Shown here piece by piece: positions 1 to 47,935 of a stretch of 47,935 bases of DNA (its first letter is position 1; each line of letters opens with the position of its first letter). A program made the translations under genes and the position numbers. The notes under the pieces were generated by a model. That model saw only the letters and a program-made list of their open reading frames with translations, was not told the origin of the DNA and ran no database searches. The stretch is from an uncultured Eubacteriales bacterium (lineage in GTDB: Bacteria; Bacillota; Clostridia; Oscillospirales; Acutalibacteraceae): positions 1 to 47,935 of the forward strand of contig CATJNB010000123.1 in NCBI GenBank assembly GCA_949741605.1. Reading direction: 5' to 3'.

Positions 1-11
1 CCTTTTATCTG

Positions 12-584
12 TTATTCGTAATACTCGATAAATTCAAAGGCTCCAATGGCGCCGCAGGTATCGCATACATCCGGACGGTCATCGAAGATGGCGCCGCAAA
101 ACTGGCAGCGGTATCCATGGCGTTTGGTTTGAGGCGCTGGTGTGGCTGGTGCTTTTGGGGCGGCGGCTTCTGTTTGTGCGGGAGCTGCCGGCTGGCTCAT
201 TTTGGCCAGCAACGTCATAAAACGTTTTTCATGGCTGCGTTCAATCGCCGCAACCTTCTCAAACATTGTGGCCAAATCGTTCAGGCCGTCCTCCCGCGCC
301 TGCTGGGCAAATTGGGGATACATATCATGCCACTCGTGGTATTCGCCCTGGGCAGCCTGCATTAAACATTCCTGCGTATTGGTCGGTTTGCCGTGCAGCT
401 GCTCAAACCAGAATTTGGCATGCATCATTTCATTTTTTGCCATTTGCTCAAAAGCCGTGGCAATTTCCTCCTGCCCGTTTGCTTTGGCAGCCTGTGCAAA
501 GTAGGTATATTTATTGCGCGCAATCGACTCCCCGGCCAGAGCTTTTTGAAGATTTTCGTAGGTTTTGGTATTTTTTAGTGACAT
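12..584 (-). CDS. rbr: Rubrerythrin (ferritin-like domain, Ala/Pro-rich linker, C-terminal rubredoxin-like domain)
   Basis: N-term GESIARNKYTYFAQ...EMMHAKFWFEQLHG and ERSHEKRF; C-term YRCQFCG...CDTCGA (two CxxCG knuckles). Confidence 0.93.
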   Translation of the reverse strand: MSLKNTKTYENLQKALAGESIARNKYTYFAQAAKANGQEEIATAFEQMAKNEMMHAKFWFEQLHGKPTNTQECLMQAAQGEYHEWHDMYPQFAQQAREDGLNDLATMFEKVAAIERSHEKRFMTLLAKMSQPAAPAQTEAAAPKAPATPAPQTKRHGYRCQFCGAIFDDRPDVCDTCGAIGAFEFIEYYE

Positions 585-646
585 CCTTTCCTATCCCTCC
601 ATCTTTTGTATTCCAGTCGGATATTTTCCGTTTATCACACGGCCTG

Positions 647-1129
647 TTATTTTTCAATACTTTTTAACAGCCCGCCTTTGGTGACGATATTCTGGATAAA
701 CGGAGGGAAGGGCTGTGCCTGATAGGTCTTGCCTGTGGTGACGTTCTCAATCACGCCTGTGTCAAAATCAACCCTGACTTCATCGCCGCCGCGGATTTCC
801 TGTGCAGCCTGGTCACACTCCAAAATCGCAAGGCCGATATTGATGGCGTTGCGGTAGAAAATCCGGGCAAACGTGCTGGCAATCACACACGAAATCCCGC
901 TTGCCTTGATGGCAATGGGGGCATGTTCGCGCGAGGAGCCGCAGCCGAAATTTTTGTTTGCTACGATGATATCGCCATTTTTTACGTTTTTCACAAAATC
1001 CTTGTCAATATCTTCCATACAGTGGGCAGCCAGTTCCTGATGCGATGCGGTATTCAGGTAACGCGCCGGAATAATGACATCCGTATCCACGTTGTCCCCA
1101 TATTTATGTACAGTTCCATGAGCATTCAT
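647..1129 (-). CDS. leuD: 3-isopropylmalate dehydratase small subunit
   Basis: [25 protein letters not shown]...[19 protein letters not shown]. Confidence 0.95.
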
Positions 1130-1161
1130 TGTGTTGCACTCCTATCTGTTTCAAAAAACGG

Positions 1162-2424
1162 TTAATGGGTTGGGTCGGTGATGTACCCGGTCAGCGCACT
1201 TGCTGCCGCCACCGCCGGGCTTGATAAATAAATTTCGGATTCGATGTGCCCCATGCGCCCTACAAAATTCCGGTTCGTGGTGGAAACCGCCCGTTCGCCT
1301 TTGCCCAAAATCCCCATGTGGCCGCCAAGGCATGGCCCACAGGTTGGGGTGGAGAATACCGCGCCGGCCTCTACAAAGATTTCCACCCAGCCGCGGCGCA
1401 CGGCTTCCAGATAGATGCTCTGGGTGCCCGGGATGATGATGCAGCGCACGTTTTTTGCCACCTTGTTCTCTTTCAGGATCTTCGCGGTAACCTCCAGATC
1501 TTCCAGACGCCCATTGGTACACGAGCCAATCACGACTTGGTCAATTTTGATTTGCCCGGGGGCAATTTCGTCGATGGTGTGGGTATTTTCCGGCAGGTGC
1601 GGGAAAGCGATGGTCGGGCGCAGGGAAGAAAGGTCAATCGTGATGGTTTCATCATAGACAGCGTCCTCGTCCGCCACGTAGATTTTTGGTTCGCGCTGGA
1701 AGCGGTCTTTGCAATAGGCGAGTGTTACGTCGTCTACGGGGAAGATGCCGTTTTTCGCGCCGCCTTCAATGGCCATATTGGCAATGCACAGGCGGTCGTC
1801 CATGGACAGGCTTTTGACGCCTTCGCCGGTAAATTCCAGCGAACGGTACAACGCGCCGTCTACGCCGATCTTGCCGATCAGGTGCAGGATGACGTCCTTA
1901 CCGCTCACAAACGGTTGCAGGGCGCCGATCAGCTCGACTTTAATCGCCGAGGGGACTTTAAACCATGCTTTCCCGGAAATCATCCCACAGGCCATGTCCG
2001 TGGAGCCAACGCCTGTGGAAAATGCGCCAAGCGCGCCATAGGTACAGGTGTGCGAATCTGCGCCGATGATGCAGTCGCCCGGGCCAACGATGCCCTGTTC
2101 GGGGAGCAGGGCATGTTCAATCCCCATCTGCCCGACGTCGAAGAAATTCTTGATGTCGTACTTGTCCGCAAAGCCGCGTACCTGCCGGCACTGTTCGGCG
2201 GCTTTGATATCCTTGTTTGGCGTAAAGTGGTCCATGACAAGGGCAATGCGTTGGTTGTCAAACACGGAACATGCGCCGCATTTTTCAAATTCATTGATGG
2301 CAACTGGGCTTGTGATATCGTTGCCCAACACCACGTCCAGTTTGGCTTCTATCAACTGGCCTGCTTCTACCCGGTCGAGTCCCGCGTGGGCAGCCAGGAT
2401 TTTTTGTGTCATTGTCATTCCCAT
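1162..2424 (-). CDS. leuC: 3-isopropylmalate dehydratase large subunit
   Basis: [15 protein letters not shown]..., [45 protein letters not shown]; start at 2424 is preceded by GGGAGG rather than the longer ORF start. Confidence 0.95.
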
Positions 2425-2488
2425 TGCTATATCCTCCCAACATGTTTGATTCTTTTGACTGGAAAAAACAAAACCTGTCTTTCTTTTT

Positions 2489-2517
2489 ATTATAAAAGTA
2501 TTTTGAAAAGATTGCAA
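2489..2517 (-). promoter_or_regulatory. sigmaA-type promoter for leuCD
   Basis: Minus strand TTGCAA - 17 nt - TATAAT (-35 at 2512-2517, -10 at 2489-2494). Confidence 0.65.
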
Positions 2518-2585
2518 CCCCACCCATTAACAGCGGTTGTTTTCCCATGTATCATTTAAAGAGCAAAGAAGAAGGAGTGGAAAAT

Positions 2586-2738
2586 ATGAAAAAATGGGTT
2601 ATTTTTACCGTCCTTGGTGTTATGTTGCTGTTTGCTGTGGTCATCTTTAGTTTTCAGGACGATTCCTATCTAAGATTCTCACAAACCGGAGATACCCTCT
2701 CCTCGAGTATGCCAAGTATCTCTGCAATTTATAAATAA
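2586..2738 (+). CDS. Small single-pass membrane protein (50 aa), unknown function
   Basis: RBS gaaggag then ATG; MKKWVIFTVLGVMLLFAVVIFSFQDD... one TM helix. Confidence 0.55.
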   Translation: MKKWVIFTVLGVMLLFAVVIFSFQDDSYLRFSQTGDTLSSSMPSISAIYK

Positions 2739-2764
2739 ATTTTATACGAAGGGGAGAGAATCCT

Positions 2765-3211
2765 GTGAAAAAACATACGGTTATTTTTCTGTGTGCGCTG
2801 GCAGGCATTGGTGCGGCAGCCCTTGTGCTGCTGGTGGTGCGTTTTACAAACGATTTTACCAGAAACATTCCCGGGGATATCTCTCATACCGCTGTACTCT
2901 CCATGGAATCGCAGCTGTATACGCAGGAAGAAATAGACGCTGCACTTACGGTCGCGAAAGCATATTTTCAGGAACATTATCCGGACTGTGCCTTAAGGGA
3001 AATTGGTTACGTTGGCGATCAGCAAGCCATGGCCTATCAGGACTGGGCAGTACGCAACGATGCAGATGACGTGATTGTGTTCCGTTCTGCCTTTCAGACC
3101 GGCTCACATCCCGCGATTTCCCTGAACGCCAACAGTACCTATGAGAGGTATCTTTGGATTTTAGTCCGAAATGAGGGCGGGCAGTGGGTTCATGCGGACC
3201 ATGGGTATTAA
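2765..3211 (+). CDS. Membrane-anchored hypothetical protein (resembles DUF4829-type small exported proteins)
   Basis: RBS ggggagag; N-terminal TM MKKHTVIFLCALAGIGAAALVLLVV; extracytoplasmic domain with VIVFRSAFQTG...WILVRNEGGQWVHADHGY. Confidence 0.7.
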   Translation: MKKHTVIFLCALAGIGAAALVLLVVRFTNDFTRNIPGDISHTAVLSMESQLYTQEEIDAALTVAKAYFQEHYPDCALREIGYVGDQQAMAYQDWAVRNDADDVIVFRSAFQTGSHPAISLNANSTYERYLWILVRNEGGQWVHADHGY

Positions 3212-3227
3212 AACAAAAAATTGCAAA

Positions 3228-3275
3228 AAATTGGCAGGGATCGAAAAAGGGCCCTGCCGATTCTTTTCTATTGGT
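3228..3275 (+). terminator. Intrinsic terminator upstream of maf
   Basis: GGCAGGG ... CCCTGCC stem followed by ttctttt. Confidence 0.65.
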
Positions 3276-3339
3276 AAATTTTGTGATATAATAAGGGAAG
3301 TCAGGTTTTCAACATAAATTTAGGAAAGTAGGGAAAACT

Positions 3340-3915
3340 ATGTTAATCTTAGCATCGGCGTCAGTACGGCGCAAACATCTCTTGGAACAGGCAGGGTATG
3401 AATTTGTGGTGGACCCGGCACACATCGGAGAAATCTTCCCCAAAGGCAAAACGCCCGAGGAAACGGTCAGCTGGCTGGCGCGCCAGAAATCGAAGGTTGT
3501 GGCCCAGCGGCATCCGGACGACGTCGTGCTTGCGGCGGATACGATTGTCCTGTTAAACGGCAAAATCTACGGCAAGCCCCACACCCACGAGGAAGCGGTT
3601 ACCATGCTGCGCGCCCTTTCCGGCAAGGAGCATGAGGTGTTTACCGGTGTGAGCCTGCGGGTCGGCGGGACCCCGCGCGGGATTACCGCCTGCACCAAGG
3701 TGCGGTTTTTTGACCTGACGGATGAGGAAATCGAGCAGTATGTCGCAACGGGCGAGCCGTTTGACAAGGCTGGCGCATATGCCATCCAGGGGCGCGGGGC
3801 GGTACTGGTGGAGCGGATCTATGGCGATTTTTATAACGTCATGGGCCTGCCGCTGGCACATACGGTACGTATGCTCGAGCGGGTCGGCGTTTTCCCGACA
3901 AAACGTGACAAATAG
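3340..3915 (+). CDS. maf: Maf family nucleotide pyrophosphatase
   Basis: MLILASASVRRKHLLEQAGYEF...DTIVLLNGKIYGKP...GVSLRV...AYAIQGRGAVLVERIYGDFYNVMGLPL. Confidence 0.95.
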   Translation: MLILASASVRRKHLLEQAGYEFVVDPAHIGEIFPKGKTPEETVSWLARQKSKVVAQRHPDDVVLAADTIVLLNGKIYGKPHTHEEAVTMLRALSGKEHEVFTGVSLRVGGTPRGITACTKVRFFDLTDEEIEQYVATGEPFDKAGAYAIQGRGAVLVERIYGDFYNVMGLPLAHTVRMLERVGVFPTKRDK

Positions 3916-3962
3916 TAACAGCTTTCTTGCAAGATTCCCTCGATTTGTTTACAAATTTTTTG

Positions 3963-3991
3963 TTGAGAAATCCAGCCGGAACGGGTATAAT
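3963..3991 (+). promoter_or_regulatory. sigmaA-type promoter for mreB
   Basis: TTGAGA (3963) - 17 nt - TATAAT (3986-3991). Confidence 0.7.
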
Positions 3992-4066
3992 GATTAGGAG
4001 AAGTGTTCCGGACAAGCCTTGCCGGAGTACACATTTCCGCTCTGTGCGGACGAAAGGGGAAAAGTA

Positions 4067-5080
4067 ATGTTTTCAAAAGACATCGGCATAGATTTGGGTA
4101 CGGCCAATACCCTGGTATATATCAAAGGCAAAGGGATCGTGATGCGCGAGCCGTCGGTTGTGGCGGTGGACGTGCGTACGGATACCGTGCTGGCGGTCGG
4201 CTCCCATGCCAAAGACATGATCGGCCGTACCCCCGGCTCCATTGTTGCGGTACGCCCCCTGAAAGACGGCGTGATTGCGGATTTTGATATCACCGCTACC
4301 ATGCTGAAACATTTTATCCGTCAGGCAACCAAGTCCAATTCCTTTGGGCGTCCGCATATTGTTGTGTGTATCCCGTCCGGCGTTACGGAAGTGGAGCGCC
4401 GCGCGGTAGAGGATGCCGCCCGTCAGGCTGGTGCAAATAACGTGGATCTCATTGAGGAGCCTATGGCTGCGGCTATCGGCGCAGGATTGCCGGTTGGGGA
4501 GCCGACCGGAAGCATGGTTGTGGATATCGGCGGCGGCACCACGGAAGTGGCGGTCATTTCGCTGGGCGATATTGTGGCTTCGTGTTCGGTACGCATTGGC
4601 GGCGACAAGTTTGATGAAGCTATTATCAGTTATGTGAAAAAGCATTTTAACCTGCTGGTGGGCGAACGTACGGCAGAGCAAATTAAAATCCAGCTCGGCT
4701 CGGCGTTCCCGCTGGAGGAAACCGAAAATTCCTATATGGATATCAAGGGGCGCAATTTGTCGTCCGGTCTGCCCAAAAACGCGACCATCACCGGCGGCGA
4801 GGTGCGTGAGGCTTTGATGGAACCGATTGCTTTAATTGTCGATGCCATCCGCACCACGCTCGAAAAAACCCCGCCGGAACTCTCGGCGGATATCATTGAT
4901 TTTGGCATCACGCTCACCGGCGGCGGCGCGCTGTTGCGCGGGCTTGATAAGCTCATTGAGCAGATGACCGGCATGCCAGTGAATGTAGCGGAGGAACCGC
5001 TGGACTGTGTGGCGGCAGGCACAGGCAAGCGGTTGGAAATTGATTTGCCGAGCGACTATTATAAAAACCGCAAACGCTGA
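4067..5080 (+). CDS. mreB: Rod shape-determining protein MreB
   Basis: [33 protein letters not shown]...[13 protein letters not shown]...; ATG at 4067 preceded by aaagggg. Confidence 0.96.
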
Positions 5081-5167
5081 CAATCCAATCAGGGCAAAGG
5101 GGTATGTGGAGGGTACGTGTACTCTCCGCATATTTTGTATCAGCATTTGGGAAAGGGAGGCGGCCTT

Positions 5168-6121
5168 TTGAAAAGGTATTTGCAGAAAAAAAGTTTTAAA
5201 CTCTTATGTGTCGTGGCCGGGGTGCTGTTTGCGCTGGCGATTTATACCATGCTGACCGGCGGCGGTTTTGTGCTGCGTAACCTGCTCGGGTTTGCGGCAA
5301 CCCCCATGCAGAGGGTCAGTGCGGTGGCCGCCAACAACGCTGCCAATACGGCTGCGAATTTGACCCGTTCCTATGATGACCTGCTCGCAGAGAACCAGTC
5401 TTTGCGAAATGAGGTCAACGAACTGAATCAGAAGCTGGCTGACTATTACCAGGTCCGGCAGGAAAATGACTCGTTCCGCAATTATTTGGAACTCAAGCGC
5501 GAACACCGGGATTACCAGCTGGTGGCGGGATATGTCGTGGGGCGCGACCCGAATGATGTCTTTTGTAGTTTCCGTGTGGATCAGGGCAGCCTTTCGGGGG
5601 TACACGTCAATGACCCGGTGATTACCGAGGCCGGGCTGGTGGGCTGGGTGTCGAGCGTCAGCTCCATGTACTGCAATGTTACGACCATCCTCTCGGCGGA
5701 TACCAACCTGTCCGCACAGGATATGGTCAGCCGGGATTCGGGCGTTTTGCAAAGCGACCTTGCGCTGGCGGATCAGGGGCTGGTACGCTTGGGGCTTCTG
5801 GAGGCAGATAACAAAATCCAAGTCGGCGATATGATTGTAACCAGTGGCCTTGGCGGACGTTTCCCCAAGGGCCTGCTGATTGGGAAAGCTTTGGAGGTGA
5901 AAAACAGTACCACGGATGTTTCGCTGTACGCTACGGTACAGCCGTTTGTTGACATGAAAGACGTCAAAGACGTGCTGATTATTACAGACTTCCAAGGCAA
6001 AGGCGAAGCGCTCAGTGCGGTCACACCGCCGGGTACCCCTGCGGCGCCGTCGGGCAGTGCAGGGTCACAGGCTTCTTCCAGTCCGGAAGTGAGCAGTACC
6101 CCTTCGGGAGGCACACAATGA
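5168..6121 (+). CDS. mreC: Rod shape-determining protein MreC
   Basis: TTG start after gggagg; TM, coiled coil, YVVGRDPNDVFCSFRVDQGSLSGVHVNDPVITEAGLVGWV; Ser/Pro-rich C-terminal tail. Confidence 0.93.
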   Translation: MKRYLQKKSFKLLCVVAGVLFALAIYTMLTGGGFVLRNLLGFAATPMQRVSAVAANNAANTAANLTRSYDDLLAENQSLRNEVNELNQKLADYYQVRQENDSFRNYLELKREHRDYQLVAGYVVGRDPNDVFCSFRVDQGSLSGVHVNDPVITEAGLVGWVSSVSSMYCNVTTILSADTNLSAQDMVSRDSGVLQSDLALADQGLVRLGLLEADNKIQVGDMIVTSGLGGRFPKGLLIGKALEVKNSTTDVSLYATVQPFVDMKDVKDVLIITDFQGKGEALSAVTPPGTPAAPSGSAGSQASSSPEVSSTPSGGTQ

Positions 6122-6630
6122 AAAATCATGCACGGTTTTTCCGCTACCTTGCTTATACCTTGGAAATTTTAGTGCTGTTTCTCTTACAGGAAACCCCGCA
6201 CCTGATCCCGGACCTGTGGGGCATCCGGCCAACTCTGCTGATCCCGGCCGCGTTGATGATTGCCCTGTTTGAGAAGGAAACCACTGCCATGTGGTTTGGG
6301 GTGGTGTGCGGGCTGCTGGCCGATTTCAGCCACAGTACCGTCATGGGTTTTTTCGCGCTGTTGCTGGCAGTCGGCGGGTATGTGTTTTCCGCACTGGTCA
6401 CGAACCTGTTCAAAACCAACCTGCTGACAGCCCTGCTCCTGGGAGCCACTGCTATTTTGTCGATTTACCTGCTGCAATGGTTTTTTTTCTATGTATGCGC
6501 CGGCCACGGGCAGGTCTTTTATGCCCTTGTGCGCCATTTTTTACCCCGTGCCTTATATACGGCAATCGCGCTTCCCGTGGCATACTATTTCAACCGTGCG
6601 CTGGCGGTTCTGCTGCATGAACGCTCTTAA
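6118..6630 (+). CDS. mreD: Rod shape-determining protein MreD
   Basis: ATGA overlap with mreC; multi-TM protein in mreBCD order. Confidence 0.88.
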   Translation: MKNHARFFRYLAYTLEILVLFLLQETPHLIPDLWGIRPTLLIPAALMIALFEKETTAMWFGVVCGLLADFSHSTVMGFFALLLAVGGYVFSALVTNLFKTNLLTALLLGATAILSIYLLQWFFFYVCAGHGQVFYALVRHFLPRALYTAIALPVAYYFNRALAVLLHERS

Positions 6631-6645
6631 AAGGGGGACGCTGCG

Positions 6646-8775
6646 ATGAAAAAGAAAAAATGGAACAAAAATTGGAAAATGCTCAAAAAAAGCGCCCCTT
6701 ATTGGGTCAGTGCGGCGGTTCTGCTGGGAGCGTCGGGGCTGTTTTTGGCGCGCCTTGTGGATTGGCAGATTGTACACGGCGATGAATATTTGGAACAGGC
6801 CAACCGTACCAGTGTGTTTTCGGTACGCATGGATGCCGCGCGCGGGGAAATCCTCGACCGTAACGGCGAACCATTAGCCGTCAATAAAACCGCTTATAAG
6901 GTGGTCTTTGAACGTGCCTACATGACGCGCGGTACGGAAAACGATACCATCCATACGCTCATCCAGCTGATGCAGAGCCGTGGGGAAGCGTGGGTGGATG
7001 AGCTGCCGATTCTCCTCAATGAAAACGGCGAGTATGTTTTTTTGGAGGACAAAGAGAAGGAAATTGCCGAACTCAAGGGCAAGGATTTCCTCAACCTCAA
7101 TTCTTATGCAACCGCTGATTTGTGCATCAAGAAACTGGTGGAACGCTACGAGTGTGATACGGAAAAATACTCCCCAAAAGAAGTCCGGGACATTTTGTCC
7201 GTACGCTACTCCATGACCCGCAATGCCTTCAGCGTACCCAATCCCTACACCTTCGCGCAGGGGGTCTCGCGGGATACGGTGGCGATTATTGAAGAAAATT
7301 CGCAGTCCCTGCCCGGCGTCAATACGCAGATCACCACCATCCGCGAGTATCCAAACGGCGCCATTGCCCCACATTTGATTGGTTCGATTGGGGTGATCTC
7401 GCAGGAAGAATACGATGAACTCAAGGACAAAGGGTATGCGTACAATGACCGTCTGGGGAAAAACGGCATTGAAGGCGCGTTCGAGAGCCAGCTGCGCGGG
7501 ACTGCCGGCAAACAGGTCATTGAAACAACCCGCACAGGTTCTGTGGCGTCCGCAACCGTCACGCAGGAACCTGTGCCGGGCAATACCATCTTTACCACAT
7601 TGGATTCCAAGCTCCAGCAAGCGGCCAACGCTTCGCTGGAGAAAAATGTAAAAGCAGCACAGGCCGCCGGGAAAGCCACGTCCAAAGAAAAAGACGGCGA
7701 GGATTGTGTGGCTGGGTCGGTGGTGGTGCTGGACGTCAAGGATTTTTCCATCCTGGCGGCCGCCACCTATCCGTCCTATGACCTGGCGCAGTCCTCCAGT
7801 GACCGCGACTATTATGTTTCCCTGCTCAACGATGCCGGGCGGCCCATGTTCAACCGCGCGTTTAACGGCGCTTTTACCCCCGGCTCGGTGTTTAAACCCA
7901 TGGTTGCTGCCGCCGCGTTGCAGGAAGGGATCATCCATCCGAATACCTCTGTTTTGTGTACCGGAAGATATGAATATTTTGCCCCCAGTTACCGTCCGAA
8001 ATGCCTTGGCGTGCATGGCAATGTGACATTGAACCGGGCGATTGCCAAATCCTGCAACGTCTATTTTTATGAGGTTGGGCGTCTGCTTGGGATTCAGAAT
8101 ATTGATTCCTATGCCAAATCCTTTGGACTGGGGGTCAAAACCGGCATTGAACTGGGCGAAAATGAAGGCAGTCTGGCAAGCCCGGAAGCCCGTACCAATG
8201 CCGGCGGGATCTGGAACCCCGGGGATGTCATTCAGGCCGCGATTGGCCAGTCTGACAATACGTTTACCCCGCTCCAGCTTGCCACCTACTGCGCTACCAT
8301 TGCCAACAACGGCACCCGCCTGCAACCCCATCTGGTCCAGAAAGTGACCAACTACAATCAGGATCAGGTGCTCTCGGAAAAGAAACCAGAGGAACCAGTG
8401 GTCGTAGAGGAGGTTCCGGTTTCCCTTGAGAACCTCAAGCTCGTTCAGGCCGGGATGCGCGCCGTATGTTCCTCCGAGGGTACGGGACGCTCCTTTGCCA
8501 ATTACGGTGTTGCAGTGGCTGCCAAAACGGGTACCGCTGAAATCCCCGGCCATTCGGATAATGTCACGTTTATTGGCTATGCTCCCTATGATAACCCGGA
8601 AATTGCCGTTGCTGTTGTGTTGGAATACGGTTCCCGCGGCACCTATTCCATGGCGGTAGCGCGTGATATTTTTGATGCTTATTTTTTCGACAAATCCGTC
8701 GATCCCGCAGAAGAGTCCGCTGCGCTCTCTAATGCCCTTGCGGGCCTTGATTTTGGCGCACAGGCTCTCGCGTAA
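6646..8775 (+). CDS. mrdA: Penicillin-binding protein 2 (elongasome transpeptidase)
   Basis: GEILDRNGEPLAVNKTAYKV; active-site motifs PGSVFKPM, SCN, KTGTAE. Confidence 0.93.
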   Translation: MKKKKWNKNWKMLKKSAPYWVSAAVLLGASGLFLARLVDWQIVHGDEYLEQANRTSVFSVRMDAARGEILDRNGEPLAVNKTAYKVVFERAYMTRGTENDTIHTLIQLMQSRGEAWVDELPILLNENGEYVFLEDKEKEIAELKGKDFLNLNSYATADLCIKKLVERYECDTEKYSPKEVRDILSVRYSMTRNAFSVPNPYTFAQGVSRDTVAIIEENSQSLPGVNTQITTIREYPNGAIAPHLIGSIGVISQEEYDELKDKGYAYNDRLGKNGIEGAFESQLRGTAGKQVIETTRTGSVASATVTQEPVPGNTIFTTLDSKLQQAANASLEKNVKAAQAAGKATSKEKDGEDCVAGSVVVLDVKDFSILAAATYPSYDLAQSSSDRDYYVSLLNDAGRPMFNRAFNGAFTPGSVFKPMVAAAALQEGIIHPNTSVLCTGRYEYFAPSYRPKCLGVHGNVTLNRAIAKSCNVYFYEVGRLLGIQNIDSYAKSFGLGVKTGIELGENEGSLASPEARTNAGGIWNPGDVIQAAIGQSDNTFTPLQLATYCATIANNGTRLQPHLVQKVTNYNQDQVLSEKKPEEPVVVEEVPVSLENLKLVQAGMRAVCSSEGTGRSFANYGVAVAAKTGTAEIPGHSDNVTFIGYAPYDNPEIAVAVVLEYGSRGTYSMAVARDIFDAYFFDKSVDPAEESAALSNALAGLDFGAQALA

Positions 8776-8923
8776 GAAACGTACCCTTGCAGGGATGAGA
8801 GGGGCCTTTGGGGTCTGGGATGCGAAATATGTAAATGATTGGAAGTTTATTGTTCTATACACCAAAAAAACATATATTTTCTTGTAGAATTTATCTAAAA
8901 TCCAAATTTATTTTTAAAAATAC

Positions 8924-8953
8924 TTGAACTACTGTTCCGCAATATGGTAGTAT
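8924..8953 (+). promoter_or_regulatory. Candidate promoter for minD-mgsA
   Basis: TTGAAC - 18 nt - TAGTAT. Confidence 0.45.
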
Positions 8954-8973
8954 TGAATATGAGGTATTATATT

Positions 8974-9765
8974 ATGGGAGCTGTAACTGTTATTACATCT
9001 GGAAAAGGCGGTGTTGGCAAATCGACCATCAGCGCGGGGCTTGGGTGTGCGCTGGCTTGCCGCGGCAAACGTGTGTTGCTCATTGACGGCGACGCCGGCC
9101 TTCGCAGTCTGGATGCCATGCTGAACATTGACCAGCAGGTGGTGTTTGACATTGCTGATATTGTCAACGGAAACTGCGAGCCGATCCGCGCGATTTACCC
9201 TTGCGGGGAATCGGTTGGGCTGTCCAATAATTTATTTGTACTGCCTGCGCCCAGCCGTGAGCGGGATGTTCTGCATCCCAAGGTCATGAAGCGGCTGGTT
9301 GATATCCTTGCGCCTTATTATGACCATGTCCTGATTGATTCCCCGGCCGGGGTGGGACGAGGCTTTGCATCGGCGGTGGCGGCCGCGCAGCGCGCGTTGG
9401 TGGTCACAACCCCGAGTCCGGTGTGTACCCGGGACAGTGACAAAGTCCGCCAGCTGCTCAACCAAATGGGTATGCCGATCCAGCGCCTTATCATCAACCG
9501 GTTTCATAAGGATACCTTCTATAAGCTCAACCAGTATGAGGATCTGGATACGATTATTGACCGTACTGGAATCCGTTTGATCGCGGTGGTGCCGGAAGAT
9601 ACTGCTTTGATGGGGGACATCCCCGAGGCCGTCACCCGGGTGATGAATAATACGATCCAGCGTTTTTTTGCGCCCAAAAATTCCCCGGGCGCCTTGGCTT
9701 TGCACCGCTTGGCGTCACGCTTGGAAGGGGAAAATGTGCCGCTGGCTGATTTCCAGAAAATGTAA
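8974..9765 (+). CDS. minD: Septum site-determining protein MinD (ParA/MinD ATPase)
   Basis: MGAVTVITSGKGGVGKSTISAGLG deviant Walker A; DGDAGLRSLDAMLN; no C-terminal amphipathic helix. Confidence 0.88.
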   Translation: MGAVTVITSGKGGVGKSTISAGLGCALACRGKRVLLIDGDAGLRSLDAMLNIDQQVVFDIADIVNGNCEPIRAIYPCGESVGLSNNLFVLPAPSRERDVLHPKVMKRLVDILAPYYDHVLIDSPAGVGRGFASAVAAAQRALVVTTPSPVCTRDSDKVRQLLNQMGMPIQRLIINRFHKDTFYKLNQYEDLDTIIDRTGIRLIAVVPEDTALMGDIPEAVTRVMNNTIQRFFAPKNSPGALALHRLASRLEGENVPLADFQKM

Positions 9766-9828
9766 CAGAATGCTCTGCCTGATCTGGCCTTTGGCCAAAG
9801 TTCTGAGAAAGAAGAGGAGGATGTTGCC

Positions 9829-10227
9829 ATGAATATCGCACTGATCGCGCATGATGCTAAAAAGGAGTTGATGGTTCAGTTCTGCATTGCCTATTGCGGA
9901 GTCCTGAGCCGCCATAACCTTTGTTCCACCGGTACGACGGGGAAAATCGTTTCCGAAGCGACCGGCCTTAGTATTCAGCGCTTTCTGTCAGGCTCACAGG
10001 GCGGCGACCAGCAGATCGCTTCCCGCATCGCGTGCAACGAGATTGATATGCTCCTGTTTTTCCGCGATTCCCTGACACCAAAGCCCCATGAACCCAGTGA
10101 TATGAATTTACTGCGTTTATGCGATATGCACAATATCCCGTTTGCCACCAACATAGCGTCTGGCGAAATTTTGATCCACGGGTTGGAACGTGGCGATTTG
10201 GATTGGAGAAATATACTGAAAAATTAA
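9829..10227 (+). CDS. mgsA: Methylglyoxal synthase
   Basis: MNIALIAHDAKKELMVQFC...STGTTGKIV...SGSQGGDQQIASRI...FFRDSLTPKPHEPSD. Confidence 0.95.
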   Translation: MNIALIAHDAKKELMVQFCIAYCGVLSRHNLCSTGTTGKIVSEATGLSIQRFLSGSQGGDQQIASRIACNEIDMLLFFRDSLTPKPHEPSDMNLLRLCDMHNIPFATNIASGEILIHGLERGDLDWRNILKN

Positions 10228-10236
10228 GCATAGGAT

Positions 10237-10268
10237 GCCCCCTGTCGGGTGAACGGCGGGGGGCTTTT
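10237..10268 (+). terminator. Intrinsic terminator after mgsA
   Basis: GCCCCC...GGGGGC stem then TTTT. Confidence 0.7.
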
Positions 10269-10304
10269 CCTGACGTTTTATAGAAGAAAGGAGCCGTTTG
10301 ACTC

Positions 10305-11615
10305 ATGGCGTTATTGACCAAAGCCCCCAAAGGCACCCAGGACCTTTTGCCCAAACAAAGCTGGCAATGGCAGATTGTGGAAGATGTATTAGTGCGGGAG
10401 GGGGAAAGCTACGGGTTTGCGGAAATCCGTACCCCGGTGTTTGAACATACCGAATTATTCCAGCGTTCTGTGGGCGAAACAACGGATGTCGTCCAAAAGG
10501 AAATGTACACCTTTGAGGACAAAGGCAAGCGTTCGGTTACGCTGCGCCCGGAGGGGACGGCCGGGGCAGTACGCGCGTTTTTGGAGCATGGCCTGTATAA
10601 TGACGGCCTGCCGGCAAAGCTGTATTACCTGACCTCCTGTTACCGGTATGAGAACACGCAAAAAGGCCGTTTGCGGGAATTTCACCAGTTTGGTGCAGAG
10701 GTATTCGGCGCAGCCGACAGCTCGGCAGATGCAGAGCTGATTGCGTTGGCAAGTGATATGTTTGAATGTCTGGGTATCCGCGGGCTGCGGTTGGAACTCA
10801 ATTCCATTGGGTGCCCCAAATGCCGGGCAAACTACCATGCTGCCCTTAAAGAATATTTTGCGGGGCATCAGGAGCAGCTGTGCGGCACCTGTCTGGAACG
10901 CCTTGCACGCAACCCCATGCGGATTCTCGACTGCAAGAATCCCGAATGTGCGAAATTGGCCGCGGATTCGCCGACCATTCAGGAGTATCTGTGCAACGAT
11001 TGCCGCGACCATTTTGAGCATTTGAAAGGTTATTTGGATCACGCACAGATTTCCTATACCGTGAATCCGAGGATTGTCCGCGGGCTGGATTATTATACAA
11101 GGACGGTCTTTGAATTTATCTCCAATGACCTTGGCGCACAAAGTACGGTTTGCGGCGGCGGGCGTTACGATGGTCTGATGAAAGAAATGGGCGGCCCGGA
11201 TACCCCTGCGCTGGGGTTTGCGATTGGGCTGGAGCGTTTGATGATGATTTTGCAGGCACAGGAGATTGCTATGCCCGACCGTCCGGCCTGCGAGATCTAT
11301 ATTGCGGCCATTGGCGAACGTGCCCAGAAAAAGGCGTTTGCACTGGTACGGGAGCTTCGTCAGGCTGGGGTGGCGGCACAGTTTGATATTTGTGCGCGCA
11401 GCATCAAGGCGCAGATGAAATATGCGGATAAAATCGGGGCACAGTGCAGCATGGTACTCGGCGACAACGAACTCGATACAGGACGTGCGGTGTTAAAAGG
11501 CATGAAGTCCGGCAAGCAGTGTGAGATTGGGATTAACGAGAGCTTTTTGCATGATTATGTGCATACTTATACCAATATGTTGGAATCCCCGGAATTTGAA
11601 GAGATTGAAGGATAA
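10305..11615 (+). CDS. hisS: Histidyl-tRNA synthetase
   Basis: MALLTKAPKGTQDLLP..., GLDYYTRTVFEF, GGGRYDGL. Confidence 0.96.
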   Translation: MALLTKAPKGTQDLLPKQSWQWQIVEDVLVREGESYGFAEIRTPVFEHTELFQRSVGETTDVVQKEMYTFEDKGKRSVTLRPEGTAGAVRAFLEHGLYNDGLPAKLYYLTSCYRYENTQKGRLREFHQFGAEVFGAADSSADAELIALASDMFECLGIRGLRLELNSIGCPKCRANYHAALKEYFAGHQEQLCGTCLERLARNPMRILDCKNPECAKLAADSPTIQEYLCNDCRDHFEHLKGYLDHAQISYTVNPRIVRGLDYYTRTVFEFISNDLGAQSTVCGGGRYDGLMKEMGGPDTPALGFAIGLERLMMILQAQEIAMPDRPACEIYIAAIGERAQKKAFALVRELRQAGVAAQFDICARSIKAQMKYADKIGAQCSMVLGDNELDTGRAVLKGMKSGKQCEIGINESFLHDYVHTYTNMLESPEFEEIEG

Positions 11616-11632
11616 GGCGGAGGTAAAAAGAA

Positions 11633-13426
11633 ATGGCAGAATATATGACAGGATTAAAACGGACGCATTATTGTGGGGACCTGCGCCTCACCGATGCAGG
11701 CAACGAAGTGGTGGTATGCGGCTGGGTACAGCGCCAGCGCGACCTTGGGCAACTCATTTTTATCGACCTGCGCGACCGCAGCGGGGTCGTACAGCTTGCG
11801 TTTGACGACCATACCGACCGCACCATTTTTGAGAAAGCCTTTGGCGCACGTGCCGAGTATGTGCTGGCGGTAAAAGGGGAAGTGCGCGAGAGGGAAGCGA
11901 AAAATTCTGACATCCCCACTGGGGAGATTGAGGTTTTTGTGACCGAACTGCGTGTGTTGGCGAAAAGCGAAACCCCGCCGTTTGAGATTGTGGAACAGTC
12001 GAAGGTCAAGGACGAGCTGCGCTTTAAGTACCGCTATCTCGACTTGCGCCGCAGCGATGTGCAGGATAAAATCATAGGCCGCCATAAGATTGTCAAGGCC
12101 GCGCACGACTATTTTGATAGCCATGGATTTCTGGAGATCGAAACCCCAAACCTGATTAAATCCACCCCCGAAGGCGCGCGCGATTATCTGGTGCCGTCGC
12201 GGATTTTCCCCGGGAATTTCTTTGCTTTGCCGCAGTCGCCGCAGCTGTATAAGCAATTGCTCATGCTGTCCGGGTTTGACCGGTACATGCAGATTGCCCG
12301 CTGTTTCCGCGATGAGGACCTGCGTGCAGACCGCCAGCCGGAGTTTACCCAGATTGACCTTGAGATGTCCTTTGCCGATGAGGAGGAAATCATGGCAATC
12401 GGGGAGGGGTTTGTCCGGGACGTGTATCAAAAAGTGCTGGGGATTGAAATTCCGCTTCCGTTTTTGCGTATGACCTGGAAGGAAGCCATGGAGCGTTTTG
12501 GTTCGGACAAGCCTGATCTGCGGTTTGGACTGGAACTGGTGGATTTGGGCGGTGTACTCGCGGGTACGGAATTCCGTGTCTTTTCTGGGGCGCTGTCTGC
12601 GGGCGGTTCGGTGCGGGGCATCAACCTCAAAGGCTTTGCCGACCAGTTAAGCCGCAAGGAAATCGACAAGCTGACCGAATGGATCAAAGCCTATGGCGCA
12701 CAGGGCATTGCATGGACCCGCCTGACGCAGAGTGCGGAAACCTCCAGCTTTGAGAAGTTCTTGCGGGAGGATGAGGTTCAGGCCGTACGCGAGGCCATGG
12801 GCGCACAGACTGGCGATGTGTTGCTGCTGATTGCGAGCCCGAAAACCAAGGTGGTATTGGATTCTCTTGGCGCGCTGCGCTGTGAGCTTGCCGCACGTTT
12901 TGACCTCATCGACAAATCCAGACCCAACCTGTTGTGGGTGACAGAGTTTCCGCTGCTCGAGTACGATGAGGACGAGAAACGGTATGTTGCTATGCACCAT
13001 CCGTTTACGGCGCCGTTTGTGGAGGACATCCCGCTGCTGCAAACCGAGCCGGGCAAAGTCCGCGCACGCGCCTATGACATGGTACTCAACGGCCACGAGC
13101 TGGGTGGCGGTTCGATCCGGATTAATGACCCCGCCTTACAGCAGACCATGTTTGAGGCGCTTGGTTTCTCGAAAGAGGAGGCACAGGAACGCTTTGGTTT
13201 CCTGATCGACGCCTTCCGGTACGGTGCGCCCCCACACGGCGGTATGGCGTTTGGGCTGGACCGTCTGGTGATGCTCATGCTGGATTGTGAATCCATCCGG
13301 GATGTGATTGCGTTCCCGAAAATGGCGAATTCCGGGGAGTTGATGACAGCATCCCCGGGGCTGGTCGATGCCCAGCAGCTTGACGATTTGGGGATCACCC
13401 TGAACGTACCATCGGAGGAAAATTAA
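11633..13426 (+). CDS. aspS: Aspartyl-tRNA synthetase
   Basis: RTHYCGDLRLTDAGNEVVVCGWVQRQRDLGQLIFIDLRDRSG; RYLDLRR; ARCFRDEDLRADRQPEFTQIDLEMSF; GLDRLVMLM. Confidence 0.97.
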   Translation: MAEYMTGLKRTHYCGDLRLTDAGNEVVVCGWVQRQRDLGQLIFIDLRDRSGVVQLAFDDHTDRTIFEKAFGARAEYVLAVKGEVREREAKNSDIPTGEIEVFVTELRVLAKSETPPFEIVEQSKVKDELRFKYRYLDLRRSDVQDKIIGRHKIVKAAHDYFDSHGFLEIETPNLIKSTPEGARDYLVPSRIFPGNFFALPQSPQLYKQLLMLSGFDRYMQIARCFRDEDLRADRQPEFTQIDLEMSFADEEEIMAIGEGFVRDVYQKVLGIEIPLPFLRMTWKEAMERFGSDKPDLRFGLELVDLGGVLAGTEFRVFSGALSAGGSVRGINLKGFADQLSRKEIDKLTEWIKAYGAQGIAWTRLTQSAETSSFEKFLREDEVQAVREAMGAQTGDVLLLIASPKTKVVLDSLGALRCELAARFDLIDKSRPNLLWVTEFPLLEYDEDEKRYVAMHHPFTAPFVEDIPLLQTEPGKVRARAYDMVLNGHELGGGSIRINDPALQQTMFEALGFSKEEAQERFGFLIDAFRYGAPPHGGMAFGLDRLVMLMLDCESIRDVIAFPKMANSGELMTASPGLVDAQQLDDLGITLNVPSEEN

Positions 13427-13430
13427 ACAA

Positions 13431-13465
13431 AAAGAGGAGCTGATGATGTTCAGCTCCTTTTTTAT
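13431..13465 (+). terminator. Intrinsic terminator after aspS
   Basis: AGGAGCTGA-TGATGT-TCAGCTCCT followed by T-run; perfect 9-bp stem. Confidence 0.9.
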
Positions 13466-13477
13466 AGGGGGATTGTG

Positions 13478-14107
13478 ATGTTTTTTGCCTATGGCGAGCA
13501 GGAAATGCAAGCATTGAGAGAAAAGGACCACCGTCTTGGTGCGGTGATTGATACACTGGGGTATCTCCCGCGCGAGGTGGATGCGGATTTGTTTTCCTCG
13601 GTGATCCACAAAATCATTGGGCAGCAAATTTCCATGAAAGCCCAGCAAACCATCTGGCAACGCCTGCAAAGCCATTTGGGGCAGGTCAGCGCACAGACAG
13701 TGTGTGCCGCAGATTTGCATGAATTGCAGGCGTTGGGAATGTCCTTGCGGAAAGCGGGGTATCTCAAGGATTTTGCACAACAGGTCCATTCTGGGGCGTT
13801 TGATCTGGAGGCTGTAAAAACCATGAGCGACCACGATGCGATTGCCGCATTATCGTCCCTCAAAGGGGTGGGGGTGTGGACGGCGGAAATGATTTTACTG
13901 TTCTGCTTACAGCGTCCTGATATTTTCAGCTTTGGCGACCTTGCGATCTTGCGCGGCCTGCGTATGGTCTACCACCACCGGCAAATTACCCAAAAGCTCT
14001 TCCAAAAATACCGCCGGCGGTTTTCCCCTTATGGCAGTATTGCGAGTTTTTATCTCTGGGCAGTTGCAGGGGGCGCCATCGAGGGCATGAAGGATTACGC
14101 CCCTTAA
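13478..14107 (+). CDS. HhH-GPD DNA-3-methyladenine glycosylase II (AlkA-like)
   Basis: IHKIIGQQISMKAQQTIWQRL...LKGVGVWTAEMILLFCLQRPDIFSFGDLAILRG (HhH plus catalytic Asp). Confidence 0.9.
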   Translation: MFFAYGEQEMQALREKDHRLGAVIDTLGYLPREVDADLFSSVIHKIIGQQISMKAQQTIWQRLQSHLGQVSAQTVCAADLHELQALGMSLRKAGYLKDFAQQVHSGAFDLEAVKTMSDHDAIAALSSLKGVGVWTAEMILLFCLQRPDIFSFGDLAILRGLRMVYHHRQITQKLFQKYRRRFSPYGSIASFYLWAVAGGAIEGMKDYAP

Positions 14108-14628
14108 TAGCCCTGCTCCGGGCCAAGCTCCACGATACGCCCTTTTTCAAGCGAACGCGGCACATCAATCACACGCTGGTTGCGGCTGCCCCGGAATAAG
14201 AGGGTCAGGTCCTTCTGGGATGCGTCATAACGCCCGTCAATTAACACATCGGTCTGCTGGAGCAGCGCACTGATGTTGGGGTCATTCTGTTCCATGAACC
14301 GGAGCTCCTCCCAGGTAAAGCCCGTAAACACAGTAATATCCAGCTTTTTTCCGGGTGCCTGATGGATCTGTTTGGCAAGCTGGGCTAACGGTGCGGGCTG
14401 GCAAAACGGTTCGCCGCCGCTGAAGGTCACTCCTTTGAGCATGGGGTTTTCGAGGATTTCTTCGAGCAGTTTTGCAGTTTCTATGAGGGTACCACCAGAA
14501 AAATCGTGGGTTTGCGGGTTTTGGCACCCCGGGCATCCATGCGGGCACCCTTGTGTAAAGATCGTGTAGCGCAGACCCTTCCCGTCTACAATCGAATCAT
14601 CGACCACTCCGCTGATCCGAAGTTCCAT
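14104..14628 (-). CDS. nrdG: Anaerobic ribonucleoside-triphosphate reductase activating protein (radical SAM)
   Basis: RYTIFTQGCPHGCPGCQNPQTHDFSGG (CxxxCxxC); downstream of nrdD. Confidence 0.95.
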   Translation of the reverse strand: MELRISGVVDDSIVDGKGLRYTIFTQGCPHGCPGCQNPQTHDFSGGTLIETAKLLEEILENPMLKGVTFSGGEPFCQPAPLAQLAKQIHQAPGKKLDITVFTGFTWEELRFMEQNDPNISALLQQTDVLIDGRYDASQKDLTLLFRGSRNQRVIDVPRSLEKGRIVELGPEQGY

Positions 14629-14647
14629 GTTTCATGACTCCTTTCCG

Positions 14648-14686
14648 GAAAAAAGACAGACATATTGCATATGCCTGTCTTTTTCT
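14648..14686 (-). terminator. Hairpin/terminator between nrdD and nrdG
   Basis: AAAGACAG(A)CATAT-TGC-ATATG(C)CTGTCTTT with T-run on the minus strand. Confidence 0.75.
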
Positions 14687-14691
14687 ATTTC

Positions 14692-17049
14692 TTAATGATT
14701 ATGCCCACAGCATGAAATGCCATGTTTGACCCGGTCCTGTTCTTCGGCGCGCTTGGCGTTGTTCCAACGGTTAGTGGTGCCAACGAGGTACCCGGTAATG
14801 CGCCGGATCCGTTCAAATTTCGGTTGGTTATCGTCCTCGCGGCGGTGGCATTTGGGACATTCGTTGTCAATAATGCCATTATACCCACAGCATGGGTCGC
14901 GGTCAACGGGATGGTTCACCGAGCCATAGCCAATCCCAGCCTCTTTCATGCACCGGATCACCGATTCAAAGGCGTCCAGATTCTTGCAGGCATCGCCGTC
15001 CAGTTCCACATAGCTGATATGCCCGGCATTGGTCAGGGCATGGTACGGCGCTTCGAGGGCGATTTTTTTGTACGCCTTGATGGGATAATACACCGGCACA
15101 TGGAAACTGTTGGTATAATAATCGCGGTCCGTAATGCCCGGGATCACCCCATAGCGCATACGGTCGATTTTCACAAACCGTCCGCTGAGCCCTTCGGCGG
15201 GGGTAGCCAGCAGGCTGAAGTTCAGCCCGGTACGCTCGCTTTCGTCCTCCATGCGCTGGCGCATATGCCCCACAATTTCCAGACCCAAATCCTGGCTTTC
15301 CCGGCTTTCCCCATGATGCTTGCCAGTCAGGGCTTTGAGCGTTTCGGCAAGGCCGATAAACCCAATGCTCAAGGTTCCGTTTTTCAGTACCTCGGCAACG
15401 CTGTCATCCGGCTGGAGGGTGTCGGAATGAATCCATACGCCCTGCCCCATCAAAAACGGGTAGTTATAGGCTTTTTTGCCGCACTGGATTTTAAAGCGGT
15501 GCAAAAGCTGCTTGACAACCAGATCCATTTTGGCATCCAGAAGGTCATAGAAATGTCCGAGATCGCCGCGCGCCTCAATCGCCAGACGGGGCAGGTTAAT
15601 CGAAGTAAAGCTCAGGTTGCCGCGCCCGTTGACGACTTCATGTTCGGGGTCATAGTGGTTGCCGATGACGCGTGTGCGGCAGCCCATATAGGCGATTTCG
15701 GTTTCCGGATGGTTTGGTTTATAATATTGCAAATTAAACGGCGCGTCAATAAAGCTGAAGTTTGGGAACAGCCGCTTGGCGGAAACGCGCATAGCTAATT
15801 TAAACAAGTCATAGTTCGGGTCGCCCTCATTGTAGCTGACCCCCTCCTTGACTTTAAAAATCTGGATCGGGAAAATGGCGGTTTCGCCTTCCCCCAGCCC
15901 CTGCTCGGTGGCAAGCAGGATATTTTTCATGGCCATACGCCCTTCCGGGCTGGTATCGGTGCCATAGTTGAGCGAGCTGAACGGGACCTGTGCGCCGGCG
16001 CGGGAGTTCATGGTATTGAGGTTATGGATCAACGCTTCCATGGCCTGATAGGTGGCGCGGTCGGTTTCCCGCAGGGCGGTGCGTTCGGCATACTCGTGCG
16101 CTTTGCCTACTTCTTCGGGCGTGATGCTCATTTTGGTTGGCAGGTACTCAGCAAGCGCCTCGCCGTACGCCGGCATGTTGTCCATGGTGGCGGGCTGTTC
16201 CACATCCGTCTGTACCATGATGCAAAGGGCCGTGGCATCGTCGGGATTGCGGCCTTTGGCGATCTGCAAATACTGCGACAAGGCTTTGAAATATTCCTTG
16301 CGGAACGTCTTTGCAACCCCGACTGCCATGGAATAGTCAAAGTTTGGCACACTCTGGCCGCCGTGCATTTCATTCTGGTTGGCCTGAATTGCGATGCAGG
16401 CCAGCGCCGCATAGCTGCGGATGTCGTTCGGCTCGCGCAGATATCCGTGGCCAGTGGAAAAGCCGCCCTGGAACAGTTTTACCAGATCAATCTGGCAGCA
16501 GGTTTCCGTAAGCGCATAAAAATCCTTGTCATGGATGTGGATATCCCCGCAACGGTGAGCCAGCGCGATTTCTTTGGGGATCAGGTAGGCGTCATAGAAG
16601 CATTTGGCCCCTTCTGACCCGTATTTGAGCATCGTGCCCATGGCGGTATTAGCGTCAATATTGGCGTTTTCGCGTTTGATGTCCGCTTCTTCGCTGGGTT
16701 TAAAGGTCAGATCCTCATAGATTTTCATGAGGTTCTGATCCATTTCGCGCATTTTGGTATGTTCGGCGCGGTACAGGATATAGGCTTTGGCGGTCTTGGC
16801 ATACCCAAACGCAATCAGTTTTTCTTCCACCACATCCTGGATTTGTTCGACCGTGGGGATTCTGCTTTGGTCGAGCGAACGGATGATTTCTACGAGTAAA
16901 TCGGTCAGCTCGTCGGTCGAAAGACGCTCGTCGGCGATGCGGATATTGGCTTTAAAAATGGCATTGTAAATTTTCTGGGGGTCAAACTGGACGATCTCCC
17001 CATTGCGTTTTTGGATGCTTGGGATCATCTGTACTCCTACCATATGCAT
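14692..17049 (-). CDS. nrdD: Anaerobic (class III) ribonucleoside-triphosphate reductase
   Basis: N-terminal ATP-cone-like domain; CCGYNG...CPKCHRRE zinc site; RRITGYLVGTTNRWNNAKRAEEQDRVKHG glycyl-radical region. Confidence 0.96.
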   Translation of the reverse strand: MHMVGVQMIPSIQKRNGEIVQFDPQKIYNAIFKANIRIADERLSTDELTDLLVEIIRSLDQSRIPTVEQIQDVVEEKLIAFGYAKTAKAYILYRAEHTKMREMDQNLMKIYEDLTFKPSEEADIKRENANIDANTAMGTMLKYGSEGAKCFYDAYLIPKEIALAHRCGDIHIHDKDFYALTETCCQIDLVKLFQGGFSTGHGYLREPNDIRSYAALACIAIQANQNEMHGGQSVPNFDYSMAVGVAKTFRKEYFKALSQYLQIAKGRNPDDATALCIMVQTDVEQPATMDNMPAYGEALAEYLPTKMSITPEEVGKAHEYAERTALRETDRATYQAMEALIHNLNTMNSRAGAQVPFSSLNYGTDTSPEGRMAMKNILLATEQGLGEGETAIFPIQIFKVKEGVSYNEGDPNYDLFKLAMRVSAKRLFPNFSFIDAPFNLQYYKPNHPETEIAYMGCRTRVIGNHYDPEHEVVNGRGNLSFTSINLPRLAIEARGDLGHFYDLLDAKMDLVVKQLLHRFKIQCGKKAYNYPFLMGQGVWIHSDTLQPDDSVAEVLKNGTLSIGFIGLAETLKALTGKHHGESRESQDLGLEIVGHMRQRMEDESERTGLNFSLLATPAEGLSGRFVKIDRMRYGVIPGITDRDYYTNSFHVPVYYPIKAYKKIALEAPYHALTNAGHISYVELDGDACKNLDAFESVIRCMKEAGIGYGSVNHPVDRDPCCGYNGIIDNECPKCHRREDDNQPKFERIRRITGYLVGTTNRWNNAKRAEEQDRVKHGISCCGHNH

Positions 17050-17072
17050 ACCTCTCTTTGGACTGAATTTAA

Positions 17073-17130
17073 GCAGGCAACATCACGGTATCCCTGCCTG
17101 CCGGAAGATCACAAAGCCCCTGTACGGGGC
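17073..17130 (-). promoter_or_regulatory. Structured 5' leader of nrdDG (two stem-loops)
   Basis: GCAGGCA/TGCCTGC (17073-17079 / 17095-17101) and GCCCC-TGTAC-GGGGC (17116-17130). Confidence 0.5.
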
Positions 17131-17146
17131 AATGATAGCATGATCC

Positions 17147-17175
17147 ATTTTACTGCATATAGGTGTGATTGTCAA
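17147..17175 (-). promoter_or_regulatory. Near-consensus sigmaA promoter of nrdDG
   Basis: Minus strand TTGACA - 17 nt - TAAAAT (-35 at 17170-17175, -10 at 17147-17152). Confidence 0.8.
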
Positions 17176-17193
17176 GGCGAGTACGATATCTAG
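17153..17193 (-). promoter_or_regulatory. Tandem NrdR-box-like operator
   Basis: Minus-strand cores CTATATGCAG (17153-17162) and CTAGATATCG (17184-17193) each match 8/10 of CwAtATaTwG; start-to-start spacing 31 bp. Confidence 0.65.
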
Positions 17194-17319
17194 TAGGAAA
17201 AAACAGCGAAAAAAATCAGAGAAGATTGACAAACAAATTCGTGAAAAGTGGACAACCCTTCCAAAAAGCAAGGGGGGGCATGTCGATTTTTTCAAAAAAT
17301 AATTGCCGATTTTTAGGGA

Positions 17320-17805
17320 CTATTCCCCCTTGACAACGGTTTTTGGCAAGGCTTTTGCCCAGTCGATCAGCTTCTGGAGCGCAGGGATAATCCGTTGCCC
17401 GTCTGGGGTAATGACGTACTCCACGCGCGGCGGGATCTCCTGAAACTGCCGGCGCTGTACCAGTCCATGCTCGCACAGGTCGCGCAGGCTTTGCGAGAGC
17501 ATCATATCCGTGATGGCCGGCATGGCGAGCTTGATGCTGCTGTACCGTTTTCCCGTCCCGTCGCGCAGCGCCCACAAAATCCGGATTTTCCACTTGCCGC
17601 CCACAAGGCCCACGATTTGCTCGAGCGCCATGGCGTCATCGGGCGTGCCGCGGCTCTCCCCGGGCGCCGGCTGGGCCACACGGGGGGCGTCTGGTACTTT
17701 TGGCGGCAAGGCACGTTCCCCGACACGCCGCTCTTTCTTTTTCTTCTTATCTTTCTCTTTTTTCACGAAAAATCCCCCTCCAGCAATCCGCTTTCTTCTT
17801 ATCAT
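17320..17805 (-). CDS. HxlR-family winged-helix transcriptional regulator with Lys/Arg-rich N-terminal extension
   Basis: EQIVGLVGGKWKIRILWALRDGTGKRYSSIKLAMPAITDMMLSQSLRDLCEHGLVQRRQFQEIPPRVEYVITPDGQ; alternative GTG start at 17766 after ggagggg. Confidence 0.88.
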   Translation of the reverse strand: MIRRKRIAGGGFFVKKEKDKKKKKERRVGERALPPKVPDAPRVAQPAPGESRGTPDDAMALEQIVGLVGGKWKIRILWALRDGTGKRYSSIKLAMPAITDMMLSQSLRDLCEHGLVQRRQFQEIPPRVEYVITPDGQRIIPALQKLIDWAKALPKTVVKGE

Positions 17806-17982
17806 ACCCCCCTTGCCCCCAATCTAAATTCTGAATCCGAACTATATTCCCTTTTCCGAAAAAAAAGTTGGGATTTTCCGGAAAAATGTTCATCAAACGT
17901 TCACCAAAAGCCGCTGGACATTCCTATTAAAAGAGAGTATAATACAATCAATAAGTTTTGTGGAAAAAGGAGCAGCAAGCCC

Positions 17983-19227
17983 ATGAAATGCAAAAAAAAG
18001 ATGTTCCCAGTGGTGGCCGCTGTTGGGGCGGTCGCGTTTGGCATTGCGGCGTTGTCGCTTGCCGCGTGCACATCTTCCCCAGCCAAATCCCCCGGCACGT
18101 CTTCTTCCCAAGCTTCTCAGGTTTCCCAGGAGGCGTGGGTTGCCAAAAATGAAAATTCTACCATTTCCTCCGGCGTATACCGGTATTATCTTGCCAGTGC
18201 TTATATTTCTGCTGTAAGCACGCACCGTCAGGATTACAGCAAATCCGTTTTTGATCAGGAAATTGATGGCCAGCCCGCCGAGGAATGGATCCGCGCGCAG
18301 GCTTTGGAGGGGGTCAAAAACCTGCTCATGGTCAACGACCTGATGAAAGAATATAACCTTACCGTTTCGACTGAGGACGCCTTGCTTGCCACGCAGCAGT
18401 CCGACAGCTACTGGACACAGGTCAAGCAGATCATGCAGTCCTATGGCATTACTAAGGCGGATGCAAAGTCTGCACAGTTTGACTTTCAGGTCAAAAACAC
18501 CACCATCTTTGAGCATCTTTATACCAATGGAGAGAACAAGGTCGCAGAGGATGACCTGGAAGCCTATCTCAAACAGAACTATACAGCGTTCCGCTATGTC
18601 CTGCGCTCTACCTACGACGATACCTATACGTCCCTGCCAGAAGCAGAATTAAAGGATTTACGCAAACAGTTCCAAGACTATGCTACGGCCATCCGCAACG
18701 GCAGCATGACGATTGAGGATGCAGCCATGGATTTGGCGGAAAAAGAGGCTGAAAAGGAAACGTCCTCTGCCAGCAGCAAGACAACCTCTTTAAAGAATCC
18801 TGACGCGCTCAAGGAACAGGCCGAAAAGGAACTGCAAACCCGCATTTTGAACCTCTCGGAAGACGCCGACCAAGCCCAACAGGAAGCGCGCTATCCCGAG
18901 GAAATGCTCAAGGCGTTGCACGAAATGAAAAACGGCGAAGTGCGTACCATTGAAGCGCAGGGATATCTCATTACCGTAGTAAAAGATGATATCAATACTG
19001 TGGCAGAGGAACGCCTTGCGGACCGCGAAGGCCGCCGGGAAATCCTTATTGACTGGAAAGGCGCCGAATATACCCAGAACATGCAGGAGCGTATGAAAAA
19101 TTATCAAAATTACCAGCTCAACGACGAAGAATTTAACTTTGACCTGCGCGAATATTTTGAGCCTGCGGATTCTTCTGCATCTTCCTCGGTAAGCAGCAGC
19201 CCGCTGACCGTTTCTTCCGAGGGATAA
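17983..19227 (+). CDS. PrsA/SurA-like foldase lipoprotein
   Basis: Lipobox LAAC; SurA/PrsA N-domain-like helical region; RYPEEMLKALHEMKNGEVRTIEAQGYLITVVKDD; Ser-rich C-terminus; ATG at 17983. Confidence 0.7.
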   Translation: MKCKKKMFPVVAAVGAVAFGIAALSLAACTSSPAKSPGTSSSQASQVSQEAWVAKNENSTISSGVYRYYLASAYISAVSTHRQDYSKSVFDQEIDGQPAEEWIRAQALEGVKNLLMVNDLMKEYNLTVSTEDALLATQQSDSYWTQVKQIMQSYGITKADAKSAQFDFQVKNTTIFEHLYTNGENKVAEDDLEAYLKQNYTAFRYVLRSTYDDTYTSLPEAELKDLRKQFQDYATAIRNGSMTIEDAAMDLAEKEAEKETSSASSKTTSLKNPDALKEQAEKELQTRILNLSEDADQAQQEARYPEEMLKALHEMKNGEVRTIEAQGYLITVVKDDINTVAEERLADREGRREILIDWKGAEYTQNMQERMKNYQNYQLNDEEFNFDLREYFEPADSSASSSVSSSPLTVSSEG

Positions 19228-19275
19228 TCCAGCTTATGCGTTTGTTACATTTCGATAAATACCCCTTTTGAAAAA

Positions 19276-19314
19276 GAAAGGCACTCCACTGTTTTGGGTG
19301 GAATGCCTTTCTTT
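19276..19314. terminator. Bidirectional terminator between convergent genes
   Basis: GAAAGGCA(c)TCCAC...GTGGA(a)TGCCTTTC with flanking A- and T-runs. Confidence 0.85.
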
Positions 19315-19318
19315 TGTG

Positions 19319-19846
19319 TCAGCGGTTTTTCACCTGTACCTGTAATCCCTGCATCACGTCTAAGGCTTTTTCATGCAGGGTGTTGTCCGGCCCTGCTACG
19401 CATCGGGCATCGATGATCACTGGGGTTTCGGGCAGTGCAGTTTTGACGATCACCACATTGGAAAGCACGCAGAGATAGGAAACTACCCCCGCAAGCTCCA
19501 CCGACGCATACTGCCTGTTTCGCAGGTAATCAAAGAGTCCCGCCGCCCCAAAACACGGCTTTTCCAGACAAACGTCCCCAGGGGCACAAAGGCTGGCAGC
19601 CGCCCCCGCCAATTGCCATCCCCAGCTGTCCCGGATGGTATGCATGATGGGCAGGTTTTTGCCTTCCTGCGTGTCGGGATAGGTTGCATCGTGCGTGTCA
19701 AGCGTAAACAGGATTTCATCCCCGCGCGTACGGTATTCGCGGATTTTCTGTGCAAGAGCCGGTTCCAGCTGCTGCGCCTGTGGGAAACCAAGGCTCCCGG
19801 TTACAAAATCATTCTGGTAGTCGACCACAATCAACAGGTTTTTCAT
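19319..19846 (-). CDS. Nicotinamidase / isochorismatase-family cysteine hydrolase
   Basis: LLIVVDYQNDFVTGSLGF; TLDTHDATYPDTQEG; EKPCFGA; GVVSYLCVLSN catalytic Cys. Confidence 0.85.
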   Translation of the reverse strand: MKNLLIVVDYQNDFVTGSLGFPQAQQLEPALAQKIREYRTRGDEILFTLDTHDATYPDTQEGKNLPIMHTIRDSWGWQLAGAAASLCAPGDVCLEKPCFGAAGLFDYLRNRQYASVELAGVVSYLCVLSNVVIVKTALPETPVIIDARCVAGPDNTLHEKALDVMQGLQVQVKNR

Positions 19847-19849
19847 GGC

Positions 19850-20590
19850 TTATTCCTGTCCCCGCAGGCTCTCAAAACATTCCTGCGCTTTTTGCTTGCA
19901 GCGTCCGCAGACTGTTGCCGCCCCGGTTGCCTCTTGCAGCTGCTGGAAGGTTTCTGCGCCCTCCCGGATTGCGTTTGCGATGTCCCCGGCTGTGAGCTTG
20001 CGGCAATGGCAGATTTTGGTATCCGGATCTATGGCTGGTTTTTGCGCCTGCGATTGTTCCAGCATGGCTGCTTTTAAAACCCCCAGTTGTGTTTTGGCGT
20101 CCGTGATTTCGTTTTTGAGTACCATCTCGACCGCCCGGTCCAAGGGGATTTTTTCCACCTGCAAAAATTCGTCGTCATCGGGGTTTGCCTGTTCCATACG
20201 GTCCACCTTGCAGGCATATAAATATAAAATTTCATCGCAGAACCCCGGGCTGGGATACATTTTCCCTAAATCCTGATATTCGGTTCCAATGGCGCCGGTT
20301 TCCTCCTGAAGCTCGCGCTGTACCGCCTCAAACGGGTCCTCTCCGGGTTCCAGCTTGCCTGCGGGAAGCTCCAGCAGCACTTCGCCGTACGGGTAGCGGA
20401 ACTGCCGCACAAAGAGTAATTCCTTGTCTTTTGTGAGCGCCGCTACGGTTACGCCGCCGGGATGCTCCACCACTTCCCGCAATACGACTTTCTCATTGGG
20501 GAGCAGCGCTTCGTCCACGCGGACTTTCACGATGCGCCCTTCAAATTTGAGGCTCTGCGATACCGTTTTTTCCCATAGGTTTTCTTGCAT
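19850..20590 (-). CDS. NUDIX hydrolase (ADP-ribose pyrophosphatase-like) fused to C-terminal BFD-like [2Fe-2S] domain
   Basis: Complete Nudix box GKLEPGEDPFEAVQRELQEETG; C-term ICHCRKLTAGDIANAIREGAETFQQLQEATGAATVCGRC = CxC-x31-CxxC; ATG at 20590. Confidence 0.9.
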   Translation of the reverse strand: MQENLWEKTVSQSLKFEGRIVKVRVDEALLPNEKVVLREVVEHPGGVTVAALTKDKELLFVRQFRYPYGEVLLELPAGKLEPGEDPFEAVQRELQEETGAIGTEYQDLGKMYPSPGFCDEILYLYACKVDRMEQANPDDDEFLQVEKIPLDRAVEMVLKNEITDAKTQLGVLKAAMLEQSQAQKPAIDPDTKICHCRKLTAGDIANAIREGAETFQQLQEATGAATVCGRCKQKAQECFESLRGQE

Positions 20591-20627
20591 GCTTACACGC
20601 CTTCTTTCTGTTATCATTGCTGTATTT

Positions 20628-20656
20628 ATTTTACCTGACAATCATATATATAGCAA
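20628..20656 (-). promoter_or_regulatory. Promoter of the NUDIX-BFD / nicotinamidase operon
   Basis: Minus strand TTGCTA - 17 nt - TAAAAT. Confidence 0.65.
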
Positions 20657-20674
20657 GCGAAAGGTGTGATTTTT

Positions 20675-21568
20675 ATGCTCGCATGGACGCACGAACCCAT
20701 GGATTACAGCCAAGTCGCCACACGTGTGGAAACATTAAACAACCGCTTCCCCGGCCTGCAAACAGGCTCTTTGGGCAGGAGCCTGCTGGGAAAGGAACTC
20801 TTTACCCTGTATTTCCCGGCCCATGCTGTCCCTGATCCCCATGCCCCCCTGCTCCTTTTGACCGCAGCCTTCCATGGGATGGAATGGATCACGTCTACCT
20901 TATTGTTAGCCTTTGCGGAAAACCTATGCGTGCGTTTGGAACAGGGTTCCATCACGCTGAAATGCCCGGTTTTGATGGTCCCCTGCGTCAATCCCGACGG
21001 CGTTGGCATCCAGATCCATGGCCCCAAGGCTGCTGGACGTTTTTCCCATCTGATCTACCATGCCTGTGGTGGCGATACCCGCCGCTGGCAGGCCAATGCC
21101 CGCGGGGTGGATCTCAACCACAATTTCGACGCCCATTGGAAAACCCTGCGCCGGATGGAACAGAAGGCAGGCATCCATGGCCCTGCGGCCACGCAGTTTG
21201 GCGGCTGTTTTCCGCACAGTGAGCCTGAAACCCGCCACCTCGTCCATTTCTGCCGCACCCATCCGGTGGGGATGGCCGCTGCTTTCCACAGTCAGGGGGA
21301 GGAAATCTACTACCAGTTTGGCGACTGCCTGCCCCCGCGTTCCATGGAGATTGCCAAACGCTTGGCCGATGCTTCCGGCTATACCCTCGCTGACCCCGAT
21401 GGGCTTGCTTCCTTTGGCGGGTTTAAAGATTGGTTCCTTCAGGAATTTCAGCGTCCCGCCTTTACGATTGAGGTGGGGAAAGGGAAAAACCCTTTGCCGG
21501 TTGACGATTTTCCAGGGATTTACCAGCGGATAGAACCGCTTTGTTATGCCCTGTTAGACGCCTGTTGA
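20675..21568 (+). CDS. M14-family zinc carboxypeptidase (gamma-D-glutamyl-L-diamino acid endopeptidase I-like)
   Basis: LLLTAAFHGMEW (HxxE), NPDGV, ARGVDLNHNFDAHW, FTIEVGKGKNPLP. Confidence 0.85.
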   Translation: MLAWTHEPMDYSQVATRVETLNNRFPGLQTGSLGRSLLGKELFTLYFPAHAVPDPHAPLLLLTAAFHGMEWITSTLLLAFAENLCVRLEQGSITLKCPVLMVPCVNPDGVGIQIHGPKAAGRFSHLIYHACGGDTRRWQANARGVDLNHNFDAHWKTLRRMEQKAGIHGPAATQFGGCFPHSEPETRHLVHFCRTHPVGMAAAFHSQGEEIYYQFGDCLPPRSMEIAKRLADASGYTLADPDGLASFGGFKDWFLQEFQRPAFTIEVGKGKNPLPVDDFPGIYQRIEPLCYALLDAC

Positions 21569-21573
21569 CAAGG

Positions 21574-21648
21574 CTGCGCCGCAGACAGGAAACCGTTTCG
21601 CCCTTTTTGCATCCGGGCGAACGGGCGGTTTCTTAGCCTGCGGCGCAG
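21574..21648. terminator. Long inverted repeat between convergent genes (bidirectional terminator or repeat element)
   Basis: CTGCGCCGCAG (21574-21584) / CTGCGGCGCAG (21638-21648), inner GAAACCG/CGGTTTC and TTCGCCC/GGGCGAA. Confidence 0.6.
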
Positions 21649-21659
21649 TTGGTTTGGAG

Positions 21660-22871
21660 TTATTTTTTCTTGCGGATTGTTTTGCGGACTGCAACATTAA
21701 ACCGTCTGGACATGCGGGCAAGGCGGAATTTGCGGGACCGTTTTTTGGCAATGGGGACAGGGGGCTGTGTGAGCAGGCGGTGCATGAGGTCTGCAATCTT
21801 GGAGCAGCAGGCGGAGGTATCAAACTGCTGGCACGCCTGCTTCATAGCGGCGAGCTTTTCGGGCTGGCCGAGTAAGGATTCGACCAGCTGCGACGGGGAA
21901 TCCCCTTTCCGCATACGCAGGGCCATACCGCGGTTGACCAGAAACGCCGCATTGTCCTCCTCCTGCCCGGGGATGGAATCGAATACCACCATCGGCAGGT
22001 TACAGGCAAGGGCCTCGGAGATGGTCAGGCCGCCGGGCTTGGTGATGAGCAGGTCTGACGCGTGCATGTAAGCCTCCACCTGGTTGGTAAAATAGACAAG
22101 CTCAAACTTTTTTTCGGTCTGCCCCTGCATCTTCTGGAACAGATCGAACAGCTTATGGTTTTTGCCGGTAATAATGATGAGCTGGAAATCCGCAGACGAA
22201 CGGTCGAGATCGTGGAAAATCTCCATGATGTTGGTGACACCAAAGCTCCCTGCCATAATCAGGATGACGGGAAGGGAAGGGTTCAGGGAAAACTGTTTGC
22301 GTAGCGCAAGGGGGTCACGGGGCTGGAAGAAGGTCTGGGAGATGGGGATGCCAAAGGGGAAGATGCGTTCTTCCGGGACATCCAGCTGCATCAGGGCTTG
22401 CTTACATTCCGGGCTTGGCACCACATAGGCGTCAATATAGCGGGCCAGATATGCGCGGTGGGGGGCATAATCGGTCATAATGGACACAATGGGCTGGAAG
22501 ATTTTCTCCTTGCCCTTGAGGTGCGATACCATTTGCCCGGCAAAAGGGTGGGTGGTCACAATCACATCCGGCAGGAACTCCCGGATACAGGGGAGCATAC
22601 TGCGGCTGCACATGGCCGTAATGGTGGGGACAACATCCATTTTTGGCTTTTGCGTATTGTTATAAAGCATCCCATACATTTTGGGGATTTTGGTGGCCAT
22701 AAATTCGTAGCTGCCGCAAACGGTTTTATCGACCATTTTATTGATTTCTTTCAGACAGTCCACCGTGCGTACCTTGGCATGGGGGAGATGTTCGGTAAAG
22801 TATTCCCGCATGGCTTGGGAGGTACGCTTATGGCCTCCGCCCGTGGAGGCGGTAAAAATCAGGATATTCAA
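21660..22871 (-). CDS. MGDG synthase / diacylglycerol glucosyltransferase-family (UgtP-like) glycosyltransferase
   Basis: MNILIFTASTGGGHKRTSQAM...; MVSHLKGKEKIFQPIVSIMTDYAPH; ITKPGGLTISEALACNLPMVVFDSIPGQEEDNA. Confidence 0.9.
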   Translation of the reverse strand: MNILIFTASTGGGHKRTSQAMREYFTEHLPHAKVRTVDCLKEINKMVDKTVCGSYEFMATKIPKMYGMLYNNTQKPKMDVVPTITAMCSRSMLPCIREFLPDVIVTTHPFAGQMVSHLKGKEKIFQPIVSIMTDYAPHRAYLARYIDAYVVPSPECKQALMQLDVPEERIFPFGIPISQTFFQPRDPLALRKQFSLNPSLPVILIMAGSFGVTNIMEIFHDLDRSSADFQLIIITGKNHKLFDLFQKMQGQTEKKFELVYFTNQVEAYMHASDLLITKPGGLTISEALACNLPMVVFDSIPGQEEDNAAFLVNRGMALRMRKGDSPSQLVESLLGQPEKLAAMKQACQQFDTSACCSKIADLMHRLLTQPPVPIAKKRSRKFRLARMSRRFNVAVRKTIRKKK

Positions 22872-23084
22872 TGGTTATGTCACTCCTTCTCTCCGCGGTG
22901 AGCCAATATGCTCCCGATTGATTCTTTCCTATTATACCATACAAAATTGGGAATTACTATTAGGAAAACCATAGAGGAAGGTAAAAATTAATAAATAACC
23001 AAGAAGAGTAAAAAAAAATACATGCAAAATGACAAAAATGCAGCCAGCAAAGAAACAGAAAAGGAAAAATGATAAAGATGTAAC

Positions 23085-23113
23085 TTTACATTTTTGCCAA
23101 AACACTATATGAT
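23085..23113 (+). promoter_or_regulatory. sigmaA-type promoter for the VanW-family gene
   Basis: TTTACA - 17 nt - TATGAT. Confidence 0.6.
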
Positions 23114-23168
23114 AAAAAGAAACGTCCTTTTCTGGGATGCATCAAAACGGAAAGAGAGGCGCGCTTTT

Positions 23169-24857
23169 ATGGCGAAACCTTACAAAAAAGATATAAGAAA
23201 AAGAGTAAGAAACACCGCAATCGGTACCATCGCAGTCATGCTCACAGCAACGTGCATGATTTTGCCCGGCTGTTCCAAAGGGGAGCAGCCCCCGGGCATG
23301 AGCGATACCAGCCCACAAGAGAAAACGCTCGTCAAAGGCATGACGATTGGCGGGGTCGATGTTGCGGGGATGAACCAGGAACAGGCAATCCAGGCAGTCA
23401 AAGCCTCGCAGGAAGCTTTGCCGGCGTACCGCCTTACCCTCAAATTAAAAGACAAATCGTGGGATCTCACAGAAAAAGACATGACGTTTGCGGCTACTGC
23501 TGAAACGGCGGTACAGCAAGCGTTTGACGACCTGTATGGGGAAAGCACGCAGGATTACCAGCAGCGCGTGGCCGACTTTGCCGCAAACCCCAAAGATTAT
23601 GAGGTCAAATACGAGATCGACTATACAAAGCTCAATGAAAAGCTCGATGCCTTAGCCGCAGAAGAAATGAATCAGGAGCCTGTGGACGCCACCGTGGCCT
23701 CGTTTGACAGCTCCAGCGGCACGTTCCAGTTTAAAGACGGCCAAAACGGCATTAAGGTAGACAGCGAAAAATTCCATACCGCTGTCAAGGATGCCCTTGC
23801 CGAATCCACGACCGCTACGGTAGAGGTTCCGTTTGAAGAAGTGGAGTTCAGCAAAACGGCCGCCCAAATCAAAAATAATATGCGTAAGCTCGGCACGTAC
23901 AGCACCGTATCCACCAACAATGCCAACGGCAACCATAATATGAAACTGGCCCTTTCTGCGGTCAATGGGACGGTGCTGCAGCCCGGCGACATTTTCTCCT
24001 TTAACAGCAAGACCGGCAACACCACCAACGGCAGCCAGGGCTACCGCAAAGCAGGCGCGATTGTCGGCGGAAAGCTGGTCGATGAATACGGCGGCGGGAT
24101 CTGTCAGGCTTCGACTACGATCTATGGCGCGGCCCTGCGTTCCAATATGAAGATCCTGACCCGCTATAACCATACATGGCCTTCCACCTATTGTCCCATT
24201 GGCCAGGACGCCGCCGTCAGCTACGGGAGCCTTGACTTCCGTTTCCAAAATACCAGCGAATATCCCATCTATATTGTTTCCGGCATGAGTGGGACGACCC
24301 TTACGGTTACCTTCTACGGCTATCAGGACCCAAGCTACGATGAGATTAAAGTGACTTCCCAGCAGACCGGGACCGTCGCCCAGCCTGCGGATATCTATCA
24401 GGAAGACAAGTCGCTGGCAAAAGATAAAATCGTCAAAGAGCGCAGCGGACGTGTGGGAAAACGCGCTTCCGCCCAGCGTATCTACTATAAAAACGGCAGT
24501 GTTGTCAAACGCGAAGCCCTCCCCTCCAGCTATTACCGGGAATTAGCCTCTGTGTACCGTTATGGTCCCGGCAGCGCGATCCCCGGCAGCTCCTCCTCTG
24601 CGGTCAGCTCCCAGGTTGTTTCTTCGGAAGTTGCGGCAAGCAGCCAGAGCTCCAGCCCAAGCTCGAGTTCTGCACCGCCTGCCAGCTCCCAACCGCCGGT
24701 AGTCAGCTCTCAGCCGCCTGTTTCCAGCACCCCCGCTCCGGTTTCCAGTACCCCGGACCCCGTTGTTTCCGTCCCGGAACCTGTGAGCAGCACCCCGGCG
24801 TCTGTTTCCCAGCCTGACCCCATGGAGAGTACTGGTGAGGGTTCCGCAGCAGGCTAA
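23169..24857 (+). CDS. VanW-family lipoprotein with Ser/Pro-rich C-terminal tail
   Basis: Lipobox LPGC; NHNMKLALSAVNGTVLQPGDIFSFNSKTGNTTNGSQGYRKAGAIVGGKLVDEYGGGICQASTTIY (VanW); C-term SSSP... low complexity; ATG at 23169 after agagagg. Confidence 0.9.
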   Translation: MAKPYKKDIRKRVRNTAIGTIAVMLTATCMILPGCSKGEQPPGMSDTSPQEKTLVKGMTIGGVDVAGMNQEQAIQAVKASQEALPAYRLTLKLKDKSWDLTEKDMTFAATAETAVQQAFDDLYGESTQDYQQRVADFAANPKDYEVKYEIDYTKLNEKLDALAAEEMNQEPVDATVASFDSSSGTFQFKDGQNGIKVDSEKFHTAVKDALAESTTATVEVPFEEVEFSKTAAQIKNNMRKLGTYSTVSTNNANGNHNMKLALSAVNGTVLQPGDIFSFNSKTGNTTNGSQGYRKAGAIVGGKLVDEYGGGICQASTTIYGAALRSNMKILTRYNHTWPSTYCPIGQDAAVSYGSLDFRFQNTSEYPIYIVSGMSGTTLTVTFYGYQDPSYDEIKVTSQQTGTVAQPADIYQEDKSLAKDKIVKERSGRVGKRASAQRIYYKNGSVVKREALPSSYYRELASVYRYGPGSAIPGSSSSAVSSQVVSSEVAASSQSSSPSSSSAPPASSQPPVVSSQPPVSSTPAPVSSTPDPVVSVPEPVSSTPASVSQPDPMESTGEGSAAG

Positions 24858-24917
24858 GGCAGAGGATACGATCCGTTTCTGCAAAGCGCGTTCTGCACAG
24901 CCGTGACCAACTTGTCA

Positions 24918-24946
24918 GAAAAGGGGGCAAACACGCTCCCTTTTTT
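24918..24946 (+). terminator. Intrinsic terminator after the VanW gene
   Basis: AAAGGGGGC-aaacac-GCTCCCTTTTTT. Confidence 0.75.
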
Positions 24947-24985
24947 CCTATCATCATATTCCTAATCATGAAAGGGGCCATTCCT

Positions 24986-25483
24986 ATGCCGCTCACCATC
25001 AATCCCGTATCCCGCGAAAACATCCCAACCTTATGCAAGTTAGCAAAAGACATCTGGAATGAATATTTTCCAGCGATCCTCCCCCAACCGCAAATCACCT
25101 ATATGGTAGAAAAATACCAGTCCGGGCCTGCTATCGAACGTCAGATTGCACACGGATACCAGTATTTTTTTCTCGAACGGGAAGCGGAATTGATTGGTTA
25201 CTGCGGGGTGCAGCCGCAGGGAGACAGGCTCTTTTTAAGCAAATTGTACCTGAAAAAAGAGTGGCGGGGAAAAGGCTACGCAGGGCAAGCCTTCCGGTAC
25301 TTGTACCGCATAGCCAAAGAACACAATCTGACTGCGGTCTGGCTGACGGTCAACCGCAATAATGAAATTGCCATCCACGCCTATGAAAAACAAGGCTTTG
25401 AAACCGTCAGCGAACAAAAGACGGATATTGGCCAAGGTTTTTATATGGATGATTATGTTATGGAAAAAGAAATCCCATCCTAA
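24986..25483 (+). CDS. GNAT-family N-acetyltransferase
   Basis: LFLSKLYLKKEWRGKGYAGQAFRYLYRIAKEHNLTAVWLTVNRNNEIAIHAYEKQGFE. Confidence 0.88.
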   Translation: MPLTINPVSRENIPTLCKLAKDIWNEYFPAILPQPQITYMVEKYQSGPAIERQIAHGYQYFFLEREAELIGYCGVQPQGDRLFLSKLYLKKEWRGKGYAGQAFRYLYRIAKEHNLTAVWLTVNRNNEIAIHAYEKQGFETVSEQKTDIGQGFYMDDYVMEKEIPS

Positions 25484-25531
25484 GGCGCAGGCATCCCCCA
25501 AAACTATTCTGGCTGGAGCAGGAGGTAAAAT

Positions 25532-26944
25532 ATGGTATTCAGCAGCCTGAATTTTATGTTTGTGTTTCTCCCGATTGTGCTGGGAGTCTATTTCCTGTCG
25601 CCCAGGATCATCAAGAACCTGATCCTGTTTCTGGCAAGCCTTGTTTTTTACGCATGGGGGGAGCCTGTTTATGTGCTCCTGATGATCTTTTCCACCCTTG
25701 TTGACTATACCCATGGCTATTTTGTCCAAAAGTACCGCGGGACCCGAAAAGCAAAAGTTTTCCTGATTTCGTCCGTGGTCATCAACCTCGGGGTGCTGGG
25801 CTTCTTTAAATACAGCGATTTTATCATCGGCAATATCAATGCCCTGACCGGCGCCTCCATCCCCCTTTTGGGACTTGCCCTGCCGATTGGCATTTCCTTT
25901 TACACCTTTCAAACCATGTCCTATACCATCGACGTGTACCGCGGCGACGCCAAAGCCCAGCGCAATATCATTTCCTTTGGCGCGTATGTTTCCCTGTTCC
26001 CGCAGCTGGTTGCGGGGCCGATTGTCCGCTACTCCACCATTGCCGAACAGCTCAACCACAGACGGGAAAATTCGGAGCTGTTTGCCGATGGGGTGCAGCG
26101 TTTTGTAACCGGCCTTGGCAAAAAGGTCCTGCTTGCCAACAGTATTGGCGCTGTCTGGACAGAGCTTTCCTCCCTGCCCAGCGGGGAGCTGAGCGTACTG
26201 GGGGCATGGATTGGCGCGATTGCCTATACCTTCCAAATCTATTTTGACTTTTCCGGTTATTCCGACATGGCCATTGGCCTTGGGAAAATGTTTGGCTTCC
26301 GGTTCCTCGAAAACTTCCAGTACCCCTATATTTCCAAAAGTGTCACCGAGTTTTGGCGCAGATGGCATATCTCCCTTGGCACATGGTTCCGCGAATACCT
26401 CTATATCCCTCTGGGCGGCAACCGCAAGGGCCTGCCGCGCCAGATTGTGAATATCGCGATTGTCTGGCTGTGTACGGGCATTTGGCATGGCGCGAGCTGG
26501 AACTTTATTGTATGGGGCGTGTATTACGGCATCCTGTTAATGCTCGAAAAAATCTTTTTGCTGCGGGTACTCCAGAAGCTCCCCTCGATTTTTGGGCGCA
26601 TTTATACCCTCTTTTTCGTCATTATCAGCTGGGTCATCTTTGCCTTTGATTCCCTCGGGCAGGGCTGGACATATCTTAAGGGGATGTTCGGTTTTGGAGG
26701 GCTTGCGCTCGTCAATGACCGCGCCTTGTATTTGCTGCTTACCAATGCCATCCTGCTTGCCATCCTGATCATCGGCTGTACGCCGCTGCCCGCCAAGGTG
26801 GGACGTACGTTAATGCGCGTCTGGAACGACCGGAAAGTGGCCCCGATGCTTGTGCAGAATGTCGTGCTGGCGGGGATTTTCCTCATTTCGGTGGCGTATT
26901 TGGTGGACAGTACCTATAATCCCTTTTTATATTTCCGGTTTTAG
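25532..26944 (+). CDS. MBOAT-family O-acyltransferase (AlgI/DltB-like)
   Basis: MVFSSLNFMFVFLPIVLGVYF; FPQLVAGPIVRY; FWRRWHISLGTWFREYLYIPLGGNR; WLCTGIWHGASWNFIVWGVYYG. Confidence 0.95.
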   Translation: MVFSSLNFMFVFLPIVLGVYFLSPRIIKNLILFLASLVFYAWGEPVYVLLMIFSTLVDYTHGYFVQKYRGTRKAKVFLISSVVINLGVLGFFKYSDFIIGNINALTGASIPLLGLALPIGISFYTFQTMSYTIDVYRGDAKAQRNIISFGAYVSLFPQLVAGPIVRYSTIAEQLNHRRENSELFADGVQRFVTGLGKKVLLANSIGAVWTELSSLPSGELSVLGAWIGAIAYTFQIYFDFSGYSDMAIGLGKMFGFRFLENFQYPYISKSVTEFWRRWHISLGTWFREYLYIPLGGNRKGLPRQIVNIAIVWLCTGIWHGASWNFIVWGVYYGILLMLEKIFLLRVLQKLPSIFGRIYTLFFVIISWVIFAFDSLGQGWTYLKGMFGFGGLALVNDRALYLLLTNAILLAILIIGCTPLPAKVGRTLMRVWNDRKVAPMLVQNVVLAGIFLISVAYLVDSTYNPFLYFRF

Positions 26945-26956
26945 GAGGCGCGGCTT

Positions 26957-28141
26957 ATGAAACATCAGATGAAACGCCGGCGTAAGCTGGAACCCCGTCA
27001 AATCCGCAACCGTGTGCTGACGATTGTTTTTGTGGTGCTGCTCATGGGCCTTGCCCTGTTAAACCTTTTGTGGCCAAAGCAGAGCTTTTCCCAAAATGAA
27101 AACCGCGTTTTAGAAACGTTCCCGGAATTTAGCTGGGAAACCCTCATCAGCGGAAAATTTACCGAAGGCTTTGATACGTATATTACGGACCATTTTGCGT
27201 TCCGTGACGTGTGGGTCGGAGCGAAAACCTTTGCAGAAATCGGGATTTTGAAAAAAGATTCCGGCGGGGTATACCTTGCCAAAGACGGCTATTTGATCGA
27301 ACGCTTCGACACGCTTGAGCGCGACAAGCAGACCGGCCAGACGCGTTATGAACAGAACCTCAATTATGTAAAAACCTTTGCGGAAAATATGAAGGCGCGT
27401 TTTAATATCGACGTGCGTACCATGCTCGTACCGACTGCCAGTTATGTACTCTCGGAAAAGCTGCCGGCCTTTGCCCCGGAACTCGACCAGAACGAGCTGA
27501 TCGAACAGGCCAAAACAACGGTCCCGAATTTTCTCGACCTGCGCGGTGTACTCCGGGCGCACAAGGAGGAGGACATCTATTACCGCACCGACCACCACTG
27601 GACCAATCTCGGTGTGTGCTATGCGTATGGGGCGTTTTGTCAGGCTGTGGGACTGCAGGCGCATCCCCCCAGCTGGTACCAGACCGAAACCCTGAGCGAG
27701 AAGTTTTACGGAACCACCTACTCCAAAGCCAGCCTCTATACCGCACAGCCTGATACTATTACGGCCTATCACGCCCCCCAGCAGCCGGAGGTCAGCGTGG
27801 ACTATAACCTTGGCCGCCGCGTCACCAATACCCTTTATGAACGCAGCCATCTGGAAACAAAAGATAAATATTCGGTGTTCCTCGATGGCAACCAGCCCAT
27901 TGTGAAAATCACCACCCAGAATAAAAACGGCCGCAAGCTCATGATCATCAAGGATTCTTATGCCAACAGCTTTGCGACGTTTGCTGTCAACGACTATGAG
28001 GAAGTGACCCTTGTTGACCTGCGCCATTATCGTGCCCAGTTGTCAAAGCTGGTCGAAGAAAGCGGGGTCAATGAAATTTTAGTGCTGTATAATGTCAGCG
28101 GGTTCGCAAGCGACGCAAACCTCTTTTTGATTACCCGTTAA
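26957..28141 (+). CDS. DHHW-family protein (AlgX/AlgJ-like, acyl-transfer partner of MBOAT)
   Basis: N-terminal TM; YYRTDHHWTNLG; MIIKDSYANSF; adjacent to MBOAT. Confidence 0.9.
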   Translation: MKHQMKRRRKLEPRQIRNRVLTIVFVVLLMGLALLNLLWPKQSFSQNENRVLETFPEFSWETLISGKFTEGFDTYITDHFAFRDVWVGAKTFAEIGILKKDSGGVYLAKDGYLIERFDTLERDKQTGQTRYEQNLNYVKTFAENMKARFNIDVRTMLVPTASYVLSEKLPAFAPELDQNELIEQAKTTVPNFLDLRGVLRAHKEEDIYYRTDHHWTNLGVCYAYGAFCQAVGLQAHPPSWYQTETLSEKFYGTTYSKASLYTAQPDTITAYHAPQQPEVSVDYNLGRRVTNTLYERSHLETKDKYSVFLDGNQPIVKITTQNKNGRKLMIIKDSYANSFATFAVNDYEEVTLVDLRHYRAQLSKLVEESGVNEILVLYNVSGFASDANLFLITR

Positions 28142-28152
28142 TCTTCCTGTTC

Positions 28153-28185
28153 CAAAGCCTTCGGATTTGATCCGGGGGCTTTTTC
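28153..28185 (+). terminator. Intrinsic terminator after the DHHW gene
   Basis: AAAGCC-ttc-GGAT-ttg-ATCC-ggg-GGCTTTTT. Confidence 0.75.
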
Positions 28186-28232
28186 ATATTGGACAAAATC
28201 AGAGCATAGGATCGTAAAAGGAGGTGGGGCAT

Positions 28233-28811
28233 ATGGTAGTAGTATCCATCAAAACCAAATTCAAATGGATTCTTGGCGCGATCGTTGTCCTGATTTGCCT
28301 TGCGATTTTAATTACAGCGGTTTCCCTGAATATCCGCGGGGAACAGTGGGCGGTTGCGGCGGATTTGAAGTACCGTCTGAGCGCGCCGGACGCCGATGCA
28401 AGGATTGCTTTTTTAGCACAGTTTGGCTGGGAGGTCAAGGAGGAGCCGGTGGAGGTCAGCGAGGTGGTGATCCCCGGTGAGTTCAGTGAGGTTTACGAGC
28501 AGTACAATGCTATCCAAAAGGAGCATGGGCTGGATTTGTCCAAACACCGCGGGAAAACCTGCAAAAAATGGGTGTATGAGGTTACGAACTATCCGCAGGC
28601 CGGGGAAAGCGTGCGCGCGACCCTGCTCATTATCGACGGCCAAGTGATTGGCGGGGATATCAGCTCCGTTGCGCTGGATGGGTTTATGGAGAGCTTCCTT
28701 GGCAAGAGCAAACCAGACAAAGAAGCTAACGCATCGGTGCCGGATACCGTCGAATATACCGAAACCATGGCAGACCCTGTGATCCCGGAGGGCGCGTGGC
28801 CGACCGATTAG
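28233..28811 (+). CDS. Membrane-anchored DUF4830-like protein
   Basis: RBS aaaggaggtg; TM IVVLICLAILITAVSLNI; FLAQFGWEVKEEPVEVSEVVIPGEFSEVYEQYNAIQKEHGLDLSKHRGK. Confidence 0.75.
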   Translation: MVVVSIKTKFKWILGAIVVLICLAILITAVSLNIRGEQWAVAADLKYRLSAPDADARIAFLAQFGWEVKEEPVEVSEVVIPGEFSEVYEQYNAIQKEHGLDLSKHRGKTCKKWVYEVTNYPQAGESVRATLLIIDGQVIGGDISSVALDGFMESFLGKSKPDKEANASVPDTVEYTETMADPVIPEGAWPTD

Positions 28812-28875
28812 GGATAGCAAACCAAAGGAAAATTTGATATAATGGGGGAAATAAAACCGAAAGGTGAGGACGATC

Positions 28876-30573
28876 ATGAAACCGGGATTTGTGTATGAAA
28901 CCTATGCGCCGTACACCAGGCACGAGAAAGTTTGCGATGTGGTGTTTCGGGGCGGGGAATTTTTCAATGTCTATACAGGCGAGTGGCTGCACGGGGATGT
29001 GGCATGCCAGAATGGGGTGATTGTGGGGATTGGCAGCTACGAAGGCAAAGAAATCGTGGACTGTCAGGGAAAGAAGCTGGTGCCGGGGTTTATCGACGCG
29101 CACCTGCACATGGAATCGACGCTCGTAGCGCCGCACCAGCTTGTGGAAAATGCCGTACAGTTTGGCACGACGACCTATATTGTGGACCCCCACGAAGCCG
29201 CCAACGTATCCGGGAAAGCGGGGATTGATTACCTGCTGGAAGATACCGAGGGCGTACCGGCAAACGTGTACCTGATGATGCCATCGTGCGTACCGGCGAC
29301 GAGCTTTGAAGATAACGGCGCGGTGTTTTCTGCACAGGACATGGCGGGCTATTTGGGGCATCCGCGGGTTCTGGGGCTGGGCGAGGTCATGGATTATCCG
29401 GCCGTTGAAAACGGGCAGCCGGATATGATGGAAAAATTAGCCTTATTTTCCGGGCGTATGATTGACGGCCATGCCCCGAACCTCTCCGAACAGCAGCTGC
29501 AATTGTACCGTCTGGCTGGCATCCGTACAGACCATGAAGCGAGCGGGTTTGCGTATGCCTGTCAGGAGGTACGCAACGGTTTGCAGGTACTCATTGGGGA
29601 AGGGTCTGCGGCGCGGCATCTGGACGAGATTGTAAAAGGGATTGTGCAAAGCGGGATCCGCCCGGACAGCTTTTGTTTCTGTACCGACGACAAGCATATT
29701 CAGGATATCCGCCGGGAAGGGCATATCAGTTACCATATCCGCCGTTCCATAGAACTGGGCCTGCGCCCGGAGGATGCCATCCGTATGGCGACCCTTCATG
29801 CGGCGCGCACCTATGGGCTGGACCACTTGGGGGCAATCCGGGTGGGCGCGCAGGCGGATATCGTGATTTTGGATGACCTTGCGAAGGTGAGCATTGCAAA
29901 AGTCTATTATCAGGGGAAAAACGTCCGGGATTTCAGCTATCAGGGGGTTGTGCCGCCAAGTGAGCTGACCCATACCCTGCACGTAAAGCCGGTGCGCCCG
30001 GAACAGCTGGTTTTGCGATGTGACGGGGAAAGCGATGTGATCGAAGTGCTGCCCGGCGAGCTTCTCACCAAACACCGCCGGATCTGCCTGCCGCAGGTAG
30101 ACGGGATTTTTGTGCCCAATGCCACGTATAATAAGATCGCCGTGGTGGAACGCCACCGGGCAACGGGTAAGGTTGGCACAGGGGCGATTGTGGGGTTTGG
30201 CATCCGGGGCGGGGCGATTGCCTCGAGCGTGTCGCACGATTCGCACAACCTCATTGTGATTGGCGATAATGACAAGGATATCCTGCTGGCACTCACAGAG
30301 CTTGCTCGCATGGGGGGCGGATACTGCATCACCGGGGGCGGGACGGTCAAAGAGAGCCTGCCTTTGCGGATCATGGGGCTGATGAGCGAACGCCCGCATG
30401 ACGAAGTGGACAAGCAGGTCAAAAAGATGACCGCGTTAGCCTATGCTATGGGTGTCAGCCCGGGGATTTCGCCTTTTACCACGTTATCCTTTATGGCGCT
30501 GCCGGTGATCCCGGAACTGCGGGTGACAGCCCGTGGGATTTTCGATGTAGTGACGTTTGAATTTTGCAAGTGA
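28876..30573 (+). CDS. ade: Adenine deaminase
   Basis: LVPGFIDAHLHMESTLVAPHQL...; TDHEASGFAYACQEV; CFCTDDKH; C-terminal domain VSHDSHNLIVIGDN. Confidence 0.93.
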   Translation: MKPGFVYETYAPYTRHEKVCDVVFRGGEFFNVYTGEWLHGDVACQNGVIVGIGSYEGKEIVDCQGKKLVPGFIDAHLHMESTLVAPHQLVENAVQFGTTTYIVDPHEAANVSGKAGIDYLLEDTEGVPANVYLMMPSCVPATSFEDNGAVFSAQDMAGYLGHPRVLGLGEVMDYPAVENGQPDMMEKLALFSGRMIDGHAPNLSEQQLQLYRLAGIRTDHEASGFAYACQEVRNGLQVLIGEGSAARHLDEIVKGIVQSGIRPDSFCFCTDDKHIQDIRREGHISYHIRRSIELGLRPEDAIRMATLHAARTYGLDHLGAIRVGAQADIVILDDLAKVSIAKVYYQGKNVRDFSYQGVVPPSELTHTLHVKPVRPEQLVLRCDGESDVIEVLPGELLTKHRRICLPQVDGIFVPNATYNKIAVVERHRATGKVGTGAIVGFGIRGGAIASSVSHDSHNLIVIGDNDKDILLALTELARMGGGYCITGGGTVKESLPLRIMGLMSERPHDEVDKQVKKMTALAYAMGVSPGISPFTTLSFMALPVIPELRVTARGIFDVVTFEFCK

Positions 30574-30576
30574 GGG

Positions 30577-31296
30577 GTGGGGGTTACGGAACGTCTGGAC
30601 AAGATATTAAGCTCACAGAATTTTGGCAGTCGCAAAGATACCGCAAAGCTCATCCGTACAGGACGGGTCAGTGTCAATGGGCAGCGGGTAACACGCCCCG
30701 AAGCCAAAGCCGACCCCGGGCAGGACAGCATCACATTAGACGGCAAGGAAATCGGGTATGAACGGCGGGTCTATTATATGATGAATAAACCGGGCGGTGT
30801 GTTGAGCGCAGCCCGCGACAAGCACAGCAAAACCGTTTTGGACCTGTTGCCTCCAGAATACCAAAGGCGGGGTCTGTTTCCAGCGGGGCGTCTGGATAAG
30901 GACACCCAAGGGCTTCTGCTGATCACCGATGACGGCGATTTTGCCCACCGGATGCTCTCCCCGAAAAGCGGTGTTCGGAAAATTTACCATGCCCGTTTGG
31001 ATGCGCCCATTGGTGCAGAGGATATCCGCGCGTTTGAACAGGGGGTGCAGCTGGAGGATTTCCAGTGTTTGCCTGCCGGGCTGCGGGTGTTGGATGAGGG
31101 CAGCGAACCGCTGGTTGAGGTGACGGTGTGCGAAGGGAAATTCCATCAGGTAAAACGCATGTTTGCAGCGCGGGGGAAACAGGTCACGTTTTTAAAACGG
31201 GTACAAATTGGCGGCCTTGTTTTGGAGGAAACCCTAGCTTTGGGGGAAACTAGGAAGCTCACCCCACAGGAGTTGGAACGCATTTTCCACCCATAA
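30577..31296 (+). CDS. 16S/23S rRNA pseudouridine synthase (RsuA/RluB family, S4 domain)
   Basis: ERLDKILSSQNFGSRKDTAKLIRTGRVSVNG (S4); AGRLDKDTQGLLLITDDGDFAHRMLSP; GTG start is uncertain. Confidence 0.9.
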   Translation: MGVTERLDKILSSQNFGSRKDTAKLIRTGRVSVNGQRVTRPEAKADPGQDSITLDGKEIGYERRVYYMMNKPGGVLSAARDKHSKTVLDLLPPEYQRRGLFPAGRLDKDTQGLLLITDDGDFAHRMLSPKSGVRKIYHARLDAPIGAEDIRAFEQGVQLEDFQCLPAGLRVLDEGSEPLVEVTVCEGKFHQVKRMFAARGKQVTFLKRVQIGGLVLEETLALGETRKLTPQELERIFHP

Positions 31297-31340
31297 AGAA
31301 AAAACGTAGTGCTTTCTGTTTGAAAGGCACTACGTTTTTG
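31297..31340. terminator. Bidirectional terminator between convergent genes
   Basis: AAACGTAGTGC-tttc...gaaag-GCACTACGTTT with flanking A/T-runs. Confidence 0.88.
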
Positions 31341-31342
31341 AT

Positions 31343-32362
31343 TTAGAGGACAAAGCCGATTTTTTTCATTACTTTTTTCAGGGTACGCCCGGAGAGATGC
31401 AGGGCGTCCTGCGCGCACTTGGAATAACAGCTTTCGAGATACGCCTTATCCTGCACCAGCATGTGGAAACGTTCCTGAATGGGCCGCAGATGCTCAATGA
31501 GGGCCTCAGCCACCGCGGCTTTAAAATCGCCGTAGCCTTTTCCGCTGAAATCGGTTTCGATTTGCTCGAAAGAGCGGCCGGTGATACACGAATAAATCCG
31601 CATCAGGTTATTGATCCCATCCTTGCCGTCGGCGTAGGCAACGGAGCCATCGCTGTCGGTGACGGCGCGTTTGAGCTTGCGGACAATATCATCCGGGGAG
31701 TCAAGCAGGGAGAGATAGGCGTTTGCGTTGTCATCGGACTTGGACATTTTCTTTAAGGGGTCTTGCAGCGACATAATCCGTGCGCCGGTTTTGGGGATAT
31801 AGGGGTCTGGGATGGTGAAGGTCGGCGAGTAGGCGCCGTTAAAACGGGAGGCAATATCGCGGGCTAATTCGAGGTGCTGTTTCTGGTCCGCGCCCACGGG
31901 CACTAAATCCGCCTGATATAACAGGATGTCCGCAGCCATCAGGGAAGGGTAGGCGAACAGGCCGACATTAATATTATCCGCATGGCGCAGGGACTTATCT
32001 TTAAACTGGGTCATGCGGGAAAGCTCCCCGAACTGGGTATAGCAATTGAGAATCCACGCAAGCTCGGCATGGGTATGCACGTGGCTCTGGATAAAGAAAA
32101 TGCTTTTTTCAAGGTCAATCCCGCAGGAGAGCAGCAGGGCGTATGCTTCCAGCACATTGCGGCGGAACTTTGGCGGGTCTTGACGCACCGTAATGGTATG
32201 CAGGTCCGCCAGGGCAAAGATACAGCGGTAATCATCCTGCAAGGTAATCCAGTTTTGGAGCGCGCCAAGATAGTTGCCAAGGGTGATGGTGCCGCTGGGC
32301 TGGATGGCGCTGAAGATAATTTTTTTCGGGTTGTCGGGGGTTTGGGTGTTTGAGGAAGTCAT
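31343..32362 (-). CDS. trpS: Tryptophanyl-tRNA synthetase
   Basis: KKIIFSAIQPSGTITLGNYLGAL; KMSKSDDNANAYLSLLDSPDDI. Confidence 0.96.
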   Translation of the reverse strand: MTSSNTQTPDNPKKIIFSAIQPSGTITLGNYLGALQNWITLQDDYRCIFALADLHTITVRQDPPKFRRNVLEAYALLLSCGIDLEKSIFFIQSHVHTHAELAWILNCYTQFGELSRMTQFKDKSLRHADNINVGLFAYPSLMAADILLYQADLVPVGADQKQHLELARDIASRFNGAYSPTFTIPDPYIPKTGARIMSLQDPLKKMSKSDDNANAYLSLLDSPDDIVRKLKRAVTDSDGSVAYADGKDGINNLMRIYSCITGRSFEQIETDFSGKGYGDFKAAVAEALIEHLRPIQERFHMLVQDKAYLESCYSKCAQDALHLSGRTLKKVMKKIGFVL

Positions 32363-32389
32363 AAAACGGAAACCTCCAATTCTAAAGAT

Positions 32390-33583
32390 TTAGGCAAGAA
32401 ACTGTTTGGCAACCTTACCAAGCAGGGCAACGCCGTCAATAATTTGCTGGTCCGAGGGGGTGGAGAAGTTCATCCGGAAGGACTGGCAAGGGGCAGATTC
32501 GTCGGTCAAAAAGGCGTTGCCGGGCACGACACAGACCTTTTCCTCCACAGCACGCGCACAAAACTCCGGCATGGGGATGGTGTCCGGGAGCGTACACCAC
32601 ACAAAAAGCCCGCCCTGTACCGGTTCATGGGTGATGCCAAGAGGAGACAGGTGCTTGTCGATTTCGCGGAGCATGAGCGAGGACTTGCGGGTATAAATCT
32701 CTTTCATACGCAGGAGATGCTCGTCATAGTCGTAGTGGGTCATGAACTGCGAACAGATCATTTGCGCTAATACATTGGTATGCACATCCGAGCATTGTTT
32801 GCCAACCACCATTTTCTGGATCAGCTCTTTGGGGGCAACGGTATATCCCACACGCAGCCCCGGGGAAATGACTTTGGAGAAAGTGCCGGCATAGATTACA
32901 AGCCCGTCCTCATCCATGGACTTGATGGCAGGGATGGGGTCGCCGGAAACACGCAGATCGCCATAGGGGTTATCTTCGAGGATGATTTTCTGATATTGTT
33001 TGGCAAGCGCATATAATTGTTTGCGCTTGTGGTAGGACATGGTAATCCCGGACGGGTTCTGGAAATTGGGGATGGTGTAAATGAATTTAATATTTGGTTC
33101 CGTTTTCAGGGCTTTTTCCAGAGCGTTGAGGTCCATGCCGTCGGAGTACATGGGGATGCCATGCAGGCGCACATGATAGGAACGGAAGGTATTGAGCGAG
33201 CCGATAAAGCTGGGAGCCTCACACAGGACAACGTCCCCTTCGTTGCACAGGATCTTGGTGGCAAGGTCGATGACCTGCTGTGCGCCGGACGTAATAATCA
33301 GCTCGTCAAAGTCGCGCCCGATTTCGTGGCGGGATTTCATATAGTCGCGCAAATGGTCGCGCAGGGGCGTGTAACCTTCGGTCAGGCTGTACTGGAGCGC
33401 GGCAATGGGTTCCTCCAGAAGGATCTGGGCGCAAAGTACCGCAATCTCTTTAGCCGGGAAGGCTTCCGGAGCAGGATTGCCGGCAGAGAAGGAGATCACG
33501 TTGGGATCGGAGGAATGTTTGAGGATTTCGCGGATCACAGAGGGCTTGAGGGTAGACATACGCTCGGAAAAGGTAACATTCAT
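32390..33583 (-). CDS. PLP-dependent class I/II aminotransferase (2-aminoadipate/aromatic-type)
   Basis: VISFSAGNPAPEAFPAKEI; ITSGAQQVIDLATKILCNEGDVVLCEAPSFIG; YAGTFSKVISPGLRVGY; ATG at 33583. Confidence 0.9.
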   Translation of the reverse strand: MNVTFSERMSTLKPSVIREILKHSSDPNVISFSAGNPAPEAFPAKEIAVLCAQILLEEPIAALQYSLTEGYTPLRDHLRDYMKSRHEIGRDFDELIITSGAQQVIDLATKILCNEGDVVLCEAPSFIGSLNTFRSYHVRLHGIPMYSDGMDLNALEKALKTEPNIKFIYTIPNFQNPSGITMSYHKRKQLYALAKQYQKIILEDNPYGDLRVSGDPIPAIKSMDEDGLVIYAGTFSKVISPGLRVGYTVAPKELIQKMVVGKQCSDVHTNVLAQMICSQFMTHYDYDEHLLRMKEIYTRKSSLMLREIDKHLSPLGITHEPVQGGLFVWCTLPDTIPMPEFCARAVEEKVCVVPGNAFLTDESAPCQSFRMNFSTPSDQQIIDGVALLGKVAKQFLA

Positions 33584-33857
33584 GACAGGAACTTCCTTTC
33601 TCAGACAAACCAGTCCCTGTGGGGCTGGCTTTTTTGATACCATAGAAAAAAATCAAAAAAAGATTTTGGAAAAAATTTTTCCCATTGCCTTTTATTTTAT
33701 CACAAAAAGCGGAAACAATCAATTGATGCGTCTGCCAAAAGGGAGCAAAACCAACAAAAGGGGTGCCCAGCGGACAAAAGGAACAAAATGGCGAGGGGAT
33801 GCGAGCGGGAACGGCAGAGCAGGAAGGCGCAAAACAGGCAAAAAACAACAGTGGTTT

Positions 33858-33890
33858 GTGACAAAAAATCCATGGACCGGCCAGTATAAT
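33858..33890 (+). promoter_or_regulatory. Candidate Spo0A-dependent sigmaA promoter of spoIIE
   Basis: GTGACA (33858) - 21 nt - TATAAT (33885-33890); TGACAAA (33859-33865) matches 6/7 of the 0A box TGNCGAA. Confidence 0.5.
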
Positions 33891-33967
33891 AAAGGCAGTA
33901 AGAAAAGGACAGGCCCGGCGGGCCAGCAAACAGGATGTAAAAAATGAAGGAGAAAGGAACCGGGGTT

Positions 33968-36328
33968 ATGAGAACGAAAGTATTGCAGGGAAGAAACCTC
34001 ACAAAGTACAGGGAGCTGCCAAATAAACTGGCAAATTCTCCGGTTGCGCGGCGGGTTTTGCAGTATGCCGTATATTTTGCGGCAGGGTTCGTGTGTTCGC
34101 GCGGGGTTGTGTTTGGCCGGCATGCACCGTTTGGGGTAGCGGCAGCAGCGGCAGGGCCTTACCGTGGGATGTGGCTGACCATCGCGGGAGGGATTGTCGG
34201 ATATTTATGGCCGTCCCACATCCATGCGCCAGTCCGGTACATAGCGGCGCTCATGGTGGTAGCCGCCATACGATGGGCGCTCAATGAGGTGTTCAAAATC
34301 CGTGGGAACGTCCTGTTTGCGCCGCTTGCCACGTTCGTCCCTTTAATGGGAATGGGGGCGGCCATGGCGGGCATCGAGGGGGCAACTGCACAAACCTGGA
34401 TTTTATATACCGCCGAATCTTTGCTGGGAGGCTGCGGGGCGTTTTTCATCTCGCGCACGTCCTCGATGATTTTAGCAAAGCGCGGTGCAGGAACGCTCAA
34501 CCACATAGAGCTGGCCTGCGGGATTTTAACGGCGGGGATTTTAGTTTTGTCGCTGTCGTCCATCCTGATTGGGGATATCTCCCTGGGACGGGTCGCGGCT
34601 GTGCTGATGGTTTTATTTGCGTGCCGGTACGGAGGCGTTGTCGGGGGGAGTATCGCCGGGATTGTAGCTGGTGCGATGTTTGGATTATCGACGTCCGGGA
34701 TCAGCGGGGTATCGGGAGCCTTGGCGTTTGCGGGGCTGATGGCGGGGCTGTTTTCGCCCTTGGGAAGGGTGGCAACTGCCTTGGTTTTTATCGCAGCCCA
34801 TGGGCTGGGCACGTTACAGGTCGGAAGCTACGAGGTGTTGCTCACGGGTTTGTACGAGGTCATGGGCGCGACGGTGATTTTTGTGGTATGGCCAAACCGG
34901 ACAGGCGGTTTTTTTGCAACGCTTTTCCGGCAGCCAGCGGATATTTCCCATAGCGATGGGCTGCGGCGGTCTGTGATTATGAAATTAGGATTTGCCGCAG
35001 CCGCACTCGAACAGGTATCAGAATCCGTGGAGGCGGTGTCGCAGCGGCTTGCCAAAGTCAGTGCGCCCACCATACAGGGGGTGTACCAGCGCGCCATTGA
35101 CGAAACATGCAGTACCTGCGGGCTGCAAACGTATTGCTGGGGGCATAACCACAGCCGCAGCATGGCATGGATGCAGACGTTGGAGGAGCCTTTGCGGGTG
35201 CATGGGCAGATTGCCAAAAGCGATTTTCCAGAGGAATTTCAAAAGCATTGCGGTCGCCTGTTGGAATTAGCCTCTTATGTCAACCGCCATTACGAAGCCT
35301 ATCTCACACAGGAAGCCGCAGAACGCCGGGTGGCGCAGGTCAGGGGGGTGGTGACAGACCAGTTTTCCACCACCGGGCGGATGCTGCGGGATATTGCGGG
35401 CGAGCTGGAATTATTTGAACAGTTCGACTATGAATCCGCGCATAAAATCAATGAAGCTTTACATGAAACGTCCATCCGCGCAAGCGATGTCAGCTGCCGG
35501 CTGGACCGGTATAACCGGATGGTAGTAGAGGTGGAAGCGCCTGTTTTAGACCGCAGCCGGCTTGGGAAACCGAATGTTTTGCGGGCGATTGCACGTGCAA
35601 CAGGAAGGAGGTTTGAAAATCCGTGTATCAGCGTGGTGAAAAAGAAGTGCCGCCTGCAAATGAGCGAACGTCCGATTTATAAGGTATCGGTCGGGACTGC
35701 CCAGCATAGTTGTGCCAACCGCGCCCTGTGCGGGGACAGCTATGAATGTTTCGCAGACGGGACAGGCCGTTATATTGCGATGATCAGCGACGGCATGGGC
35801 ACAGGAGGCCGTGCCGCAGTGGATGGCGCGATGGCTTCGGGGATCATGTCCACCCTCATCAAAGCGGGGGTTGGGTTCGACTGCGCGCTCAAAATTGCCA
35901 ATTCGGCATTAATGGTCAAGTCGGGCGAGGAGACGCTCTCGACGCTCGACGTAGCCGCTATCAATCTGTTTGACGGCGCAGTGGAATTTATGAAAGCCGG
36001 GGCCCCGGTAAGTTTTCTCCGCAGAAAGGGGGAGGTGCAGCGTTTGGATGCGGTTTCCTTACCGGTTGGCATTTTGGAAGAAGCGATTTTTTCGCGGGTA
36101 TCTACGAAAGCAGAGGATGGTGATTTTATTGTGATGTTTTCGGATGGCGTCATTGCGTCCGGCGAGGGCTGGGTCGCGCAGACCCTTGAGGACTGGACAG
36201 ACGGCGATCCGACGGAACTGGCAGAATTGCTGGTAGAAAAAGCGGTGAAAAACCGCAGCGACGGCCATGATGATGATATCACGGCCGTGGTATTAAAACT
36301 CACGATTCCGAAATTGGAAGCAGTATAA
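33968..36328 (+). CDS. spoIIE: Stage II sporulation protein E (SpoIIE, PP2C phosphatase)
   Basis: Multi-TM N-terminus; C-term ISDGMGTGGRAAVDG...LEEAIFSRVSTKAEDGDFIVMFSDGVIAS; ATG at 33968 after AAGGAG. Confidence 0.93.
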   Translation: MRTKVLQGRNLTKYRELPNKLANSPVARRVLQYAVYFAAGFVCSRGVVFGRHAPFGVAAAAAGPYRGMWLTIAGGIVGYLWPSHIHAPVRYIAALMVVAAIRWALNEVFKIRGNVLFAPLATFVPLMGMGAAMAGIEGATAQTWILYTAESLLGGCGAFFISRTSSMILAKRGAGTLNHIELACGILTAGILVLSLSSILIGDISLGRVAAVLMVLFACRYGGVVGGSIAGIVAGAMFGLSTSGISGVSGALAFAGLMAGLFSPLGRVATALVFIAAHGLGTLQVGSYEVLLTGLYEVMGATVIFVVWPNRTGGFFATLFRQPADISHSDGLRRSVIMKLGFAAAALEQVSESVEAVSQRLAKVSAPTIQGVYQRAIDETCSTCGLQTYCWGHNHSRSMAWMQTLEEPLRVHGQIAKSDFPEEFQKHCGRLLELASYVNRHYEAYLTQEAAERRVAQVRGVVTDQFSTTGRMLRDIAGELELFEQFDYESAHKINEALHETSIRASDVSCRLDRYNRMVVEVEAPVLDRSRLGKPNVLRAIARATGRRFENPCISVVKKKCRLQMSERPIYKVSVGTAQHSCANRALCGDSYECFADGTGRYIAMISDGMGTGGRAAVDGAMASGIMSTLIKAGVGFDCALKIANSALMVKSGEETLSTLDVAAINLFDGAVEFMKAGAPVSFLRRKGEVQRLDAVSLPVGILEEAIFSRVSTKAEDGDFIVMFSDGVIASGEGWVAQTLEDWTDGDPTELAELLVEKAVKNRSDGHDDDITAVVLKLTIPKLEAV

Positions 36329-36393
36329 AACGCCCTTAGGCATACTGCGGCCCTTTTTGGGGAGCCTATGTTTAAAAAGGTCAGAACAGAATC

Positions 36394-36436
36394 AAAAAAA
36401 GAAACCGGCCAGTCACAACGACAGGACGGTTTTCTT
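36394..36436 (-). terminator. Terminator of the 47-aa sORF
   Basis: Minus strand GAAAACCG...GTC...GAC...CGGTTTCTTTTTTT. Confidence 0.65.
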
Positions 36437-36450
36437 GGCGTGCACAAACG

Positions 36451-36594
36451 TCACAGGGATGCAAGGGCAAGCCAGATCCCAACCGGGATGGCGGTGCCGA
36501 GCATCAAAACAGCGCAGCCAATGGCCACAATCCGCACCCACAGGCGGGTATGGCTTTTGGGGGTTTGGGGATGTTTTTTGGTTTTGCGGGACAT
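36451..36594 (-). CDS. 47-aa basic single-pass membrane protein (sORF not in the ORF track)
   Basis: AGGAGG (36605-36610) then ATG at 36594; MSRKTKKHPQTPKSHTRLWVRIVAIGCAVLMLGTAIPVGIWLALASL*; own promoter and terminator. Confidence 0.75.
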   Translation of the reverse strand: MSRKTKKHPQTPKSHTRLWVRIVAIGCAVLMLGTAIPVGIWLALASL

Positions 36595-36627
36595 GCTCTA
36601 GGTACCTCCTGAACATCAAGTACCCCT

Positions 36628-36656
36628 ATTGTATCGCAAGGCCCCTGCAAAGACAA
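36628..36656 (-). promoter_or_regulatory. Promoter of the 47-aa sORF
   Basis: Minus strand TTGTCT - 17 nt - TACAAT. Confidence 0.55.
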
Positions 36657-36706
36657 GGGGAAAAAAGCAAAGATTTTGTAAAAGATATCTTAAAATCCGG
36701 GTAAAC

Positions 36707-36748
36707 TTGACAGATTTGGTTGACACCGGTATTATTTTCGCCTAAAAT
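36707..36748 (+). promoter_or_regulatory. Two overlapping sigmaA promoters of the LCP gene
   Basis: TTGACA(36707)-17-TATTAT(36730) and TTGACA(36720)-17-TAAAAT(36743). Confidence 0.75.
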
Positions 36749-36807
36749 GAATGGTTGAAGGTTGCTTTACATCAGGAAAGACCCGATATATGAAAATGAG
36801 GTGGATT

Positions 36808-37908
36808 ATGGCAGGAAGAAACAATCCAAACGGCCGCGGCAACGGTCCGCGCCGCAATGACAATTATGATGACCGCTACCATTATGTAGACCGGGAGGTA
36901 TACAGCTCCAGCAGGCGCCGCTCTTCCCCGGCTCCCTCCCGGGGCAGCGGGAATTACCGCCCTCCCAAGAAAAAGGGCAGCGGGGTCAAAAAAGCGATCA
37001 TTATTATTGTGTGCGTGGTCCTCGCTTTTGTTTTAGCGGTTGTGGGGTTTGGGGCGATCATGCTCAGCCGGTTCCCGCGGGAAGAGGTGAAAACCGACCA
37101 ATATGTGCAGCAGCCAGTGGATGCGCCGGATTGGGAGGTTCTCGAGCTGGAAGGCACCATGAATATCCTGCTCATTGGCGCGGACAAAAACGAAAACGGA
37201 ACCAATGGGCGTTCGGATTCCATGATGCTGATTTCCCTGGATCATAACCATAAAACCATCAAGATGGTATCGTTTTTGCGCGATTTGTATGTGGAAATCC
37301 CGACGCACGGCAAGGACAAGCTCAATGTTGCCTACACGCTGGGCGGGGCCGGGATGGTCATGCAGACGCTGGAGAATAATTTCCGTATCAACATTGACAA
37401 ATATATTCAGACAGATTTTGAAAAGTTTGCGGATATGGTTGACCTTTTGGGCGGCATTGATTTGGAGATGACACAGGAAGAAGCCGATTATATGAACCAG
37501 ATCAAGGGCAGTGATTTGAAAGCCGGATACAACCATCTGCGCGGGACATTGGCGTTATACTATTCGCGGATGCGCTATCTGGACAGCGACTTCGGGCGTA
37601 CCGGGCGCCAGCGGCAGGTGATCCTTGCGATGCTCGAAAAGGTGAAAAAGAAGAACGTGTTTGAACAGGCTTCGTTTGTGTGGGAGGTTGCCCAGTATTT
37701 CAAAACCAACCTGAGCAATTCCGAATTGCTGGGTCTGGCAAGCAAGGCTGCGGATATCGCAGGGTATGAAAGCGATACGCTCTATGTACCGTATAAAGAC
37801 ACCTACCGCGATGAACGCCTGAGTGCGGGCGAGGTTCTGGTTCCGGACCTTGAGGCCAATGCCCGTAAGCTGCGCGACTTTTTGTACCCGGATCATAATA
37901 CCCCGTAA
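36808..37908 (+). CDS. LytR-CpsA-Psr (LCP) family cell-wall glycopolymer ligase
   Basis: MNILLIGADKNENGTNGRSDSMMLISLDHNHKTIKMVSFLRDLYVEIPTHGKDKLNVAYTLGGAGM; SRMRYLDSDFGRTGRQRQV. Confidence 0.94.
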   Translation: MAGRNNPNGRGNGPRRNDNYDDRYHYVDREVYSSSRRRSSPAPSRGSGNYRPPKKKGSGVKKAIIIIVCVVLAFVLAVVGFGAIMLSRFPREEVKTDQYVQQPVDAPDWEVLELEGTMNILLIGADKNENGTNGRSDSMMLISLDHNHKTIKMVSFLRDLYVEIPTHGKDKLNVAYTLGGAGMVMQTLENNFRINIDKYIQTDFEKFADMVDLLGGIDLEMTQEEADYMNQIKGSDLKAGYNHLRGTLALYYSRMRYLDSDFGRTGRQRQVILAMLEKVKKKNVFEQASFVWEVAQYFKTNLSNSELLGLASKAADIAGYESDTLYVPYKDTYRDERLSAGEVLVPDLEANARKLRDFLYPDHNTP

Positions 37909-37963
37909 AAAATAATACAATTTGTAATATTAGAGCGAAAATAAACGAAAAGGAATGAGGAGA

Positions 37964-39913
37964 ATGGGACAAAAACCCTTTTATATTACCACACCGATTT
38001 ATTACCCGTCCGGCAAAGCGCACATCGGGCATAGCTATTGTACGCTGGGCAGCGACGCGATTGCGCGTTACAAACGGATGCAGGGGTATGACGTCATGTT
38101 CCTGACCGGTACCGACGAGCATGGTCAGAAAATTGAACTCAAAGCGGCAGAGGCTGGGATCACGCCAAAAGAATATGTGGACAAGATTGTGGCAGGCTTT
38201 CAGGAGCTTTGGAAGCTGCTTGATATCTCGCATGACCGCTTTATCCGTACAACCGACGATTACCATGTCAAAGCAGTACAGAAAATTTTCCGGGACCTGT
38301 ACGACAAAGGGGAAATTTACAAAGGCGCTTACAAGGGCTGGTACTGTACCCCCTGCGAATCCTTCTGGACCGAAACCCAGTTAAAAGACCACAAATGCCC
38401 GGACTGCGGGCGGGAGGTCAAATGGGCGGAGGAAGAAGCGTACTTTTTCCGGCTGTCGGCGTATGCGGACCGTCTGTTAAAGCACTATGAGGAACATCCC
38501 CAGTTCATCCAGCCGGAGAGCCGCAAAAATGAAATGATTAATTTTATCAAAAACGGCCTGGATGATTTGTGCGTATCGCGCACCAGCTTTACGTGGGGCA
38601 TCCCGGTAGACTTTGACCAAAAACACGTAGTTTATGTCTGGCTCGACGCACTGACGAATTATATTACCGCCATGGGGTATGGGTCGGAAAACGATGCGGA
38701 TTATCAAAAATATTGGCCCGCTGACGTCCATTTTGTAGGCAAGGAAATCGTGCGGTTCCATACGGTGATCTGGCCTGCCATGCTCATGGCGCTTGGCCTG
38801 CCGCTGCCCAAACAGGTGTATGGGCATGGATGGCTTTTGTTTGGCGACGGCACGAAAATGTCAAAATCCAAGGGCAATGTCGTAGACCCAGTGATCCTGT
38901 GCGAGCGGTACGGGGTGGATGCGATCCGTTATTTCCTGCTGCGCGAAATCCCCTTTGGGGCAGACGGCAACTTCACCAATGAAGCCCTGATTGGGCGGAT
39001 CAATTCCGACCTTGCCAATGACCTTGGCAATTTGCTGTCCCGTACCACTGCTATGGCACAGAAATACTTTGATGGCAGAATCCCGCCGAAACGGGAAACA
39101 GAACCAGTGGACCAAGAGCTGATTGGGATGGCGACGTCGCTGCGGGCGGCTTGTGACGGTCATGTGGAAACGTACCAGTTTTCTAACGCGCTTGCTGATA
39201 TCTGGAAAGTCATCGCGCGCGCCAACAAATACATTGATGAAACCCAGCCATGGGTACTGGGCAAGGACGATTCCAAACAGGAACGTTTGGCGACTGTGCT
39301 TTATCATCTCTGCGAAACCCTGCGGATCATTTCCATCCTGCTTACCCCCTTTCTGCCGAATACGGCTCCGAAAATCCAGCAACAGCTTGGGGTATCGGGC
39401 AAGGCGGTCACGTATGCCACAGCCGACGTATGGGGCACGCTCCCGGTGGATGCAGTGATTACCAAGGGCGAAACCTTATTCCCGCGTATCGACGTGGAAA
39501 AGGAGATTGCCGAGCTGATCGCAATTCTTGGGGATACCAGCCAAAAGGACGAGCCGAAAGCCGCCAAACCGGAAGGCGTTGTGGCCATGGAGCAAATCGG
39601 CATTGACGAGTTTGCGAAGGTGGAACTGCGGGTTGCAAAGGTGCTGACCTGTGAGCCGGTCAAAAAGGCGAAAAAGCTATTGCGCCTGACCTTGGATGAC
39701 GGCACAGGAGAACGTACTGTAGTATCGGGCATTGCGAAATTCTATACCCCGGATGACCTCATTGGCAAACATATCATTCTGGTGGCAAACCTCAAGCCGG
39801 CTGTTTTGTGCGGGGTGGAGAGCCATGGGATGATCCTTGCAGCGGACTGCCCGGACGGTGACATTAAGGTTCTGTTTGTCGATGGGATTCCGGCGGGAAG
39901 CCCGATCCACTGA
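37964..39913 (+). CDS. metG: Methionyl-tRNA synthetase with C-terminal tRNA-binding domain
   Basis: FYITTPIYYPSGKAHIGHSYCTLGSDAIARYKR; zinc knuckle CTPCE...CPDCG; KMSKSKGNVVDP; C-terminal VELRVAKVLTCEPVKKAKKLLRL. Confidence 0.97.
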   Translation: MGQKPFYITTPIYYPSGKAHIGHSYCTLGSDAIARYKRMQGYDVMFLTGTDEHGQKIELKAAEAGITPKEYVDKIVAGFQELWKLLDISHDRFIRTTDDYHVKAVQKIFRDLYDKGEIYKGAYKGWYCTPCESFWTETQLKDHKCPDCGREVKWAEEEAYFFRLSAYADRLLKHYEEHPQFIQPESRKNEMINFIKNGLDDLCVSRTSFTWGIPVDFDQKHVVYVWLDALTNYITAMGYGSENDADYQKYWPADVHFVGKEIVRFHTVIWPAMLMALGLPLPKQVYGHGWLLFGDGTKMSKSKGNVVDPVILCERYGVDAIRYFLLREIPFGADGNFTNEALIGRINSDLANDLGNLLSRTTAMAQKYFDGRIPPKRETEPVDQELIGMATSLRAACDGHVETYQFSNALADIWKVIARANKYIDETQPWVLGKDDSKQERLATVLYHLCETLRIISILLTPFLPNTAPKIQQQLGVSGKAVTYATADVWGTLPVDAVITKGETLFPRIDVEKEIAELIAILGDTSQKDEPKAAKPEGVVAMEQIGIDEFAKVELRVAKVLTCEPVKKAKKLLRLTLDDGTGERTVVSGIAKFYTPDDLIGKHIILVANLKPAVLCGVESHGMILAADCPDGDIKVLFVDGIPAGSPIH

Positions 39914-39933
39914 CGGGAAAAGGAGGGCCTGTT

Positions 39934-40737
39934 TTGCCGAATATTTTTGATTCCCACGCCCATTATGACGACCCGGTCTTTGACCCTGACCGTGAGGAAC
40001 TGTTAAAACGTCTTTTTGCAGAATGTGTGTGCCATGTTGTGAATATCGGTGCAGATCTTGATACCTCACGGGCATCCATCCGTCTGGCACACCAGTACCC
40101 GCAGATCCATGCCACAGTTGGGATTCATCCGGGCAGTGTCAAGGATGCGCCGCCGGACGCGCTCATGCAGCTCAAAGCCTTGCTGACGGAGGAAAAGGTG
40201 GTAGCGGTCGGGGAAATCGGGCTGGACTATTATTATGAGGACAATGCCCCCAGAGAGGTACAAAAGGAATATTTCCGCGCCCAGCTTGCCCTTGCCAAAG
40301 AATACGATTTGCCGGTGGTGGTGCATGACCGCGACGCCCATGCAGATACCATGCAGTTATTGCGCGAATACCGTCCCAAAGGGGTGGTGCATTGCTTTTC
40401 CGGGAGCGTCGAGATGGCGCGGGAAGTGGTGTCGTTGGGGATGTATGTCGGGCTGGGCGGCGCTGTGACGTTTAAGAACGCACGCGTACCTGTGGAGGTT
40501 GCGGCGGCAGTGCCGCTTTCCTCGCTGCTCGTGGAAACAGACGCCCCTTATATGGCTCCCGTACCGTTCCGGGGGAAACGCTGTGATTCTTCCATGATCG
40601 CCTATACGGCGGAAAAAATCGCTTCTGCCCGCAGCATGGCAACCGGGATTGCCGTAACACCGGATGAGGTGTTATCCGCCGCGCGGGAAAATGCAGCCCA
40701 GCTATTTGGAATTGATCTGGAGGAGGGCCTGCTATGA
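39934..40737 (+). CDS. tatD: TatD-family metal-dependent hydrolase
   Basis: IFDSHAHYDDPVFDPDRE; GEIGLDYYYEDNAPREVQKEYFRAQLALAKEYDLPVVVHDRDA; LLVETDAPYMAPVPFRGKR; TTG start. Confidence 0.94.
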   Translation: MPNIFDSHAHYDDPVFDPDREELLKRLFAECVCHVVNIGADLDTSRASIRLAHQYPQIHATVGIHPGSVKDAPPDALMQLKALLTEEKVVAVGEIGLDYYYEDNAPREVQKEYFRAQLALAKEYDLPVVVHDRDAHADTMQLLREYRPKGVVHCFSGSVEMAREVVSLGMYVGLGGAVTFKNARVPVEVAAAVPLSSLLVETDAPYMAPVPFRGKRCDSSMIAYTAEKIASARSMATGIAVTPDEVLSAARENAAQLFGIDLEEGLL

Positions 40738-41357
40738 CCATTACCTATCGTTATGGGGACAACCTTTATGTCAATGTTACGAACCGCTGCCCGAATGCGT
40801 GCGAATTTTGCCTGCGTGCCACTGGGGACAAAGTTGGGGATTCCGGGAGCCTTTGGTTCAAGTACGAGCCGACCAAAGAGGAAATCTGGGACAGCATCCA
40901 GCAGCGTGACCTTACAGAATACCGCCAGCTGGTATTTTGCGGGTTTGGGGAGCCTGCGTGCCGGTTGGAGGAGGTACTCTGGGTTTGCCAGCAGGTACGT
41001 GCGGTAAGCCCGATCCCGATCCGCATTAATACCAACGGCTTGTCTGACCTGATTCACAAAAAGCCCACCGCCCCCTTATTTGCCGGGAATTTTGACATGG
41101 TTTCTGTGAGCCTCAACGCCCCCACACCGGAAAAATATGACGCGCTTTGCCATTCGGAATACGGCCTTGCGGCTTTACCAGCGGTGTTGAAATTTACCCA
41201 TGAGGTGACGGCCTATGTGCCCTATGTGCGTATGACCGTAGTGGATACGATGCCGCCAAAGGATTTGGAAGAATGCCGGCGTTTGTGCGAGGAAACAGGC
41301 GCGAAATTTGAGGTACGCCATTACGAACCGGATTGGCAGGATTCCCCCAAAATTTAG
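40734..41357 (+). CDS. TatD-linked radical SAM protein
   Basis: NVTNRCPNACEFCLRATGDKVG (CxxxCxxC); FCGFGEPACRLEEVL; RINTNGLSDL; ATGA overlap with tatD. Confidence 0.9.
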   Translation: MTITYRYGDNLYVNVTNRCPNACEFCLRATGDKVGDSGSLWFKYEPTKEEIWDSIQQRDLTEYRQLVFCGFGEPACRLEEVLWVCQQVRAVSPIPIRINTNGLSDLIHKKPTAPLFAGNFDMVSVSLNAPTPEKYDALCHSEYGLAALPAVLKFTHEVTAYVPYVRMTVVDTMPPKDLEECRRLCEETGAKFEVRHYEPDWQDSPKI

Positions 41358-41367
41358 AAACTATTTT

Positions 41368-41395
41368 CGTCTGCTGGGATGGCAGGCGTTTTTTT
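41368..41395 (+). terminator. Intrinsic terminator after the tatD-radical SAM unit
   Basis: CG(t)CTGC-tgggatg-GCAG(g)CG then T7. Confidence 0.8.
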
Positions 41396-41452
41396 ATGGA
41401 AAAAAGTAGGATGTTCCGGGTGTTTTGCGAATACGTTTAACAAGAGGAATGT

Positions 41453-42328
41453 TTGCAAAGGGGGCTGCCGGGATTGGCAAGGATTGGAAAACTGTTCCTG
41501 TTGGTATGCGTATTGTGGGGGCTGTCGGGCTGCCGGATGGTTTTGTATGGGGAAAGGGTCAGCCCAGAGGAGCTGGGGCTGTATGGCGAACTTGGGGTGC
41601 ATGGCTCTACTTCCATGGTCAAGGTCACGCAGGCTCTGGGGGAGGGCTTTTGTGAGGAGTATCCGGGGGTGCGTCTTCAGGTCAGCGCGACCGGGTCTGG
41701 CGAGGCGGTGTATGCGGTGCGTACCGGCAGCGCCCTGATTGGGAATGTATCCCGTGCGCTCAGGGAGTCGGAGCATCCCGAACAGTTCGAACAGGTCACG
41801 CTTGCCATGGATGGCATTGTGATCGCCGTACATCCGGAAAACCCCATTTGTAACCTGAGTACCAAAGAGATTGCACAGATTTTTTCCGGGGAGATCACCA
41901 ATTGGTCCCAGATCGGCGGCTATGACCGTCCGGTTACGGTACTGGGACGGGAAGCGGCATCCGGGACGCGGGATGCCTTTGAGGAGGCGTTTGGGCTTTC
42001 GGATGCCGCCTATGAAGCCGAGCTGACATCAAACGGGGAGATCATCACGCGGATCAGCAGTGACCGCTGTGCCATTGGCTACCTTTCCATGGATTCCCTT
42101 AATCCGTCTGTCAAAGGGATGCAGGTGGACGGTGTGGCGGCAACGGAGGAAACGATCCGCAATGGGCGTTACCGGGTCAAACGCCCCTTTTTACAGATCT
42201 GCCAGAAAGGGTCGGACAGCCGGTTTTTAAACGCATGGTTTGCTTATGTCCATTCGCCGCAGGGTCAGCAAAGGATTCGTCAGGCAGGCTTAGTTCCCGT
42301 AGGGGCAGAGGCAGGAGGGACGCTATGA
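41453..42328 (+). CDS. pstS: Phosphate ABC transporter substrate-binding lipoprotein
   Basis: Lipobox LSGC; VHGSTSMVKVTQALGEGF; TGSGEAVYAVRTGSALIGNVSRAL; GREAASGTRDAFEEAFG; start codon TTG uncertain. Confidence 0.88.
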   Translation: MQRGLPGLARIGKLFLLVCVLWGLSGCRMVLYGERVSPEELGLYGELGVHGSTSMVKVTQALGEGFCEEYPGVRLQVSATGSGEAVYAVRTGSALIGNVSRALRESEHPEQFEQVTLAMDGIVIAVHPENPICNLSTKEIAQIFSGEITNWSQIGGYDRPVTVLGREAASGTRDAFEEAFGLSDAAYEAELTSNGEIITRISSDRCAIGYLSMDSLNPSVKGMQVDGVAATEETIRNGRYRVKRPFLQICQKGSDSRFLNAWFAYVHSPQGQQRIRQAGLVPVGAEAGGTL

Positions 42329-43656
42329 CACGCTTATGGAAAAAGCCGGGTATGCGCCCTTCCTGCAAACGGGCCGCTGCTATGGTGCTGGGGCTTTGCA
42401 GTATGGGGATGTTTTTCCTTCCGCAGATGACATTTGTGTTCCGGGATATCCGGTATGTTGCAAGCGGATGGGAGCTGGTGTTTGCCAAAGGGTTCTGGTT
42501 TGGGGATGCACAGGAAGGGAGCCTGATTGCGGTTCCATTGCTGCTGCGTCTGGCGGTGCTGGGCGGGATGCTTTGTGCAGCGGCAGGGACCGTTGGATTA
42601 TGGTGTTGCAGGCCATCGTTTTCCGGCATCGCCTATCTCTTATCCGGGATCAGCCCACTGGTGTCGCTGGTTGCGGCGGCTTCGCTCCAGAGTACGGCGG
42701 CACAGCTGCACATCCATGAAATGTCGGTGGAATACCGGCTTCCGTTTATGTGTGTGCTGGCAGCAGGCGTTGTTTGTGCTGTGCTGGCATTGTGGACGCA
42801 GGGCGTGGAAGCCTTGGCACAGGCGGTTTTCCTGACGGCGTCTTGTGTATCCATCGGGGCGGTACTGCTTTTGACGGTTTATCTCTTTGCAGCGGGCGTC
42901 CCGGCGATTGCACAGATTGGTTTTTTCCGGTTTCTGTTTGGCACGCAATGGGATGCAGGGCAAGGGAAATTTGGGATTTTTCCGCTTTTGCTCGCTACCC
43001 TATCCGCAACGGCGGGAGCGGTTCTGGTGGGAGTACCGGTGGGGGTGCTGACTGCGGTATTCCTGCGGGAGATGGCCGGGGAACGGGTTGCCAAATGGAT
43101 GCGTCCAGCCGTGGAGCTGCTGGCGGGGATTCCGTCGGTGGTGTACGGCTTTTTCGGGATGCTGGTGGTCGTCCCGGCGATCCGCGGGATGTTCGGGCAG
43201 GCGAGCATTGGCGACAGCTTACTGGCGGCGATTGTCATTCTTTCGATTATGGTGATCCCGACGATTGTGAATGTTACCGAACAGTCGCTTGGGGCAGTCC
43301 CAAAGGCGTGGAGGCAAGCGTCTTTGGGGCTGGGGGCGACCCCGGTGCAGACCGTTTTCCGCGTGACCATCCCGGCGGCAAGGCGGGGGATTTTATCGGG
43401 TGTGATTCTGGGGGTTGGACGCGCAGTTGGGGAAACCATGGCGGTCATCATGGTAGCGGGGAATGTGGCAGAATTTCCGCGGTTGCTGGGAAGTGTTCGC
43501 TTTCTTACCACAGGCATTGCCATGGAGATGTCATACGCTTCGGGCCTGCACCGGCAGGCGTTATTCTCGATTGGGCTGATTTTGTTTCTCTTTCTTATGG
43601 CGGTGAATCTATCGTTTACCATGCTGGCAAAAAGGGGGGCAGGACATGGCAGATAA
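42325..43656 (+). CDS. pstC: Phosphate ABC transporter permease PstC with N-terminal multi-TM extension
   Basis: ATGA overlap with pstS, RBS aggaggg; C-terminal 2/3 is PstC (ELLAGIPSVVYGFFGMLVVVPAIR...); ~150-aa extra N-terminal membrane domain. Confidence 0.9.
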   Translation: MTRLWKKPGMRPSCKRAAAMVLGLCSMGMFFLPQMTFVFRDIRYVASGWELVFAKGFWFGDAQEGSLIAVPLLLRLAVLGGMLCAAAGTVGLWCCRPSFSGIAYLLSGISPLVSLVAAASLQSTAAQLHIHEMSVEYRLPFMCVLAAGVVCAVLALWTQGVEALAQAVFLTASCVSIGAVLLLTVYLFAAGVPAIAQIGFFRFLFGTQWDAGQGKFGIFPLLLATLSATAGAVLVGVPVGVLTAVFLREMAGERVAKWMRPAVELLAGIPSVVYGFFGMLVVVPAIRGMFGQASIGDSLLAAIVILSIMVIPTIVNVTEQSLGAVPKAWRQASLGLGATPVQTVFRVTIPAARRGILSGVILGVGRAVGETMAVIMVAGNVAEFPRLLGSVRFLTTGIAMEMSYASGLHRQALFSIGLILFLFLMAVNLSFTMLAKRGAGHGR

Positions 43657-44524
43657 AACGCTGTATCAAAAGAAAATACGCCTTGGGGATGGTTTGCTCA
43701 AAGGGAGCATTTATGCGGCCGCAGCCCTGACCTTTACCGTGCTGCTTGGGCTGATGGGATATCTGCTGGTGCGCGGGCTGCCGCACATATCATGGGGGTT
43801 TTTGAGCCATACCTATTCGGAAACTGACCCCCAGCAAAATGGCATTTTACCCATGCTGCTCAATACCCTGTATGTGGTTGGGATCACTGTGTTGATTGCG
43901 GGGCCTGTTGGGATTGCATCGGCGGTGTACCTGACGCAGTACGCCAAACAAGGACGGTTTGTGGCAATCGTGCGGTTTGCTGCCGAGGTGTTATCGGGGA
44001 TTCCGTCGATCCTGTTCGGGCTGTTTGGCTATACGGTGTTTTGCCAGCTTTTGCGCCTCGGTACTTCTCTGTTAGCCGGGTGCCTGACCATGGCGCTGTG
44101 TGTGCTCCCCACGCTTATACGGACAACGGAAGAAGCGTTATTGTCTGTGCCGCGCCTGTATACACAAGGGGCTATGGCGCTTGGGGCAGGGAAACTGCGG
44201 GTCATTCTGGGGATTTTATTGCCAAATGCGATGCCGGGTATTCTGACGGCCTTGGTACTCACTATGGGCAGGATCGTGGGGGAATCGGCGGCGCTGTTGT
44301 TTACCGCAGGGATGTCGTATGGGATGCCCAGAGGGGTATTTTCCCATGCCATGGAGAGCGGGCGCACCTTAACCCTGCACCTGTACCAGACTGCCCGGGA
44401 AGCTGCAACGCCGGACGCTATGAACGTAGCATTCGGGACAGCGGCTGTATTATTGATCCTGATTTTTCTCCTCAACCGGATCGCATGGCTTTTGGGGAAA
44501 GTTTTGAAGAAAGGGGAATCGTGA
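43646..44524 (+). CDS. pstA: Phosphate ABC transporter permease PstA
   Basis: [56 protein letters not shown]. Confidence 0.93.
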
Positions 44525-45309
44525 TGCTGCACAAACAGGAAGCAGGCAGGCAGGAAACGGTCAAAATCGGGATGCAGGGGGTGCATGTCTATTATGGGGC
44601 GTACCATGCGCTCAAAGGGGTGGAGGTAGCGGTGCCGGAAAAGCAGGTAATGGCGTGGATTGGGCCGTCGGGGTGCGGCAAATCGACGTGCCTGAAAACG
44701 ATCAACCGCATGAATGACCTGGTTGCCGGTACAAGGGTCACAGGCACTGTGACGCTGGATGGGGAAGATGTCTACGACCCGCGCACAGATGTCACCGTTT
44801 TACGGCGGCGGGCGGGCATGGTGTTCCAGAAAGCGAACCCCTTCCCGATGTCGGTGTATGAGAATGTCGCATATGGCCCGAAAATCCATGGGGTACGAAG
44901 GCGTTCGCAGCTTGACGGGGTGGTGGAACAATCCCTGCGGGCGGCGGCGCTTTGGGAGGAGGTCAAAGGGCGGCTCAAAAAGCCGGCGCTGGGACTGTCA
45001 GGCGGGCAGCAGCAGCGGCTTTGCATTGCCCGTGCGCTGGCCGTACAGCCGGAGGTGCTTTTAATGGATGAACCCACTTCCGCCTTAGACCCGGTTTCCA
45101 CGCTCAAAATTGAGGAACTCATGCACACGCTCCGCAAACAGTATACGGTCATTCTGGTGACGCACAATTTACAGCAGGCATTGCGGGTGGCGGATCAGAC
45201 GGTTTTTTTTCTGAGCGGGGAAGTGGTTGAGTCCGGCAGCACCAAACGCCTCTTTGAAAGCCCGCGCGACGACCGGACAAAGCGGTATTTGAGCGGGCGG
45301 TTTGGGTAA
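44524..45309 (+). CDS. pstB: Phosphate ABC transporter ATP-binding protein PstB
   Basis: [74 protein letters not shown] overlap with pstA. Confidence 0.96.
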
Positions 45310-45340
45310 GGGGGAAGAAGATATTGGACCGGTAAAATGC

Positions 45341-45369
45341 TTGCAATATTTTGTAAAACGCGGTACAAT
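45341..45369 (+). promoter_or_regulatory. sigmaA-type promoter for iorAB
   Basis: TTGCAA - 17 nt - TACAAT. Confidence 0.7.
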
Positions 45370-45448
45370 AATGGAAATATCGAACAAAATTCAGACCATC
45401 AAGGAACAAGGAGGGGACGGTATCCTAAGTCCCCAATGGAGGCAAAAG

Positions 45449-47191
45449 ATGAAAGAATTATTATTAGGGAATCAGGCAGTCGCACGTGGCCTGTATGAAG
45501 CAGGGGTACGGGTGGTGTCGAGCTATCCGGGCACGCCCAGTACCGAGATTACGGAGGCTGCTGCCCAATATGAAGAAATGTTCTGTGAATGGGCGCCCAA
45601 TGAAAAAGTCGCGGCAGAAGTTGCGGCAGGGGCGTCGTTTGGGGGGGCCAGATCGTTCTGCGCGATGAAGCACGTGGGGCTCAATGTCGCGGCAGACCCG
45701 GTGTTTACGATGTCGTACATAGGTGTGACCGGCGGTATGGTATTGGCGGTCGCGGATGATCCGGGGATGCATTCCTCACAAAACGAGCAGGATTCCCGCA
45801 ATTACGCGATAGCGGCAAAGCTGCCCATGCTGGAGCCGTCGGATTCCGGGGAATGCTGCAGCTTTACAAAGCTCGCCTATGAGCTTTCTGAGGAGTTCGA
45901 TACCCCGGTGATCCTGCGCCTGACAACCCGCATTGCCCATGCGTGCAGTATTGTGGAAACACAGGAGCGGGTGGAAGTGCCGCTCAAACCATACGAAAAG
46001 AACCCGGCAAAAAATGTGATGCTGCCTGCGTTTGCGCGTCCGCGGCATGCCTTTGTGGAGGAGCGGACCCGCAGGCTGACCCAATGGGCGGAAACCTGTT
46101 CCATAAACCGGATTGAGGATAACCACCAGAAAACCGGGGTGATTGTATCGGGAGCTGTGTACCAGTATGCCAAGGAAGCGCTGGGGGATACGGTATCGTA
46201 TTTGAAGCTCGGGATGGTACATCCGCTGCCGGTGGAGCTGATCCGTAAATTTGCAGATATGGTAGACACCGTATACGTTATTGAGGAGCTGGACCCCGTC
46301 ATTGAGCATCATTGCCGTAACATCGGGGTTTCGGTGATTGGCAAGGAAAAGTTCCCGATGTGCGGGGAATTTTCGCAGCAGCTCATTGCGAATGTATTCG
46401 GGATCAGGACAGCAGAAAGCAAACAGATCGAGGAAGAAATCCCAATGCGCCCACCGGTCATGTGTTGCGGATGCCCGCACCGTGGGATTTTCTATACCCT
46501 CAAAAAAGAGAAGGTGTTTGTCAGCGGGGACATTGGCTGCTATACGTTAGGGGCGTCGGCGCCCTTACAGGCCATGGATACCTGTGTGTGTATGGGCGGT
46601 TCGGTATCGGGGCTGCATGGCTATAACAAGGCGCGCGGGCCAGAGGCGGAAAAGAAATCCGTTGCCGTGATCGGAGATTCTACGTTTATCCATTCGGGGA
46701 TTACGGGATTGATTGACATTGCCTATAACAAGAGCAATTCGGTTGTGATGATCCTCGATAATTCCATCACCGGCATGACCGGCCAGCAGGACAACCCCAC
46801 CACCGGAAAGACCATCCGCGGGGACGTAACGACAGCAGTGAATCTGGAAGCCTTGTGTCATGCGGTTGGGATTGAGCGGGTGCGGGTGGTCAATCCGTAC
46901 AACCTCAAAGAGATCCGTACCGCATTGCGCGAGGAGCTGGAAGCAGACGGGCCATCGGTGATTATCAGCCGCGGGCCATGCGCGCTGTTAAAGCACGTCA
47001 AACATAAGCCTTCGCTTGTAGTGGATCAAGAGCGGTGTGTCGGGTGTACCGCCTGTATGGGGATTGGCTGCCCAGCGATCCGTATGCGGGACGGCAAAGC
47101 GGAAATTGACGAAAACCAATGTGTGGGCTGTGATTTATGTGTGGATTTGTGCGGGGTAAAAGCAATTGGGAAACCGGAGGTGCAGGCATGA
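45449..47191 (+). CDS. iorA: Indolepyruvate ferredoxin oxidoreductase, alpha subunit
   Basis: GNQAVARGLYEAGVRVVSSYPGTPSTEI; MCCGCPHRGIFYTLKK; GDSTFIHSGITGLID; two C-terminal 4Fe-4S motifs. Confidence 0.95.
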   Translation: MKELLLGNQAVARGLYEAGVRVVSSYPGTPSTEITEAAAQYEEMFCEWAPNEKVAAEVAAGASFGGARSFCAMKHVGLNVAADPVFTMSYIGVTGGMVLAVADDPGMHSSQNEQDSRNYAIAAKLPMLEPSDSGECCSFTKLAYELSEEFDTPVILRLTTRIAHACSIVETQERVEVPLKPYEKNPAKNVMLPAFARPRHAFVEERTRRLTQWAETCSINRIEDNHQKTGVIVSGAVYQYAKEALGDTVSYLKLGMVHPLPVELIRKFADMVDTVYVIEELDPVIEHHCRNIGVSVIGKEKFPMCGEFSQQLIANVFGIRTAESKQIEEEIPMRPPVMCCGCPHRGIFYTLKKEKVFVSGDIGCYTLGASAPLQAMDTCVCMGGSVSGLHGYNKARGPEAEKKSVAVIGDSTFIHSGITGLIDIAYNKSNSVVMILDNSITGMTGQQDNPTTGKTIRGDVTTAVNLEALCHAVGIERVRVVNPYNLKEIRTALREELEADGPSVIISRGPCALLKHVKHKPSLVVDQERCVGCTACMGIGCPAIRMRDGKAEIDENQCVGCDLCVDLCGVKAIGKPEVQA

Positions 47192-47766
47192 CAAGGACTG
47201 GGAAAAACATTATGATCGTAGGCGTCGGCGGACAGGGGACGCTGTTAGCCAGCCGGATTCTGGGCGGTGCGATGCTGGAAAAAGGGTATGATGTAAAGCT
47301 CTCGGAAGTGCATGGCATGAGCCAGCGGGGCGGCTCGGTTGTAACGTATGTCCGGTATGGGGACTGCGTACATTCCCCGGTGATCCAGAAGGGCGAAGCG
47401 GATATTATTTTAGCGTTTGAGGAACTCGAAGCTGCACGGGCACTGCCGTGCTTGAAACCGGATGGGTTGCTGGTTGTGAATACCCGGCAAATTGATCCCA
47501 TGCCAGTCATTACGGGGAAGGCACAGTACCCGGACGGGCTGATTGGAAAAATCGAGGGCAAAGGGGTACAGGTGCTGGCAGTCGATGCCTTGACCTTAGC
47601 CCAACAGGCCGGAAACTCAAAAGCAGTGAATGTGGTATTGATCGGGGCATTAGCCAAGCATCTCGGGTTAGAACAGCAGTTTTGGCTCGATATTATCGGG
47701 AAAACCGTACCGCCAAAATTTGTATCACTCAATCAAAAAGCGTTTGCATTAGGATATCAGGCATAA
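47188..47766 (+). CDS. iorB: Indolepyruvate ferredoxin oxidoreductase, beta subunit
   Basis: IMIVGVGGQGTLLASRILGGAMLEKGYDVKLSEVHGMSQRGGSVVTYVRYG; ATGA overlap with iorA. Confidence 0.95.
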   Translation: MTRTGKNIMIVGVGGQGTLLASRILGGAMLEKGYDVKLSEVHGMSQRGGSVVTYVRYGDCVHSPVIQKGEADIILAFEELEAARALPCLKPDGLLVVNTRQIDPMPVITGKAQYPDGLIGKIEGKGVQVLAVDALTLAQQAGNSKAVNVVLIGALAKHLGLEQQFWLDIIGKTVPPKFVSLNQKAFALGYQA

Positions 47767-47769
47767 CAG

Positions 47770-47812
47770 GAAAAGCAGGAAAGCCAGGATTTGGTTTTCC
47801 TGTTTTGCTTTG
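47770..47812 (+). terminator. Intrinsic terminator after iorAB
   Basis: CAGGAAA(g)CCA-ggat-TGG(t)TTTCCTG then ttttgcttt. Confidence 0.65.
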
Positions 47813-47857
47813 TATGCCGTCCATAGTAAGAAACGGATGTTAAGTTTTTCTTTATAG

Positions 47858-47911
47858 CTCTTTCTTCTTTCCTTCCTCTTCTTCTCTCTTTCTTCTTTTT
47901 CTTTTCTTTTT
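47858..47911. other. 54-nt uninterrupted polypyrimidine tract
   Basis: No purine between 47858 and 47911; AAGGAGG RBS follows at 47917-47923 for a gene beyond the window. Confidence 0.9.
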
Positions 47912-47935
47912 ATTACAAGGAGGATTTTCTTACTA

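Follow-up and report, generated by a model that had tools for sequence, protein, structure and literature searches.

In a 47,935-nucleotide stretch of contig CATJNB010000123.1 from an uncultured Eubacteriales bacterium, a gut-type species of the Clostridia (the window), we identified a gene whose product joins a Nudix hydrolase of the ADP-ribose pyrophosphatase type to a C-terminal [2Fe-2S] domain of the bacterioferritin-associated ferredoxin (BFD) type. The protein carries both domains with conserved catalytic and cluster residues, its gene lies in an operon-like order, and its two parts have separate counterparts in related species. The explanation that we prefer, with a probability of roughly 0.6, is a recent fusion of operon partners at the species level, in which both ancestral activities are kept on a flexible tether. 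It is favored over redox gating of the enzyme, a neutral merger and an assembly artefact.

The preliminary description of the locus, made from the DNA letters, had reported NUDIX and BFD domains within one reading frame, an exact Nudix box and a CxC-x31-CxxC motif, and had expected matches to both domain profiles; these points were all borne out. Pfam NUDIX (PF00293) matched residues 45-156 with an E-value of 2e-19, well over the gathering cut-off, and Fer2_BFD (PF04324) matched residues 193-239 with E-values of 4e-13 to 3.7e-12 and a score of 46.8 bits compared to a gathering cut-off of 26. The Nudix box starting at residue 78 follows the pattern Gx5Ex7REUxEExGU exactly, and all four BFD cysteines are present (residues 194-231). 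The fusion protein is the only Fer2_BFD match in the genome of the window species. The features of the locus are listed in Table 1. A plus-strand open frame of 234 aa (19373-20077) lies opposite the BFD part and the next gene; most likely it only mirrors the coding sequences on the minus strand.

Table 1. Features of the NUDIX-BFD locus, in positions of the window.
Feature	Position	Strand	Details and basis
NUDIX-BFD fusion gene	19850..20590	-	246 aa; from the ATG (20590) to the end of the stop codon (19850)
Nudix ADP-ribose pyrophosphatase-like part	20052..20590	-	aa 1 to about 179; Pfam NUDIX, PDB, Foldseek, ortholog lengths
Nudix box GKLEPGEDPFEAVQRELQEETG	20294..20359	-	aa 78-99; motif match and ortholog alignment
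Junction/linker with A5 run	20033..20051	-	DNA comparison with G001 and G003, frameshift test, low pLDDT
BFD-like [2Fe-2S] part, starting at ATA	19850..20032	-	Fer2_BFD; CxC-x31-CxxC; alignment
Isochorismatase-fold gene, probable nicotinamidase	19319..19846	-	Pfam Isochorismatase 3e-18; 3 bp downstream of fusion gene
M14 carboxypeptidase-like gene, divergent	20666..21568	+	beside nudix in G000-G004

The best match of the fusion protein in a PDB sequence search was the ADP-ribose pyrophosphatase (ADPRase) ACT of Bacillus methanolicus (8zr8/8wv3, 2e-36), followed by NudF and other ADPRases. With Foldseek, the AF2 model of the fusion protein also matched ADPRase structures, with a TM_t of 0.82-0.90 and 36-39% identity for the B. 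methanolicus enzyme (8zr8, 8wv3, 9jax). This enzyme belongs to the same Nudix subfamily and has an intact Nudix box. It differs in having no C-terminal BFD, and its ADPRase activity has been measured, whereas that of the fusion protein is predicted. The catalytic residues were invariant across 21 aligned Nudix orthologs, and no unusual residues were found at the Nudix box or the other invariant positions of this alignment. By sequence and fold, the Nudix half is a member of the ADP-ribose pyrophosphatase subfamily with Mg2+-dependent hydrolysis of ADP-ribose to AMP and ribose-5-phosphate as its presumed reaction, in agreement with the initial assignment; its score against TIGR00052 was 41 bits, short of the cut-off of 79.6. 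A matching Nudix enzyme was found in 336 of the 398 genomes of the family, and at the family loci examined the orthologs usually comprised 177-189 aa and had no Fe-S domain. The Nudix half is thus a near-universal housekeeping enzyme of this bacterial family that other species possess without a BFD. ORFs of more than 250 aa in some relatives (L007, L024) were considered as cases of extra C-terminal domains and rejected; these frames are extended upstream instead.

With respect to the spread of the architecture, which the preliminary description had named as a point to check, searches with the whole protein gave no second NUDIX-BFD frame among the matches listed for 6 genomes of the genus, 398 of the family, 394 of the order and 399 of the phylum (about the best 150 matches of each genome search). 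The listed matches in 80 contig loci and the five listed from the plasmid collection contained no second fusion either. With listings of this length a distant case can escape, and the plasmid search also counted one site that spans 80% or more of the query. A BFD profile built from the species G000, G001 and G003 gave E-values of 1e-34 to 1e-35 only in these three, the next value in the 398 family genomes being 6e-18, and no other nudix-BFD frame was recognised among those hits of the profile that were opened. The hits included frames of about 480-580 aa, probably FAD oxidoreductases judging from their length and a few loci, and frames of about 207-214 aa, among them ferredoxin-type proteins; both groups were set aside. 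In the literature searched, no description of a Nudix-BFD fusion was found.

The history of the fusion was traced in a sample of six species of the genus (G000-G005). The M14 gene stands beside nudix in G000-G004, and the locus is therefore orthologous in these species. In G001 and G003, a stand-alone BFD gene that starts with an ATG (59 and 60 codons, respectively) lies downstream of nudix and precedes the isochorismatase-fold gene. G002 and G004 retain the divergent M14 neighbor and have no BFD or isochorismatase gene beside nudix, and both genes are also absent from this position in G005. The nearest relative of the window species is G001, as its NrdD is 91% identical compared to 80% in G002 and G004. 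DNA comparison revealed that the ATG of the G001 BFD gene aligns with the ATA in the window, that the nudix-BFD spacer of 60-150 bp in G001 and G003 is replaced by the short junction, and that the spacing to the next gene after BFD is shortened to 3 bp. The gene order in G001 and G003, the change from ATG to ATA and the loss of the spacer make it most likely that the parts were operon neighbors before they became a single protein. At least G000, G001 and G003 would descend from an ancestor that carried an ADP-ribose pyrophosphatase, a BFD-type [2Fe-2S] protein and a nicotinamidase in this order, and the window species would have lost the spacer, with it the stop codon of nudix and the start codon of BFD, resulting in one protein. 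Gene trees of the genus were not strong enough to place the gain of the BFD gene in time or to settle in which order gains and losses occurred. As far as tested, the fusion is young and confined to one species. With the two proteins still separate in the sister species G001, the pair represents a clean natural experiment in which the fused and the separate state can be compared. Several points count against the preferred explanation: the fusion is present on one MAG contig only, the adjacency of nudix and BFD is restricted to three species of one genus, and with a single known case of the fusion, selection on the fused state is not measurable.

If the sequence or its assembly contained an artefact here, the actual genome would carry nudix and BFD as distinct or nearly distinct genes. 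The assembly is MAG-like with 220 contigs, and if the A5 run of the linker were one A shorter, nudix would stop at 186 aa, which is a normal length. In that case, however, the BFD would be left without an in-frame ATG, GTG or TTG, the only candidate being ATA, though its coding sequence is intact. Moreover, the in-frame loss of a 60-150 bp spacer is atypical of assembly errors. We consider an artefact very improbable, and slippage at the A5 run, which is short for such an event, was kept as a minor caveat only.

The isochorismatase-fold gene downstream of the fusion gene has invariant residues D9, K96 and C126 as well as D50, H52 and H69 in an alignment. With roles as in PncA, we take these to be the catalytic triad and the metal site of a nicotinamidase, respectively. 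Relatives of this gene in the family adjoin nicotinate phosphoribosyltransferase (L190, L193, L194) and make up an NAD-salvage pair with it. The gene product is a probable nicotinamidase according to context and residues rather than family membership, with 14.8 bits against NCBIfam PRK11609 (cut-off 174). Cleavage of NAD+ yields nicotinamide and ADP-ribose. Because the third gene keeps the nicotinamidase residues and its relatives adjoin nicotinate phosphoribosyltransferase, the unit looks like an NAD-breakdown operon that would clear both products and into which a [2Fe-2S] protein has been inserted. The Nudix half would hydrolyse ADP-ribose like its stand-alone orthologs, and the nicotinamidase, presumably co-transcribed with the fusion gene, would remove the other cleavage product. 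Such an operon would tie ADP-ribose and nicotinamide to an Fe-S protein, which makes a connection between redox state and NAD turnover directly testable. In other work, ADP-ribose was found to inhibit NAD-dependent methanol dehydrogenases with a submicromolar Ki, and the ADPRase ACT relieved this inhibition (PMC12926040). As the genome of the window species contains three Fe-ADH matches, clearance of ADP-ribose could likewise matter in a fermenter.

The C-terminal half matched the bacterioferritin-associated ferredoxins 6e6r and 4e6k in the PDB sequence search (3e-7 to 2e-6). It shares with Bfd the Fer2_BFD domain, the four-cysteine pattern and a similar length, but Bfd is a free protein of about 60 aa serving bacterioferritin, whereas the BFD half is fused to a Nudix enzyme and scored 15.6 bits against the NCBIfam Bfd equivalog PRK10509 (cut-off 75). 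In an alignment of eight BFDs, C8, C10, C42 and C45 (numbering of the BFD part) were among only five invariant positions. The divergence of the BFD by codon position (25/13/35 of 57), which includes the time before the fusion, is compatible with constraint. The clear PF00210 ferritin of the genome resembles the non-heme type (94.6 bits compared to an equivalog cut-off of 178), so no standard bacterioferritin partner stands out. The BFD protein may serve as an electron carrier or a ROS-sensitive element. BFD-type [2Fe-2S] modules also occur on the larger proteins NirB, GlpA and NifU, which act in redox reactions or in Fe-S assembly, whereas the reaction of a Nudix hydrolase involves no redox step. 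Elsewhere in the family, stand-alone BFD genes are located directly downstream of genes for a Fur-family regulator and rubrerythrin (L161 in G165 and L170 in G119), a neighborhood that represents a peroxide/iron-stress setting. By eye, the arrangement at L172 (G250) resembles these two loci. Within the window, a rubrerythrin gene occupies positions 12-584, at its left end.

In the AF2 model, both domains are folded, with pLDDT values mostly above 90 for the Nudix part and of 75-89 for the BFD part, while residues 181-200 in the linker reach 63-67. The model gave no evidence of contact between the domains. This and the occurrence of most family enzymes without a BFD are the reasons why tethering is preferred. 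The halves would be held at fixed stoichiometry by a flexible tether some 15-20 residues long, the BFD half would bind a [2Fe-2S] cluster and keep its role as electron carrier (and ROS-sensitive element), and strong allosteric coupling between the halves would be lacking.

The preliminary description had further suggested that turnover of NAD+/ADP-ribose is gated by redox state, oxygen or iron. The link to NAD and ADP-ribose was strengthened by the nicotinamidase-like gene, but gating itself is so far unsupported, because the family enzyme occurs without BFD, the BFD of the congeners is a separate protein, and the linker is of low confidence. According to this proposal, oxidation or loss of the cluster upon iron shortage, O2 or peroxide would switch ADP-ribose hydrolysis on or off, in a regulatory variant of the "biological fuse" that has been put forward for Bfd. 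A fusion could couple the two domains, and the iron-sulfur part may control the Nudix enzyme. The neighborhood of other family BFDs fits such a role, and ROS destroy the cluster of Bfd, which then loses its function (PMC12363616). The missing domain contact, the weak linker, the many enzymes without BFD and the ordinary residues at the Nudix box and the other invariant positions argue against gating, and we rate it as unlikely, albeit ahead of the other alternatives. The more far-reaching view that the fused cluster senses redox state or iron and switches ADP-ribose hydrolysis accordingly, thereby tying ADP-ribose clearance and NAD salvage to oxidative or iron stress, appears doubtful, less so than an artefact. 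If true, it would describe an Fe-S-regulated Nudix enzyme whose substrate is a dehydrogenase inhibitor.

A neutral or near-neutral fusion, in which a small deletion in the spacer joined two co-transcribed genes without new function and perhaps only transiently, seems to us less probable than gating and somewhat easier to accept than the sensor. It would be in line with the single species and the lack of a second case among the matches listed. Moreover, the same Nudix type is joined to a Maf-like domain in an unrelated termite-gut Oscillospiraceae MAG (WRED01000052), so C-terminal joining arises by chance. As this Nudix-Maf protein shows that such joining recurs, we lowered the weight of a single NUDIX-BFD fusion as functional evidence. 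On the other hand, the cluster cysteines and the reading frame were all kept and the spacing to the next gene was shortened, which speaks against a merger without consequence. Even if neutral, the fusion would be a good example of merging operon neighbors. In the Nudix-Maf case (L054:4605-5777 on WRED01000052.1), Nudix reads in frame into Maf within an ORF of 391 aa (NUDIX 9e-13, Maf 7e-65); it thus shares with the window protein a C-terminal partner domain, which there is not of the Fe-S type.
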